This document shows positions 1 through 58,883 of a stretch of 58,883 bases of DNA, piece by piece. The DNA lies in contig NZ_KB908472.1 of the NCBI RefSeq assembly GCF_000381965.1, positions 1 to 58,883 on the forward strand. Direction: 5' to 3'. A program made the position numbers and the translations under genes. Source of the DNA: Oceanimonas smirnovii ATCC BAA-899. GTDB taxonomy: Bacteria; Pseudomonadota; Gammaproteobacteria; Enterobacterales; Aeromonadaceae. The notes below the pieces were generated by a model, which was not told where the DNA came from, made no database searches, and saw only the letters and a list, made by a program, of their open reading frames with translations. The first letter of the stretch is position 1. Each line of letters begins with the position of its first letter.

Positions 1-83
1 GTGTTGCCCCGTGTCAGTGGATGCGCATTATAGGGAGCCGCGATTTTTGCGCAAGGGCTTTTTTGACGTTTTTTGTCACTTTA

Positions 84-122
84 AAACCGTTCGCTCAAAA
101 TTCATACTGAAGCGGTTTTTTT
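84..122 (+). terminator. Possible terminator of a gene upstream of the window
   Basis: Arms AAACCG (84-89) and CGGTTT (113-118) can pair and are followed by a run of T to 122. The loop is long (about 20 bases), so the structure is weak. It would end a plus-strand transcript entering from outside the window. The rest of 1-130 shows no coding sequence I can support. Confidence 0.35.
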
Positions 123-130
123 GACTAGTT

Positions 131-171
131 TTGATCTGATTCAAGTTGCCTTTGACGTGAACACTTATAAT
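131..171 (+). promoter_or_regulatory. FNR/CRP-family site and -10 box of nnrS
   Basis: TTGATCTGATTCAA at 131-144 matches the FNR/DNR consensus TTGAT-N4-ATCAA at 9 of 10 fixed bases. A perfect TATAAT lies at 166-171. With a start near 178, the site is centred about 40.5 bases upstream, which is the class II activator position. No good -35 hexamer lies at the right spacing, as expected for an activator-dependent promoter. Expression under low oxygen or nitric oxide is inferred. Confidence 0.7.
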
Positions 172-202
172 AGTCATATGAAATGCAATTAAAGGTGGCT
201 AT

Positions 203-1402
203 ATGCAAATTTTGGATGCACAAAAGGAAAACAAAATAGTGCCCCTGTTCCGGCTGGGGTTTCGCGTATTTTTTCTTGGCGGAGCCTTGTTCTCCTGCCT
301 GGCCATGCTGGTGTGGCTGCTGTCTTTAAGAGGTATGGCACTGCTGCCCGGTGTCAGCAACCCTATCTGGTGGCACGCTCATGAAATGATCTTTGGTTTT
401 GGTCTGGCCATTATCGCGGGGTTTGTACTTACCGCCATGCAGAACTGGACTGGCATTCCCGGCGTGCGCGGCTGGCCGCTGGCACTGGTTTCCGGTCTCT
501 GGCTGCTGCCCCGCTTGCTGATGCCGTTGCGAGGCGAGCTGAACGACCTGGTGATAGTGCTGGATTTACTCTGGTTGCCCTTGGTCGCCGGCTTTCTGGC
601 GCGGCCGGTTATTCAGGTAAAGCAATGGCGCAATCTGTTCTTTGCTCCCCTGCTGATGTTTATGATGTTGCTAAACGCGCTCAGCTACTACGCGGCATTC
701 AGCCATAACTGGCTGCTGGCGGAGCGGGTGTTCACAACCGCCGTGTTGGCGATTGCCGCTCTTATTACTGTTATGGGCGGCCGGGTGATTCCGTTTTTTA
801 CTGCCCGAGCCACCGGTACCGACAAACCTGATGCCATTCCTGCACTCGAGAAACTGGCACTGGGCTCTATCTGGCTGGCCACCCTGGGCTGGTTGATGCT
901 GCCGAGAACCTCGCTGTTTAATGGTTTACTGGCCTTGGTACTGGTGATTGCCGCTGTGACGCACTTTGTTCGCTTATCCCGCTGGAACAACAAGCTGACC
1001 AAAGACATTCCGCTGCTGTGGGTGCTGCACATCGGTTATTTGTTTGTTCCACTGGGGCTGCTGGCCATGGCGGCCGCCATCCTTAACTGGGGCATTACAG
1101 TGTCACTGGCCAGTCACTGGCTCACTGCCGGTGCCATGGGCACGGTAATCCTGGGTATGATTGCCCGTGTGTCTCTGGGCCACTCGGGCCGGCCACTGGA
1201 GCTGAAAAAGCCCATGGTCATCGCCTTTATGCTGGTGATTATTGCCGGCCTGGTGCGCGCTCTGTTACCCATGCTGGCCCCCGGCCTGACCCGTATGGCT
1301 TATGATGTGAGCGCTTTGGCCTGGGTGATGGCCTTTGGTCTCTTCTGCCGGATTTACTGGCCCATACTGACACAACCCAGAGCCGATGGCCGGCCGGGTT
1401 AA
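203..1402 (+). CDS. nnrS: NnrS family haem-copper membrane protein
   Basis: A 399-residue polytopic membrane protein with about 12 hydrophobic segments. It carries the family's N-terminal PLFRLGFRVFFLGGALF stretch and the His-containing segment WWHAHEMIFGFG near residue 60. NnrS proteins are haem- and copper-containing inner-membrane proteins that lessen nitric-oxide stress; the exact chemistry is unresolved. The ATG at 203 follows an AAGGTGG ribosome site. The upstream FNR-type box and the nsrR gene at 50.2 kb fit a nitric-oxide or anaerobic response. It stands alone, convergent with clpB, with a repeat element between the two 3' ends. Confidence 0.9.
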   Translation: MQILDAQKENKIVPLFRLGFRVFFLGGALFSCLAMLVWLLSLRGMALLPGVSNPIWWHAHEMIFGFGLAIIAGFVLTAMQNWTGIPGVRGWPLALVSGLWLLPRLLMPLRGELNDLVIVLDLLWLPLVAGFLARPVIQVKQWRNLFFAPLLMFMMLLNALSYYAAFSHNWLLAERVFTTAVLAIAALITVMGGRVIPFFTARATGTDKPDAIPALEKLALGSIWLATLGWLMLPRTSLFNGLLALVLVIAAVTHFVRLSRWNNKLTKDIPLLWVLHIGYLFVPLGLLAMAAAILNWGITVSLASHWLTAGAMGTVILGMIARVSLGHSGRPLELKKPMVIAFMLVIIAGLVRALLPMLAPGLTRMAYDVSALAWVMAFGLFCRIYWPILTQPRADGRPG

Positions 1403-1430
1403 GCGGTGAAGAGTGAGCAAGGGCGCAACT

Positions 1431-1715
1431 CGAAGCATCAGCGCGGTTGCACTCCGCCGACACGCTGCGAGTACATCCATGTAGCGCTCGAAAATGCCAT
1501 CCATGGCATTTTATGGTCGGCTCCGGCAATCCCCACTGCTACTTCGGGCAACACCGGCGTTGTCTGCTTGCTGTCAGTCAGCTCAATGCGCTCCGAGGAG
1601 GGCAAAGGGTGTCTGCTTCGCCGTGCCCTTTGCGCCAGGGAAGGCGCAACGGAGCCTACATGGATGTATTCACGGCGTGCCGGAGAGGCAGTGCGCTTTG
1701 TCCGACGGTGGTGCA
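1431..1715 (+). repeat. Dispersed bipartite repeat, copy 1 (modules A and B)
   Basis: This fills most of the 361-bp gap between the nnrS and clpB stop codons. Module A (about 1431-1560) has an outer stem TTGC..GCCGAC (1447-1461) pairing with GTCGGC..GCAA (1516-1529). Inside it are a small palindrome (1472-1483) and a 22-bp palindrome with a CC centre (1491-1512). Module B (about 1590-1715) has hairpin TTGCGCC/GGCGCAA (1630-1649) and TACATGGATGTA (1657-1668). The B end resembles the reverse complement of the A start, so the whole is an imperfect inverted repeat. Related copies lie near 14.9, 38.6 and 42.9 kb. Short open frames here are not believed to be genes. Confidence 0.85.
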
Positions 1716-1763
1716 CTACTCATCAAACGATAATATTAGACAGCCTAACCCCTTATGGCTGAA

Positions 1764-4337
1764 TTACTGGTTCAGTACCAGGCCGTTGTCGTCGGCATCG
1801 AGTGTCAGTACTTTACCGGGCACCACTTTGCCAGAGAGCATGGCCTGAGCCAGGGGATCTTCCACCTTGCTCTGAATGGCCCGCTTGAGCGGCCTTGCAC
1901 CAAACAGCGGATCGAACCCGGCAGAAGCCAGCTTGTCCAGCAGGGCATCGGTCACCGACACGTCATAGTCCATGGCCTCAAGCCGCTGCACCAGCCCTTG
2001 CAGCTGAATGCGGGCAATGGACTTGATCTGCTCCTGCGCCAGCGGATGGAACACCACTATTTCGTCGATACGGTTAATAAACTCGGGGCGGAACTGATGC
2101 CCCAGCACCTCCATCAGCATGGCCTTCATCTGATCATAATCTTTGGAAGCACTGTGCTCCTGAATAAGATCCGATCCGATGTTGGAGGTCATGATCACCA
2201 CCGTATTACGGAAATCCACGGTACGGCCCTGACCATCGGTCAGGCGGCCGTCATCCAGCACCTGCAGCAGAATGTTGAACACGTCCGGGTGCGCTTTTTC
2301 CACCTCGTCCAGCAGGATCACCGAGTAGGGTTTGCGCCGCACCGCCTCGGTCAGGTAACCGCCTTCCTCATAGCCCACGTAACCGGGAGGCGCGCCCACC
2401 AGACGGGACACAGAGTGCTTCTCCATAAATTCCGACATATCGATGCGCACCATGGCGTCACGGCTGTCGAACAGAAAATCCGCCAGCGCCTTGCACAGCT
2501 CGGTTTTGCCCACCCCGGTGGGGCCCATAAACAGGAAGGAGCCCACCGGCCGGTTGGGATCCGACAACCCCGCCCGGCTGCGGCGAATGGCATTGGAAAC
2601 CGCATCCACCGCCTCGTTCTGGCCAATCACCTGCTCATGCAGGCTGTCTTCCATACGCAACAGCTTGTCTTTTTCCCCTTCCAGCATTTTGGCCACGGGA
2701 ATGCCGGTCCAGCGCGACAGCACATCGGCAATTTCTTCATCGGTAACCCGGTTTTTCAGCAGGTGCTGCTCCTGCATCTCGGCCTGAGCGGCCAGATCCA
2801 GCTGTTTCTCCAGCTCGGGAATGCGGCCATACTGCAGCTCGGACATACGCGCCAGATCGCTGGCCCGGCGGGCCACTTCCAGCTCCTGACGAACCTGCTC
2901 CAGCTCGGCTTTGATATGCTGAGTGCCTGCCAGTGCGGCTTTTTCAGAGGTCCATACCTCTTCCAGCTCGGCATATTCCTTTTCTTTCTCGTCCAGCTCG
3001 TCGCGAATAAGCTGCAATCGTTTGCGGCTGCCTTCGTCGTCTTCCTTGAGCAGCGCCTGCTCTTCCAGCTTTAACTGAATAATGCGCCGGTCGAGTTTAT
3101 CCAGCGGCTCAGGCTTGGAGTCGATCTGCAGACGAATGCTGGACGCTGCTTCGTCGATCAGATCAATGGCCTTGTCGGGCAACTGACGATCGGCAATGTA
3201 ACGGTGAGACAGCGTCGCCGCCGCCACGATGGCCGGATCCGTGATCTGCACATGGTGGTGCAGCTCATAGCGTTCTTTAAGACCACGCAAAATGGCGATG
3301 GTGTCTTCCACCGTCGGCTGATCGACCAGCACTTTCTGAAAACGCCGCTCCAGCGCTGCGTCTTTTTCCACATACTGACGATATTCATCCAGTGTGGTCG
3401 CACCCACACAGTGCAACTCACCCCGGGCCAGCGCCGGTTTGAGCATATTGCCTGCGTCCATGGCCCCTTCGCCCTTGCCGGCCCCCACCATGGTGTGCAG
3501 CTCGTCGATAAAGAGGATCACCCTGCCCTCTTCCTTGGCAAGCTCGTTCAGCAGCGCCTTGAGCCGCTCTTCAAACTCACCGCGATATTTGGCACCGGCG
3601 ATCAACGCGCCCATATCAAGTGACAGTACCCGTTTGTTCTTGAGCCCTTCCGGTACCTCACCGTTAATAATGCGCTGGGCCAGTCCTTCGGCAATGGCGG
3701 TTTTACCCACGCCGGGTTCACCGATCAGCACAGGGTTGTTCTTGGTGCGCCGTTGCAGCACCTGAATGGTACGGCGAATTTCATCATCCCGGCCGATCAC
3801 CGGATCCAGCTTGCCCTGCTCGGCCCGCTCGGTGAGATCGATGGTGTACTTTTCCAGTGCCTGACGATTTTCTTCCGCATTCGGATCATCTACCTTCTGG
3901 CCGCCACGCACTTGATCAATGGCCTTGGTAAGCCTGTCTTTGGTCAGCCCCACCCGCTTGAGCAACTCACCCAGCTCGCCCTTGTCATCAAGGGAGGCAA
4001 GCAGAAACAGTTCGGAAGAGATGTAGGCATCCTTACGCTGCTGAGCCAGCTTGTCGCACTGGTTCAACAGCCGGCCCAGCACAGGGGATACCTGCACATC
4101 CATATCGCCGCCGCTGACTTTGGGCAGGCGGTCAAGAGATTTATCGAGCTCTACCCGCAGGGCATTGCCGTCCACGCCGGCAGTGGTGAGCAGCGGGCGT
4201 ATGGTGCCGCCCTCCTGGTTAAGCATGGCTACCAGCAAGTGAGCCGGTTCTATATAGGCATGATCCCGCCCCAGCGCCATTGACTGGGCGTCTTGCAGGG
4301 CAAGTTGAAATTTACTGGTAAGACGATCAAGACGCAT
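1764..4337 (-). CDS. clpB: ATP-dependent disaggregase ClpB
   Basis: An 857-residue AAA+ Hsp100 chaperone, the same length as E. coli ClpB. It has an N-terminal Clp-N repeat domain, a first AAA module (GEPGVGKT near 206, [13 protein letters not shown]), a coiled-coil middle domain (about 400-530), a second AAA module (GPTGVGKT near 605) and a C-terminal small domain. With DnaK it resolubilises aggregated protein after heat stress. The start [11 protein letters not shown] was chosen because it matches the family and follows GAGGAG; a start five codons upstream is unlikely. A sigma-32 promoter lies upstream, just after pgeF ends. Confidence 0.98.
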
Positions 4338-4354
4338 CAGCTTTCTCCTCAAAC

Positions 4355-4369
4355 GCCCGCACAGCGGGC
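4355..4369 (-). other. Hairpin in the clpB 5' leader
   Basis: GCCCGC-ACA-GCGGGC forms a 6-bp GC stem with a 3-base loop, 4 bases upstream of the clpB GAGGAG ribosome site (4345-4350). It lies inside the predicted leader transcribed from the sigma-32 promoter. A role in mRNA stability or translation is possible but unproven. Confidence 0.5.
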
Positions 4370-4390
4370 ATACAAGCTTAATTCTGATAC

Positions 4391-4421
4391 TAAGAATGGG
4401 GACTTTCGACGAATTTTCAAC
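4391..4421 (-). promoter_or_regulatory. Sigma-32 heat-shock promoter of clpB
   Basis: On the minus strand GTTGAAA (4415-4421) is followed 13 bases later by CCCCATTCT (4393-4401). The sigma-32 consensus is CTTGAAA, an 11-16 base spacer, then CCCCATNT, so both boxes and the spacing match almost perfectly. It starts about 16 bp after the pgeF stop codon, so clpB has its own heat-shock transcription unit with a leader of about 45 bases. Confidence 0.9.
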
Positions 4422-4437
4422 CGGTGCTTATTGGTTT

Positions 4438-5166
4438 TTACTCATTTAACCAGACCATGGTGGCCATGCGTCCGGTCTGGCCGTCGCGCCGGTAGGAAAA
4501 AAATCGTTCAGAGTCAGTGAAGGTGCAGTATTTACCACCGTAGATATGGTGCACCCCAGCTGCTGCCAGCCGCAGCCGGGCCAGATGGTAAATATTGGCC
4601 AGCCACTTCTCTCCATGAGCCACAAAGGCATCTTGCGCCAGCGCCGAGTGCGCCATAAAGGCATCGCGCACTTCGCTTCCCACTTCAAAGGCAGTGGGGC
4701 CTATGGCCGGGCCCAGCCAGACCAGCACAGAGGCAGGATCCGCGTCCATTTCCTGCAGGGTGGCTTCCAATATGCCGGCAGCCAGCCCGCGCCAGCCGGC
4801 ATGGGCAGCTCCCACTACGGTACCGGCTTCATCACAGAATAGCACCGGCAGGCAGTCGGCCGTCATCACAGTACAAATCTGTCCGGGTGTACGGCTGATC
4901 ACCGCATCGGCGGTAAGATTGTCGTTTTCTGCCGGCAGGGTGAGCACACGAGTGCCGTGCACCTGCTCCAGCCACAACGGATCTTCCGGCAAATTAAGAC
5001 ACGCCGCCAGTCGCTCCCGGTTGGTGCGCACATGGGCAATATGATCGCCCACATGAGCGCCCAGATTCAGGCTGTGCCAGGGGGCGGCACTCACACCACC
5101 GGTGCGGGTGCTCTGAGCCGAGCCAACATTGGCCGGTGCCGGCCAGTTGGGCAGAATTATATCCAT
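4438..5166 (-). CDS. pgeF: Peptidoglycan editing factor PgeF (YfiH/laccase-domain family)
   Basis: A 242-residue protein of the YfiH/DUF152 family. The metal-site residues are visible: His70 in EQVHGTRV, Cys105 in MTADCLPVLF and His122 in AAHAGWRG. In E. coli the protein removes misincorporated L-Ser from UDP-MurNAc precursors; older annotations call it a multicopper polyphenol oxidase. Its start overlaps the rluD stop by 10 bp, the same rluD-pgeF(-clpB) order as in E. coli. Translational coupling to rluD is likely. Confidence 0.93.
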   Translation of the reverse strand: MDIILPNWPAPANVGSAQSTRTGGVSAAPWHSLNLGAHVGDHIAHVRTNRERLAACLNLPEDPLWLEQVHGTRVLTLPAENDNLTADAVISRTPGQICTVMTADCLPVLFCDEAGTVVGAAHAGWRGLAAGILEATLQEMDADPASVLVWLGPAIGPTAFEVGSEVRDAFMAHSALAQDAFVAHGEKWLANIYHLARLRLAAAGVHHIYGGKYCTFTDSERFFSYRRDGQTGRMATMVWLNE

Positions 5167-6137
5167 ACCAGATCATCCGGATGTGCTTCGGTGTCGGCAC
5201 GCAGCACCTCCACCAATTTAACCATGTCGTCGGGAATAGGTGCATGCCATTCCATCAGCTCACCACTGATAGGGTGCTCCAGCCGCAGCATAACCGCATG
5301 CAGCGCCTGGCGTTTAAAGCCCCGCAAAAAGTCCATCAGCTCCGGCTCGGCGGCCCGGGGCGGCTTGAGCCGGCCACCGTATACCGGATCCCCCACCAGC
5401 GGATGCTTGAGGTGAGCCATATGCACACGAATCTGGTGGGTACGGCCGGTTTCCAGCCGCACCCGCAAGCGAGTGTGGGCGCGGAATTTTTCCATCACCC
5501 GGTAGTGAGTGACCGCCGGCTTGCCGGAGGGAATCACCGCCATCTGAATGCGCTGAGTAGGATGACGACCAATATTGGCGTCTACCGTGCCGCCGGCGGT
5601 CATATGGCCAATGGCCACGGCTTCATATTCCCGAGTAATATTGCGCGCCTGCAGCGCCGTAACCAGATGGGTTTGCGCCGGTATGGTCTTGGCCACCACC
5701 ATCAGACCTGTGGTGTCTTTGTCGAGGCGGTGCACTATGCCGGCACGGGGCACCTCGGCAATGGCCGGGCAATGATGCAGCAGCGCATTGAGCAAAGTGC
5801 CGTCGGGGGTGCCGGCACCCGGGTGCACCACCAGACCGGCGGGTTTGTTGATTACCATAATGTCGTCGTCTTCATAGACGATGTTCAGTTCAATGGCCTG
5901 AGGCTCGAACCGGACTTCGTCTTCCAGCTCGGCGTTCACCACCACCTGCTGGCCCGGCAGCACCTTTTCCCGGGGCTTGCTGACGACTGTGCCGTCGATT
6001 TGCACCAGATCCTGCTGAATCCAGGTTTTAATGCGTGAACGGGAATAATCGGGGAACATTTCCGCCAACGCCTGGTCCAGACGTTGACCGTATTGATGAT
6101 CGGCGACGGTGCCGTTCAGTTCGATATGCTGGCTCAT
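5157..6137 (-). CDS. rluD: 23S rRNA pseudouridine synthase RluD
   Basis: A 326-residue pseudouridine synthase that modifies positions 1911, 1915 and 1917 of 23S rRNA helix 69. It has an N-terminal S4 domain (about 10-85) and the RluA-family catalytic domain with motif HRLDKDTTGLMVVAK, whose Asp is the nucleophile. MSQHIELNG at 6137 was chosen as start; a GTG three codons upstream is also possible. It is divergent from bamD, the conserved arrangement in many Gammaproteobacteria. Confidence 0.96.
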   Translation of the reverse strand: MSQHIELNGTVADHQYGQRLDQALAEMFPDYSRSRIKTWIQQDLVQIDGTVVSKPREKVLPGQQVVVNAELEDEVRFEPQAIELNIVYEDDDIMVINKPAGLVVHPGAGTPDGTLLNALLHHCPAIAEVPRAGIVHRLDKDTTGLMVVAKTIPAQTHLVTALQARNITREYEAVAIGHMTAGGTVDANIGRHPTQRIQMAVIPSGKPAVTHYRVMEKFRAHTRLRVRLETGRTHQIRVHMAHLKHPLVGDPVYGGRLKPPRAAEPELMDFLRGFKRQALHAVMLRLEHPISGELMEWHAPIPDDMVKLVEVLRADTEAHPDDLVWI

Positions 6138-6239
6138 GAAGACCACTGGTTACCAAATAGGATTTAATTGGTTATTCTAGCGGTTCTTGACGCTGAGCTT
6201 AATCAGTTTCCGAATTTTGCAATCACAATGGACTTTTCA

Positions 6240-6986
6240 ATGGCGAAACAATCAAGCCTCTGGCTCACCCTGACACTCACTCTGGCGCTGGCCGCCACCG
6301 GCTGCTCCAGCACCAGCAAGAACGACGTTCCGGACGAGGCACCGGAAGTACTGTATCAGGACGCCCGGGAACGCCTGCAGGCCGGAAACTACATTCGCGC
6401 CGCCGAGTTGCTGGAAGCCATGGACTCGCGCTATCCGTTTGGTGCCTACTCCAATCAGGTACAGCTGGATCTCATTTATGCTTACTACAAACAGGACGAT
6501 ACAGTACGGGCGTTGGCCAACATAGATCGCTTTATTCGCCTGAACCCCAATCACCCCAGCGTGGACTATGCCCGCTATATGCGCGGTCTGACCAATATGT
6601 CGGCAGACTACAATTTCTTTCAGAACCTGTTCAACATAGATCGCGCAGATCGTGATCCTACCTATGCACGCCAGGCCTTTGCCGATTTTCGTCAGCTGCT
6701 GCGCCAGCACCCCGACAGTGTTTATGCCGCTGATGCCAAGGCCCGCATGATCAGCCTGAAAAACCGTCTGGCCCGATATGATCTGGCAGTGGCCAATTAT
6801 TACGTAAAACGCAAAGCCTGGCTGGCTGCCGCCAACCGGGCCAAGTTTGTAGTGGAAACCTATCCCGACACCGAGCAACTCAAGCCCGCTCTTGAGATTA
6901 TGGAGCAGGCTTACAACAAACTGGGCCTGACCGAAATGGCCAACCACGCCAAAGCAGTGCTCAAGGCCAACTATCCTGCGGGGTAA
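6240..6986 (+). CDS. bamD: Outer-membrane assembly lipoprotein BamD
   Basis: A 248-residue lipoprotein of the BAM complex, which folds beta-barrel proteins into the outer membrane. The signal peptide MAKQSSLWLTLTLTLALA ends in the lipobox ATGC, so the Cys would be lipidated. Five TPR-like repeats follow, with RYPFGAYSNQVQLDLIYAYYK and DRFIRLNPNHPSVDYARYM typical of BamD. The start at 6240 places the signal peptide correctly; an ATG at 6228 would add four residues. A terminator follows directly. Confidence 0.95.
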   Translation: MAKQSSLWLTLTLTLALAATGCSSTSKNDVPDEAPEVLYQDARERLQAGNYIRAAELLEAMDSRYPFGAYSNQVQLDLIYAYYKQDDTVRALANIDRFIRLNPNHPSVDYARYMRGLTNMSADYNFFQNLFNIDRADRDPTYARQAFADFRQLLRQHPDSVYAADAKARMISLKNRLARYDLAVANYYVKRKAWLAAANRAKFVVETYPDTEQLKPALEIMEQAYNKLGLTEMANHAKAVLKANYPAG

Positions 6987-7006
6987 GTTTCCTGTCGGTT
7001 AAATGC

Positions 7007-7032
7007 AAAAAACCCGCAACAGCGGGTTTTTT
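7007..7032. terminator. Bidirectional terminator between bamD and gshA
   Basis: AAAAAACCCGC (7007-7017), loop AACA, then GCGGGTTTTTT (7022-7032). The stem is perfect, with T tracts on both strands, so it can end both bamD (plus) and gshA (minus), which converge here. Confidence 0.92.
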
Positions 7033-7058
7033 ATTACCTGATATTCAGCCTGCCGGCA

Positions 7059-8648
7059 TCACTCACTGGCTGAAAAATAAGCCGTGAGAAAGTCATCAAA
7101 GCTGACGGTGTCGGACTCTTCCAGCTTGCGCTGACGGGCCAGAGAACGGGCTCCCTCTTCGTCAAAGTAGCTATCATCCCAGTAACGGGGCAGCACATCG
7201 GCAAAGTGTTCGCCGTAGCGACGGGACAGCTCCATGCCAAAGGGCAAAATGTCGGTGTTGCGTTGTTTCAGCTCGCTCAGCACTTTTGCCGACAGGGTCA
7301 GCCCGGGATCGCGCATGGCCGCCAGTTGCTGCTCGTGCGCCTTGCCGTAACAGCCCCTGCCACAGCAGGCGTCAAGCAGTGCCGCCACGTCTGCCAGCCC
7401 GGCAAAGTAATGCTCGCCCAGTTCCTTTATGGTGATGTCGTCCTGGTTAAACTGCTCCAGCATCAGACCCGGCTTGCGCCCTTCCATCACCACCTTGTTG
7501 AAATTGCGCCGGTTAAGGGCAATTTCGTCTTCTTCCAGCGGTGCCGAGGGCGTGAGCAGACACCAGAGCAGGAAGGTATCGAGAAAACGGATCTGCTCAG
7601 GCGCTATGCCCACCGGCGAGAAGGGATTTACATCCACCGAGCGCACTTCAATATATTCCACCCCCCTGGCTTCCAGCGCTTCCGACGGTTTTTCGCCGCT
7701 TTCGGCGGTACGCTTGGGCCGGATGGGCGCATAGAGCTCGTTTTCAATCTGCAGCACATTGTCGTTGAGCTGACGGTATTCGCCATCCACTTTCACGCCA
7801 ATGCGGGCAAACTCGGGGGCGTGAGTGCCAATGGCCCGGCGCAGACTGGCCACATATTCATCCAGGCTGTTCAGGGAAATATTCAGTCCGGCCTGAGCAT
7901 TGTTGGTGTAGCCCAGATCCGACATGCGCAATGAAGTGGCATAAGGCAGATAAAGAGTGCCCTTGCCCAGCCGCTCAAAGGGCAGTTTATGCTCCCGGCC
8001 CTGCAGAAAGGAGCCACACAACGCCGGCGAGGCACCGAACAGATAAGGAATAAGCCAGCCAAAGCGGTAGAAATTACGAATCAACCCCAGGTAGGCTTCA
8101 GAAACAAAATCCTGCAGATAACTGCCGTTACCTTCCAGCTCGTGCCATTCTACCCAGAAGCTGTCGGGCATGGAGAAGTTAAAGTGTACTCCCGAGATCA
8201 CCTGCATGCTGCTGCCATAACGATGATGCAGCCCCTGCCGGTAGAGGGTTTTCATGCGGCCCACATTGGAACTGCCATATTGCGCCAGGGGAATATGTTG
8301 ATCGCTTTTCAGCAAACAGGGCATGCTCAGCGGCCAGAGCTGTTCGCCATCCAGATGACGCACCGTATAACGATGAATATCACTGAGCTGAGCCAGCAAG
8401 GTTTCTACCGAGTCAGATACCGGCGTAATGAACTCCATCAGTGACTCGGAAAAATCAGTGGTGATATGAGCATGGCTCAGGGCCGAGCCCAATGCACTGG
8501 GATGGGGGGTATGCGCCAGCTGGCCGTCGGGAGTAATACGCAGACTTTCACGCTCTATGCCGCGACGAATGCCCTTGATGGAAGGCAGTTTGTCGGAACG
8601 CTGAAATGCCCGCAGGCGCTGCTGCAGGGAAGCGGTTGTTTTGGTCAT
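7059..8648 (-). CDS. gshA: Glutamate-cysteine ligase GshA
   Basis: A 529-residue enzyme of the proteobacterial type 1 family (E. coli 518). It joins L-glutamate and L-cysteine using ATP, the first step of glutathione synthesis in the cytoplasm. Recognisable family stretches are RRGIERESLRI near residue 28, TTDFSESLMEFITP, SGVHFNFSMPDSFW and EVRSVDVNPFSPVGI. It follows the M16 peptidase gene with 54 bp between, a gap that holds two short hairpins. A terminator lies downstream. Confidence 0.97.
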   Translation of the reverse strand: MTKTTASLQQRLRAFQRSDKLPSIKGIRRGIERESLRITPDGQLAHTPHPSALGSALSHAHITTDFSESLMEFITPVSDSVETLLAQLSDIHRYTVRHLDGEQLWPLSMPCLLKSDQHIPLAQYGSSNVGRMKTLYRQGLHHRYGSSMQVISGVHFNFSMPDSFWVEWHELEGNGSYLQDFVSEAYLGLIRNFYRFGWLIPYLFGASPALCGSFLQGREHKLPFERLGKGTLYLPYATSLRMSDLGYTNNAQAGLNISLNSLDEYVASLRRAIGTHAPEFARIGVKVDGEYRQLNDNVLQIENELYAPIRPKRTAESGEKPSEALEARGVEYIEVRSVDVNPFSPVGIAPEQIRFLDTFLLWCLLTPSAPLEEDEIALNRRNFNKVVMEGRKPGLMLEQFNQDDITIKELGEHYFAGLADVAALLDACCGRGCYGKAHEQQLAAMRDPGLTLSAKVLSELKQRNTDILPFGMELSRRYGEHFADVLPRYWDDSYFDEEGARSLARQRKLEESDTVSFDDFLTAYFSASE

Positions 8649-8664
8649 TATGGTTCGCTCTTGG

Positions 8665-8700
8665 CCGCGGTGCTTGTTAGCACCGCGGGAGGCTTGGCCT
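8665..8700 (-). other. Tandem hairpins between the M16 peptidase gene and gshA
   Basis: CCGCGGTGCT (8665-8674), loop TGTT, AGCACCGCGG (8679-8688) is a perfect 10-bp stem. Next to it GAGGC-CAA-GCCTC forms a second small stem on the minus strand. No T tract follows, so this is not a standard intrinsic terminator. It could be a processing or stabilising structure in the mRNA. Confidence 0.55.
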
Positions 8701-8702
8701 CG

Positions 8703-11507
8703 TTATTCAATGATTAAATCGTGCATGGGAAGATTGAGTTCTGCCAGTGATTTTTCAAGTTTTGTCTTGTCACCGGCAACGACAATAACCATTTGCTCAG
8801 GATCCAGCCACTTTTTGGCCTGTTCGGTCAGAGTGGCGGCATTTACTTCAGACACAATTTGCTGCTGCTGGCTGAGGTAATCCGGCGACAGCTCCAGCAT
8901 GGCCAGGTTCAGCAGAAAACCGGCTTTCTTGCCCAGGGTTTCATAACTAAGGGCATCCTGCTGGGAGTAACTGCTCTTCAGATAGGCCAGCTCTTCCGCC
9001 GTGGGTCCTTTAGCAGCAAATTGCTGCATTTCCTGCAGAACTTCGGTAATGGCACCGGCGGTGGCATCACCGCGTACATCTGCCGATACCACAAAGGCAC
9101 CCGCCTCCCGGTTGCCGCTGAAGTAGGAATAGGCACCATAGGTATAGCCCTTGTCTTCCCGCAGGTTCTGGTTAATACGGCTGTTGAAATTACCACCCAG
9201 GTTATAGTTCATCAGCTGGCCATAAAAGTAGGGGCCAGTAGCATCCACCGGCAACGCCCGGCGGCCTGCCCGCAATACGGACTGAACCGCCCCGGGCATA
9301 TCAATAACATAAATACCCGGCTCGGCGGCCTGTTCCGGCACGTCAATTGTCGGCAACGCCGGAGCATCCCCCTGCCATTGGGTCAAAAAACCAAGCTGCG
9401 TTTTTGCCTGATCGGCAGACAGGTCGCCGGCAATAATCACATGGCCGTTTTTGGGGTTGTAGTAGCGTTGATAAAAGGCTTTTACCTGCTCCAGCGTAAA
9501 GCTTTCCAGATTTTCCGGCATGCCCTCGTCGGGCAGACCCAGCCGGCTGTTGCCATACATCAGCTCATTAAACCCTTGCTGTGCCAGCCAGGACGGCTGA
9601 TTACGACTCTGGGCCATGGACTCCAGCATACGCGCTTTTACCTTGTCGAAATCTGCCTGACGAAACCCCGGATGGAACAGCAGCTCTTTCACCAGCTCAA
9701 GAGTCGCAGGCAGCTGGTCAGTCAGGCTGGTCACTTCTATCAGATTGGTATAAAAACCACTGCGCACATTCACACTGGCCCCCAGCCGCTCCAGCGCTTC
9801 GCTGAAGTCACCATTACTGAGCCGCTCGGTCCCCTGATCCATCATGGCAGCAGTCAGGGCCGCCAGCCCTGCTTCGCCCTCGGCTTCGGCGCGCTGGCCG
9901 CCGGGAAGGGCAAAGATCAGCGACACAGCCGGAATTTCGTCGTTTACCGTGCCCAGAAGCTGAATATTGTCGCCAATGGTTTCCTGCCACAACGGTGGCA
10001 CAGCCACACTCACCGGCTCGCCGGCATTGGGTATCACACTGCGGTCAAAGTCGTCCTGCACGGTGCGCAGGGGCAGCTCGTCAATATGCTGCCGCTCGGG
10101 CAGCTCCCGCTCGGGCGTGACATAATCCGGCTCCGCGGCCTGCCAATCGGTCTTGCCCGCAGGCACCACACTCAACAGAGCGTGAGGCTGATTTTTGAGA
10201 TAGCGCTGATAGGCAGCGGTGACTTCATCGGGCGTGGTGCCGGCCAGTTGTCGCCAGGCATTGATGGCATACAGGGGATCGTCCTGCAGCACCTGCCCCA
10301 GTGACAGCTGACGGGCCTTGCCCCTGGCGCTGTCGAGGCCAAGAATAAGATCAGCGCGCAACTCGGTCACTGCCTTGGATACGTCCTCGGGCTGAATGCC
10401 GCGCTCCACCACGCTGTTGATAATGCGCTCCACATCGGCCTTGAGCGGGGTTAAATCGCCGTTTTTAGACGGGTTGGCGTAGGCCCAGATGCTGAAGGTA
10501 CAGGCCAGCTCGGAGCAGTAGTGCCCCGCTCCTGCCGACACCGCCTTGCCGGTTTCTACCAGTTCCTGATAGAGCAGCGAACTCTTGCCGCCACCCAGCA
10601 CATTGGCCAGCACATCCAGCGCCGCTTCGTCTTTGTTACCCAGCCAGACGGTAGGGTAAGACACATACAGCATGGGCATGCGAATGCGTGAGTCTTCCAG
10701 GGTCTGATGACGGTTGCGTTCCAGTTTTGCCGGGGCCGGCTCGGCCCGCTTGACCTCGGGGCCGGCAGGAATGGGACCAAAGTATTTTTCTATCCACGCC
10801 AGCGTCTGCCCGGTGTCGAAATCACCGGAGATCACCAGGGTGGCGTTATTGGGGCCGTACCAGCGCAGAAAGAAGGCCTTGAGATCGTTAACATCCACTC
10901 TGTCCAGGTCTTCCACATAGCCGATGGTCGGCCAGCTGTAAGGATGGTCGCGGGGATAGAGCAGCTCATCCATGCGCTCCCCCACCAGACCATAGGGTTG
11001 ATTATCAATGCGTTGTGCCCGCTCGTTCTTGACGGTGTCGCGCTGAATTTCAAATTTGCGCTGACTCACCGCCTCCAGCAGAAAGCCCATGCGATCGGCT
11101 TCCAGCCAGAGCACCTTTTCCAGATGATTGGCGGGCACGGTCTGAAAGTAATTGGTTCTGTCCTGATTGGTGGTGCCGTTCATGGTGCCGCCGGCTTCAT
11201 TGATCAAGCGAAAATGCTGCTGATCTCCCACATGCTTGGATCCCTGAAACATCATGTGCTCAAAAAAATGCGCAAAGCCGGTTTGATCCGGCTCTTCCCG
11301 CGCGGATCCGACATGGTAGGTCACTTCCACATGAGCCAGGGGATCGGACTTGTCGGGGTTGAGGATCACCGTCAGACCATTATCCAGCCGGTACTGCTGG
11401 TAGGGGATCACCAGCTCATCCTGACCTTTCTCCACTGTTTTTATCAGCGTGGGGGCTGCCTGAGCGGCCAGCGGGCACAACAAGAGTAACAACGACCAAT
11501 ACTTCAT
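8703..11507 (-). CDS. Periplasmic M16 family zinc metallopeptidase
   Basis: A 934-residue protein with a Sec signal peptide (MKYWSLLLLLCPLAAQA, cleavage after AQA). The first M16 domain carries the inverted zinc motif HFFEH near residue 82, with a downstream Glu in the region VKNERAQ. A second, non-catalytic M16-like half spans about residues 500-900, as in pitrilysin-type and PqqL-like peptidases. It is predicted to degrade peptides in the periplasm. The start follows AAGGAAAC. It lies between the quinone oxidoreductase gene and gshA on the same strand; a functional link to glutathione is not established. Confidence 0.92.
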   Translation of the reverse strand: MKYWSLLLLLCPLAAQAAPTLIKTVEKGQDELVIPYQQYRLDNGLTVILNPDKSDPLAHVEVTYHVGSAREEPDQTGFAHFFEHMMFQGSKHVGDQQHFRLINEAGGTMNGTTNQDRTNYFQTVPANHLEKVLWLEADRMGFLLEAVSQRKFEIQRDTVKNERAQRIDNQPYGLVGERMDELLYPRDHPYSWPTIGYVEDLDRVDVNDLKAFFLRWYGPNNATLVISGDFDTGQTLAWIEKYFGPIPAGPEVKRAEPAPAKLERNRHQTLEDSRIRMPMLYVSYPTVWLGNKDEAALDVLANVLGGGKSSLLYQELVETGKAVSAGAGHYCSELACTFSIWAYANPSKNGDLTPLKADVERIINSVVERGIQPEDVSKAVTELRADLILGLDSARGKARQLSLGQVLQDDPLYAINAWRQLAGTTPDEVTAAYQRYLKNQPHALLSVVPAGKTDWQAAEPDYVTPERELPERQHIDELPLRTVQDDFDRSVIPNAGEPVSVAVPPLWQETIGDNIQLLGTVNDEIPAVSLIFALPGGQRAEAEGEAGLAALTAAMMDQGTERLSNGDFSEALERLGASVNVRSGFYTNLIEVTSLTDQLPATLELVKELLFHPGFRQADFDKVKARMLESMAQSRNQPSWLAQQGFNELMYGNSRLGLPDEGMPENLESFTLEQVKAFYQRYYNPKNGHVIIAGDLSADQAKTQLGFLTQWQGDAPALPTIDVPEQAAEPGIYVIDMPGAVQSVLRAGRRALPVDATGPYFYGQLMNYNLGGNFNSRINQNLREDKGYTYGAYSYFSGNREAGAFVVSADVRGDATAGAITEVLQEMQQFAAKGPTAEELAYLKSSYSQQDALSYETLGKKAGFLLNLAMLELSPDYLSQQQQIVSEVNAATLTEQAKKWLDPEQMVIVVAGDKTKLEKSLAELNLPMHDLIIE

Positions 11508-11537
11508 GAAGTTTCCTTATGTTTACAACAATGCCGG

Positions 11538-12470
11538 TCAGCCCCGCAGCAGCACCTTGCCACGGGTATGACCGGTTTCTATCTGGCGGTGGGCGTCAGC
11601 ACCGTCGGCCAGCTCAAAGACCTGGCTTACTTCCACTGTTAGCCGCCCTTCTGCTACCGCATCGGCCAGCATGGCCAGCTGCTCATTATCATTCTCCTTG
11701 AGCATGCCGGTGGCACGAATACCTTTCTTTTGGGCGGCGGCAATGACCTGATCGGCAGTAATGGTGGGCACCGTCACCACACGGCCATTTGGTTTCACCT
11801 GAGACAAAAGTGTTTCACCAGAAGTTCCCCCCACCAGATCAAGAAACAGATCCACCGGCGCTATGCTGGCCACAGCCGCATGATCGTGATAATCCACCAC
11901 TTCGTCGGCACCCAGCCCTGTCACAAAGTCCTGATTGGCCGTTGAGGTCAGCGCCACCACAGTGGCACCTTCCGCTTTCGCCAGCTGTACCGCCAGGTGC
12001 CCCACACCACCTGCAGCGGCGGAAATCAGCACCCGCTCGCCCTGTTGCAGGCCACCATGAACCATCAATCCCTGCCAGGCGGTAGTGCCGGCCAGCGCCA
12101 GGCCACCGGCCATTTCGTAAGAGACTTCATCAGGCAGCGGCATCATTTCATCGCAATTCACTACCAGTTCTTCGCTGTAGGCTCCGCCTCTTACCAGCCC
12201 GAATACTCGGTCTCCAGGCATAAAGCGACATACCTCCGAACCGACTTCCAGTACTTCTCCGGCCACTTCAAAACCCGGTGACCAGGGCAGGCTGTCTTTG
12301 ATGGCTTCAGCTCCCCAGCCCAGCCCGGCACGGGTTTTGGCGTCCACCGGGTTGACCCCGGCATAATGCATTTTAAGACGCATTTGCTTGGATGCCAGCG
12401 GCGGATGGTCGGCTTCGGTCAGTTGCAGTTTTTCCGGGCCGCCAAAGGCAGTAATGACAAGCTGTTTCAT
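11538..12470 (-). CDS. NADPH:quinone oxidoreductase family protein (zinc-independent MDR)
   Basis: A 310-residue medium-chain dehydrogenase/reductase of the quinone oxidoreductase branch. The N-terminal GroES-like domain includes HYAGVNPVDAKTRAG; the nucleotide-binding fold has ISAAAGGVGHLAVQLAKAEGATVVA (AAxGGVG type), which suits NADPH. The structural-zinc cysteines of true alcohol dehydrogenases are absent. The start MKQLVITAFGG at 12470 was chosen for its GGAG ribosome site and family fit; an upstream extension of 77 codons is spurious. Substrate unknown. Confidence 0.88.
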   Translation of the reverse strand: MKQLVITAFGGPEKLQLTEADHPPLASKQMRLKMHYAGVNPVDAKTRAGLGWGAEAIKDSLPWSPGFEVAGEVLEVGSEVCRFMPGDRVFGLVRGGAYSEELVVNCDEMMPLPDEVSYEMAGGLALAGTTAWQGLMVHGGLQQGERVLISAAAGGVGHLAVQLAKAEGATVVALTSTANQDFVTGLGADEVVDYHDHAAVASIAPVDLFLDLVGGTSGETLLSQVKPNGRVVTVPTITADQVIAAAQKKGIRATGMLKENDNEQLAMLADAVAEGRLTVEVSQVFELADGADAHRQIETGHTRGKVLLRG

Positions 12471-12609
12471 ATCGGACTCCTTTTCCATGTGAGGCTCATG
12501 CAAGCAGCACCATAGCACGGCTTTGTTCAGGCCTGAAGGCTGGTTGGCGTGCCGCCTCGGTCTTGCTACAGTGCAATGAAGCATAGACGACAACCCCAGA
12601 GGAATGGCC

Positions 12610-12777
12610 ATGACCCGATTGTTTTTGCTACCGCTTATTCCAGCGCTGCTGTGGTTTTTCTTTTTGCTGTACCACCACATTCCCATCAAAAAAGGGGCCA
12701 AAGGGTTTTACTGGATAATGGGCCTGGGCTGGGGTCTGGCGGCCTTCCTCAGTCTGATGATGGTGCTCACCCGCTAA
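12610..12777 (+). CDS. Small two-helix membrane protein, 55 residues
   Basis: A 55-residue frame starts at ATG 12610, six bases after an AGAGGA ribosome site. Two hydrophobic segments (about residues 4-21 and 34-52) are joined by a basic loop with IPIKKGAKGFYW. It is divergent from the oxidoreductase gene and convergent with fpr, whose stop is 15 bp away. Good ribosome site, clean membrane topology and tight fit between genes argue that it is real. No family was recognised and no function is proposed. Confidence 0.7.
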   Translation: MTRLFLLPLIPALLWFFFLLYHHIPIKKGAKGFYWIMGLGWGLAAFLSLMMVLTR

Positions 12778-12792
12778 CACACAGCTTTGTTT

Positions 12793-13530
12793 TCACCAGT
12801 AGTTTTCCATCAAGATCTGACCGGGTTTACGGCGCAGGTGTTTCTGCAGGCCTTTGTTTTTTAGTTCAGTAAGAGTGTCACGCACCATTTGCGGGTTGCC
12901 GCAAAGCATCACCCGGCTGTGCTCTGGAGTGAATGGGAGGCCGGCCTTTCGCTCCAGACTGCCATCACTGATGGCATGAGTAATGCGGCCGGTCTGGGTG
13001 CCGCCGGTGTCTTCGCGGGAAACAAAAGGAATATACTGAAACTGACTGCGCCCTTCAGTGAGCTCTGCTATCTGTCGCCGATAACCCAGCTCGTCGGCAA
13101 AACGCACGCCATGCACCAGCACAATGTTCTCGAACTGCTGCCAGCAGCTGCCTTCCGCCAGCATGGAAACAAAGGGCCCCACCCCGGTGCCGGTGGCCAT
13201 CAGCCATAAGTCCCGGCCGCAAGGCACCTCATCGAGAGTCAGAAAGCCGGCAGCACTATGCTGCACCAGCAGTTCGTCACCCACCTCAAGATTGGCCAGC
13301 CAGGGTGTAAGCTGCCCTTCAGGAATGGTGATCACGTAAAACTCGGGATCCTGACCGGGAGCATTGACATAGGAATAAGCCCGGGCCACTTTTTTATCGT
13401 CAGTGTGCAGCGCCAGTTTGGTGAACTGACCGGCCTTGAACGTTGCCACATCAGCATCCAGCACCAGTGAAAAAAGATTATTCGACCAGGTTTTACGGGC
13501 TTTGACCCGCGCTGTGATCCAGTCTGCCAT
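12793..13530 (-). CDS. fpr: Ferredoxin/flavodoxin-NADP+ reductase
   Basis: A 245-residue FAD enzyme close in length to E. coli Fpr (248). FAD-binding motif RAYSYVNAPG lies near residue 50, the NADP-binding motif ATGTGVGPFVSML near 112, and the C-terminal MENYW ending is typical of the bacterial Fpr group. It moves electrons between NADPH and flavodoxin or ferredoxin, supporting radical enzymes and oxidative-stress defence. It appears monocistronic, with its start near the terminator of the rplI operon. Confidence 0.95.
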   Translation of the reverse strand: MADWITARVKARKTWSNNLFSLVLDADVATFKAGQFTKLALHTDDKKVARAYSYVNAPGQDPEFYVITIPEGQLTPWLANLEVGDELLVQHSAAGFLTLDEVPCGRDLWLMATGTGVGPFVSMLAEGSCWQQFENIVLVHGVRFADELGYRRQIAELTEGRSQFQYIPFVSREDTGGTQTGRITHAISDGSLERKAGLPFTPEHSRVMLCGNPQMVRDTLTELKNKGLQKHLRRKPGQILMENYW

Positions 13531-13580
13531 AACGCGCCCTCCCTCAGTGTTTCTTCCACTTTAGCCGGAACGCGGGCAAT

Positions 13581-13609
13581 AAAAAACCCGCGACAAGCGC
13601 GGGTTTTTT
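13581..13609 (-). terminator. Terminator of the rpsF-rpsR-rplI operon
   Basis: AAAAAACCCGCG (13581-13592), a 5-base loop, then CGCGGGTTTTTT (13598-13609). It has a perfect 12-bp stem and lies 17 bp beyond the rplI stop. It has a T tract on either strand, so it could also block plus-strand readthrough. Confidence 0.92.
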
Positions 13610-13626
13610 CAAAGCGGTGCCTTAAC

Positions 13627-14076
13627 TCAGGCAGCTACCACCTGGATGGTAACAGTCGCTTTAACATCAGCGTGCAGCTGAACACCGATTTCGTATTCAC
13701 CTACGTTACGCAGAACGCCGTCGTACAGACGAACTTCGCTCTTGGCTACTTCAACACCGGCAGCAGTGATGGCATCGGCCACGTCACGGGCACCGATGGA
13801 GCCGAACAGCTTGCCTTCGTCGCCAGACTTGGACTCGATAACAACGGCTTCCAGAGCAGCCAGTTGATCAGCACGGGCCTGGGCAGCAGACAGCTGATCG
13901 GCCAGTTTGGCTTCCAGCTCGGCGCGGCGGGCTTCAAACGCTGCTACGTTGTCTTTGGTCGCCAGTACTGCTTTGCCCTGAGGCAGCAGGAAGTTACGGG
14001 CATAACCGGACTTTACGGTTACCTGGTCACCCAGGCCGCCCAGCTTGGCGATTTTATCCAGCAGAATTACTTGCAT
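13627..14076 (-). CDS. rplI: 50S ribosomal protein bL9
   Basis: A 149-residue protein, the usual bL9 length. It begins [19 protein letters not shown] and has the N-terminal globular domain, a long connecting helix rich in Ala, Glu and Lys (about 41-75) and a C-terminal RNA-binding domain. It binds domain V of 23S rRNA at the L1 stalk base. It is the last gene of the rpsF operon, 40 bp after rpsR. Confidence 0.99.
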
Positions 14077-14116
14077 GATTACCTTTCCTCTTTACAGGTA
14101 CGAGTTAGGCCGCTGC

Positions 14117-14356
<240 letters not shown>

Positions 14357-14371
14357 CTACTAAAACGTGAA

Positions 14372-14743
14372 TTACTCGGCAGCGGCTTCGGCGCGAGCAT
14401 CGTCGCGACGGGGCTGACGCTCTTCCTTGGCCTTGGCCATTTCGGAAGGCTCGGTAACGGCTTGCTTGGTGCGCATGATCATGTTGCGCAGCACGGCGTC
14501 GTTGTAGCGGAAGTTGGTTTCCAGCTCGTCGATCACAGCCTGGTCAGACTCAACGTTCATCAGAACGTAGTGAGCTTTATGCAGTTTGTTGATCGGGTAA
14601 GCCAGCTGACGACGGCCCCAGTCTTCCAGACGGTGGATTTGACCACCGGCAGTAGTGATGGCGCCGGTGTAGCGCTCGATCATGCCGGGAACCTGTTCAC
14701 TCTGGTCAGGGTGAACCATAAATACGATTTCGTAATGACGCAT
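14372..14743 (-). CDS. rpsF: 30S ribosomal protein bS6
   Basis: A 123-residue bS6 with the family start [19 protein letters not shown]. Past the globular domain (about 100 residues) is a charged tail, [20 protein letters not shown], ending in Glu. In E. coli the C-terminal end is the site where RimK adds glutamates. It is the first gene of the operon. A leader hairpin and a plausible sigma-70 promoter lie upstream. Confidence 0.99.
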
Positions 14744-14765
14744 GGATTGCTCCTTACGGGTTATA

Positions 14766-14799
14766 GCCTCTGCGCGGGCTCAGTCACACCAGCGGAGGC
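14766..14799 (-). ncRNA. Candidate autoregulatory leader hairpin of rpsF
   Basis: In the rpsF leader GCCTC pairs with GAGGC, extended by CGC/GCG with a 2-base bulge and a 16-base loop. Many bacteria regulate rpsF through a leader hairpin bound by the bS6:bS18 dimer, which recognises a CCG element. CCG trinucleotides occur here, but I cannot confirm the full motif. It ends 23 bases before the start codon. Confidence 0.35.
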
Positions 14800-14838
14800 A
14801 AGGAACTTGGGTTTTAATGACTGATTTCAAGGCGGCGT

Positions 14839-14867
14839 AGTTTAAGACATAACCAACGGAAAAGAAA
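14839..14867 (-). promoter_or_regulatory. Probable promoter of rpsF-rpsR-rplI
   Basis: On the minus strand TTTCTT (14862-14867), a 17-base spacer and TAAACT (14839-14844) resemble sigma-70 boxes. A GC-rich discriminator (ACGCCGCC) follows, as is usual for stringently controlled ribosomal promoters. The leader would be about 90 bases. Confidence 0.45.
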
Positions 14868-14912
14868 GCTTTTAGCGGTCAGCTTGAAGCAGAAAGCCGC
14901 CACAGTGTGCGC

Positions 14913-15048
14913 GATGCGAAGCATCAGCGCGGTTGCACTCCGCCGACACGCTACAAGTACATCCATGTAATGCTCGAAAATGCCATCCATGGCATTTTAT
15001 GGTCGGCTACGGCAATCCCCACTGCTGCTTCGAGCAACACCGGCGCTG
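14913..15048 (+). repeat. Dispersed repeat, copy 2 (module A only)
   Basis: This copy is nearly identical to module A of copy 1 (1431-1560) and has the same plus orientation. The 12-bp palindrome is at 14958-14969 and the 22-bp palindrome at 14977-14998, with GCCGAC/GTCGGC flanks. It lies in the 360-bp gap between the rpsF promoter and the 3' end of the EamA transporter gene. It is followed by an imperfect tandem GGCTTCAG-type repeat up to about 15100. No gene is supported in this gap. Confidence 0.85.
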
Positions 15049-15103
15049 CTGTTTTTGTCTTCCAGCTTCTGGCTTCAGGCTTCAGGCTTCCAGCTCTGGA
15101 GCG

Positions 15104-15967
15104 TCAGCGTAAACGGCGTTGCAGCCCGATGGCGGCAATAACGATAAGCGCGCCCAGATACACGTTCCAGTCAGGGAACTCACTAAACAGCGCCATGCCC
15201 ATCAGGGTGACGAAAATCAGCCCTGAGTATTCACTGGCGGCAATTTTGCTGGCATCGGCCATGGCGTAGGCCATGATGCAGATGCCCTGATAAATAATGC
15301 CCACCAGGGTGGAGCCAATCAGCAGCCACCACACATCAGCCGGAATCGGCTGCCAGCCGGGCAATGCCAGCACCAGACTGACGGGAATGGACAGCGCCTG
15401 GGTCATAAACAGGGTGGCCAGCACAGAGCGCCCTGTGGGCAGACGGCGCACCAGCACATTGGAAGCGGCCATCGACAGCGCGGTGAGCAACGCCACCCAA
15501 CCAGCCCAGTGCCATTCGGCCGGGTTGAGCACCACCAGAATGCCGCCAAAGCCCAGCAGGCTGACCGCATAGGTGGCCGGGCGCACCGATTCCCGGCTGA
15601 TCAATGCTGCCAGCGGCAACGTCAGCAGGGGTGCGGCATAAAATACCGCATTGGCGGTGGCCAGCGGCAAGTACACCAGACTGATAAATACACAGGAAGA
15701 GCCCATCAGCAGCAAGTGGCCACGCAGGCAATGAATTTTCCATTGGCCCCAGCCTCTGCGCTCCGGTGCCAGCCGCCACCAGAACGGCAGCAGCAATAAC
15801 GACGTCATGGTAAAGCGCAGAAACACATACTGGTAAGGGGTGATCTGGCTCTGGCCCATGAGTTTAACCAGCACGTCGCCAAACGAGATCATCAGGTTGC
15901 CGAGTACCAGCAATAAGATCGCCAGCAGCTGAGTGTCAGCCCGCATACGGCCCACTAGCTGTTGCAT
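15104..15967 (-). CDS. EamA/DMT family transporter
   Basis: A 287-residue inner-membrane protein with ten predicted helices in two EamA repeats (about 10-135 and 150-280). The first repeat has the motif PYQYVFLRFTMTSLLLLPFWW and the second the related pattern STLVGIIYQGICIMAYAMA. The family exports amino acids or small metabolites; substrate not predictable. The start MQQLVGRMRADTQ lies 10 bp after the rlmB stop, so it is probably the last gene of an rnr-rlmB-eamA unit. A longer start inside rlmB is possible but unlikely. Confidence 0.88.
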   Translation of the reverse strand: MQQLVGRMRADTQLLAILLLVLGNLMISFGDVLVKLMGQSQITPYQYVFLRFTMTSLLLLPFWWRLAPERRGWGQWKIHCLRGHLLLMGSSCVFISLVYLPLATANAVFYAAPLLTLPLAALISRESVRPATYAVSLLGFGGILVVLNPAEWHWAGWVALLTALSMAASNVLVRRLPTGRSVLATLFMTQALSIPVSLVLALPGWQPIPADVWWLLIGSTLVGIIYQGICIMAYAMADASKIAASEYSGLIFVTLMGMALFSEFPDWNVYLGALIVIAAIGLQRRLR

Positions 15968-15977
15968 GTCAATTCCA

Positions 15978-16712
15978 TTACCCGCGCTGACGCACCATTT
16001 CAAACAGGCAGACACCGGTGGCTACCGACACATTCAGGCTGGAAACGGAGCCGGCCATGGGAATGCTGACCAGCTCGTCGCAGTGCTCCCGGGTCAGACG
16101 GCGCATACCCTTACCCTCGGCCCCCATCACCAATGCCAATGGCCCGGTAAATTTGGCCTGATAAATGCCGTGATCCGCCTCACCGGCGGTGCCCACCACC
16201 CAGATACCCTTGTCTTGCAGGGCCCGCAGGGTGCGCGACAGGTTGGTCACCTGAAACAGCGGCACTACCTCGGCAGCGCCACAGGCCACCTTGCGCGCTA
16301 CCGGGGTCAGGCCGGCAGACTTGTCTTTGGGCACTATCACTCCATGCACACCGGCAGCATCGGCGGTGCGCAGGCAGGCCCCCAGGTTATGGGGGTCGGT
16401 GACGCCGTCCAGCACCAGCAACAGTGGCGTCTCGGTACGCGCCAGCAGCGCATCCAGATCCGACTCGTTTAATGCCGGCAATGCCTTGATCCGGGCCACC
16501 ACTCCCTGATGCTGAGCACCGCCTGCCTTGTTATCCAGCGTCTGACGATTGGCCAGCTGGGCGCGCACACCCAGTTGCTGCAATTGGTTTTGAACCTCTT
16601 GCAGACGGGCGTCTTCCCGGCTCTTGAGCAGCCAGACTTCCAGTATGTTTTCAGGATGATTTTCCAGGGCGGCGTTCAGGGCATGAATGCCGAAGATCAG
16701 TTCACTACTCAT
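15978..16712 (-). CDS. rlmB: 23S rRNA (guanosine-2251-2'-O)-methyltransferase RlmB
   Basis: A 244-residue SPOUT (TrmH-family) enzyme. The N-terminal substrate-binding domain begins [20 protein letters not shown] motifs follow: [35 protein letters not shown] and [17 protein letters not shown]. It methylates G2251 in the peptidyl-transferase loop. It lies downstream of rnr as in E. coli, separated by a G-rich inverted repeat. Confidence 0.97.
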
Positions 16713-16722
16713 GTTTGTTCTC

Positions 16723-16800
16723 GGGATTGGGGATTAGGGAATGGGGAATAGGGGATGGGCTCAGGTATTAACCAGTCCCTGCTCCCTAATCCCTATTCCC
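16723..16800. repeat. G-rich inverted repeat between rnr and rlmB
   Basis: The left arm (16723-16759) has six G tracts of 3-4 separated by 2-5 bases; the right arm (16776-16800) is the C-rich, roughly complementary sequence. The arms can form an imperfect hairpin in rnr-rlmB mRNA. The plus strand, and the complement of the right arm, also meet the simple G-quadruplex pattern. A related but shorter element lies at 19851-19917. Confidence 0.8.
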
Positions 16801-16809
16801 AAAACTTAA

Positions 16810-19146
16810 TCAGCGGCGCTTGCGGCTGCGGTTACGAGAGCGGGACTTGCCGCTTTTCTCGCCTTGTTCACCCTTGTCGCCACTCTTGCCGCCAGTGGGC
16901 TTGGCACGCTGACGCGACTTGAGGTTTTTGGCACCCTTGCCGGTTTTGCCTTCGCCTTGCGGTGCGTCTTCCACCAGCTCAAAGTCAATCTTGCGCTCAT
17001 CCAGATTGACGGCCATGACCTTAACCCGAATCTTGTCACCCAAACGGTAGCGGCGACGGAAGTTTTCACCAATCAGCTGCTGGCGGGCAGGATCAAACTG
17101 GTAGTAGTCATTCTGCAGGCTGGAAATATGTACCAGACCATCAATATGAAACTCATCCAGGCGCACAAAGAAGCCAAAGCCGGTGACGTTGGCAATGGTA
17201 CCGCCAAACTCGTTGCCTACATGGTCCAGCATGTATTCACACTTGAGCCAGTCGGCTACATCACGGGTGGCGTCATCGGCACGGCGCTCTGTCAGTGAGC
17301 AGTGCTCACCCATGGGGGCCACCTGATCATACTGGTAAGGCACGCCGCCGGTCTTGCTGCCGCCGCCGCCATGCATTTTTGCCAGCTGAGCCTTGATAGC
17401 GCGGTGCAGGATCAAATCCGGATAACGGCGAATGGGTGAAGTAAAGTGAGCGTAAGACTTCAGTGCCAGACCAAAGTGACCGTTATTCTCGGCCTGATAT
17501 ACCGCCTGCTTCATGGAGCGCAGCAGCATGGTCTGAATAAGCTCCGCATCGGGCCTGTCTTTTATCTGCTCGGCAAGCAGGGCGTAATCCGCCGGCTCCG
17601 GCTCAAGGCCGCCTTTCAGCTCCAGGCCCAGCTCGCCCAAAAAGCTGCGGAAGCCGGTGAGTTTTTCTTCACCCGGCTTATCATGCACCCGGAACAGCGC
17701 GTGTGCCTCCTGCTTTTCAATAAAGCGGGCGGCAGCCACGTTGGCCATGATCATGCACTCTTCGATGATCTTGTGCGCGTCGTTGCGCACCACCGGCACA
17801 ATGCGTTCAATCTTACGCTGCGGATTAAACACAAAGCGGGTTTCTTCGCTTTCAAACTCCACGGCACCACGCTGATGGCGGGCTTCCTTCATCGCATGGA
17901 ACATGCGGTTCAGCTCTTCCAGATGCGGCACCAGCGGCGCGTAACGCTCACGCAGGGCCTCATCTCCTTCCAGAATGGCAGCCACTTTGGTATAGGTCAG
18001 GCGGGCATGGGAGTTCATCACCGCTTCATAGAACTTGAAGCCAGACAGTTTTCCGGTAGCGGATATGGTCATTTCTGCCACCATGCACAGCCGGTCTACC
18101 TGAGGGTTGAGTGAACATAAACCGTTGGATAATACCTCGGGCAGCATGGGAATCACCTGCTCGGGGAAGTAAACCGAGTTGCCACGCTGATAGGCTTCCG
18201 CATCCAGCGCCGTGTTGGGGCGCACATAGTAGGATACATCGGCAATGGCTACCCACAGCCGCCAGCCGCCGGAGCGCTTGGGCTGACAGTGCACCGCATC
18301 GTCAAAGTCGCGGGCATCTTCGCCGTCTATGGTGACCAGCGGCAGATCGCGTAAATCCTTGCGGCCCACCTTGGCTTCTTCCGGCACTTCTTCACTGAGT
18401 TTGGCTACCTGCTGCTTGACCTCTTCCGGCCATACATGAGGAATGCCGTGAGTGCGCAGGGCAATTTCAATTTCCATGCCCGGGTCCATGGTTTCACCCA
18501 GTACTTCAATGACCTTGCCAATACCAGTCATGCGCTTGGTAGGACGCTGGGTAATAGTGATCACCACCACCTGGCCCATCCGTGCCCCCATGGTCTCGCC
18601 CTGCGGAATAAGGATATCCTGGGCAATGCGGCTGTCGTCGGGTACTACATAGCTGACACCGTTCTCAACAAAATAGCGACCCACCACGTCCAGGCTGCGG
18701 GACTCAAGCACACGGACCAGCCGCGCCTCACGGCGGCCACGGGAGTCAAAGCGCAAGGGCTGCACCAGCACATAGTCACCGTGCATCACGGCGTCCATTT
18801 CACGCTGGGCCAGGAACAGATCATCGCCGCCGTCTTCCGGACGCACAAAACCAAAGCCGTCGCGGTGGCCGATGACCTGGCCTTTAATCAGGTTCAGCTT
18901 GTCGGGCAGGGCGTAACATTTATTACGGGTAAACACCAGCTGGCCATCGCGCTCCATGGCACGCAGGCGGCGGCGCAGGGCTTCTTCCTGCTCTTCACCG
19001 GCCAGATTCAGCTCGGCAAAAATTTCATCCCGGTTGGCCGGTGTCTTGCGCTGTTTCAGGTGCTCAAGAATAAACTCCCGGCTGGGGATAGGGTTTTCGT
19101 ATTTTTCGGCTTCCCGTTGTTGGAAAGGATCTTGGTGTTCTGACAT
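16810..19146 (-). CDS. rnr: Ribonuclease R
   Basis: A 778-residue 3'-5' exoribonuclease of the RNase II family. It has an N-terminal helix-turn-helix region (about 20-85), two cold-shock domains (motif [16 protein letters not shown]), the RNB catalytic domain with [12 protein letters not shown] (metal-binding Asp cluster near 275-285), an S1 domain (about 645-725) and a Lys/Arg-rich tail that helps engage structured RNA and ribosomes. It degrades structured RNA and defective rRNA and acts in trans-translation. Its start lies 130 bp from luxS, across a hairpin. Confidence 0.97.
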
Positions 19147-19206
19147 AAGAAGGTCCGTTTGAGCACTGTGATAGAAGGATGTATATCAACAGAATAAGAA
19201 TAACAA

Positions 19207-19258
19207 GTGACAGTGCGTCCGGTTAAGCCAGTGCTCGCATTAACCGGACATCAGTCAC
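19207..19258 (-). terminator. Hairpin downstream of luxS, probable terminator
   Basis: GTCCGGTTAA (19217-19226) pairs perfectly with TTAACCGGAC (19240-19249); outer GTGAC/GTCAC (19207-19211, 19254-19258) extends the stem. On the minus strand the structure lies about 20 bp after the luxS stop and is followed by a T-rich but interrupted run. It probably ends luxS transcription before rnr. Confidence 0.6.
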
Positions 19259-19276
19259 CGGGGAAGCCGCCGTTAT

Positions 19277-19786
19277 TTACAGGGTTTTCAGCATTTCTTC
19301 CGGCAGCGCCAGGTTCTGGTTGCTGTTTACACCAATGCCCCGCTCGATAATATTACGGGCGATGGCCTTGGCCTCGTCCAGCGAGTGCATCACATAGGTG
19401 CCGCACTGATACTCATTAAGTTCCGGGATCTCGGACTGATTTTCTACCTTGAGTACATCTTCCATGGCGGCTTTCCAGGCGGCAGCAACCCGCTGCTCGT
19501 CGGGCGCGCCCACCAGACTCATGTAGAAACCGGTACGGCAGCCCATGGGAGAAATATCGATAATCTCCACATTGTCGCCGTTAAGGTGGTTACGCATAAA
19601 GCCGGCAAACAGGTGCTCCAGGGTATGAATGCCCTTTTCAGAAAGAATTTCCTGGTTGGGCAGACAAAAACGCAGATCAAAGACAGTAATGGTGTCTTTG
19701 TTGGGAGTCGCCATGGTTTTGGCCACCCGCACCGCAGGAGCCTCCATTCGGGTATGATCTACGGTAAAACTGTCCAGCAGTGGCAT
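19277..19786 (-). CDS. luxS: S-ribosylhomocysteine lyase LuxS
   Basis: A 169-residue metalloenzyme of standard length. The zinc/iron motif HTLEH (His54, His58) and the later YQCGTY Cys are present. It cleaves S-ribosylhomocysteine to homocysteine and DPD, the precursor of autoinducer-2, and so serves both the methyl cycle and quorum signalling. The start [14 protein letters not shown] follows AAGGAAG; ten upstream in-frame codons are not used. It lies downstream of glnB across a G/C-rich repeat. Confidence 0.98.
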
Positions 19787-19850
19787 GGAATACTTCCTTA
19801 ATTCAAATTCAATCAATCATTGTGGCAAAAAAAACGGGCGGTTAAAACAA

Positions 19851-19917
19851 GGGACTGGGGATTAAGGTCCTAGGAATGGTAAAAACAACTCCCTGCTCCC
19901 CATTCACTACTCCCCGC
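19851..19917. repeat. G-rich inverted repeat between glnB and luxS
   Basis: The left arm GGGACTGGGGATTAAGG (from 19851) and right arm CTCCCTGCTCCCCATTC (from 19889) are partly complementary and share words with the element at 16723-16800, such as GGGGATTA and CTCCCTGCTCCC. It is more degenerate than that copy. It occupies nearly all the space upstream of luxS. Confidence 0.7.
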
Positions 19918-19920
19918 CGT

Positions 19921-21889
<1,969 letters not shown>

Positions 21890-21964
21890 GATCTGTCTGT
21901 CAGGTAAAAAAGCAATAGCTGCCATAGTAATGAAAGACGGCCGGATTGTCAGGTTTCTCAGTAC

Positions 21965-23542
21965 TCAAGGAGCCGCTGTCACCTCGACAGTCAGCTCGGC
22001 TGTGATCCAGTCATTGTCTTCCTCAAAAGGGGATATGGGGGTGTTAGTGGTAAGGCCACTGTTGCTGCGGAGGATACTGGCTGTGACTGTTGTCTCTCCT
22101 TCGCCACCAGCTTGCAACTCTCCTCCTGTATTAATGCTGGCAACATCCTCACTATCAACATGCCAAGCCACCCTATCACTTAAATCCTTTGGTGGCTCCC
22201 AAGGAAGAAACTGAAAGAAATCACTCGCCAGCAATTTGTCAAGCGAGGTATCCTCACCATCTTCCATCCGGGATAACAAAGACTCACGATACTCGGGAGA
22301 GATAATATCCACGTAGATACCTTTTGCCTCCAGCTCAGTGTTGGTTGATGGCACCACACTGATTTCATTATCTTCTCCCAGGTATTTATAGAAGCTACCA
22401 AGATCAACAGGTAGCGTATAACCAGCCACATTATAATTCGCCCCATCCTTTATCTGAGCTCGAACATACTCAATTACTACCTTCTTAAAATACTCCTGAT
22501 ACTTGGCTTTATTATTAATAAAAAAATCTTTTGGAAAGATGTCAAAGGTGACCAGATTCCAGTCACTGGCCACGAAAAAATAGCCATCAAGTCGCACCAG
22601 ACGACAGGCTTCTTTATAGGTTGACGTATGTGTATGAGCATTATTTTTAGCCTTGATGGCATCGTACCAGTGACTGAAGTCACCATTTGGGACATCAAAA
22701 TGATTCTTACAGCACAGGTCACAAAAATCATCCTGATCTTTATTTTTAGGAACACCTGTATTTATCTGTGAAGGGGATTCCTCACCTTTTTTCCAGTATG
22801 AAAAGTTACCAAGCAAAGTTCGCTGTGCTGGCTGTTGAGGTGAAGCGGTACCACTCAGCTTACAATTGCAGGACACCGTTTCCAAATCTTGTTCCTGCAC
22901 CTTATTATTTGATGCATCATAGATAGTGGTTTTTTCACTCACTCTGACACTAGTGGAGTCATTCTTGGCGACCGTGATCAACGGCTTGCTGGTTTCCTGC
23001 TTCAAGCCCCCTCCCAAATCGATAGGGACGACATCAGGCAACGCACCAGGAGTATGCTCAACTTCGGCCCTGCTCTTGCCTGCACTGTCCATTCCGAGGG
23101 CAGTACCAAAGGGGCCGCTAATGGCTGAGATATTTGATGAAATTTCCGATTCCAGAGCAAAACTCAGCGCTTCACCACCGTCGTTCCAGTTAATGATAAC
23201 GGTAACCTGCTTTTTTATTGTCTCTTGCTCACTCGGCGATGGCGTAACCCAGGCATTGTTCCAGGCATAATCAGTCACGGCCCAGGTACGTTCATACTCA
23301 ATATTATTCAGGTTGACACTATCAGTGCCGTTAGTGATTGCAATAAAGCCGATCCGATTCTGAAAACGACGCAGCTCGTCCAGTTTGGATTCCGCCAGGC
23401 GCATAGCCACTTCCCGGCTACGACCGTCCCTGCTGTATTCCAGATAGGTTTTATTCAGTTGCAGCAAAGTGCTGGCGGTGGCTGCCACAATCACAAAGGC
23501 AAGCATCACTTCAATCAACCCAAATCCGTCTTGCCGTTGCAT
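21965..23542 (-). CDS. PilV-like minor pilin with cysteine cluster and Big2-type Ig domain
   Basis: A 525-residue protein with a class III prepilin leader: MQRQDG then FGLIEVMLAF, with Glu at +5, followed by a hydrophobic helix. PilV proteins are usually 120-200 residues, so this one is much larger. Cys225, 227, 274, 277, 278 and 313 form a cluster (CNC, CDLCC, EACR) with several His, suggesting disulfides or a metal site. Residues about 450-523 (VAWHVDSEDVASI, ELQAGGEGETTVTASI, ELTVEV) look like a bacterial Ig-like group 2 domain, common in adhesins. It is the last gene of fimT-pilW-pilX-pilV. It may act as a tip pilin or adhesin; this is inference. Confidence 0.8.
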   Translation of the reverse strand: MQRQDGFGLIEVMLAFVIVAATASTLLQLNKTYLEYSRDGRSREVAMRLAESKLDELRRFQNRIGFIAITNGTDSVNLNNIEYERTWAVTDYAWNNAWVTPSPSEQETIKKQVTVIINWNDGGEALSFALESEISSNISAISGPFGTALGMDSAGKSRAEVEHTPGALPDVVPIDLGGGLKQETSKPLITVAKNDSTSVRVSEKTTIYDASNNKVQEQDLETVSCNCKLSGTASPQQPAQRTLLGNFSYWKKGEESPSQINTGVPKNKDQDDFCDLCCKNHFDVPNGDFSHWYDAIKAKNNAHTHTSTYKEACRLVRLDGYFFVASDWNLVTFDIFPKDFFINNKAKYQEYFKKVVIEYVRAQIKDGANYNVAGYTLPVDLGSFYKYLGEDNEISVVPSTNTELEAKGIYVDIISPEYRESLLSRMEDGEDTSLDKLLASDFFQFLPWEPPKDLSDRVAWHVDSEDVASINTGGELQAGGEGETTVTASILRSNSGLTTNTPISPFEEDNDWITAELTVEVTAAP

Positions 23543-23553
23543 GATGCCTCCTG

Positions 23554-24678
23554 TTACCAGTCCTTCCAGCTGCCGGAAATAACATTCAAATTTACAAAAG
23601 GACTGCCAGCATCAGCATCCGTCAATCTTACAATAACATCCTGATCATAGATTGCATCATAACTCCCTGTAGGCAGCTCGATATCTTCATAATTTGAAAT
23701 TAAAATGCCATATAACCTAGCATCACCATTCACTTTAACGCTAAATTTTGAACCAACTCCAGCATGAGAGTCATAGGCAAATACAACACCATAGACACTA
23801 TAATTACCACTAATAGTTAAATCACTGTCTTTCAGTACAATAACAACAGGAGACGTAGCACCTAAGTTCGCACTAACCGAACAGTCTGAAACGCCTTGGA
23901 TAATGTAAAAACCACCATCTTTAATAGCCACTTTACTGCAAGTGTTTAAAACTGCCGTTGCACTTGACTCAAGATATGCCCAACCAGCAGCGTTATCAGG
24001 AACATTAAAAATATATTCAACCAAATTATCCGGAAAGTTATTCGTGTCATTATCAACAATATCTAACCATTTTTTATTTTTTGTGCTGTATGCAGTGTCG
24101 CTATTACAACCATCCTGATATGCCTGCAGACTGCAAGTTTTGGCATTTCCACTCAAGGTTGTAGCCTCTTTTGACCAGACAGATACAGGAACACCTGGCC
24201 CGCCTCCGTTAGGATTCGCAACGATTGTGATATTGCCATTCGTGGGCAGGTTACCCGACAGCATAAAAGGAGCTGCACGCTTTAGATTTTCTTCATCGAG
24301 AAGGGCTCTTTCTGCCACCTGTACACTCACGGTGGCTTCACTTCCATTGGGCAATATCGCCACCGACTTCAATTGCCAGACATCGGGAATGGGCACTCCT
24401 TGCTCCATGGTGACCGTATAGCTGGCCGTCGCCGCCGAGGAGCTTAACGTTCCTGAAAGGCTGGTAGCCAGAGGATCTACCTTAAGCCTTGCCATGGCCT
24501 CGGCAATGCCTTTTTCCGCTGCTGCCTGAGCGATGCGGTATTCAATTTCATTCAGCGTAATGCGCTTGTCGGAAATCAGTACCTTACCCACAAATACAGA
24601 AACAGCCACCAGCATAGACACCAGTACCAGCGTGATGGTGAGAGTAGCAAAGCCTTTTTGAGAGTTAGTAGCCATCAT
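23554..24678 (-). CDS. PilX-like type IV pilus minor pilin
   Basis: A 374-residue protein with a prepilin-like N terminus: NSQKG then FATLTITLVLVSML, lacking Glu at +5, as is common in PilX/GspK-type proteins. The remainder is a Gly/Ser/Asn-rich extracellular domain with Cys at about 182, 192, 250 and 269 and a C-terminal stretch resembling PilX (DARLYGILIS.., NVISGSW). It starts inside the end of pilW (14-bp overlap). The 3' two thirds is visibly AT-richer than neighbouring genes, a sign of rapid change or transfer. Confidence 0.78.
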   Translation of the reverse strand: MMATNSQKGFATLTITLVLVSMLVAVSVFVGKVLISDKRITLNEIEYRIAQAAAEKGIAEAMARLKVDPLATSLSGTLSSSAATASYTVTMEQGVPIPDVWQLKSVAILPNGSEATVSVQVAERALLDEENLKRAAPFMLSGNLPTNGNITIVANPNGGGPGVPVSVWSKEATTLSGNAKTCSLQAYQDGCNSDTAYSTKNKKWLDIVDNDTNNFPDNLVEYIFNVPDNAAGWAYLESSATAVLNTCSKVAIKDGGFYIIQGVSDCSVSANLGATSPVVIVLKDSDLTISGNYSVYGVVFAYDSHAGVGSKFSVKVNGDARLYGILISNYEDIELPTGSYDAIYDQDVIVRLTDADAGSPFVNLNVISGSWKDW

Positions 24679-25318
24679 TTCTTAACTTTACCTCCCGCTG
24701 CAAAGTCACCGACAATGCCGGCCGGCTAATATGGGATGCACTCAGAGTAAGTCGTATGCTGCGCATACCGGTAGCACTGCTGCCAGATACCAGCTCAAAG
24801 CGTAAATCATCGATCGAGATTTCCTGCTCGGCCATGATTTTGCTGCCGGAATAACACAGAGAATTTAATTCAGTGCTATCCAGTGGACCCACCTCTTTTA
24901 CCTTGATTATTTTTTCTTTTTTATCGTGACTATAAATAATCCCCACTGCTTCATTTGATGTTCTCCTTTCATCCCAATATTTCACCCGTATACAATCAGG
25001 CGGTGCCGAGGCGTCTGAGTTATATAAGTCGTTGGCAGGTGAAAAGAGGTATCTGGCTGGCGCTGATGATGAAGCTGGCATGCCTGCACTCATATTATCA
25101 GCAGCATCAACGTGATATCCGGAGCGCTGAATATCCCTGGCCATCAGATCCGTCACTGCCTGCACATCCTGGTTCAGCCGGGAAAGCATCAGGTTGGTAT
25201 TCCCGGCTACCATGATCGAAGAAAACAAAGACAGGGCCCCTGCCACCACCAGCAGACCAGCGATCATGGAAACCAGCATTTCTATGAGCGTCATGCCTTC
25301 CTGCTTTAATTGGTACAT
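24665..25318 (-). CDS. pilW: PilW-like type IV pilus minor pilin
   Basis: A 217-residue prepilin: MYQLKQEG then MTLIEMLVSMIAGLLVVAG, with Glu at +5 and a helix ending near residue 35. Then NQDVQAVTDLMARDIQRSGY, a hallmark of PilW/GspJ pseudopilins. It takes part in priming type IV pilus assembly. It overlaps fimT by 13 bp and pilX by 14 bp, indicating tight translational coupling. Confidence 0.88.
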   Translation of the reverse strand: MYQLKQEGMTLIEMLVSMIAGLLVVAGALSLFSSIMVAGNTNLMLSRLNQDVQAVTDLMARDIQRSGYHVDAADNMSAGMPASSSAPARYLFSPANDLYNSDASAPPDCIRVKYWDERRTSNEAVGIIYSHDKKEKIIKVKEVGPLDSTELNSLCYSGSKIMAEQEISIDDLRFELVSGSSATGMRSIRLTLSASHISRPALSVTLQREVKLRNDGY

Positions 25319-25803
25319 GCAGGTACTCCGGACAGATTATGATCCGAGCAGGTGCGGATAATGCCGTTATTCCAGGTAGAAACCTGCATTTTATGCTGTT
25401 CGTAAGAGAGCAGAATTTTCTTGGTAACAAGCTGATGCCGACGTGGCTGAAAGGAAAGCCTGTCTCCTCCGATGCCGGTCATTTCAAGCTTTATACCCGT
25501 AAAATCCTGGCTGCTTACTTGCTCAATCATGGCTCCGGAACAATCACCGGACTCTCGAAGCTGATAACTCCATTCAGTGCTACCCAACCCGGTAAAACAC
25601 ACCGTCACTTCCCGATTGCGCTTAATCGCCTCGCTGCGGGCCAGTTGCAGGTCGGCATACACCGCCATGCCGGCGCTGCGCACCGTGTATTGCTCGCGCA
25701 GACTCTGAAAGCCGGGCACTGCCAGGCTGGTCAGCACTGTCATCACCACCAGGCCCACCAACAATTCAATCAGGGTCAGGCCACGTTGCTTTTCGTTGTT
25801 CAC
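25306..25803 (-). CDS. FimT/GspH-type pseudopilin
   Basis: A 165-residue prepilin: MNNEKQRG then LTLIELLVGLVVMTVLTSLAVPGF, with Glu at +5. The following SLREQYTVRSAGMAVYADLQLARSEAIKRN is the classic GspH/FimT/FimU signature. Cys82 and Cys99 lie in the C-terminal domain with two more at the end. It is first of the fimT-pilW-pilX-pilV-like operon and divergent from pilE across about 80 bp. Confidence 0.9.
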   Translation of the reverse strand: MNNEKQRGLTLIELLVGLVVMTVLTSLAVPGFQSLREQYTVRSAGMAVYADLQLARSEAIKRNREVTVCFTGLGSTEWSYQLRESGDCSGAMIEQVSSQDFTGIKLEMTGIGGDRLSFQPRRHQLVTKKILLSYEQHKMQVSTWNNGIIRTCSDHNLSGVPACTN

Positions 25804-25884
25804 CGCCTCGGCCTCCTAATCTCAGGCAATGTCTAAACTGAAGTAAGCTTGAGACAGGGTCAGACTTTAAACAAGGAAGCCTTC

Positions 25885-26268
25885 ATGCAAAGGTATTTGG
25901 GGTTTACGCTGGTGGAGTTGTTAATCACGGTGGCCATTCTGGCCATTATCACTGCTGTGGCCTATCCGGCCTACTCGGGCTATATGCAAAAAGCCAGGCG
26001 AACAGAGGCCATTCAAACACTTTATAGCATGCAGCTGGCCCAGGAAGACTGGCGTATATCCAACCCCGGTTATACAAGCTCGGTCGCGGACCTGAAAAGC
26101 CCGGCCAGTACCAATCACTATGACTTCAGTGCAACTGTTGCAGACAACAGCTATACCCTCACCGCCACCGCCAGGAAAAGCCAGCAGAATGACAAGGAAG
26201 GCGGCACCAGCTGCTCAACACTGACCCTGGCACGCAGCGGCGACAAAACGCCGGCTGCCTGCTGGTAA
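25885..26268 (+). CDS. pilE: PilE-like type IV minor pilin
   Basis: A 127-residue prepilin: MQRYLG then FTLVELLITVAILAIITAVAYPAY, followed by SGYMQKARRTEAIQTLYSMQLAQEDWR, typical of PilE/MSHA-type minor pilins. Two C-terminal cysteines (GTSCSTL and AACW) can form the D-loop disulfide. The ATG at 25885 follows GGAAG. It is divergent from fimT, although in Pseudomonas and Xanthomonas pilE follows pilY1 in the same operon. No pilY1 is present here. Confidence 0.9.
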   Translation: MQRYLGFTLVELLITVAILAIITAVAYPAYSGYMQKARRTEAIQTLYSMQLAQEDWRISNPGYTSSVADLKSPASTNHYDFSATVADNSYTLTATARKSQQNDKEGGTSCSTLTLARSGDKTPAACW

Positions 26269-26269
26269 T

Positions 26270-26292
26270 AAAAAACCGCCCCTGAGGGCGGT
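26270..26292 (-). terminator. Terminator of the ispH operon
   Basis: ACCGCCC (26275-26281), loop CTGA, GGGCGGT (26286-26292). On the minus strand it starts 4 bp after the ispH stop and is followed by TTTTTT. It also lies 6 bp after the pilE stop but has no T tract on the plus strand. Confidence 0.85.
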
Positions 26293-26296
26293 TCGG

Positions 26297-27238
26297 TTAC
26301 ACCTGTTTGATTTTGAGCTCGGCGGGCACTTCAAACACAATATTTTCTTCCCGCCCGGGGTGCTCGGTGACGGTTTTTCCGCCCAGCGACTGCAGGTGAG
26401 AAACCACTTCCTGCACCAGCACTTCCGGGGCCGAGGCACCGGCAGTCACACCAATGCGCTCGGCACCATCCAGCCAGGCCGGCGCTATCATCTCAACACA
26501 GTCGATCAGATGGGCCCGGGTACCCATCTTTTCTGCCAGCTCCCGCAGCCGGTTGGAGTTGGATGAGTTGCGCGATCCTACCACCAGCATCAGATCAACC
26601 TTGGCAGCCAGCTCGCGCACCGCATCCTGCCGGTTCTGAGTGGCGTAGCAGATATCATCCTTGCGCGGCCCCTCAATTGTGGGAAAGCGCGCCCGCAGTG
26701 CGTCTATCACATCGGAGGTTTCATCCACACTCAGGGTGGTTTGAGTGACAAAGGTCAGATTATCGGGATGCTTGACCTCAAGGCTGGCCACATCGTCCGG
26801 ATTTTCCACCAGATACATGCCGCCTTCAGTACTTTCATACTGACCCATTGTGCCTTCCACTTCCGGATGGCCCGCATGGCCAATCAGAATAGTCTCAATA
26901 CCTCTGCGGCTGGCTCTGTGCACTTCCATATGCACCTTGGTTACCAGCGGACAGGTAGCGTCAAACACCTTGAGTCCACGCCGTTTGGCCTCTTCCCTCA
27001 CCGCCTTGGACACACCATGGGCAGAGAAAATCACAATATTGCCGTCTGGCACCTGATCCAGCTCGTCCACAAACACGGCACCCGCATCTTTAAGCTTGTT
27101 CACCACATAGCGGTTATGCACCACTTCGTGACGCACATAAATGGGCGCACCAAATTTTTCCAGGGCGCTCTGCACTATACTGATGGCCCTGTCCACGCCG
27201 GCACAGAAGCCTCGGGGGTTGGCGAGCAGGATTTCCAT
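26297..27238 (-). CDS. ispH: 4-hydroxy-3-methylbut-2-enyl diphosphate reductase
   Basis: A 313-residue iron-sulfur enzyme, the last step of the MEP isoprenoid pathway, yielding IPP and DMAPP. The three cluster cysteines are Cys12 ([10 protein letters not shown]), Cys96 (DATCPLV) and Cys197 (DDICYATQ). His41 and His74 region (VVHN, FSAHGVS) and Glu126 region (HPEVEG) are conserved. It lies 2 bp after fkpB, ending the ribF-ileS-lspA-fkpB-ispH operon as in E. coli. Confidence 0.98.
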
Positions 27239-27240
27239 GA

Positions 27241-27687
27241 TCAGGCTCCGTTTTCGTCTACGGCCAGGATCTCCACCTCAAAGGTGACATTATGACCGGC
27301 CAGAGGGTGATTAAAGTCTACGGTGACCGAGTCGCCGGCCACGCCGCGAATAATACCGGGAATTTCAGCGCCATTGGGCTGAGTAAACGACAGAATAGCG
27401 CCTTCTTCCAGCTCCAGATCAGCACTAAAACGGCTGCGCTCCATGTAATGAATATTATTTGGGTTCACTTCACCAAAGGCGTCGTTGGGCGTTAACTCAA
27501 ATACTTTTTTCGCGCCGGTTTCAAGGCCCAGCAGGCAGGCTTCAAAGTTGTCGGTCAGGCTGCCATCGCCCATCTGCAGTTTGGCCGGCTTGCCCTGCAG
27601 CTGAGTGCTGTCAGCCACAGAGCCATCCTCCAGCTTGATGGTAAAGTGAAACAGCACTTCGCTGTTGGGACCAATTACATTACTCAT
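27241..27687 (-). CDS. fkpB: FKBP-type peptidyl-prolyl isomerase (FkpB/SlpA)
   Basis: A 148-residue SlyD-like FKBP close to E. coli SlpA (149). The FKBP half-domains surround an inserted-flap chaperone domain (about 70-125) with the motif [17 protein letters not shown] near the C-terminal end. It isomerises proline bonds and acts as a chaperone in the cytoplasm. The start overlaps the lspA stop by 8 bp. Confidence 0.95.
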
Positions 27688-28171
27688 TGGGGGCTTCCTT
27701 TTTAAAACTGTCGATGATGATCATGGCGGCACCAATAAAAATGAAGCTGTCGGCCAGGTTAAATGCCGGCCAGTGCCAGTTACCCACATAAAAATCAAGA
27801 AAATCAACCACATGCCCAAGCAGTAAGCGATCAATCACGTTGCCGATGGCACCGCCAATAATCAGCGCATAAGCCACCGGCATCCAGCGGGCGGTACGCG
27901 GTGCCTTGTACATCCAGATACTGAGCAGCACTGTCACAGCAAAGGCAAGCCCGGCGAAAAACCAGCGTTGCCAGCCGCCCTGATCAGCGAGAAAGCTGAA
28001 CGCCGCTCCCGGATTATAAACATGTACCAGATTGAAGAAGGGGGCGATCTCCACCCCCGGGTAGCCATAATCCAGATAGTTGACGGTCAGCCATTTGGTT
28101 ATCTGATCCAGCACTATGGTCACAATGGCCAGCCACCACCAGCGCAGGCCAGTATCAGTGAGCGCACGCAT
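27680..28171 (-). CDS. lspA: Signal peptidase II (lipoprotein)
   Basis: A 163-residue inner-membrane aspartyl protease with four transmembrane helices. Catalytic Asp residues lie in GNVIDRLLLGHVVDFLDF and FNLADSFIFIG, and the motif VYNPGAAFSF is conserved. It cuts lipoprotein signal peptides after lipidation by Lgt; BamD is a client encoded in this window. The start [13 protein letters not shown] shares one base with the ileS stop (TGATG), so translation is coupled. Confidence 0.97.
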   Translation of the reverse strand: MRALTDTGLRWWWLAIVTIVLDQITKWLTVNYLDYGYPGVEIAPFFNLVHVYNPGAAFSFLADQGGWQRWFFAGLAFAVTVLLSIWMYKAPRTARWMPVAYALIIGGAIGNVIDRLLLGHVVDFLDFYVGNWHWPAFNLADSFIFIGAAMIIIDSFKKEAPNE

Positions 28172-30996
28172 CAGGCAAACCGGCGGACTTCGCCGTCTCC
28201 GGCCACGTTCGATACGCAACGGCCACAGATGCCGTCATGACCTTCATGGGTACCTACATCATCCACATGATGCCAGCAACGACCGCACTTGTCGGCTTCA
28301 CTCCTGGCCACACTCACTTTGAGGCCGGCCAGCTCGGTATCGGTCGCATCGGCTGCCTCGCCAAGTGCGGCAATAGTGACGTTTGAAGTCAGCATCACAA
28401 AGCGCAGCTCATCGCCCAGTTGCGCCAGCTTGGCGGCCAGGGATTCATCGGCATAGAGAGTGATATCGGCCTCCAGGGCTCCACCAATCACCTTGTTGCT
28501 GCGGGCACTTTCCAGCGCCTTGTTCACCGCCTGACGCACTTTGAGCAGCTCAGCCCAGTAGGCATCATTCATCTGTTCACCTTCTGCCAGACCAAACAGA
28601 CCGTCATAGAACTCTTCGGTAAACACAAAGCGCTCACGCTTGCCGGGCAGCAGGGCCCAGATCTCGTCGGCGGTAAAACTCATGACAGGTGCCATCCAGC
28701 GGACCAGGGCCTCCACAATGTGGTACAGGGCGGTCTGGCAGGAACGGCGCGCCTGGCTGTCAGCCTTGGCGGTATACTGGCGATCCTTGATTACGTCCAG
28801 ATAGAAAGAGCCCATCTCGATAGAGCAGAACTGCATCAGTTTTTGCGTCACCAGATGGAAGTTGTACTCGTCATAGGCCTGAGTGATCTCCTGCTGAATG
28901 GCCTGAGCACGTCCCACCGCCCAGCGGTCAATCACCACCATGTCTTCCGGTGCCACCATGTCGGTTTCCGGATTGAAGCCGTTCAGGTTGGCCAGCAGGA
29001 AGCGGGCAGTATTACGAATACGGCGGTAGGCATCGGCGCTGCGCTTGAGAATTTCATCGGATACCGTCATCTCACCGGAGTAATCGGTGCTGGCCACCCA
29101 CAGGCGCAGAATGTCGGCACCCAGCTTGTTCATTACTTCCTGGGGGCTGACCACGTTGCCGATGGACTTGGACATTTTGCGGCCCTGGCCGTCCACGGTA
29201 AAGCCGTGAGTCAAGACCTGACGGTAAGGCGCATGGCCCTTCATGGCAGTGGAGATCATCAGTGATGACATAAACCAGCCACGGTGCTGATCCGAGCCTT
29301 CCAGATACATGTCGGCAGGATGCCCCTGAAACTCGGAACGTACGTCCACAACGGAAGAGTGAGTAGAGCCGGAGTCGAACCATACATCCAGGGTGTCGAG
29401 CACCTTGTCGTACTGGTCGGCTTCCTCACCCAGCAGCTCGGCGGGGTCCAGATCCCACCAGGCCTGAATGCCGGCTTTCTCCACCCGCTTGGCTACTTCC
29501 TCCATCAGCTCAGTGGCGCGGGGATGCAGCTCCTGAGTGTCTTTATGCACAAACAGGGCAATGGGCACACCCCAGGTACGCTGACGGGAAATACACCAGT
29601 CAGGACGGTTTTCCACCATGGACTGAATACGGCTTTGGCCCCACTCGGGTACCCACTGCACTTTTTCAATTTCACTCAGTGCCTGACCGCGCAGACCGGC
29701 CTGATCCATACTGATAAACCACTGAGGAGTAGCGCGGAAAATAATGGGCGTCTTGTGCCGCCAGCAATGCGGATAGGAGTGCATATAAGCTTCATGGTGC
29801 AGCAGCGCGCCACGCTCCTTGAGCACCTCAACTACAGCGTCGTTGGCCTTGAAGACATGCTGGCCGGCAAACAGCTCAGTATCGGGCAGATAAACACCGT
29901 TGCCGCCCACCGGGTTAGCCACTTCCAGACCGTAGTGCTGACCTACCGCGAAGTCTTCCTGACCATGGCCAGGAGCCGTATGTACGGCACCGGTACCGGA
30001 GTCGGTGGTGACGTGGTCGCCCAAAATGGCAGGTACATCAAAGTCGTAGAAGGGATGCTGAAAACGCTTCAGCTCAAGCCCGGCACCCTGACAGTAACCC
30101 AGATTGTGATAGTGAGTGATGCCGGCTCTGTCCATCACGTCCTTGACCAGATCTGCCGCCAGAATCAGCCGCTCGGGCTGATCACCTTCCACCTGCACCA
30201 GGGCATAGCTCAGCTCGGCATGCAGCGCCACCGCCCGGTTGGCGGGCAGAGTCCAGGGCGTGGTGGTCCAGATCACCACAGAAACGGGACCATGACCGGC
30301 ATGTCCTTCGGCACAGTCAAAACTGGCAACCACAGCAGCCTCGTCAGCGGCCCTGAAGCGGACATCAATAGCTGGTGAACGCTTGTCTTCGTACTCGACT
30401 TCGGCCTCGGCCAGCGCCGAGCCACAGTCGGTACACCAGTGCACCGGCTTGGAGCCCTTGTGCAGATGACCTTTGTCGATAATTTTGCCGAGGGCTCGAA
30501 TGATGTTGGCCTCGGTATCAAAGTTCATGGTCAGGTAAGGATTGTCCCAGTCACCGAGTACCCCCAGACGGATAAAGTCAGCCTTCTGCCCTTCCACTTG
30601 TTCTTTGGCGTAGGCACGGCAGGCTTCGCGGAACTCGGCGGCAGACACTTTGACACCGGGCTTGCCGACCTTGCCTTCCACTTTCAGCTCAATGGGCAGG
30701 CCGTGGCAGTCCCAGCCGGGAATGTAGGGCGAGTCGTAACCCAGCAGGCCCTTGGACTTGACGATAATGTCTTTCAGGATCTTGTTGACCGAGTGACCAA
30801 TATGAATGTTGCCGTTGGCGTAGGGAGGGCCATCATGAAGAATAAAGGGCTTCTTGCCGGCCTTGGCACGACGCACGGCACCATAGAGATCTTCATCAAA
30901 CCAGCGCTGCAGCATCTCCGGCTCGCGTTTGGCCAGGTTGCCGCGCATGGGAAACTCTGTTTCGGGCAAATTCAGGGTGTGTTTATAGTCGCTCAT
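28171..30996 (-). CDS. ileS: Isoleucyl-tRNA synthetase
   Basis: A 941-residue class Ia synthetase (E. coli 938). It has HIGH motif [12 protein letters not shown] near residue 64, a CP1 editing domain (about 200-400), KMSKS motif [10 protein letters not shown] near 600, an anticodon-binding domain and a C-terminal zinc site [10 protein letters not shown]...CGRCV. It charges tRNA-Ile and edits valine. It starts 5 bp after ribF. Confidence 0.99.
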
Positions 30997-31001
30997 TGAT
31001 C

Positions 31002-31949
31002 CTACATTCCGTTCGGTTCTGATACCGTCAGGCCGAACCAGGCCCGGGCATTGACGGCATCGCGTTGAATCTGCTCCTTCAACAGCGCAAAGGAAGCGAA
31101 TTTTTGTTCATTTCTCAGCTTGTGACACAAAGCCACGCTCACCTGTCTGCCATAGAGATCGCCCTCAAAATCAAACAGGTGCACTTCCAACAGGGCTTTG
31201 GTGCCGTTGACTGTGGGTTTATGGCCGATATTAGCCACACCGGCATATTCCCGGCCGTCCACACTCAGACGCACTGCATACACGCCCGACACCGGAATCA
31301 CCCGGCGCTTGAGCGCTACATTAGCGGTAGGAAAACCGATAGTACGGCCCAGCTTGGCACCATGAGCCACCCGGCCACACAAACTAAAGGGCTGGCCCAG
31401 CATACGTTCAGCGTCCTGCAGCCGATCTTCTGCCAGCGCCTTGCGGATCAGGGTGCTGCTGACCCGTCGATTTTCCATGCGCCAGCTTTGTGTGCTGACC
31501 ACATCAAAATCAAAGGCACGTCCGGCCTGGGTGAGCAGGGTAAAGTCCCCGCCCCGGTTGCGGCCAAAACGAAAATCATCACCCACTACCAGGAAGCGTA
31601 TGCCCAGCTTGTCAACCAGCAGACCACGAATAAAATCATCGGGACTCTGTGCCGCAAAGGCTGGCGTAAAGCGCACACACAGCAGGCGATCTATGCCCAG
31701 TTCGGCCAGCCGGGCATATTTTTCTCTCAGTCTGGTTAATCGGGGCGGAGCATTGCGTCCGGCAAACAACTCCTGCGGCTGCGGCTCAAACACCATCACG
31801 CAGGCAGGCACCTTCAAACGCCGCGCCTGCATCACTAGCCCACGCAACACGGCCTGGTGCCCCAGGTGAACGCCATCAAAGTTACCGATGGACAGCACGC
31901 ATCCCCGATGCCAGGGTTTAATATTGTGAATGCCGCGAATTAGCTCCAT
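31002..31949 (-). CDS. ribF: Bifunctional riboflavin kinase/FAD synthetase
   Basis: A 315-residue enzyme (E. coli 313). The N-terminal FMN adenylyltransferase domain has [11 protein letters not shown] near residue 22 and the later [14 protein letters not shown]. The C-terminal riboflavin kinase domain has [11 protein letters not shown] and NIGHKPTV. It makes FMN and FAD from riboflavin. The start [12 protein letters not shown] follows AGGACTT; a longer frame running upstream overlaps murJ and is spurious. Confidence 0.97.
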
Positions 31950-32041
31950 AAGTCCTGCTGCTCGGCCCCTGCAAATCGGCGGATTATAACTCAGCCGGCG
32001 ATCAGGATCAGCCCTTGTTAAGCGGAGCCTGCCCTCATTCC

Positions 32042-33604
32042 TCACAAGCTGATACTGCGAAAGTGCCGGGGGCGCACTCCAAACAGCAGCAGCAGCACAC
32101 CGTAACACAGTGCGCCCGCCGCAATATAGCCCAGCAAGTACAGCCCACTGTGCCACAGACTCCAGTCAGCCCATACTGCCAGCGACGGAGACAGATATAT
32201 CAGCAGTCCCGCCATACCAGCGCTGGCCACAATCACTCGAAGTAAAAACATCAGCGTGGTTTTACCCGGGCTGTATACACCACGCTGATACAGCCCCCAG
32301 CCCAGCAAGCCGGCATTCAGCACGCCCGACATGGCAGTAGCCAGCGCCAGCCCCACATAGCCCAGGGGAAAAATCAGTACGGCGTTAAATACCATATTGG
32401 CCACCATGGCAATAATGCCGAAGCGCACCGGAGTTTTGGTATCCTGGCGGGCATAGTAGCCTGGTGCCAGTACCTTGATCAGCATAAAGGCCTGCAACCC
32501 CAGGCCATAAGCCACCAGGCTCTTGCCCGCTGCCGCCACTTCTGCCATGCCAAACTCGCCGCGCATGAACAGCACCCTGAGCATGGGCTCACTCAGTACA
32601 ATCAGCCCCACCATGGCAGGAAAGCCCATCAGCAGTATCATGCGCACACCCCAGTCCATGGTGGCGGCAAAACTGTCTCTGGCCTCATCCACATGGCGGC
32701 TGGACAGGGCCGGCAGAATCACGGTGGCAATGGCAATACCGAACAGCCCCAGAGGAAACTCCAGCAGCCGGTCTGAATAATACAGGTAACTGATGGAGCC
32801 GGTCGCCAGAAACGAGGCCAGCATGGTGTCGAACAGCAGGTTCACCTGACTCACCGACACACCGAACAGCGCCGGTATCATCAGGGTTCGAATCTTCACC
32901 ACGCCGGGGTGATGCCATGCCCAGCGCGGACGCACCAGCAATTTAAGCCTGGCCAGAAACGGAAACTGAAACAAAAACTGCACCAGACCGCCGGCAAACA
33001 CCCCCACCGCCAGGCCGATTTCCGGCTGTGCCAGCCTTGGCGACAGCCACAACGCCGCAGCGATAATGCAGACATTCAGAAATACAGGGGTAAAGGACGA
33101 CACTGCAAACCTGCCGAAGGTGTTGAGAATAGCTCCGGCCATGGCAGTAAAACTGATAAACCACAGGTAGGGGAAGGTGATCTTGAGCAGCAGGGACGCC
33201 AGCTCAAACTTATGCGCCTCAGGGCCATCGTTCAGCCATTCCACAAACCAGCCGGCCCCAAACAGGGCGGTCACCACCCCTGAGCCCAACATGCCCGCCA
33301 GGGTCACCAGAGTGACAATCAGCCCCAGGGTACCCGATACCGCCGCCAGCAGATCCTGAGTGTCTTTAAAGCTTCTGGTCTGCTTGTACTCGGTCATGAC
33401 CGGCACAAAAGCCTGATTAAAAGCCCCCTCGGCAAACAACCGGCGCAAAAAATTAGGAATACGGTTGGCAAAAAAGAACACATCGGCAGAAGCTCCCGCT
33501 CCCATCAGGTTAGCAATCACCACATCCCGGGCCAGCCCCAGCACGCGAGAAACCAACGTCATGGCAGAAACAATCATGCCTGACCGCAACAGCGCCTTGC
33601 TCAA
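32042..33604 (-). CDS. murJ: Lipid II flippase MurJ
   Basis: A 520-residue MOP-superfamily membrane protein with 14 predicted helices. The N-terminal signature SRVLGLARDVVIANLMGAGASADVFF is typical. It flips lipid II across the inner membrane for peptidoglycan synthesis. The start is taken as TTG at 33604 (L-S-K-A-L-L), preceded by GAGG at eight bases; no suitable ATG exists until MIVSAM, nine codons in. It is divergent from rpsT and upstream of ribF, a common gammaproteobacterial arrangement. Confidence 0.96.
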   Translation of the reverse strand: MSKALLRSGMIVSAMTLVSRVLGLARDVVIANLMGAGASADVFFFANRIPNFLRRLFAEGAFNQAFVPVMTEYKQTRSFKDTQDLLAAVSGTLGLIVTLVTLAGMLGSGVVTALFGAGWFVEWLNDGPEAHKFELASLLLKITFPYLWFISFTAMAGAILNTFGRFAVSSFTPVFLNVCIIAAALWLSPRLAQPEIGLAVGVFAGGLVQFLFQFPFLARLKLLVRPRWAWHHPGVVKIRTLMIPALFGVSVSQVNLLFDTMLASFLATGSISYLYYSDRLLEFPLGLFGIAIATVILPALSSRHVDEARDSFAATMDWGVRMILLMGFPAMVGLIVLSEPMLRVLFMRGEFGMAEVAAAGKSLVAYGLGLQAFMLIKVLAPGYYARQDTKTPVRFGIIAMVANMVFNAVLIFPLGYVGLALATAMSGVLNAGLLGWGLYQRGVYSPGKTTLMFLLRVIVASAGMAGLLIYLSPSLAVWADWSLWHSGLYLLGYIAAGALCYGVLLLLFGVRPRHFRSISL

Positions 33605-33723
33605 AATGAAAACCTCGCGGTAAGAAATTGCTGAACGCAGGTGAATACTGCTAGAATTCGGCGGATAGTTTAACCCCCTGCCCTGTGCCACACCACAGGG
33701 CGGTGTTTATTTGCACAAATCAA

Positions 33724-33752
33724 TTGACAAACTGCGGTGAAAAAGGCATATT
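33724..33752 (+). promoter_or_regulatory. Promoter of rpsT
   Basis: A consensus TTGACA at 33724-33729, a 17-base spacer and CATATT at 33747-33752. A GC-rich discriminator (CCTCGGCC) follows, as expected for a growth-rate and stringently controlled promoter. The leader would be about 42 bases. Confidence 0.75.
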
Positions 33753-33800
33753 CCTCGGCCTTTTATGAGCACTCGCTAAGACAGATTCAGGAGTTTTACC

Positions 33801-34061
33801 TTGGCTAACATCAAGTCTGCTAAGAAACGCGCTATTCAGGCTGAGAAGCGTCGCAAGCACAACGCCAGCCGTCGTTCCATGGTTCGCACCTACGTGAAAA
33901 AAGTTATTGCCGCCATTGCTACCGGTGACAAGGCCAACGCCCAGAAAGCGTTTGACGCAGCTCAGCCTCTGCTGGACCGCATGGCCACCAAAGGTCTGAT
34001 CCACAAGAACAAGGCTGCTCGTCACAAGAGCCGTCTGAATGCCCAGATCAAAGCGCTGTAA
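33801..34061 (+). CDS. rpsT: 30S ribosomal protein bS20
   Basis: An 86-residue basic, all-helical protein ([20 protein letters not shown]) of standard bS20 length that binds the 5' domain of 16S rRNA. Translation starts at TTG, eight bases after CAGGAG. E. coli rpsT also uses UUG, and that weak start takes part in its autoregulation. Monocistronic, with its own promoter and terminator. Confidence 0.99.
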
Positions 34062-34080
34062 GCGTTTTATTCTGGCATCG

Positions 34081-34107
34081 AAAAAACCGGCTTTATGCCG
34101 GTTTTTT
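34081..34107. terminator. Bidirectional terminator of rpsT and the nhaA-nhaR-hlyU unit
   Basis: AAAAAACCGGC (34081-34091), loop TTTAT, GCCGGTTTTTT (34097-34107). It has a perfect stem with T tracts both ways, between the convergent ends of rpsT and the ArsR-family gene. Confidence 0.92.
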
Positions 34108-34125
34108 ATTGCCTGTTAATCAGGC

Positions 34126-34464
34126 CTACCGGCAATAGAGCCGGTGCAGCAGGGCAATCATTTCCCGCACTTCCTCGCTTTTCAGCGAGTAATACACGGT
34201 TTGCGCTTCCTTACGGGTGCTCACCAGATCGTCATTACGCAAAATAGCCAGATGCTGAGACAGCGCCGACTGGCTTAACCCCAGAAACTGGTTCATCTCT
34301 CCTACCGACAGCTCCTTGTCGAGTAAGTGACACAAAATGAACAGCCTGCGCTCGTTGGCCAGCGCCTTAAGCAGCTTGACCGCCTGAGCCGCGTTGGCTT
34401 CCATGTCCTTGATATTCATTTCTTGGGTCGCATTCACGTTTGAGCTCTCAACTGAATTCATCAT
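34126..34464 (-). CDS. ArsR/SmtB family regulator, HlyU/BigR/SqrR type
   Basis: A 112-residue winged-helix regulator. [19 protein letters not shown], then [26 protein letters not shown] (recognition helix) and [11 protein letters not shown] closely resemble Vibrio HlyU. Two cysteines, Cys45 and Cys111 (HRLYCR at the end), match the pair used by HlyU, BigR and SqrR to sense sulfane sulfur or oxidants; metal-site residues of classic ArsR are absent. It overlaps the 3' end of nhaR by 17 bp. The ATG at 34464 was chosen; MNIKDMEA 15 codons later is an alternative start. Targets unknown. Confidence 0.85.
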
Positions 34465-35413
34465 CAAAAGTAGCGGGCGGCGTTACCGCCGAAAAATCGT
34501 CTTTACCGGAAAATAGTGAGCTGAAGTCACTCTCGCACAACCGTTTAACTGCAGGGTGCTGAATCATTCGCTCGGCAAAAATGACATAATATTCTTCTTT
34601 CAGCTCGGTAGCTCTGCCTATCTCAATCACTGGCTGATACTGCAAAATGGCATCCCGGTAAATGGCCGGGGCCACAAAGATGCCCTGATTGAAAAAACCA
34701 AAGGCTTTCATCAGGGCGGCGTCATCAAATTCGCCCAGGATCTGTGGCTTAAGCCCCTGTACTTCCAGCCAGTGGCGCAGCTGACGGCCCATGGCGGTGC
34801 GCCGGCCCGGAATAAGCAGCTTGCGCTCTTCCAGGCAAGCCGGGAAGGGTTTCACCGGCAGCGGCTCCCGGCAATAAAAGCCGATATCACACTCTCCCAG
34901 CTTTTTCGACAGCAGGCCCGCATGCTGAGCTGAATCAACCGGACAGTCGGACAGTATCATGTCGAGCTTATGCTCACTCAGCTGCTCCAGCAGCATTTCG
35001 TGAGTGGACTCATAACAACGCAGGTGAATGGAGCCGTCATTGGGGATCACCGACAGCAGCACCCGGCTGGCCAGTCGCTTGGACAGGGCATCAGCAATAC
35101 CCACCTCAAACACCAGGTGATCTTCTTTGCGGTAATTCACAATATCCAGCATTTCATAAGACAGGCTGAACATGCGATCTGCATACTGAAACACCAGTTG
35201 TCCCAACTCGCTGGCTTCCAGTTGCCGGCCTTTTCGCTTGAACAGCTTGCCTCCCAGCCGTTCTTCCAGCTGACGGATCTGTCCGGTTACGGTTTGAGGC
35301 GTCAGAAACAGGGCTTCCGCGGCCTTGGTCACCGAGCCTTTTTTCTGTGTCATCCAGAAATAGTAAAGATGGTTGTAATTCAGGTGTGACAATATGTCGT
35401 CTCCGCCATGCAA
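34448..35413 (-). CDS. nhaR: LysR-family transcriptional activator NhaR
   Basis: A 321-residue LysR-type regulator very like E. coli Nha[20 protein letters not shown], then [31 protein letters not shown], and [12 protein letters not shown] in the effector domain. In E. coli it activates nhaA in response to Na+. It lies directly downstream of nhaA, as in E. coli. A terminator-like hairpin separates the two, so expression may be partly independent. The start is taken as ATG 35413; a TTG seven codons later would better match the E. coli length. Confidence 0.95.
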
Positions 35414-35429
35414 TGCCCCATCATAAAGA

Positions 35430-35459
35430 AACCGGCCGGGTTTTTATACCCGGCCGGTT
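35430..35459 (-). terminator. Hairpin terminator between nhaA and nhaR
   Basis: AACCGGCCGGGT (35430-35441), a 6-base loop, ACCCGGCCGGTT (35448-35459): a 12-bp GC-rich stem followed on the minus strand by TTTCTTTAT. It is about 20 bp after the nhaA stop and should end most nhaA transcripts. Confidence 0.85.
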
Positions 35460-35480
35460 CATCATCGGTAAAGGTGATGG

Positions 35481-36680
35481 TTACACCAGTTGTGTGTGTG
35501 CCGGAACCTTACGCTTCAGCGGCTCCTTTTTTGGCAGCACCCGCCTCAGCATCACATATCCGCTGATCGCCGCCAGTGTCGAGCCCATCAGAATACCCAG
35601 GCGCGACAGATTGGCCAGCTGAACCTGATCCGCAAAGGCCAGCGAAGAAATAAAGATAGACATGGTAAAGCCAATGCCACACAGCACCGACACCGCAAAA
35701 ATCTGTTTAAAACACACGCCCGCCGGTAACTGGGCATAACCCAGCCGCACCGACAGCCAGCTGACCAAAAAGATACCCATGGGTTTACCCAGCAGCAGGC
35801 CAGCCATCACGCCCAGCGGTAACGCCGACGTCAGATCGGCAAGCGACAAACCTTCCAGTGATACGCCCGCATTAACAAAAGCAAACAACGGCAAGATCAC
35901 AAAGGCACACCAGGGATGAAGAAAGTGCTCCAGCTGTTTGGACGGCGAGAACCGCTGGCCATAAAGCGGAATAAGAAACCCAAGGATCACGCCGGCCAGG
36001 GTGGCATGCACGCCCGACTTGAGCACGGCTACCCACAGGATCCAGCCCAGCAGCAAATAGGGCACCAGATTACTGACCCGGGCCCGGTTAAGCCAGACCA
36101 GACCGATAATACCCAGCAGACCGACCGCCATGGCGGTAAAGTCGACGCCGTGGTTGTAGAACAGAGCAATAATAATGATGGCACCCAGATCATCGATGAT
36201 CGCCAGCGCCAGCAAAAAGATCTTCAGAGTCAGCGGCACCCGCTTGCCCAGCAGCGCCATCACCCCAAGAGCAAAAGCAATGTCAGTGGCCGCCGGAATG
36301 GCCCAGCCGCTCTGGTTGGCAGGCTCGCCCAGATTGAACAACATAAACCACAGTGCCGGAAACACCATGCCGCCAATGGCCGCCAGAGCCGGGAACATGG
36401 CTTTTTCACGAGTGGACAGCGCGCCTTCCACCATTTCCCGCTTCACTTCAAGGCCGACCAGCAGAAAGAATACCGCCATCATGCCGTCGTTCACCCACAG
36501 CAGCAGGGGTTTATCGAGGTTGAGATCACTGATGCGCAGCTGAATGGGCATATTAAGAAAGCCCTGATACATACCAGACAAGCCGGTATTGGCCATCAGC
36601 ATGGCGATCAGGGCCGCAATAATTAACAGAATACCTCCGGCCGACTCCATGGCCAGAAAGCGTTTAAGCACATGAGACAT
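35481..36680 (-). CDS. nhaA: Na+/H+ antiporter NhaA
   Basis: A 399-residue antiporter with about 12 helices. The essential aspartate pair is in [19 protein letters not shown], and the N-terminal segment [14 protein letters not shown] and [14 protein letters not shown] are typical. It exports Na+ or Li+ in exchange for two protons, driving pH and sodium homeostasis. A GGAG ribosome site precedes the ATG. It is followed by nhaR. Confidence 0.98.
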
Positions 36681-36780
36681 AACGAGCTCCTTCTCAAAGA
36701 ATCGCCCGAGTGTAATCAGCTTGTTACAGAGGTTATAATCGGTTGTTTCTGATTAATACCTCGGGAATACCGAAACAAAG

Positions 36781-36796
36781 TGCAAAACGTTTTGTA
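36781..36796. promoter_or_regulatory. Palindromic operator-like site upstream of nhaA
   Basis: CAAAACGTTTTG (36783-36794) is a perfect 12-bp palindrome in the AT-rich 176-bp region between the thyA stop and nhaA start. Its centre, AAACGTTT, is typical of LacI/PurR-family operators, but the flanks differ from the PurR consensus. About 100 bp upstream of nhaA. The bound factor is unknown. Confidence 0.4.
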
Positions 36797-36856
36797 AATT
36801 CCGATGAAAATGAAATGTTAAACTAAAGTATAGCTTTATTTACAAACAAATATCTG

Positions 36857-37651
36857 TCAAATGGCAACCGGTGCTTTGATATGTGGGTGAGGCTGGTAGT
36901 CTTCCAGAATAAAATCCTCATATACATAATCAAACAGTGAATCCGGGCGGCGTGCCAGTCGCATAACGGGCAATGCTCTGGGCTCACGGCTCAGCTGCAG
37001 CCGGGCTTGCTCCAGGTGATTGCTGTAAAGGTGCACGTCACCGCCGCTCCATACAAAATCACCCGGCTCAAGATCTGCCTGCTGGGCCATCATCATGGTC
37101 AGCAGCGCATAGCTGGCAATATTGAACGGCAGCCCCAGAAACACATCACAGCTGCGCTGATACAGCTGGCAGGATAATTTGCCATTGGCCACATAGAACT
37201 GGAACAGTGCATGACAGGGCGACAGCGCCATTTTATCCAGCTCACCCACGTTCCAGGCAGAAACGATAATGCGGCGGCTGTCCGGATTGGTTTTAATGGT
37301 TTCCAGAGCCTGGCTGATCTGGTCAATAACCCGGCCGTCGGCGGTTTCCCAGCTGCGCCATTGTTTGCCATAGACCGGCCCCAGACTGCCGTTTTCATCA
37401 GCCCATTCATCCCAGATGCTGACACCGTTTTCCTTAAGGTAAGCGGTGTTGGTATCACCGTTCAGAAACCACAGCAGCTCATGAATAATGGATCTGAGAT
37501 GGCATTTTTTGGTGGTGACCAGCGGAAAACCCTCGGCCAGATTAAAACGCATCTGATGGCCAAATACCGACAGGGTACCGGTGCCGGTTCTGTCTTCTTT
37601 GTGCTCACCATGATCCAGAATATGCTGCATCAGCTCGAGATAGGCTTTCAT
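36857..37651 (-). CDS. thyA: Thymidylate synthase
   Basis: A 264-residue enzyme, identical in length to E. coli ThyA. The nucleophile Cys146 lies in [11 protein letters not shown], and phosphate-binding [11 protein letters not shown] and [12 protein letters not shown] are present. It methylates dUMP to dTMP using methylenetetrahydrofolate. Its ATG overlaps the lgt stop (ATGA), the same lgt-thyA order as in E. coli. Confidence 0.99.
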
Positions 37652-38466
37652 GCGGTTTTTGCTCCGTTACCAAACCAGTGGGGACGACGACAGGCCGCCC
37701 ATAACATCAAGGCGCCGCCAATCATCATTGGCAACGACAACAACTGACCCATACTGAAAAAGTCGAGATACAATCCCAGCTGAGCATCGGGCTGGCGTAC
37801 AAACTCTACCAAAAAGCGGAACGAGCCGTAGCACAGCAAAAACAGCCCGGAAATCACGCCCCGGGGCGGACGGGCACGCCAGGCCAGATTCAGAATAATC
37901 AGCAGCACCACCCCTTCCAGGGCAAACTGATACAGCTGGGACGGATGTCGCGGCAGCATGCCCGCTGCCGGAAAAATAATGCCCCAGGGCACATCGGTCA
38001 CTCTTCCCCAGAGTTCGCCATTAATGAAGTTGCCCAGCCGTCCGGCTCCCAGGCCAAAAGGAATGAGTGGCGCGATAAAGTCGGCCACGGCAAAGAAGGT
38101 TTTATTGTGCTTGCGGCCAAACAGCCAGAACGCAGTAAGCACGCCCACCAGGCCGCCATGAAATGACATGCCACCGGACCAGATTTTTATAAGATAAACC
38201 GGATCGGCCAGAAAGGTGTCGAACTGATAGAAGAGCACATAACCCAGGCGGCCCCCCACTATCACACCGAGAAAGCCGTAGAAAAGCACATCGGATACCT
38301 GATCTTTGGTCCATTCCGAGCCCGGTTGTGCCGCCCGCCGGTTGCCCAGCCACCAGGCAAATACAAACCCCAGCAGGTACATAAGGCCATACCAGTGCAC
38401 CGCCAACGGCCCCAGCTCTATGGCAATGGGATCGAAACCGGGAAACACCCAATGAGAATCAGACAT
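37648..38466 (-). CDS. lgt: Phosphatidylglycerol-prolipoprotein diacylglyceryl transferase
   Basis: A 272-residue inner-membrane enzyme with seven helices. The Lgt signature [18 protein letters not shown] and the conserved His in SFHGGLVGV are present. It adds diacylglycerol to the lipobox Cys of prolipoproteins, the step before LspA. It overlaps thyA by 4 bp and lies downstream of ptsP across a repeat element. Confidence 0.98.
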
Positions 38467-38569
38467 GCGCTTACCCCGAAAAATGGAAAGCGGGTATTGT
38501 AAGGCAAACCGTGATGAGTGTCTGTGGACCTGTGCATTTCGTCATGCCAAAAGCACTGCTTCACCATCA

Positions 38570-38700
38570 GGGGCTGACGAAGCAGAAGCGGGGATTGCCG
38601 GAGCCGACCATTAAATGCCATGGATGGCATTTTCGAGCGTTACATGGAGGTACTTGTAGCGTGTCGGCGCAGCGCAACCGCGCTGCTGCTTCGCTCTGCG
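38570..38700 (-). repeat. Dispersed repeat, copy 3 (module A, inverted)
   Basis: The same module A as at 1431 and 14913 but on the minus strand, so it has the same orientation as the ptsP gene whose stop is 5 bp away. The main palindrome is at 38613-38632 with a GG centre on the plus strand, flanked by GCCGAC/GTCGGC. It fills most of the 239-bp ptsP-lgt gap. No module B is seen. Confidence 0.85.
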
Positions 38701-38705
38701 AACCG

Positions 38706-40964
38706 CTACAACCCCGAGCGCAGCAGACCGCCGAGGCCGCGCTCTTCCAGGTAGCGGCCGAAGATGCCCTTGAAGGCTCCGGTATGGCGGTGGCTGAGTG
38801 CTTCCTGCAGCAGTTTCTGCAGCTCATCAATGCGCGACTGCCGCACTATGTATTTAATGCGCATGATATTGCTGTTGTTCATGCTGAAGCGGCGGTAGCC
38901 CATGGCCATCAGCACCAGTACGCCAATCGGATCCCCGGCCAGCTCACCACAAATGGACACCGGCCGGGCATGCTTGCGGGCAGTGTCAATGATCTGCTGC
39001 AGCGCTCTGAGCACCGCCGGGTGCAGCGAGTCATAAATATCCGCAACCCGGCCATTGTTACGATCCACCGCCAGTAAATATTGTGTCAGATCATTGGTGC
39101 CCACCGACCAGAAGTCTACCAGCGGGGCCAGCTCGGTGAGCTGATACAACAGCGAAGGCACCTCTATCATGACCCCCAGACTGGGATAACGAATAATGCC
39201 TTGTTCATCAGCGGTTTCTATCGAGACTTCACGCCAGGCTCTGTCCAGCAACCGGCGGGCAACGCGAACTTCCTCCAGGCTGGCCACCATGGGCAGCATA
39301 ATGGATAAGTTATCCAGCCCTATGCTGGCTCTGAGCATGGCCTTCAGCTGCACCAGAAAGATCTCGGGATGATCCAGGGTCAGGCGAATACCCCGCCAAC
39401 CCAGAAACGGATTTTCTTCCACAATGGGAAAGTACGGCAGCTGCTTGTCTCCGCCCACGTCCAGAGTACGCATGCACACCGGTTTGCCCACATAACTGGT
39501 GAGCACCCGGCGATAACTGTGCACCTGCTCCAGCTCAGACGGAAACCGGTCGCGCATCATAAAAGGAATTTCGGTACGGAACAGACCGACACCGTCAGCA
39601 GTATCGTTCATGGCGATATCAGCGTCAGCACTAAGGCCGGCATTCAGCAAGAGAGAGATTTTTACCTCATCCCGCGTAATGGATGCTTCGGACCGCACAG
39701 TGGCAAAAAGTTCATCCATCTGGGCTTCTTCGGCAATCATGCGGCGGTATTCTTTCAATACCGATACCGGTGGTTCCACCAGCAATTCACCAGTGTAACC
39801 ATCCACTACCATCAACCGCTCTTCCAGCAGCTCAAAGGAATGATCAATACCCATCACTGCCGGTATCCCCATAGCCCGGGCCAGAATAGCGGCATGTGAG
39901 TTAATGGACCCCTTTGCTGACACTATGGCCTTGAGCTTATTACGGGGTATTTCAGCGATCAGGGTGGCACTGATCTCATCCGCTACCAGCACCATGGGCT
40001 CGCTCAGGCTGAGGGGGCCTTCATCTTCGTGGATCAGCCGGGTCAGCAGCCGCTGGCCCAAATCCCGAATATCGGCGGCACGCTCACGCAGATACAGGTC
40101 TGCCATGTCACCAAACTGGGCAATTTGCTGTTCGCATACGCGTTTGACCGCGCTGCCGGCAGTCCAGCCTTGCTCTATTTCATCCCGAATCAGGCCAATA
40201 AATACCGGATCCTTGAGAATATACTGATACACCTCAAAAACGGCGATGGACTCGGCAGACGAAGACTCCTGAAAGCGCAGTGCCATGCTGTCCAGCTCTT
40301 CTTCTACCTGCTGCAGTACCTTATCGAGACGCTGGTGCTGCATCGGCAAATCATCCGCCCGGCGCAGCTGTACCTTGTGCAACTCAACTCTGGGCCGCCA
40401 GACCCAGGCCTTGCCGATGGCCACCCCGGGCGATCCGGCCAGCCCTTTAAGCATCCCCCGCCAGTTGCGTGACTTAAGGTTACCCTTGGCTTCGGCATGG
40501 GCAATCACGGTAGCCAGCTGAGCCGCCAGCGTCACCAGAAAGGACTCTTCTCCTTCTTCAAACAGGCGTACCTGTTTTTGCTGAACCACCAGCACACCCA
40601 GGGTTTTACGCTGATGAATAATGGGGGCACCCAGAAAGGAGCGGAATTTGTCTTCGCGGGCTTCAGGCAGGTATTTGAAGCGAGGATGAAGGCGGGCATC
40701 TGCCAGGTTGATCAGCTCTTCTTTTTCACCCACCAGGCCCACTATACCTTCCCCGAGAGGAATACGGGCACGACCCACGGCCTGGGGTGCCAGACCGTCA
40801 GTGGCTGCCAGCAAATAGAAGGCGTCCTGTTCCCGGCGCAGATAAATAGAGCAGCAGTCGGCCAGCATAGCCTGACGGGTCTGCTGGGCCAGCTCCGCCA
40901 TGGCTTCGTTCAAATCGGAGCTGGCGGTGACCCGCTGGACAATTTCCCTCAGTTCCTTTAACAC
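38706..40964 (-). CDS. ptsP: Phosphoenolpyruvate-protein phosphotransferase PtsP (EI-Ntr)
   Basis: A 752-residue nitrogen-PTS enzyme I. An N-terminal GAF domain (about 15-155, DCCSIYLRREQDAFYLLAATDG) is followed by the EI N-terminal domain, the phospho-His swivelling domain (KGSINSHAAILARAMGIPAVMG, His near 350) and the PEP-binding barrel. It starts the phosphate relay to NPr and EIIA-Ntr, sensing glutamine through GAF. GTG start after GGAG. It lies 15 bp after rppH, as in E. coli. Confidence 0.97.
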   Translation of the reverse strand: MLKELREIVQRVTASSDLNEAMAELAQQTRQAMLADCCSIYLRREQDAFYLLAATDGLAPQAVGRARIPLGEGIVGLVGEKEELINLADARLHPRFKYLPEAREDKFRSFLGAPIIHQRKTLGVLVVQQKQVRLFEEGEESFLVTLAAQLATVIAHAEAKGNLKSRNWRGMLKGLAGSPGVAIGKAWVWRPRVELHKVQLRRADDLPMQHQRLDKVLQQVEEELDSMALRFQESSSAESIAVFEVYQYILKDPVFIGLIRDEIEQGWTAGSAVKRVCEQQIAQFGDMADLYLRERAADIRDLGQRLLTRLIHEDEGPLSLSEPMVLVADEISATLIAEIPRNKLKAIVSAKGSINSHAAILARAMGIPAVMGIDHSFELLEERLMVVDGYTGELLVEPPVSVLKEYRRMIAEEAQMDELFATVRSEASITRDEVKISLLLNAGLSADADIAMNDTADGVGLFRTEIPFMMRDRFPSELEQVHSYRRVLTSYVGKPVCMRTLDVGGDKQLPYFPIVEENPFLGWRGIRLTLDHPEIFLVQLKAMLRASIGLDNLSIMLPMVASLEEVRVARRLLDRAWREVSIETADEQGIIRYPSLGVMIEVPSLLYQLTELAPLVDFWSVGTNDLTQYLLAVDRNNGRVADIYDSLHPAVLRALQQIIDTARKHARPVSICGELAGDPIGVLVLMAMGYRRFSMNNSNIMRIKYIVRQSRIDELQKLLQEALSHRHTGAFKGIFGRYLEERGLGGLLRSGL

Positions 40965-40979
40965 TGCCGCTCCTTTTGA

Positions 40980-41537
40980 TTATCTGTGTCGTCTGCGCCT
41001 GTCCCGCTGGCGTCCCTGTTCCGACCGGTAACGACCCTGATCATGGTGGTTACGGCTTTGCTCAGCCATGACAATAGGCGCAAATTCCCGCAGCACCCGC
41101 CGGTAAACTTCCCGTTTAAAAGACACCACCTGACGTACCGGATACCAATAGCTTACCCAGCGCCAGTCATCAAACTCAGGATGCCCGTGGCAACCAAACT
41201 CAATATGTGGTTCCTGTTCCGGGTCCAATCGCAGCAAAAACCATTTCTGCTTCTGCCCAATGCAGACAGGGTTACTGTCCCACCGAACCAGGCGTTTTGG
41301 CAGCTTGTACTTGAGCCAGTGACGCGTCACCGCCAACAGGGTAACGTGCTCGGGCTTAAGCCCTATCTCTTCGTACAGCTCCCGATACATGGCCTGTTCA
41401 GGGCTTTCACCGTCATCTACTCCCCCCTGGGGAAACTGCCAGGAATGCTGGCCATAGCGTCTGGCCCACAATACCTGGCCTTTGCGATTGCAGATCACTA
41501 TGCCTACATTGGGACGAAATCCGTCGCCATCTATCAC
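40980..41537 (-). CDS. rppH: RNA pyrophosphohydrolase RppH
   Basis: A 185-residue Nudix hydrolase. [18 protein letters not shown] leads to the Nudix box [23 protein letters not shown]. It removes pyrophosphate from mRNA 5' ends, starting RNase E decay. The GTG start at 41537 matches the E. coli N terminus. The tail (about 160-185) is rich in Arg, Gln and Asp and differs from E. coli. It is divergent from mutH across 613 bp that carry DnaA boxes. Confidence 0.97.
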
Positions 41538-41562
41538 GCAATCACCAGACTAAAAAGCTAAC

Positions 41563-41580
41563 ATGGAATGATTGTTCCAT
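41563..41580 (-). other. Short hairpin upstream of rppH
   Basis: ATGGAA-TGATTG-TTCCAT forms a 6-bp stem, 26 bp upstream of the rppH GTG. It may lie in the 5' leader or overlap the promoter. No function is assigned. Confidence 0.35.
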
Positions 41581-41658
41581 ATTCCCCCATTTCCGGCAAA
41601 TCGAGCCTGCATATTCATATAACGACATGACTTGAATAACTCTTGAATTTGTCAACAG

Positions 41659-42048
41659 TTATAAACAAAAAAACCTGACTTGCCGAATGGTTTCCCCCAG
41701 AACCTGTGAATAATACTGTGATAAAAACGGTATAGCCGAGTTTAATCAGATGAGCTGTAAGCGTTGCCTTTTGTGATCAACTTCATAAACAATAAAAAAA
41801 TAATATAAAAAACAATATCTTAACATCACTCATATGGATCAGGCTGGATCTTTGATCAGGCGATCCTGCAGGATCAATCATGTTGATAACTAACGCAGGT
41901 CAATAAATAACCACTTTGGGGTTATCCACAAAACTAGTGAATGATCCGCCGGATCATGCAGCGCTCTCATCACATTTTGTTGGCCTCAGCAGCAAAATGA
42001 CGTCCGGAAAGAAGCAGAATATCACTTATCCAGTTTTTCTGTGGATAA
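41659..42048. promoter_or_regulatory. DARS2-like DnaA-binding locus between rppH and mutH
   Basis: The 613-bp gap (41538-42150) has no credible gene. It holds two perfect DnaA boxes TTATCCACA, at 41922-41930 (plus) and 42040-42048 (minus), and a TTATCCAGT at 42026-42034 facing the second across 5 bp. Weaker boxes are TTATTCACA (41705-41713, minus), TTATCAACA (41881-41889, minus) and TTATAAACA (41659-41667, plus). An A/T-rich tract spans about 41784-41823. Nine GATC sites lie between 41775 and 42095, five within 41837-41875. In E. coli the rppH-mutH gap holds DARS2, which reactivates ADP-DnaA. The same role here is inferred from position plus boxes. Confidence 0.65.
41837..41875. repeat. GATC cluster with 14-bp palindrome
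   Basis: Five GATC sites occur in 39 bp. GATCAGGC occurs twice at a 17-bp interval (41837 and 41854), and GATCCTGCAGGATC (41862-41875) is a perfect palindrome. A further inverted repeat, ATGATCC-GCC-GGATCAT, lies at 41941-41957. Spaced GATC pairs are the substrate of Dam and SeqA, and GATC is also the target of the adjacent MutH. Confidence 0.75.
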
Positions 42049-42059
42049 GCTTGTGTAAC

Positions 42060-42092
42060 GGTATGTTCATACCTGAGTAAAACCCGTATAAG
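42060..42092 (+). promoter_or_regulatory. Probable mutH promoter with overlapping palindrome
   Basis: TATAAG (42087-42092) is a good -10 box; the -35 region 17 bases upstream (TGTTCA) is weak. The palindrome GGTATG-TT-CATACC (42060-42073) covers this -35 region and could be an operator. A GATC (42092-42095) touches the -10 box. The start would be near 42099. Confidence 0.45.
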
Positions 42093-42101
42093 ATCGGTCT
42101 G

Positions 42102-42121
42102 CTGCCTGTCACCACAGGCAG
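42102..42121 (+). other. Hairpin in the mutH 5' leader
   Basis: CTGCCTGT-CACC-ACAGGCAG is a perfect 8-bp stem with a 4-base loop, 15 bases upstream of the mutH AAGGTGA ribosome site. No T tract follows, so it is not a terminator. It would lie at the very 5' end of mutH mRNA and could protect it. Confidence 0.55.
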
Positions 42122-42150
42122 AAACAAGTACAAACCAAGGTGATTAATTT

Positions 42151-42828
42151 TTGAACAACCTTATCTTGCGCCCTGAAAGCGTCTCACAATTGCTGGAGCA
42201 TGCTCAGGAGCTGGCCGGTCTTCCGCTGGCTGCTCTGGCTCATAATCTGAACCAGCCGGTGCCGGACAACCTGCGCCGGGACAAAGGCTGGATTGGCCAG
42301 CTGCTGGAGTTAAGCCTGGGTGCCAGTGCCGGCTCCAAACCTGAACAGGACTTTCCCGAACTCGGAGTGGAGCTCAAAACCATACCGCTTGACGCGGCCG
42401 CCCGGCCTCTGGAAACCACCTTTGTGTGCGTTGCACCGTTGCTGAATATTGCTGGCCTCAGCTGGGAAACCAGCAATGTGCGCAACAAGCTGTCCAGGGT
42501 GTTATGGATTCCGGTGATCGGTGAACGAGATATGCCCCCCGGCGAACGGCTGATTGGCCAGCCACTGTTATGGACGCCGAATGAAGAAGAAGAATGGTTA
42601 TTGCGCCAGGACTGGGAAGAAATCATGGAGCTGATAAGCCTGGGCCGGGTGCAGGAAATTACCGCACGCCATGGCCAGGCCCTGCAGCTCAGGCCCAAGG
42701 CCGCCAACGGCCGTGCCCTTACCGATGCCATTGGCCCCGACGGCAATTACATTCAAACCCGCCCCCGGGGTTTTTATCTGAAAACCAGTTTCACCGCCGC
42801 TCTGCTGGCCCGGCATTTTATGCTGTGA
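42151..42828 (+). CDS. mutH: DNA mismatch repair endonuclease MutH
   Basis: A 225-residue Sau3AI-like nuclease. The catalytic triad is Asp67, Glu74 and Lys76 in [11 protein letters not shown]. It nicks the unmethylated strand at hemimethylated GATC when activated by MutS-MutL. It implies a Dam-methylated genome. Translation starts at TTG, seven bases after AAGGTGA. It is divergent from rppH, as in E. coli. Confidence 0.97.
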
Positions 42829-42844
42829 GCCGTGTAAGAAGCAG

Positions 42845-43125
42845 CAACAGGGTTACCTACACCGACACGCTTCAAGTACTTCCATGTAACGCTCGGCAAA
42901 TGTCATCCATGACATTTGACGGTCGGCTTCGGCAATCCCTGCTGCTGCTTCTGCTGACTCCGGCATTGCCTGTTGAAAGAGCATCCGGCTACGCGGTGGC
43001 GAGTCAGGAGGACAAAGGGTATCTGTTTCAGCGGCCCTTCGCGCCAGGAATGGCGCGACGGAGCCTACAGGGAGGTATTCACGGCGTGCCGCGGAAACAG
43101 TGCCCTTTGGCCGACGCGACTGCAC
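42845..43125 (+). repeat. Dispersed bipartite repeat, copy 4 (modules A and B, diverged)
   Basis: This copy lies between the convergent 3' ends of mutH and the MFS gene, a 309-bp gap with no gene. The module A palindrome at 42897-42918 has two paired substitutions relative to copies 1 and 2 that keep it fully complementary. The module B hairpin TCGCGCC/GGCGCGA (43039-43058) also differs from copy 1 by a paired change. The small TACATCCATGTA palindromes are degraded in both modules. CCGAC/GTCGG outer pairing is kept. Confidence 0.82.
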
Positions 43126-43137
43126 GGCCAGGCAAAA

Positions 43138-44304
43138 TCAGGCCGCCACCGGCTCACGAGTATTAAGCCGCCAGATCAGGGCAAATACCAGCAGGATCCA
43201 GGGCAGGGCAAACAGGTTCAGGCCGGTCCAGCCCAGCAGGGTCACGCCCTGGCCGGCAAACAGGCTGCCAAAAGCAGCAGCGGTAAACACCAGAAACTCG
43301 TTCATGCCCTGTACTCTGGCTTTTTCTGCCGGCTGATAACTGAAGGTCAGCAGATGCGTGGCCCCGATGAAGGTAAAGTTCCAGCCCACCCCCAGCAGCA
43401 GCATGCCCCACCAGTAGTGCCAGAAGCCGGTGCCGGATAAATTCACCGCCACACTCAGCAGCAGGGCGGCACAGCCCCAGAGGATCACAACACGGGTGCC
43501 AAAGCGGCGAATCAGACCACCGGTAAAAAAGGACGGTACAAACATGCCCAGCACATGCCACTGGATCACCATGGCAGTATCTGGAAAATCATGGCTGTGG
43601 TGCTCCATCGACAGCGGCGTAGCCGTCATCAGCAACACCATAATGCCGTAGCCGATCATGCCGGAAGCCACCGCTGCCAACAGCAGCGGCTGACGAAGCA
43701 GGTCACCATAGGAGCGCATACGTTCCCCCGGCTGCACCGGAGCTGCCGCTGGCAGCGGCAGCAGCAGGATCAGCAGCAGTGCCACTACATAAAGCCCAAG
43801 CAGACCATAAAAGGCACCGGCATAGGGGCTGGCGGCGTGCCAGTCCTGAGACCAGATAGCCAGATTGGGGCCAATCACCGCCGCCAGTATACCGCCGGCC
43901 ATCACCAGGCTGATGGCTCTGGCATGCTGGCCGGGATCGCAGGCTTCCAGCGCGGCAAAGCGGTACTGCTGACCCACACCAATGGCGATACCAGTGAGAA
44001 AGGTTCCGCAGGCAAACAGACTCAGGCTCTCGCCTATCAACCCTTGTAATGCCACCCAGGCCCCCAGCAGGCCAAACAGATTACCCAGCATAAAGCCAGC
44101 TTTTCGGCCCAGCCGCTGCATCAGATGCGCCGCCGGCATGGTGGCCACAATCAGACCGGCAAACTGACAGGCTACCGGCAGAGTAATTTGCCATGGGGCG
44201 TCCGCCAGCTGCTGGCCAATCAGCGCCGACACCGACACCAGCAAAATATTGCCCGACATCAGCAGCGCCTGGGCCACCGCCAGGCCCCATACGGTAAACG
44301 GCAT
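43138..44304 (-). CDS. Major facilitator superfamily transporter
   Basis: A 388-residue membrane protein with 12 predicted helices. The loop 2-3 MFS motif appears as AAHLMQRLGRKAGFMLG and its second-half counterpart as GGLIRRFGTRVVILWG. The family includes drug and metabolite exporters; substrate cannot be inferred. ATG at 44304 was chosen, preceded by GGA at about seven bases; a GTG one codon upstream is possible. It appears monocistronic, with a dispersed repeat at its 3' end. Confidence 0.88.
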   Translation of the reverse strand: MPFTVWGLAVAQALLMSGNILLVSVSALIGQQLADAPWQITLPVACQFAGLIVATMPAAHLMQRLGRKAGFMLGNLFGLLGAWVALQGLIGESLSLFACGTFLTGIAIGVGQQYRFAALEACDPGQHARAISLVMAGGILAAVIGPNLAIWSQDWHAASPYAGAFYGLLGLYVVALLLILLLPLPAAAPVQPGERMRSYGDLLRQPLLLAAVASGMIGYGIMVLLMTATPLSMEHHSHDFPDTAMVIQWHVLGMFVPSFFTGGLIRRFGTRVVILWGCAALLLSVAVNLSGTGFWHYWWGMLLLGVGWNFTFIGATHLLTFSYQPAEKARVQGMNEFLVFTAAAFGSLFAGQGVTLLGWTGLNLFALPWILLVFALIWRLNTREPVAA

Positions 44305-44397
44305 CACACATCCTTGGTTACATTAGAAACAAGTAAAGCATCATACTCCGTCTTGACTGAAACCAAAAGGAGGGCAAAGACCAGGAGCCAGAAACAC

Positions 44398-44423
44398 AAA
44401 AGGCCCGCTTATGCGGGCCTTTT
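44398..44423. terminator. Terminator of the rpsP-rimM-trmD-rplS operon
   Basis: AAAGGCCCGC (44398-44407), loop TTAT, GCGGGCCTTT and more T to 44423. On the minus strand it lies 17 bp after the rplS stop and is followed by a short T run. Confidence 0.88.
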
Positions 44424-44440
44424 TCGACAGCCGGTTCGGC

Positions 44441-44794
44441 TTATTTGGTGGCGAGACGCTCTTTGATACGAGCGGACTTGCCGGAGCGGTCGCGCAGGTA
44501 GTAAAGCTTGGCACGACGCACGGCGCCACGACGCTTCACTTCCACGCTGCCGATCAGCGGGCTGTGAGTCTGGAAGGTACGCTCAACGCCTTCACCGCTG
44601 GAGATTTTGCGCACGGTGAAAGAAGAGTGCAGACCACGGTTACGCTTGGCGATAACAACGCCTTCGTAAGCCTGAAGACGTTCTTTACCGCCTTCAACTA
44701 CACGTACCTGTACGCGCACGGTGTCACCCGGTACAAAAGCGGGGATGTCGCTGCGCAGTTGTTCTTCTTCAAGCTGCTTGATGATGTTGCTCAT
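44441..44794 (-). CDS. rplS: 50S ribosomal protein bL19
   Basis: A 117-residue bL19 with [26 protein letters not shown] and the C-terminal [19 protein letters not shown] that define the family. It sits at the 30S-50S interface (bridge B8 region). Last gene of the operon, 32 bp after trmD. Confidence 0.99.
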
Positions 44795-44826
44795 GATATT
44801 TCCTTACCTAGGGTAAACTGAAAACT

Positions 44827-45573
44827 CTACTGTTTGTCCTGCTGTTGGCGGACAAATTGGGCAAGAAGCTGTTCCTGCTCGTCAGTCAGAGCTAGGTTAT
44901 TTAGCAGTTCCGGCCTTCTCAACCAGGTTCGGCCCAGTGCCTGCTGCATTCTCCAGCGTGCTATGTCTGCGTGGTTGCCACTGAGCAAGACGTCAGGAAC
45001 GGCCATTCCTTCCAGCTGCTCGGGACGCGTGTAGTGAGGATGATCCAGTAACCCTTCACTGAAGGAGTCCTGTTCCGCACTGGCCATGTCGCCCAATACG
45101 CCGGGCACCATTCGGGCCACCGCATCAATCAGCACCATGGCCGGCAATTCGCCGCCACTGAGTACGTAATCACCCACCGACCATTCTTCATCGATATCGG
45201 CTTCGATAACGCGCTCGTCCACACCTTCATAGCGTCCGGCCACCAGGATCAGTTTATCCTGTTGCGCCAGTTCGCATACGCCCTGCTGATCCAGCTTGCG
45301 GCCCTGGGGTGACAGGTAAATCACCTTTGCCCCCTCGCCCGCTGCTGCCCGCGCCGCCGCTATGGCGTCGCGCAATGGTTGCACCATCATCAGCATGCCC
45401 GGTCCGCCCCCGTAGGGTCTGTCATCGACAGTGCGGTGTTTGTCCCGGGTGAAATCCCGCGGATTCCAGCTTTCAAATGTCAGCAGACCGTCTTTCACGG
45501 CCCTACCGGTCACCCCGTAGTCACTGACTGCCCGGAACATCTCCGGGAAGAGGCTGACAACCCCTATCCACAT
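44827..45573 (-). CDS. trmD: tRNA (guanine-37-N1)-methyltransferase TrmD
   Basis: A 248-residue SPOUT enzyme with the knot motifs [15 protein letters not shown] and [24 protein letters not shown]. It makes m1G37 in tRNAs reading CUN, CCN and CGG, which prevents frameshifting. It starts 27 bp after rimM. Confidence 0.98.
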
Positions 45574-45600
45574 GACTCTCTCCGCGCAGGACGACCGGGA

Positions 45601-46122
45601 TTAAAAATCCGGATCCCACTCTACTTCAATGATTCGGTCCGCAATATTCACAGACTTGATCACCTGTTGTTCCAGAAACGGAATTAACCGTTCCCGTTGG
45701 CCAAATGCATCATTGGCATTGGCTTTGACCACCAGCACGTCATTGGAGCCGGTTTCCATCAACTGAGACACCACACCCAGGTCGTAACCCCGTGTATTGC
45801 TCACTCGACAGCCAACCAGATCGCGCCAGTAAAATTCATCCGCCGGCAACGAGGGCAATGCCTCGGCGCTGACTGCAATGTCGGCACCGGTCAGTGCCTG
45901 AGCCTCTTCACGCTGGTCAATATCGGCCAGCTTGCAAATCAGACTCTGATTGTGGCGTTTCCATCCGGTGACCTGAATTTCACGCCAGCCTTTGCCATCT
46001 TTTATCAGCCAGGGCTGATAATCGAAAATGCCATCGGGCTGTTCGGTAAAGGAGTTGATTTTCAACCAGCCTTTAATGCCGTAAACAGCACCCAGGCGGC
46101 CTACTACGATAGGTTCACTCAC
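45601..46122 (-). CDS. rimM: Ribosome maturation factor RimM
   Basis: A 173-residue two-domain protein. The N-terminal [21 protein letters not shown] domain is joined to a PRC-barrel domain with [13 protein letters not shown] and WDPDF at the end. It assists 30S head assembly through bS19/uS19. It lies 23 bp after rpsP. Confidence 0.98.
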
Positions 46123-46145
46123 CTTTCCCTCCTCGCCCGACCGAC

Positions 46146-46397
46146 TTAGGCAGCGGCTTTGGAAGCGTCTTTGACCAGCTTGGCCACGCGCTCGGACAGG
46201 CTTGCACCCTGACCTACCCAGTGGTTGATGCGCTCGATGTCCAGACGCAGCTTTTCAGCCTGGCCGGCAGCGAGCGGGTTGAAGAAGCCTACTTTCTCGA
46301 TGAAACGACCATCGCGAGCGTAGCGGCTGTCTGCAACTACTACCTGGTAGAACGGACGCTTTTTCGCGCCACCACGTTGTAAACGAATGGTTACCAT
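46146..46397 (-). CDS. rpsP: 30S ribosomal protein bS16
   Basis: An 83-residue protein ([20 protein letters not shown], with [18 protein letters not shown]) of standard length; it binds 16S rRNA early in assembly. First gene of rpsP-rimM-trmD-rplS. It has its own promoter downstream of ffh. Confidence 0.99.
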
Positions 46398-46425
46398 ATC
46401 GTCCTCTATTCACTTGAAACGAACA

Positions 46426-46448
46426 AGGTTCGCCAACAGTGCGAACCT
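46426..46448 (-). other. Hairpin in the rpsP leader
   Basis: AGGTTCGC (46426-46433), a 7-base loop, GCGAACCT (46441-46448): a perfect 8-bp stem starting about 15 bases after the predicted transcription start of rpsP. There is no T tract on either strand, so a terminator is unlikely. A leader regulatory role is possible. Confidence 0.5.
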
Positions 46449-46469
46449 CAGCTTAAAATAAGCCGCGCA

Positions 46470-46497
46470 ATTGTACTCTGAACAGGCGAGAATGCAA
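46470..46497 (-). promoter_or_regulatory. Promoter of rpsP-rimM-trmD-rplS
   Basis: On the minus strand TTGCAT (46492-46497), a 16-base spacer and TACAAT (46470-46475). A GC-rich discriminator (TGCGCGGC) follows, consistent with stringent control of a ribosomal operon. Confidence 0.6.
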
Positions 46498-46562
46498 CCA
46501 AAAGGGAACTGCGCAACCACGTAATGCCACCGGTGAAACCCGGCGGCAAATTCAGTACCGGT

Positions 46563-47948
46563 TCAGAACGGGCCGCGGCGACCGCCGCCACCCAGGCCGC
46601 CCGGCCCCATCATGCCCTGCATCTGGCTCATCATTTTGCGCATGCCGCCTTTGCCGGACATTTTTTTCATCATTTTCTGCATTTGGGTGAACTGCTTGAG
46701 CAGCTTGTTCACTTCCTGCACGTCAGTGCCGGATCCCAAAGCAATGCGGCGCTTGCGGCTGCCCTTAATCAGCTCGGGACGACGGCGTTCCTTGGGAGTC
46801 ATGGAGTTGATAATGGCTTCCATGCGTACGGTCAGCTTGTCGTTCACCTGATCCTTGACGTTGTCGGGCAGCTGGCTCATGCCCGGCAGCTTGTCCATCA
46901 GGCTCATCATGCCGCCCATGCTGCGCATCTGCACCAGTTGATCACGAAAGTCTTCCAGATCAAAACCCTTGCCCTTTTTGAGCTTCTTCGCCATCTCGGC
47001 GGCTTTGCTCTTGTCGACCGACCGCTCCATCTGATCGATCAGAGACAACATATCGCCCATGCCCAGAATGCGCGAAGCCACTCTGTCTGGATGGAAAGGC
47101 TCAAGCGCATCCACCTTTTCACCCATACCGATAAACTTGATGGGCTTGCCGGTAATATGGCGCACCGACAGGGCGGCACCGCCCCGGGCATCACCATCGG
47201 CCTTGGTGAGAATAACACCGGTCAGCGGCAGCGCTTCACTGAAGGCCTTGGCGGTGTTGGCCGCATCCTGACCGGTCATGGCATCCACCACGAACAGGGT
47301 TTCTACCGGATTAATGGCAACGTGCAGCTGCTGAATTTCGGTCATCATGTCTTCGTCGACATGCAAACGACCGGCGGTATCCACCAGCACCACATCAAAG
47401 AACTTCTTGCGGGCGTAATCTACTGCGTTGCGGCCGATGTCTACCGGCTTCTGACTGATATCACTGGGAAAGCATTCCACGTCGAGGTCGGCGGCCAGGG
47501 TCTCGAGCTGCTTGATTGCGGCCGGACGATAGACGTCGGCACTGACCACCAGCACTTTTTTCTTCTCGCGCTCTTTCAGGTATTTGGCCAGCTTGCCCAC
47601 AGAGGTGGTTTTACCCGCCCCCTGCAGACCGGCCATCAGTACTACCGCCGGCGGTGTTATCGCCAGGTCCAGCGCCTCATTGGCTTCGCCCATCACAGAG
47701 ACCAGCTCGGCATTCACAATTTTGATAAAAGCCTGGCCCGGACTCAGCGACTTGGACACTTCCTGGCCAACTGCCCGCTCTTTTACCCGGTTGACGAATT
47801 CGCGCACTACCGGCAAGGCCACGTCGGCTTCCAGCAGAGCCATGCGCACTTCGCGCAGGGTTTCCTTGATATTTTCTTCGGTGAGGCGTCCGCGGCCGCT
47901 GATGTTCTTCAGCGTGCGCGACAGCCTTTCTGTGAGATTCTCAAACAT
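46563..47948 (-). CDS. ffh: Signal recognition particle protein Ffh
   Basis: A 461-residue SRP GTPase. N domain (1-90), G domain with GLQGAGKTTSVGKLA, DTAGR and TKADGDARGG, and a Met-rich M domain (about 300-461) ending in Gly/Arg-rich GGGRRGPF. With 4.5S RNA it targets inner-membrane proteins to FtsY and SecYEG. It is divergent from ypjD, as in E. coli. Confidence 0.98.
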   Translation of the reverse strand: MFENLTERLSRTLKNISGRGRLTEENIKETLREVRMALLEADVALPVVREFVNRVKERAVGQEVSKSLSPGQAFIKIVNAELVSVMGEANEALDLAITPPAVVLMAGLQGAGKTTSVGKLAKYLKEREKKKVLVVSADVYRPAAIKQLETLAADLDVECFPSDISQKPVDIGRNAVDYARKKFFDVVLVDTAGRLHVDEDMMTEIQQLHVAINPVETLFVVDAMTGQDAANTAKAFSEALPLTGVILTKADGDARGGAALSVRHITGKPIKFIGMGEKVDALEPFHPDRVASRILGMGDMLSLIDQMERSVDKSKAAEMAKKLKKGKGFDLEDFRDQLVQMRSMGGMMSLMDKLPGMSQLPDNVKDQVNDKLTVRMEAIINSMTPKERRRPELIKGSRKRRIALGSGTDVQEVNKLLKQFTQMQKMMKKMSGKGGMRKMMSQMQGMMGPGGLGGGGRRGPF

Positions 47949-48093
47949 GAACTGCGTCCGCTAATGGCGAAAATTGCGACCAGTATAACCAAGTTAGGCC
48001 CCGAACTTAAGCGAACCCGGCTGGCGATGGGCAAGCGCTTGAGGGTATACTGACTTTTCTTTTTATATTTCCGATAAATGGCTGACATTCATT

Positions 48094-48885
48094 ATGGAAT
48101 TGCTTGCTGTTCTGGCGATGGCATTTTACCTGTTGGCGGCCTTTGCCTGTGTGCACAATCTGGTTAATCCACACAACAAAAGCCGTCGTTATGGATTGCT
48201 GGCTGCTGTTTTTGCATTATTGCTTCATGGCGTCTGGCTGGTAGACACAGTGATACTGGTGCCGGGGCAGAACCTGAGCATGCTGAACGTCGCCTCTCTG
48301 GTCAGTTTAATTGTGGCCGGACTGATGTCGGTGCTGGTCACCCGCTTTAATGTGTGGCTGCTGATGCCGGTGGTGTACAGCTTTGCCTGTTTGCTGCTGG
48401 TGGCAGATATTCTGTTACCGGGCAGCTACACCATGTATCTGGAAACCCGCCCCGAAGTGCTGGTGCACATTACGCTGGGCCTGATGTCCTATTCGCTGCT
48501 GGCCATTGCCTGCCTGCTGGCCATTCTGCTGGGCTTTCTTGATAACCGGCTGAAAAAACACAAGCTGACCAATCTGCCTGCCATGCCGCCGCTGATGACG
48601 CTGGAGCGCTATCTGTTCCGGCTGATTTTTGCCGGTGTGGTGGTACTGACGCTGTCCATTTCCAGCGGCCTGTTTTTTCTGCAGGAAATGTTCAGCCCGG
48701 GCAAAGCACACAAGGCCGTGCTCACCATCATTGCCTGGTGTGTTTATGTGGGGCTGCTGTGGGGTCATCACCGGCTTGGCTGGCGTGGCCGCAAGGTTAT
48801 CTGGACCAGTGTGGCCGGCAGTTTGCTGCTGACCATGGCTTATTTTGGCAGTCGCTTTGTTCGGGAAGTATTGCTCGGTTCTTGA
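48094..48885 (+). CDS. ypjD: CcsA-like membrane protein YpjD
   Basis: A 263-residue membrane protein with about eight helices, in the cytochrome c assembly (CcsA/HemX-like) superfamily. Recognisable parts are ETRPEVLVHITLGLMSYSLLAIACLLAILL and ISSGLFFLQEMFSPGKAHKAVLTIIAW. The family position next to ffh and corB is the same in E. coli. Function is unresolved; the classic WGxxWxWD haem motif of CcsA is not seen. Confidence 0.88.
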   Translation: MELLAVLAMAFYLLAAFACVHNLVNPHNKSRRYGLLAAVFALLLHGVWLVDTVILVPGQNLSMLNVASLVSLIVAGLMSVLVTRFNVWLLMPVVYSFACLLLVADILLPGSYTMYLETRPEVLVHITLGLMSYSLLAIACLLAILLGFLDNRLKKHKLTNLPAMPPLMTLERYLFRLIFAGVVVLTLSISSGLFFLQEMFSPGKAHKAVLTIIAWCVYVGLLWGHHRLGWRGRKVIWTSVAGSLLLTMAYFGSRFVREVLLGS

Positions 48886-48941
48886 CAGACTTTCGGCAAA
48901 CTCGTAGAAATTGATCAGGTTTTTTACACAGGACGGTCTGT

Positions 48942-50216
48942 TTGGACGACATATCGACGGGTGCCTTAACCGGCATCCTGATTACACTACTGTTTGTTTC
49001 CGCCTTTTTCTCCAGCTCAGAGACCGGCATGATGTCGCTCAATCGCTACCGGTTGCGACATCTGGTACAAAATCGCCATAAGGCCGCTACCCGGGTTGAG
49101 AAACTGCTGTCCCGCCCTGACCGGTTAATAGGCCTGATCCTGATTGGCAACAACCTGGTCAATATTCTGGCTTCAGCCATTGCCACTCTGCTGGCCATTC
49201 GGCTGTTTGGTGATTACGGTGTGGCGGTGGCCACCATAGGTCTGACCCTGGCAGTACTGATTTTCTCGGAAGTGACTCCCAAGACTCTGGCCGCACTCTA
49301 TCCGGAAAAGGTCGCCTTTCCTGCTTCCATTATTCTGCGGCCACTGATGGTGTTGCTCTACCCCGCGGTATGGGCCATCAACGCCATCTCCAACGGCCTG
49401 CTGGCGTTGTTTCGCATCAACCCCAAGGGAGGCGAGGACACTGCCATCAGCTCTGAAGAATTACGCACCATAGTGAACGAAGCCGGCGGTCTTATTCCTC
49501 GTCGCCACCAGGACATGCTGGTGTCCATTCTTGATCTGGAAAAGGTGACCGTGGACGATATCATGGTGCCGCGTAACGAAATTTACGGCATTGATATCAC
49601 TCAGGACTGGAAAAGCATTAACCGCCGTCTGCTGCAAAGCCCCCATACCAAGGTGCTGCTGTACCGGGACAACATTGACGATGCGCTGGGTTTTATTCAT
49701 GCTCGTGACGCGCTGCGCCTGCTGGCTAAAGAAGAGCTGTGCAAACCCAGCCTGATGCGCGCCGCCCGGGAGCTTTATTTTATTCCCGAGGCCACACCGC
49801 TCAACGTGCAGCTGCTCAAGTTTCAGCGCAACAAGGAGCGCATCGGCCTGATTGTGGATGAATACGGCGATATTCAGGGTCTGATCACCCTGGATGATAT
49901 TCTGGAAGAAATTGTCGGTGACTTTACCACTACGATCAGCCCGACTCTGAGTGATGAAATTCAGCCTCAGGACGACGGCTCCTATCTGATTGAAGGCACC
50001 GCCAGCATCAGGGATCTGAACAAGGAGCTGGGCTGGGATCTGCCGACCGATGGCCCCCGATCACTCAACGGATTGATTCTGGAATATCTGGAAGACATTC
50101 CAGAGGCCAATATCGGCCTGCGGGTGGCGGGCTATCCGATAGAAATTCTGGAAGTGGAAAATAACGTGATCAAGCAGGTACGGGTACAGCCCCAGTATTA
50201 TTTAACGGGGCGTTAA
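48942..50216 (+). CDS. corB: CNNM/CorB-type transporter with CBS pair
   Basis: A 424-residue protein with an N-terminal DUF21 membrane domain (about 5-185; SAFFSSSETGMMSLNRYRL, IGNNLVNILASA), a CBS pair (about 200-330; IMVPRNEIYGID, DEYGDIQGLITLDDILEEIVGD) and a C-terminal CorC/HlyC domain. CNNM/CorB proteins mediate Mg2+ transport. E. coli homologue YfjD (CorB). TTG start after AGGACGG. It lies 56 bp after ypjD, probably in the same unit. Confidence 0.92.
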   Translation: MDDISTGALTGILITLLFVSAFFSSSETGMMSLNRYRLRHLVQNRHKAATRVEKLLSRPDRLIGLILIGNNLVNILASAIATLLAIRLFGDYGVAVATIGLTLAVLIFSEVTPKTLAALYPEKVAFPASIILRPLMVLLYPAVWAINAISNGLLALFRINPKGGEDTAISSEELRTIVNEAGGLIPRRHQDMLVSILDLEKVTVDDIMVPRNEIYGIDITQDWKSINRRLLQSPHTKVLLYRDNIDDALGFIHARDALRLLAKEELCKPSLMRAARELYFIPEATPLNVQLLKFQRNKERIGLIVDEYGDIQGLITLDDILEEIVGDFTTTISPTLSDEIQPQDDGSYLIEGTASIRDLNKELGWDLPTDGPRSLNGLILEYLEDIPEANIGLRVAGYPIEILEVENNVIKQVRVQPQYYLTGR

Positions 50217-50223
50217 GCGGCGT

Positions 50224-50682
50224 TCAGCCTGCGCTGCGGCGCAGGCTTTCTGATTCAAGGTGGCTGAAAATAGGCAGCAGTTCATCGCGGTTGCTGATCA
50301 GATCAGCCAGAGTATATTGTTCCATCACCTGCAAAAACGCCTCCATGGCCTCGGCCAGCGCGCTTCTTAACCGGCAGGCAGGCACCAGATGACAGGCCGG
50401 ACGGCCACAGTCTATGCCACTGAGATTATTTTCCAGCAGCCGGATTACTCGTCCGATATTGATATGCCCGGGTTCCCGGGCCAGCCGAATGCCGCCGTTC
50501 TTGCCACGCAGGGCATAAATATACCCTTCCCGGGCCAGCTGGTTAATAACTTTGACCATATGATTACGGGACACATCATACAAAGCCGACACTCTGGCCA
50601 CACTGGTCAGCTCTCCCTCTGGCAGAGTAGCAAGATACATCAGGGCCCGCAGGCCAAAGTCGGTATAGGTCGTCAGCTTCAT
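50224..50682 (-). CDS. nsrR: Nitric-oxide-sensing Rrf2 repressor NsrR
   Basis: A 152-residue Rrf2-family regulator closely resembling E. coli NsrR: KLTTYTDFGLRALMYLATLPEG, SRNHMVKVINQLAREGY, RGKNGGIRLARE. Cys92, Cys97 and Cys103 (DCGRPACHLVPAC) are the [Fe-S] ligands. Nitric oxide modifies the cluster and relieves repression of detoxification genes; nnrS at the window start is a plausible target. SD AGGA precedes the ATG. Convergent with corB. Confidence 0.95.
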   Translation of the reverse strand: MKLTTYTDFGLRALMYLATLPEGELTSVARVSALYDVSRNHMVKVINQLAREGYIYALRGKNGGIRLAREPGHINIGRVIRLLENNLSGIDCGRPACHLVPACRLRSALAEAMEAFLQVMEQYTLADLISNRDELLPIFSHLESESLRRSAG

Positions 50683-50737
50683 GCTAGTAATGTCCTGATA
50701 ATGGGGGCGAACATATGCACATGATACACATTCAGGA

Positions 50738-50760
50738 TAAAAACTGACATTAAATGTCAG
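50738..50760 (-). terminator. Palindrome between motX and nsrR, terminator or operator
   Basis: CTGACAT-TAA-ATGTCAG (50744-50760) is a perfect 7-bp inverted repeat. On the minus strand it lies 5 bp after the motX stop and is followed by TTTTTATCC, so it fits a weak terminator. It also lies about 60-80 bp upstream of the nsrR start and could be an operator. The core resembles, but does not equal, published NsrR half-sites. Confidence 0.55.
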
Positions 50761-50765
50761 CCCGT

Positions 50766-51428
50766 TTAATAAAGCAGCTGATGATTCAGCTCTTTTACCT
50801 TCTGGGCCGGCATGCGTTTGGCCAGTCCTTGAGTCAGACGCTCGGCCTGCTGATATTTGCTCTTGTCGTCAGTGACAATTTGCTTAAGCCAGAGATAGGC
50901 CTGGGGATAATCGAGCGGGCTGCCCGCCCCTTCCAGCAGCCAGGCAGCCCAGGTGAACTGCGCTTTTTCAAAGCCCAGACTGGCTGCTTCCTGCATCAAG
51001 GGGGCGGCTCGTTCCCGGTTCTGCTGCACCAGGGTGCCGGTATAATAATAACGCCCCAGTTGCTCCAGTGCCGCCGGCATACCCTGGCGGGCCGCTGACC
51101 ACATCATTTGCAGACCACGGCGCGGTTCCGCAGGCACACAAACACCCCAGGCCAGCATATCGCCCCACAAAAACTGATAAGAAGGCAGCCGCAGCACCTC
51201 GGCCCGGGCTTCAATATCCTGCACCAGCTGACACTCGTCCCGATCCCGCACCCGCTGCAGATGCTGGTTGTTATTAATCAGGAGGATCAGCTCGTCTTCT
51301 TCGTACAAGGGCACGGCTTTCAAACCGTCAAGCACTCTGGCAACATCCGTCTGGCCGGCACCGGCAGGCGTCTCCGCGGCCCATAAAGGCAGCGCTGCAC
51401 ATAAAAGCAATAAGGGAAAATAATTCAT
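50766..51428 (-). CDS. motX: Sodium-type flagellar motor protein MotX
   Basis: A 220-residue secreted protein with a signal peptide (MNYFPLLLLCAALPLWA). Sel1-like repeats and the stretches YEEDELILLINNNQHLQRVR, FLWGDMLAWGVCV, LGRYYYTGTLVQQ and GSPLDYPQAYLWL closely follow Vibrio MotX. In Vibrio, MotX and MotY form the T ring that holds the Na+-driven PomA-PomB stator of the polar flagellum. The start at 51428 follows AGGAGATG. It implies a sodium-driven polar flagellum; other motor genes are outside the window. Confidence 0.9.
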   Translation of the reverse strand: MNYFPLLLLCAALPLWAAETPAGAGQTDVARVLDGLKAVPLYEEDELILLINNNQHLQRVRDRDECQLVQDIEARAEVLRLPSYQFLWGDMLAWGVCVPAEPRRGLQMMWSAARQGMPAALEQLGRYYYTGTLVQQNRERAAPLMQEAASLGFEKAQFTWAAWLLEGAGSPLDYPQAYLWLKQIVTDDKSKYQQAERLTQGLAKRMPAQKVKELNHQLLY

Positions 51429-51481
51429 GGAGCATCTCCTCAACTGCCTTGGTTATCGGCCAGCACCGCTGAATATTGAGT

Positions 51482-52285
51482 TCAGCCTTCCTGCTGTTTA
51501 ACCCGTCTCCAGCAGTCATCCATTTCTGCCAGCGAGCTGCTTTGGCAGTTTTTGCCCCGCTCCGTCAGCATTTGCTCCACTGCCCGAAAGCGGCGCTCGA
51601 ACTTGCTATTGGCCCGGCGCAACACACTTTCCGGCTCCTGCTTGAGGTGACGTACCAGATTAACAGTAGCAAACAGCAGGTCGCCCAGCTCATCGGCAAT
51701 GCGGTCGTCATCGCGCTCAGGCTGGTTTATTTCTTCCATGACTTCATCCAGCTCTTCGCGAATTTTGTCGACCACAGGAGACAGCTCATTCCAGTCAAAG
51801 CCCACGGCAGCACAGCGCTTTTGCATCTTGTTGGCCCGGCTCAGCGCCGGCAGGGCCAGGGGAATATCATCCAGAGCGCTGGTGGCGGCAGCGTCTCTCG
51901 CTTTACGCTCTTCGGCCTTGGTGGCTTCCCAGTTGGCTTTAATGGCGGCTTCGTCATTAAGTTGTTTGTCGCCAAACACATGGGGGTGACGGCTGACCAG
52001 CTTGGCGCTGATGGCCTGCACCACATCGTTAAAATCAAAACGAGACTGTTCCTCTCCCAGACGGGAGTAGAACACCACCTGAAACAGCAGATCTCCCAGT
52101 TCACCGGGCAGTTCATTCCAGGCCTCACGGGCAATGGTGTCGGCCACCTCATAGGCCTCTTCCAGGGTGTGAGGCACTATGCTGGCAAAGTCCTGTTTCA
52201 GATCCCAGGGGCAGCCCCGCTGCGGATCCCGCAGAGCAGCCATAATGCCCAGCAGATCGTCCAGAGAATAGTGTTGCTGTGTCAT
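51482..52285 (-). CDS. mazG: Nucleoside triphosphate pyrophosphohydrolase MazG
   Basis: A 267-residue MazG with two repeats of the all-alpha fold. EExxE-type motifs appear as LEEAYEVADTI...ELGDLLFQVVFYS and REELDEVMEEI...DELGDLLFATVNLVRH. It hydrolyses (d)NTPs to monophosphates and in E. coli lowers ppGpp under starvation. It starts 20 bp after relA, the same order as in E. coli; mazEF, which lie between them in E. coli, are absent. Confidence 0.97.
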   Translation of the reverse strand: MTQQHYSLDDLLGIMAALRDPQRGCPWDLKQDFASIVPHTLEEAYEVADTIAREAWNELPGELGDLLFQVVFYSRLGEEQSRFDFNDVVQAISAKLVSRHPHVFGDKQLNDEAAIKANWEATKAEERKARDAAATSALDDIPLALPALSRANKMQKRCAAVGFDWNELSPVVDKIREELDEVMEEINQPERDDDRIADELGDLLFATVNLVRHLKQEPESVLRRANSKFERRFRAVEQMLTERGKNCQSSSLAEMDDCWRRVKQQEG

Positions 52286-52305
52286 GCTTGAGTTCCGTAG
52301 TTGAT

Positions 52306-54519
52306 TTACAGCCGGCGGGCTTCCAGCACATCAGGCAGCTGACTGATACGAGCCAGAGTACGGCTCAGGGTATCAATGTTAAAAACATCCAGATCCATGT
52401 CGATGGTTGCGGTCTGCTGCTTGCGGTTAATGCGGCTGTTCACTCCCCGTACATTAATTTTTTCATTGGCCAGTATGGTAGTGATGTCTCGCAGCAGGCC
52501 GGAGCGGTCATTGGCCACCACCCGCAGCGTCAGCTGATAACCGCCACCATTGTCTTCTCCCCACACCGCATCCACTACCCGCTCGGGGTGCTGCAGTGCC
52601 AGCTCCTTGAGCTGCTCACAGTCGGCCCTGTGAATGGAAATACCCCGCCCCTGAGTAATAAAACCAGTGATTTCGTCCCCGGGAATGGGCTGACAGCAGC
52701 GGGCAATATTGGTCAGCAGATTACCCACTCCCTGCACCACTATATGGCCTTTAGGTTTGGTGTCTTGCGGTTTTTTAAGTGCTTTTTGCTCCAGCTCCCG
52801 CAACACCTGCTGATCCTGCTCTTCGCTGGTGGGCTTTTTATGCTGGCTCTGCAGGTAGTTGAGCAGCTGATTGATGCGCAGATCACCGCCGCCAATGCCG
52901 GCCAGCAGATCATCCAGGCTGGTCACGTTAAAGCGCTCCAGGGTCTTTTTATCCAGGCTGGCAAAGCCCATACCCAGCCGCTCCAGCTCCTTGTCGAGCA
53001 GCTCGCGACCAGCAATGATGTTCTTGTCCCTGTCCTGCTTCTTGAACCAGGTGGCGACCTTGGAACGGGCACGGGAGGTACGCAAAAAGCCCTGATTGGG
53101 ATTCATCCAGTCCCGGCTAGGGTTCGGCTGCTTCTGAGTGATAATCTCCACCTGATCGCCGGTTTGCAGCTGATAGGTAAAGGGCACTATGCGTCCGTCG
53201 ATTTTGGCTCCGATACAACGGTGCCCGACCTGACTGTGCACATAGTAGGCAAAGTCCAGCGGCGTGGCCCCGGCGGGCATATCCACCACATCTCCTTTGG
53301 GCGTAAACACATAGACTCTGTCTTCAAACACCTGACTGCGCAGCTCATCCACCAGAGAGCCGCTTTCCGCCATGTCTTCCTGCCAGGCCAGCAGTTTTCT
53401 CAGCCAGGCAATTTTTTCTTCATAGCCGCCCTGCTTGCCGCTGCCCGGACCTTCTTTATATTTCCAGTGTGCGGCCACCCCCAGCTCGGCATCCTGATGC
53501 ATCTGCTCGGTGCGGATCTGAATTTCCACGGTTTTGCCTTCAGGCCCAATCACCACGGTATGAATGGACTGATAACCATTGGGCTTGGGATTGGCAACAT
53601 AGTCGTCAAATTCCCGGGGAATATGCCGCCACTGGGTATGCACTATGCCCAGGGCGGCGTAGCAGTCCTGTAATCTGTGAGTGACCACCCGCACCGCGCG
53701 CACATCAAACAGCTCGTCAAAGTCGAGGCTCTTCTTCTGCATTTTGCGCCAGATACTGTAGATATGCTTGGGCCGGCCATACACCTCGGCTTCAACCCCG
53801 GCGTCATTCAGTGCTGTCTTGAGGCCGGCGACAAAGTCACTGATATAGGCTTCCCGGGCCAGCCGCTTCTCATCCAGCAACTTAGCAATGCGCTTGTAGG
53901 TATCCGGGTGCAGATAGCGAAATGACAGATCTTCCAGCTCCCACTTAAGCTGACCAATACCCAGCCGATTGGCCAGCGGCGCGTAGATGTTGGCAATTTC
54001 CTTGGCTACCAGCACCCGGGTTTCCTCATCGGCGCGCTTCACCTCACGCAGGCAGGTGATGCGCTCCGCCAGCTTGATCACCACGGCGCGCACATCTTCC
54101 ACCATGGCCAGCAGCATGCGCCGCACCTTGTCGGCCTGAGCCTCATTACCCTTGTCGCCGTGCACGTGCTGCAGCGAACGAATGGCTTCCATATCGGCCA
54201 CCCCCTGCAGCAGGCGGCAGATGTTATCGCCGAAATCTTCCTGAACTTGTTCGGGGGTCAGCGCCTTATATTCGAGAAACGGGTATAGCAAAGCCGATTT
54301 GAGGGTGTCGGCATCCATACTCAAGGTCAGCAGAATACCGACCATTTCCACACCCTGGGCCAGCAGACGAGCACTGCCGTCAGGGCTGATGTCCAACTGC
54401 CGGCAATACTCATAAATGGCTTTCAGCCGTGCCCGCTCATTAACGTCTACCGGAAGGCCATCGGCCCACTCCTGCAGGCAGAAGCTCGACTTGAGATGAG
54501 TTTCGCGCACGGCAACCAT
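52306..54519 (-). CDS. relA: GTP pyrophosphokinase RelA
   Basis: A 737-residue long RSH protein, close to E. coli RelA (744). It has a degenerate N-terminal hydrolase domain without the HD pair, a synthetase domain with RPKHIYSIWRKMQ and FDELFDVRAVRV, a TGS domain (VFTPKGDVVDMPAGATPLDFAY), a zinc-finger region (ARCCQPIPGDEI) and a C-terminal ACT domain. It makes (p)ppGpp on ribosomes stalled by uncharged tRNA. It starts 8 bp after rlmD. Confidence 0.98.
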   Translation of the reverse strand: MVAVRETHLKSSFCLQEWADGLPVDVNERARLKAIYEYCRQLDISPDGSARLLAQGVEMVGILLTLSMDADTLKSALLYPFLEYKALTPEQVQEDFGDNICRLLQGVADMEAIRSLQHVHGDKGNEAQADKVRRMLLAMVEDVRAVVIKLAERITCLREVKRADEETRVLVAKEIANIYAPLANRLGIGQLKWELEDLSFRYLHPDTYKRIAKLLDEKRLAREAYISDFVAGLKTALNDAGVEAEVYGRPKHIYSIWRKMQKKSLDFDELFDVRAVRVVTHRLQDCYAALGIVHTQWRHIPREFDDYVANPKPNGYQSIHTVVIGPEGKTVEIQIRTEQMHQDAELGVAAHWKYKEGPGSGKQGGYEEKIAWLRKLLAWQEDMAESGSLVDELRSQVFEDRVYVFTPKGDVVDMPAGATPLDFAYYVHSQVGHRCIGAKIDGRIVPFTYQLQTGDQVEIITQKQPNPSRDWMNPNQGFLRTSRARSKVATWFKKQDRDKNIIAGRELLDKELERLGMGFASLDKKTLERFNVTSLDDLLAGIGGGDLRINQLLNYLQSQHKKPTSEEQDQQVLRELEQKALKKPQDTKPKGHIVVQGVGNLLTNIARCCQPIPGDEITGFITQGRGISIHRADCEQLKELALQHPERVVDAVWGEDNGGGYQLTLRVVANDRSGLLRDITTILANEKINVRGVNSRINRKQQTATIDMDLDVFNIDTLSRTLARISQLPDVLEARRL

Positions 54520-54527
54520 AAGCGTCC

Positions 54528-55841
54528 TTAAGTCAGTTCAAACAGCGCCATTGCTTCACAATGGGGCGTGTGGGGAAACATGTCGATAAGCCCCAGCCGG
54601 CTCAGGCGATAGCCTCCGGCCAGTAAGACTTCACTGTCCCGGGCCAGGGTAACGGGGTTGCACGATACATACAGTAACCGCTCAGGGGCCAGCGCCACCA
54701 GGTAGGGCATCACCTGTTCTGCCCCCGCCCGGCCGGGGTCAAGCAGCACCTGGGAAAACCCTTCCCTGGCCCAGGGCTCCTGCGTAAAGTCGGCAGCCAG
54801 ATCGGCGCGGTAAAAGCGCGCCTGCGCCAGCTGATTATCTTCGGCATTGCCTCTGGCTTGTTCCACCATTTCCATTACGCCTTCCACGCCCGTCACCGGA
54901 TGACCGGCAGCAGCCAGGGGCAGGCTGAAATTACCAATACCGCAAAATAAATCCAGCACCGGCGCGCCGGGCTCGGGAGCCAGCCAGTTTATCGCCTGCT
55001 GCACCATGCGACTGTTCAGCTCATCATGGATCTGAATAAAATCACCGGGTGTGAATGCCAGTTTCAGATTATCCAACTGATAATAAAGCGGAAACGGCAC
55101 ATGTAAAGGCCGCCGGCCAGCATCGTCCTGTAAAAACAGCGCCAGGTTACGCTGCTGGGCAAAGGTCAGCAGTATATCCAGATCTGCCGCCGGCAATGCG
55201 CCCTTGTGCCGCAGCAGCAGCGCCACCCCCTCGGCCGCATGGTAAAGCTCCAGGTGCCCCAGTTGTTTTACCGCGCGCAGACGGTTAAGTAACTGCCGCA
55301 GTGGCGCAATCAGCTCCGACAGCAAGGGAGTGAGTACACCACAATGAGCGATTTCTGCCAGATCATGAGACTGAGGCTGACGAAACCCCAGTGCCACGCC
55401 CTTACCCTGGCGGCGAATGGCCAGCCGGGCTGCCCGGCGATAACCCTGTTCTGCGCCATATAACCACTCGGTAGCGGGCAGATCATCAATGCCGTGACGA
55501 CTGAACAGGCTTAATACTGCTTTTTGCTTTAACCGGCGCTGTCCTTTGGAAGGCAGCTGCTGCAAATTACAGCCACCGCAGTCGTTAATATGTGCACAGA
55601 AAGGTTTTACCCGATCCGGTGAGGCGCTAAGTACCTTTTGCAGCGTGGCAGTGGCATAACGACTGGTTTGCGTGGTCAGTTGTACCCGCACCTGTTCCCC
55701 GGGCAGAACGCCGGCCACAAACAGGGGTTTGCCCTGATGACGGGCCACGCCCATACCATGGCCGTTAAGCTCAAGAATATGAATATCCAGAGGCGCTTTG
55801 GCCGGTGCTGAAGGCTTTTTGACTTTGAAGAACTGAACCAT
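54528..55841 (-). CDS. rlmD: 23S rRNA (uracil-1939-C5)-methyltransferase RlmD
   Basis: A 437-residue RumA-type enzyme. TRAM domain (about 15-75), then a [4Fe-4S] site with Cys82, Cys88, Cys91 and Cys167, and a SAM-dependent domain with LDLFCGIGNFSLPLA and the catalytic Cys in YVSCNPVTLARD. It makes m5U1939. First of the rlmD-relA-mazG unit and divergent from barA, as in E. coli. Confidence 0.97.
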   Translation of the reverse strand: MVQFFKVKKPSAPAKAPLDIHILELNGHGMGVARHQGKPLFVAGVLPGEQVRVQLTTQTSRYATATLQKVLSASPDRVKPFCAHINDCGGCNLQQLPSKGQRRLKQKAVLSLFSRHGIDDLPATEWLYGAEQGYRRAARLAIRRQGKGVALGFRQPQSHDLAEIAHCGVLTPLLSELIAPLRQLLNRLRAVKQLGHLELYHAAEGVALLLRHKGALPAADLDILLTFAQQRNLALFLQDDAGRRPLHVPFPLYYQLDNLKLAFTPGDFIQIHDELNSRMVQQAINWLAPEPGAPVLDLFCGIGNFSLPLAAAGHPVTGVEGVMEMVEQARGNAEDNQLAQARFYRADLAADFTQEPWAREGFSQVLLDPGRAGAEQVMPYLVALAPERLLYVSCNPVTLARDSEVLLAGGYRLSRLGLIDMFPHTPHCEAMALFELT

Positions 55842-55921
55842 AAAACGTGGAGCCCTCGAACCGGCTATGTCATCATGAGACTACTGTCTTTTAAACGCAT
55901 ATTCTCCCACATAAGCCGATT

Positions 55922-58618
55922 ATGACCAAATATGGCCTGCGAGCCCGGGTACTGGCCTTCACCATTATTCCCACCCTGATTATCGGCATTTTGCTGGCGG
56001 GGTACTTTTCCGTAAACCGCTATCAGCAGCTGGAAGATGCCCTGATCCAGGAAGGGGTCAACGTGATTGAGCCGCTGGCGCTGGCCAGTGAACTGGCCCT
56101 GACGGCTCGCAACCGCGAGGCACTCAACCGGCTGCTCAGCAATATTCACCGTAATAATACGCCCCTGGTGACGTCCATCGCGCTGTTTGATGCCGACGGC
56201 AAATTGCTGGTTACCTCCAATTACCATAAAGACTATAAATTATTGCGGCTGCCGGACGGCATGGTGATTCCCTCCACCACCAATGTGGACAGCCGTGAAG
56301 ACGGTATTATTTTACGCACTCCGGTGCTGACCGACGCCACCCGTGCCGACGCTCTGTGGGACGAATCAGCCACTCACCCTCTGGGCTATGTAGCCATGCA
56401 GCTGACCGATGATTCAGCCATGCTGCTGCATTATCGCGATACCTTTTTTGCCGGCCTGATCGTACTGCTGGGTGTGTGTGTCAGCGCCCTGTTCGGCGTA
56501 CGGTTGATCAAGGGGGTGTCTCAGCCTATTACCGACATGGTAAGTGCGGTATACAAAATTCGGGAAGGCCGGCTCGATACCCGGGTCAGCGGCGAGTTTA
56601 CCGGTGAGCTGGAAATGCTCAAAAACGGCATCAACGCCATGGCCAAGTCGCTGTCGGAATATCATGATGAAATGCAGCAAAACATTGATCAGGCTACGTC
56701 AGATCTGCGCGAAACCCTGGAGCAGATAGAAATACAGAACATAGAGCTGGATATGGCCAAAAAGCGGGCTCAGGAAGCGGCCCGGGTTAAAACCGAGTTT
56801 CTGGCCAACATGTCCCACGAGCTGCGCACACCGCTGAACGGCGTGATCGGCTTTGCCCGCCAGCTGCAAAAAACCAAACTCACCGCCAGTCAGCTCGATT
56901 ACCTCAAGACCATAGAGCGTTCCGCGCAAAACCTGCTTGGCATCATTAATGACATTCTTGATTTTTCCAAGCTGGAAGCAGGCAAGCTGAAAATGGAGCA
57001 AATTCCGTTTTCTCTGCGTGACACGCTGCAGGAAGTCATGGTGCTGCTGGCACCCAGTGCTCATGACAAGGGGCTGGAGTTGTCTTTGCGCATTGATGCC
57101 GCTGTGCACGACAGCCTGGTGGGTGATCCGCTCAGGCTGCAGCAGGTGCTCAACAACCTGGTGGGCAACGCCATTAAATTTACCGAGCAGGGTAACGTGG
57201 ATATTCGCGTAGACGCCCGCCCCGCTGGCCAGCCCGAGCGCACCGGCCTGTGCATTCATGTACAGGATACCGGCATCGGCATTTCCGACAACCAGCGCCG
57301 CCAGCTGTTTCAGGCGTTTAATCAGGCCGACTCCAGTATTTCCCGCCGCTATGGCGGTACCGGCCTTGGACTGGTAATTACCCAAAAGCTGGTACATCAA
57401 ATGGCCGGTGACATCGAGCTGTATTCCGAGCCCGGCACCGGCTCGGTATTCAGCTTTACCCTGGAGCTGAATAAAGCTGCCCTGCCTCTGGCAGAGCCTT
57501 TGCCGCTGGCGGAGCTGGCCGGCAAGACGGTGCTATATCAGGAAGAAGACGGCTTCAGTCGCCGGGCCACCAGTGCCCTGCTGCGGGAATGGGATATGCA
57601 GGTATTGTATGAGCCTGATGCTGATCAGCCCATTGATATTGCCCTGCTGGGCTTTGGACCTCATGCTCTGCCCAGCCAGATGGAGCAGGAGCTGAAGCGC
57701 CAGCTGGCTTTTGAAAATCAGACCGTTATTTTGCTGAGTTCTACCGATCCAACCTTGAGCGACTCCTTGCTGGCCGCCGGTGCCAGCCACTGCCTGAGCA
57801 AACCGGCGCACTATCAGAAACTGGCCCATGCTCTTGCCGGACCACGCAGCCAGAATGAGGAGCCGTCGGTCCCCATTGCCCTGCCTCCGCCCGCCAGCAA
57901 GCAACCACTGCGAGTGCTGGCAGTAGACGACAACCCGGCCAACCTCAAACTTATCAGTGCCATGCTGGGTGAGCTGGTCAGCCAGGTGGATACCGGCCGC
58001 AATGGCCAGGATGCACTCAATCTGGCCACGGCCAATCACTACGATATTATTTTTATGGATATTCAGATGCCGGTGCTTGACGGTATTCAGGCCACGCAGG
58101 AAATTCGCCGTCAGGGCGGACTCAATGCCACCACCCCCATAGTGGCGGTCACTGCTCATGCCATTGCCGGCGAGCGTGACCGGCTTATGGGTCAGGGCAT
58201 GGATGATTATCTGGCCAAGCCGATTGACGAAGCTATTCTTGCACGCATTATCAGCCATTGTGCCCGCCAGCCCAAAACGACCGGGCTTATCGACTGGACT
58301 CAGGCCCTGCAAAGAGCAGGTGAGCGGGAAACACTGGCTAAAGAAATGCTGAGCTTGCTGCTGCAGAGTCTGGATGAGTTTTCACCTGTGCTGAGTGCGG
58401 CTCTGGCCGGTGAGTTAAGTAGTGAAACACTCTACGGACCGCTGCACAAGCTGCACGGCGGTACCCTTTATTGCGGTGTGCCTCAGCTGCAGTCATTGCT
58501 GGCCAGGCTGGAACAGGCTCTGCTCGACAAGCAACCGCTCGATCATCTGGAGCCGGAATTACTGGAGCTGGAAGAGCGGATTGAGCAGGTGAGGGAAGAA
58601 GCGAAAGCTTTCTTATAA
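55922..58618 (+). CDS. barA: Hybrid sensor histidine kinase BarA
   Basis: An 898-residue tripartite kinase. TM1 (about 9-30), periplasmic region to about 172, TM2 (about 175-195), HAMP, a coiled coil, HisKA with phospho-acceptor His299 (NMSHELRTPLNG), HATPase (DTGIGIS, GGTGLGL), a degenerate receiver-like segment (about 540-640), a true receiver with Asp713 (IIFMDIQMP) and a C-terminal HPt with His842 (LHKLHGG). It phosphorylates UvrY/GacA, controlling Csr small RNAs. Divergent from rlmD, as in E. coli. Confidence 0.96.
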   Translation: MTKYGLRARVLAFTIIPTLIIGILLAGYFSVNRYQQLEDALIQEGVNVIEPLALASELALTARNREALNRLLSNIHRNNTPLVTSIALFDADGKLLVTSNYHKDYKLLRLPDGMVIPSTTNVDSREDGIILRTPVLTDATRADALWDESATHPLGYVAMQLTDDSAMLLHYRDTFFAGLIVLLGVCVSALFGVRLIKGVSQPITDMVSAVYKIREGRLDTRVSGEFTGELEMLKNGINAMAKSLSEYHDEMQQNIDQATSDLRETLEQIEIQNIELDMAKKRAQEAARVKTEFLANMSHELRTPLNGVIGFARQLQKTKLTASQLDYLKTIERSAQNLLGIINDILDFSKLEAGKLKMEQIPFSLRDTLQEVMVLLAPSAHDKGLELSLRIDAAVHDSLVGDPLRLQQVLNNLVGNAIKFTEQGNVDIRVDARPAGQPERTGLCIHVQDTGIGISDNQRRQLFQAFNQADSSISRRYGGTGLGLVITQKLVHQMAGDIELYSEPGTGSVFSFTLELNKAALPLAEPLPLAELAGKTVLYQEEDGFSRRATSALLREWDMQVLYEPDADQPIDIALLGFGPHALPSQMEQELKRQLAFENQTVILLSSTDPTLSDSLLAAGASHCLSKPAHYQKLAHALAGPRSQNEEPSVPIALPPPASKQPLRVLAVDDNPANLKLISAMLGELVSQVDTGRNGQDALNLATANHYDIIFMDIQMPVLDGIQATQEIRRQGGLNATTPIVAVTAHAIAGERDRLMGQGMDDYLAKPIDEAILARIISHCARQPKTTGLIDWTQALQRAGERETLAKEMLSLLLQSLDEFSPVLSAALAGELSSETLYGPLHKLHGGTLYCGVPQLQSLLARLEQALLDKQPLDHLEPELLELEERIEQVREEAKAFL

Positions 58619-58883
58619 AAGCAGCAGCCGTAAGCTGTCAGCTGGTAGGTTGGGACCAGTCCCAACCTTGTATGTTGAACGCACAGGAATTGATAGAGTT
58701 AAAACCAGTTACCGGGGAGGCCGTCCCAACCTGGAGGCAGTGTTTACTGACCTCGTGCGTAGATTGGCCCCCCGCCTCATTGCCTATCTCGAAGAGTATC
58801 AGGAAGCCATCAAGATGGACTTCGCATCACAAGGTTGAGACTGCATGAAGTGCGAGGTCGGGGAACCGGTGATAATTGTGAAC
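58619..58883. other. Non-coding or remnant sequence at the window end
   Basis: Apart from the REP-like hairpin this stretch holds one short plus-strand frame (TTG at 58650 to 58838). Its last half, about RRLAPRLIAYLEEYQEAIKMDF, has protein-like composition. It has no ribosome site and its start falls inside the hairpin, so it is more likely the tail of a decayed gene than an intact one. I do not recognise a family. Confidence 0.35.
58645..58667 (+). repeat. REP-like hairpin after barA
   Basis: GTAG (58645-58648) runs straight into a palindrome: GGTTGGGA (58648-58655), loop CCAG, TCCCAACC (58660-58667). REP elements recognised by RAYT transposases have a GTAG head followed by such a stem. A partial inverted partner (CGTCCCAACCTGG) lies near 58720. 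It may also end barA transcription, about 30 bp after the stop. Confidence 0.6.

Follow-up and report, generated by a model that had tools for sequence, protein, structure and literature searches.

A candidate DARS2 element with two DnaA-box triads between rppH and mutH in Oceanimonas smirnovii

The 613-bp intergenic gap at 41538..42150, flanked by rppH and mutH in Oceanimonas smirnovii ATCC BAA-899, is well supported as an orthologue of DARS2 by where it lies, by its core geometry and box V, and by its conservation in relatives. Very probably, it serves this Oceanimonas-like genome as DARS2 and works by an E. coli-type mechanism; the reactivation of DnaA itself, comprising all of the binding events and the nucleotide exchange, we infer from E. 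coli. Positions refer to the window, the whole stretch of 58,883 nucleotides that was analysed.

The gap and its DnaA boxes

The candidate was delimited by gene order and NCBIfam names. The genes rppH (40980-41537, minus strand) and mutH (42151-42828, plus strand) were each named by an NCBIfam equivalog model above its cut-off. ptsP was also named by an NCBIfam model, and the order ptsP-rppH-gap-mutH is that of E. coli MG1655. Among the matches listed, the closest named relative by MutH was Oceanimonas sp. CHS3-5, at 88% identity. The A/T-rich tract described in the first-pass annotation is present: A+T content was 84% at 41780-41830, as compared with 61% in the whole gap and 45% in the window. 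Structured RNAs were sought in the whole window, with zero Rfam matches at gathering thresholds. A promoter and terminator scan of the gap found none; the simple sigma-70 scan yielded 0 promoters versus 2.1 expected in shuffles and is thus uninformative. A dispersed repeat of approximately 60 bp occurs at 42838-42900 and 38634-38692 of the window, with at least 39 more matches in the genome (40 of 90 candidates scored).

The gap was scanned for triads of DnaA boxes at offsets 0 (+), 14 (-) and 26 (-), as in E. coli DARS1. Two were found: triad 1 at 41691-41725, with 3 mismatches in total, and triad 2 at 42026-42060, with 4. Triad 1 consists of box I, TTTCCCCCA (41691..41699, +, 2 mismatches), the counterpart of box I in the published E. 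coli core; box II, TTATTCACA (41705..41713, -, 0 mismatches); and box III, TTTATCACA (41717..41725, -, 1 mismatch). Triad 2 consists of box I', TTATCCAGT (42026..42034, +, 2 mismatches); box II', TTATCCACA (42040..42048, -, perfect); and box III', CGTTACACA (42052..42060, -, 2 mismatches). The core arrangement, in which box I opposes boxes II and III at the spacing of DARS1 and DARS2, was therefore found twice in the gap, each time with 2 mismatches in box I. In the window, the facing pairs of the two triads tie in mismatches, and the total over all three boxes is lower for triad 1 (3 versus 4). The equivalent of box V, identified by alignment and spacing, is the perfect box TTATCCACA at 41922..41930 (+). 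Triad 2 ends 90 bp before the start of mutH. Finally, a DnaA-box-like TTATAAACA at 41659..41667 (+) lies 32 bp before triad 1, likewise in E. coli, within a conserved block at 41653-41670.

The box arrangement in the gap is not due to chance. None of 2000 dinucleotide shuffles of the gap contained two triads of ≤4 mismatches, and any triad of ≤6 mismatches occurred in 10 of the 2000 (one with a best of 4, nine with 6). Moreover, exact matches to TTATNCACA number four in the window, at 29543, 41705, 41922 and 42040, and three of the four lie inside the gap, which makes up approximately 1% of the window. The first-pass annotation had listed perfect boxes at 41922 (+) and 42040 (-), both of which we identify as perfect TTATCCACA boxes, as well as weaker boxes that were recovered in the box list. 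Its near-perfect box facing the 42040 box, TTATCCAGT at 42026-42034, is likewise present, with exactly 5 bp between the two. As a mark of DARS2, this facing pair is real but belongs to triad 2, and is not the orthologue of the published core. The counterpart of that core, 41691(+)/41705(-)/41717(-), had gone unnamed.

Conservation of the triads and box V in relatives

The genomes searched numbered 61, including that of the window, and mutH was found in 59. The gap sample took one locus per genome from these 59, plus E. coli and the best 80 named loci. After dropping those without rppH in the stretch fetched (3 of 59 and 5 of 80), 132 gaps with rppH upstream were retained; as the two locus sets overlap, these correspond to 122 distinct sequences. 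The Oceanimonas group represents the window's genus by kinship, with named members Oceanimonas, Zobellella and Oceanisphaera. The Aeromonas group takes in one Aeromonadaceae bin (L035). Named loci were grouped by title, except that L129, titled Chryseobacterium, was placed in Enterobacterales. Two triads counted as a pair when 290-370 bp apart, and a box counted as box V when 85-130 bp before triad 2, such that the spread of these distances is bounded by choice.

The triad pair was present in 98 of the 122 distinct gaps, a sample that includes the best 80 named loci, and in 95 of them together with box V; reversed controls gave 0 of 122. By group, the pair occurred in 23/23 gaps of the Oceanimonas group, 24/24 of the Aeromonas group, 36/40 of Enterobacterales sensu stricto (s.s.), 3/3 of Motilimonas, 3/3 of Shewanella, 0/5 of one sister genus and 9/24 of the others. 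The 24 gaps lacking the pair include all five of the sister genus. The class of others holds three gaps from further genera of the window's own family, one without the pair (L041) and two with it (L054 and L067), as well as the sole Aliivibrio gap (L132), which has one triad only, and one Glaciecola and one Bowmanella gap without any. Conservation beyond enteric bacteria, put forward in the first-pass annotation, is already in print: the legend to Fig. 8 of PMC8682772 covers DARS2 of Shewanella denitrificans and V. cholerae.

In the alignment of 112 gaps, from which 10 of the 122 were omitted by length, the highest 9-base mean conservation fell in the block 42021-42055, which holds triad 2. 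Mean column conservation was 0.95 for box V, 0.81 for triad 2, 0.74 for triad 1 and 0.54 for the gap overall. Box V was TTATCCACA in every row of the Oceanimonas group (23/23), the Aeromonas group (24/24) and Enterobacterales s.s. (40/40), and the same was true of box II' in the identical rows (23/23, 24/24 and 40/40). Other conserved blocks on the rppH side of triad 1 were 41566-41587, 41631-41645 and 41653-41670 (112 gaps).

The two triads differ in quality between groups. For Enterobacterales s.s., the Oceanimonas group and the Aeromonas group, respectively, mean mismatches were 1.00, 2.35 and 2.96 in box I of triad 1, and 2.75, 1.61 and 2.04 in box I' of triad 2. Values for box III' were taken from ungapped scans owing to an alignment gap at that box. 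When boxes I and II were considered together, triad 2 was the better in 23/24 gaps of the Aeromonas group and 13/23 of the Oceanimonas group (9 ties, 1 opposite), and triad 1 was the better in 24/36 gaps of Enterobacterales s.s. (3 ties, 9 opposite).

Among the 95 gaps with box V, the standard deviation of the distance from box V to triad 2, approximately 105 bp, was 2.8 bp, as compared with 10.9 bp from triad 1 to box V, 7.0 bp from rppH to triad 1 and 36.9 bp from triad 2 to mutH; these statistics are descriptive because related sequences are not independent. The same values bear on other explanations of the boxes. We consider it improbable that they are operators for transcriptional control of mutH and/or rppH by DnaA instead of sites of nucleotide exchange. 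DnaA does bind upstream of several E. coli genes, according to PMC11317965, and the 90 bp from triad 2 to mutH in the window would suit such a role, but across the gaps it is the distance to box V, and not that to mutH, that is held nearly constant. That box V and box II' are perfect in every row of these three large groups could also be explained by passive titration, with high-affinity boxes merely holding DnaA. Titration has no need, however, for a fixed head-to-head 0/14/26 spacing that is repeated twice and kept across families, and is very unlikely to account for the locus. DARS2 remains the preferred reading of the gap.

The position of the gap on the chromosome was expressed as the mutH-oriC (mnmG) distance divided by the length of the chromosome or, for 4 of 17 genomes that are multi-contig, of the main contig. 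Eight Aeromonadaceae that have the element gave shares of 0.133-0.181, and E. coli gave 0.206. The share was 0.056 and 0.068 in two sister-genus genomes without the element and 0.106 in a genome of the same family with one triad only (G023); six genomes from other families, whether or not they have the pair, ranged over 0.116-0.259. These shares indicate a position that is broadly mid-arm and not tightly fixed outside the family.

We made further observations on triads elsewhere in these genomes. The window's own genome has a DARS1-like triad upstream of uvrB (L071, 1489-1523), as does E. coli. In the sister genus, the rppH-mutH gap is 188-192 bp long and without triads (L042, L045, L048, L049 and L050), a triad lies by uvrB in 4/5 genomes (L164-L167), and one lies at another place in 3/5 (L163, L168 and L169).

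Candidate IHF and Fis sites and the GATC cluster

An IHF-like site with 1 mismatch is located at 41810..41822 (-), 112 bp before box V. Using a consensus scan that is itself insensitive, an IHF match (≤1 mismatch) at this distance was found in 16/23 gaps of the Oceanimonas group; the same insensitive scan gave 1/24 at -113 and one at -103 in the Aeromonas group. A Fis-consensus match at 41898..41912 lies beside box V within a conserved block at 41896-41913. A perfect Fis match at the corresponding position, -24, was present in 4/23 gaps of the Oceanimonas group and 2/24 of the Aeromonas group, again by an insensitive consensus scan, and one at +15 in 20/24 of the Aeromonas group. The insensitivity of the scans is apparent in 36 Enterobacterales gaps, in which no Fis position recurs and the best IHF positions occur in 5 to 7. 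The genome encodes a Fis protein with 71% identity to E. coli Fis. Genes for SeqA, Dam and IHF alpha are also present, each above its cut-off.

The many GATC sites of the first-pass annotation were borne out. The gap contains nine, versus a mean of 2.3 in dinucleotide shuffles, with 0 of 5000 shuffles reaching 9. Five of the nine form an oriC-like cluster within 39 bp, at 41837..41875, as established by pattern scan and shuffles; 0 of 5000 shuffles reached this density. The genome was scanned for runs of three GATC in which adjacent sites are separated by 2-10 bp, giving 47 forward matches and 16 with the reversed control pattern. Chains of five GATC occurred only in the rppH-mutH gap cluster and at C14:73382-73416, which is oriC (L078), located between mioC-like and mnmG genes named from their translations.

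As an addition to the DARS2 reading, we tentatively suggest that the cluster may be a target of SeqA, such that DnaA reactivation would be blocked temporarily after passage of the fork. This would be consistent with the presence of seqA and dam, with a density equalled in the pattern scan only by oriC, and with a preference for GATC in relatives. Specifically, GATC was the commonest of 24 tetramers of the same composition in the 23 same-genus gaps (163 occurrences, the next having 95), and GATC pairs ≤31 bp apart occurred in 7/7 gaps of the Oceanimonas clade, 16/16 of the Zobellella/Oceanisphaera clade and 24/24 of the Aeromonas group. Several results argue against it. At least four GATC per 40 bp were found in only 5/23 same-genus gaps, all close relatives, and columns 41833-41876 are poorly conserved, at 0.41 versus 0.54 for the gap. 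Nor is the excess special to the window's family, as it is seen, more weakly, in Enterobacterales s.s. (3.65 versus 2.16 in shuffles, with a pair ≤31 bp apart in 25/40); the two sites in the E. coli K-12 gap are unpaired. MutH too acts at GATC, so selection for GATC could have another cause. Finally, a published figure already marks GATC sites in DARS2 of E. coli, according to its legend in PMC10380432.

Correspondence with E. coli DARS2 and other known systems

A triad scan of the E. coli rppH-mutH gap found two triads, both 0/14/26. When the primers given in PMC4585315 were mapped, the published deletion of the E. coli core corresponded exactly to L001:2636-2670, triad 1. As the published core is E. 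coli triad 1, its counterpart in the window is 41691-41725. E. coli triad 2 is at L001:2952-2986. Two E. coli IHF sites with 1 mismatch each were found at 2729-2741 and 2745-2757, with 3 bp between them, in agreement with the 3-bp separation of IBS1-2 in PMC4245941. Table 1 of PMC11317965 lists E. coli DnaA ChIP-seq peaks at DARS2 at 2969124, 2969306 and 2969501; placed on NC_000913.3, these lie near both E. coli triads and between them, and the double boxes that the paper names for the DARS2 peaks fall in both triads. We take NC_000913.3 to be the version that applies, the footnote's.2 notwithstanding, because each named double box is then ≤200 bp from its peak, in line with the table.

By the E. 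coli-type mechanism, ADP-DnaA would bind boxes arranged head to head in a 0/14/26 triad. IHF would bend the DNA between triad 1 and box V, with Fis beside box V, and so bring the parts together. ADP would be released, and the resulting apo-DnaA would then reload with ATP. Spreading of ATP-DnaA from box V would finally displace Fis and shut the site. According to PMC4585315, which cites the founding 2009 DARS paper, boxes I and II are crucial for ADP release. The DARS2 reading is weakened by the degeneracy of box I of triad 1 in the window's family, by the weak conservation of the IHF and Fis consensus sites, and by the gaps that lack the triad pair.

With less confidence, we propose that triad 2, on the mutH side, functions in the element and is not a product of decay, given the nearly fixed spacing from box V. 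It is a rather doubtful further step that DARS2 has twin cores, triad 2 providing a second core for nucleotide exchange, and that its main activity has shifted there in Aeromonadaceae. This would be consistent with the better facing pair being mostly in triad 2 in the Aeromonas and Oceanimonas groups and mostly in triad 1 in Enterobacterales s.s.; its reach is limited by the tie between pairs in the window, where triad 1 has the lower total. In E. coli, according to PMC4245941, plasmid-borne DARS2 could do without its right half and without boxes IV-VI, and full-length DARS2 from which the core was missing showed no activity on a plasmid, which counts against triad 2 sufficing in that species.

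The second triad is the most interesting part of the finding. The analysis highlights a conserved half of DARS2 that an E. coli plasmid test found dispensable, and the near-fixed distance from box V to triad 2 across families provides a direct lead to the role of that half. A search of openly licensed papers found none with both DARS2 and Aeromonas, and the available text of that literature yielded no description of a second DARS2 core; the element is thus extended to a family for which no report was found there. The sister genus, with no element in the gap, offers a natural comparison for the way replication timing is maintained without it.

Of the known systems, oriC resembles the gap in its dense GATC cluster and DnaA boxes, but the genome's own oriC lies elsewhere (L078). 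E. coli DARS1 has a triad geometry identical to that of the window's triads, but a single triad appears among the boxes listed for the bioD-uvrB gap. PMC5742627 gives the DARS1 regulatory region as ~50 bp, describes boxes I-III as equally spaced in DARS1 and DARS2 with box I opposing II and III, and states the conserved spacing for species proximal to E. coli. E. coli DARS2 shares with the window the rppH-mutH position, two 0/14/26 triads, box V and an IHF-like site at a matching place: the E. coli IBS-like sites precede box V by 118 and 102 bp, and the IHF-like site of the window precedes it by 112 bp. Published Fis sites of DARS2 overlap box V, whereas the window's match adjoins it without overlap. 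The window and E. coli differ in the mismatches of box I in triad 1 (2 and 1, respectively) and of box I' in triad 2 (2 and 3), and in the GATC count (nine and two). The proposal of a different box layout was rejected, as the same triads, box V and spacing occur in E. coli and relatives. Indeed, box V to triad 2 is 104 bp in the window and 105 bp in E. coli, and the layout is that of E. coli DARS2 except that triad 1 and box V are 20 bp farther from each other (231 versus 211 bp).
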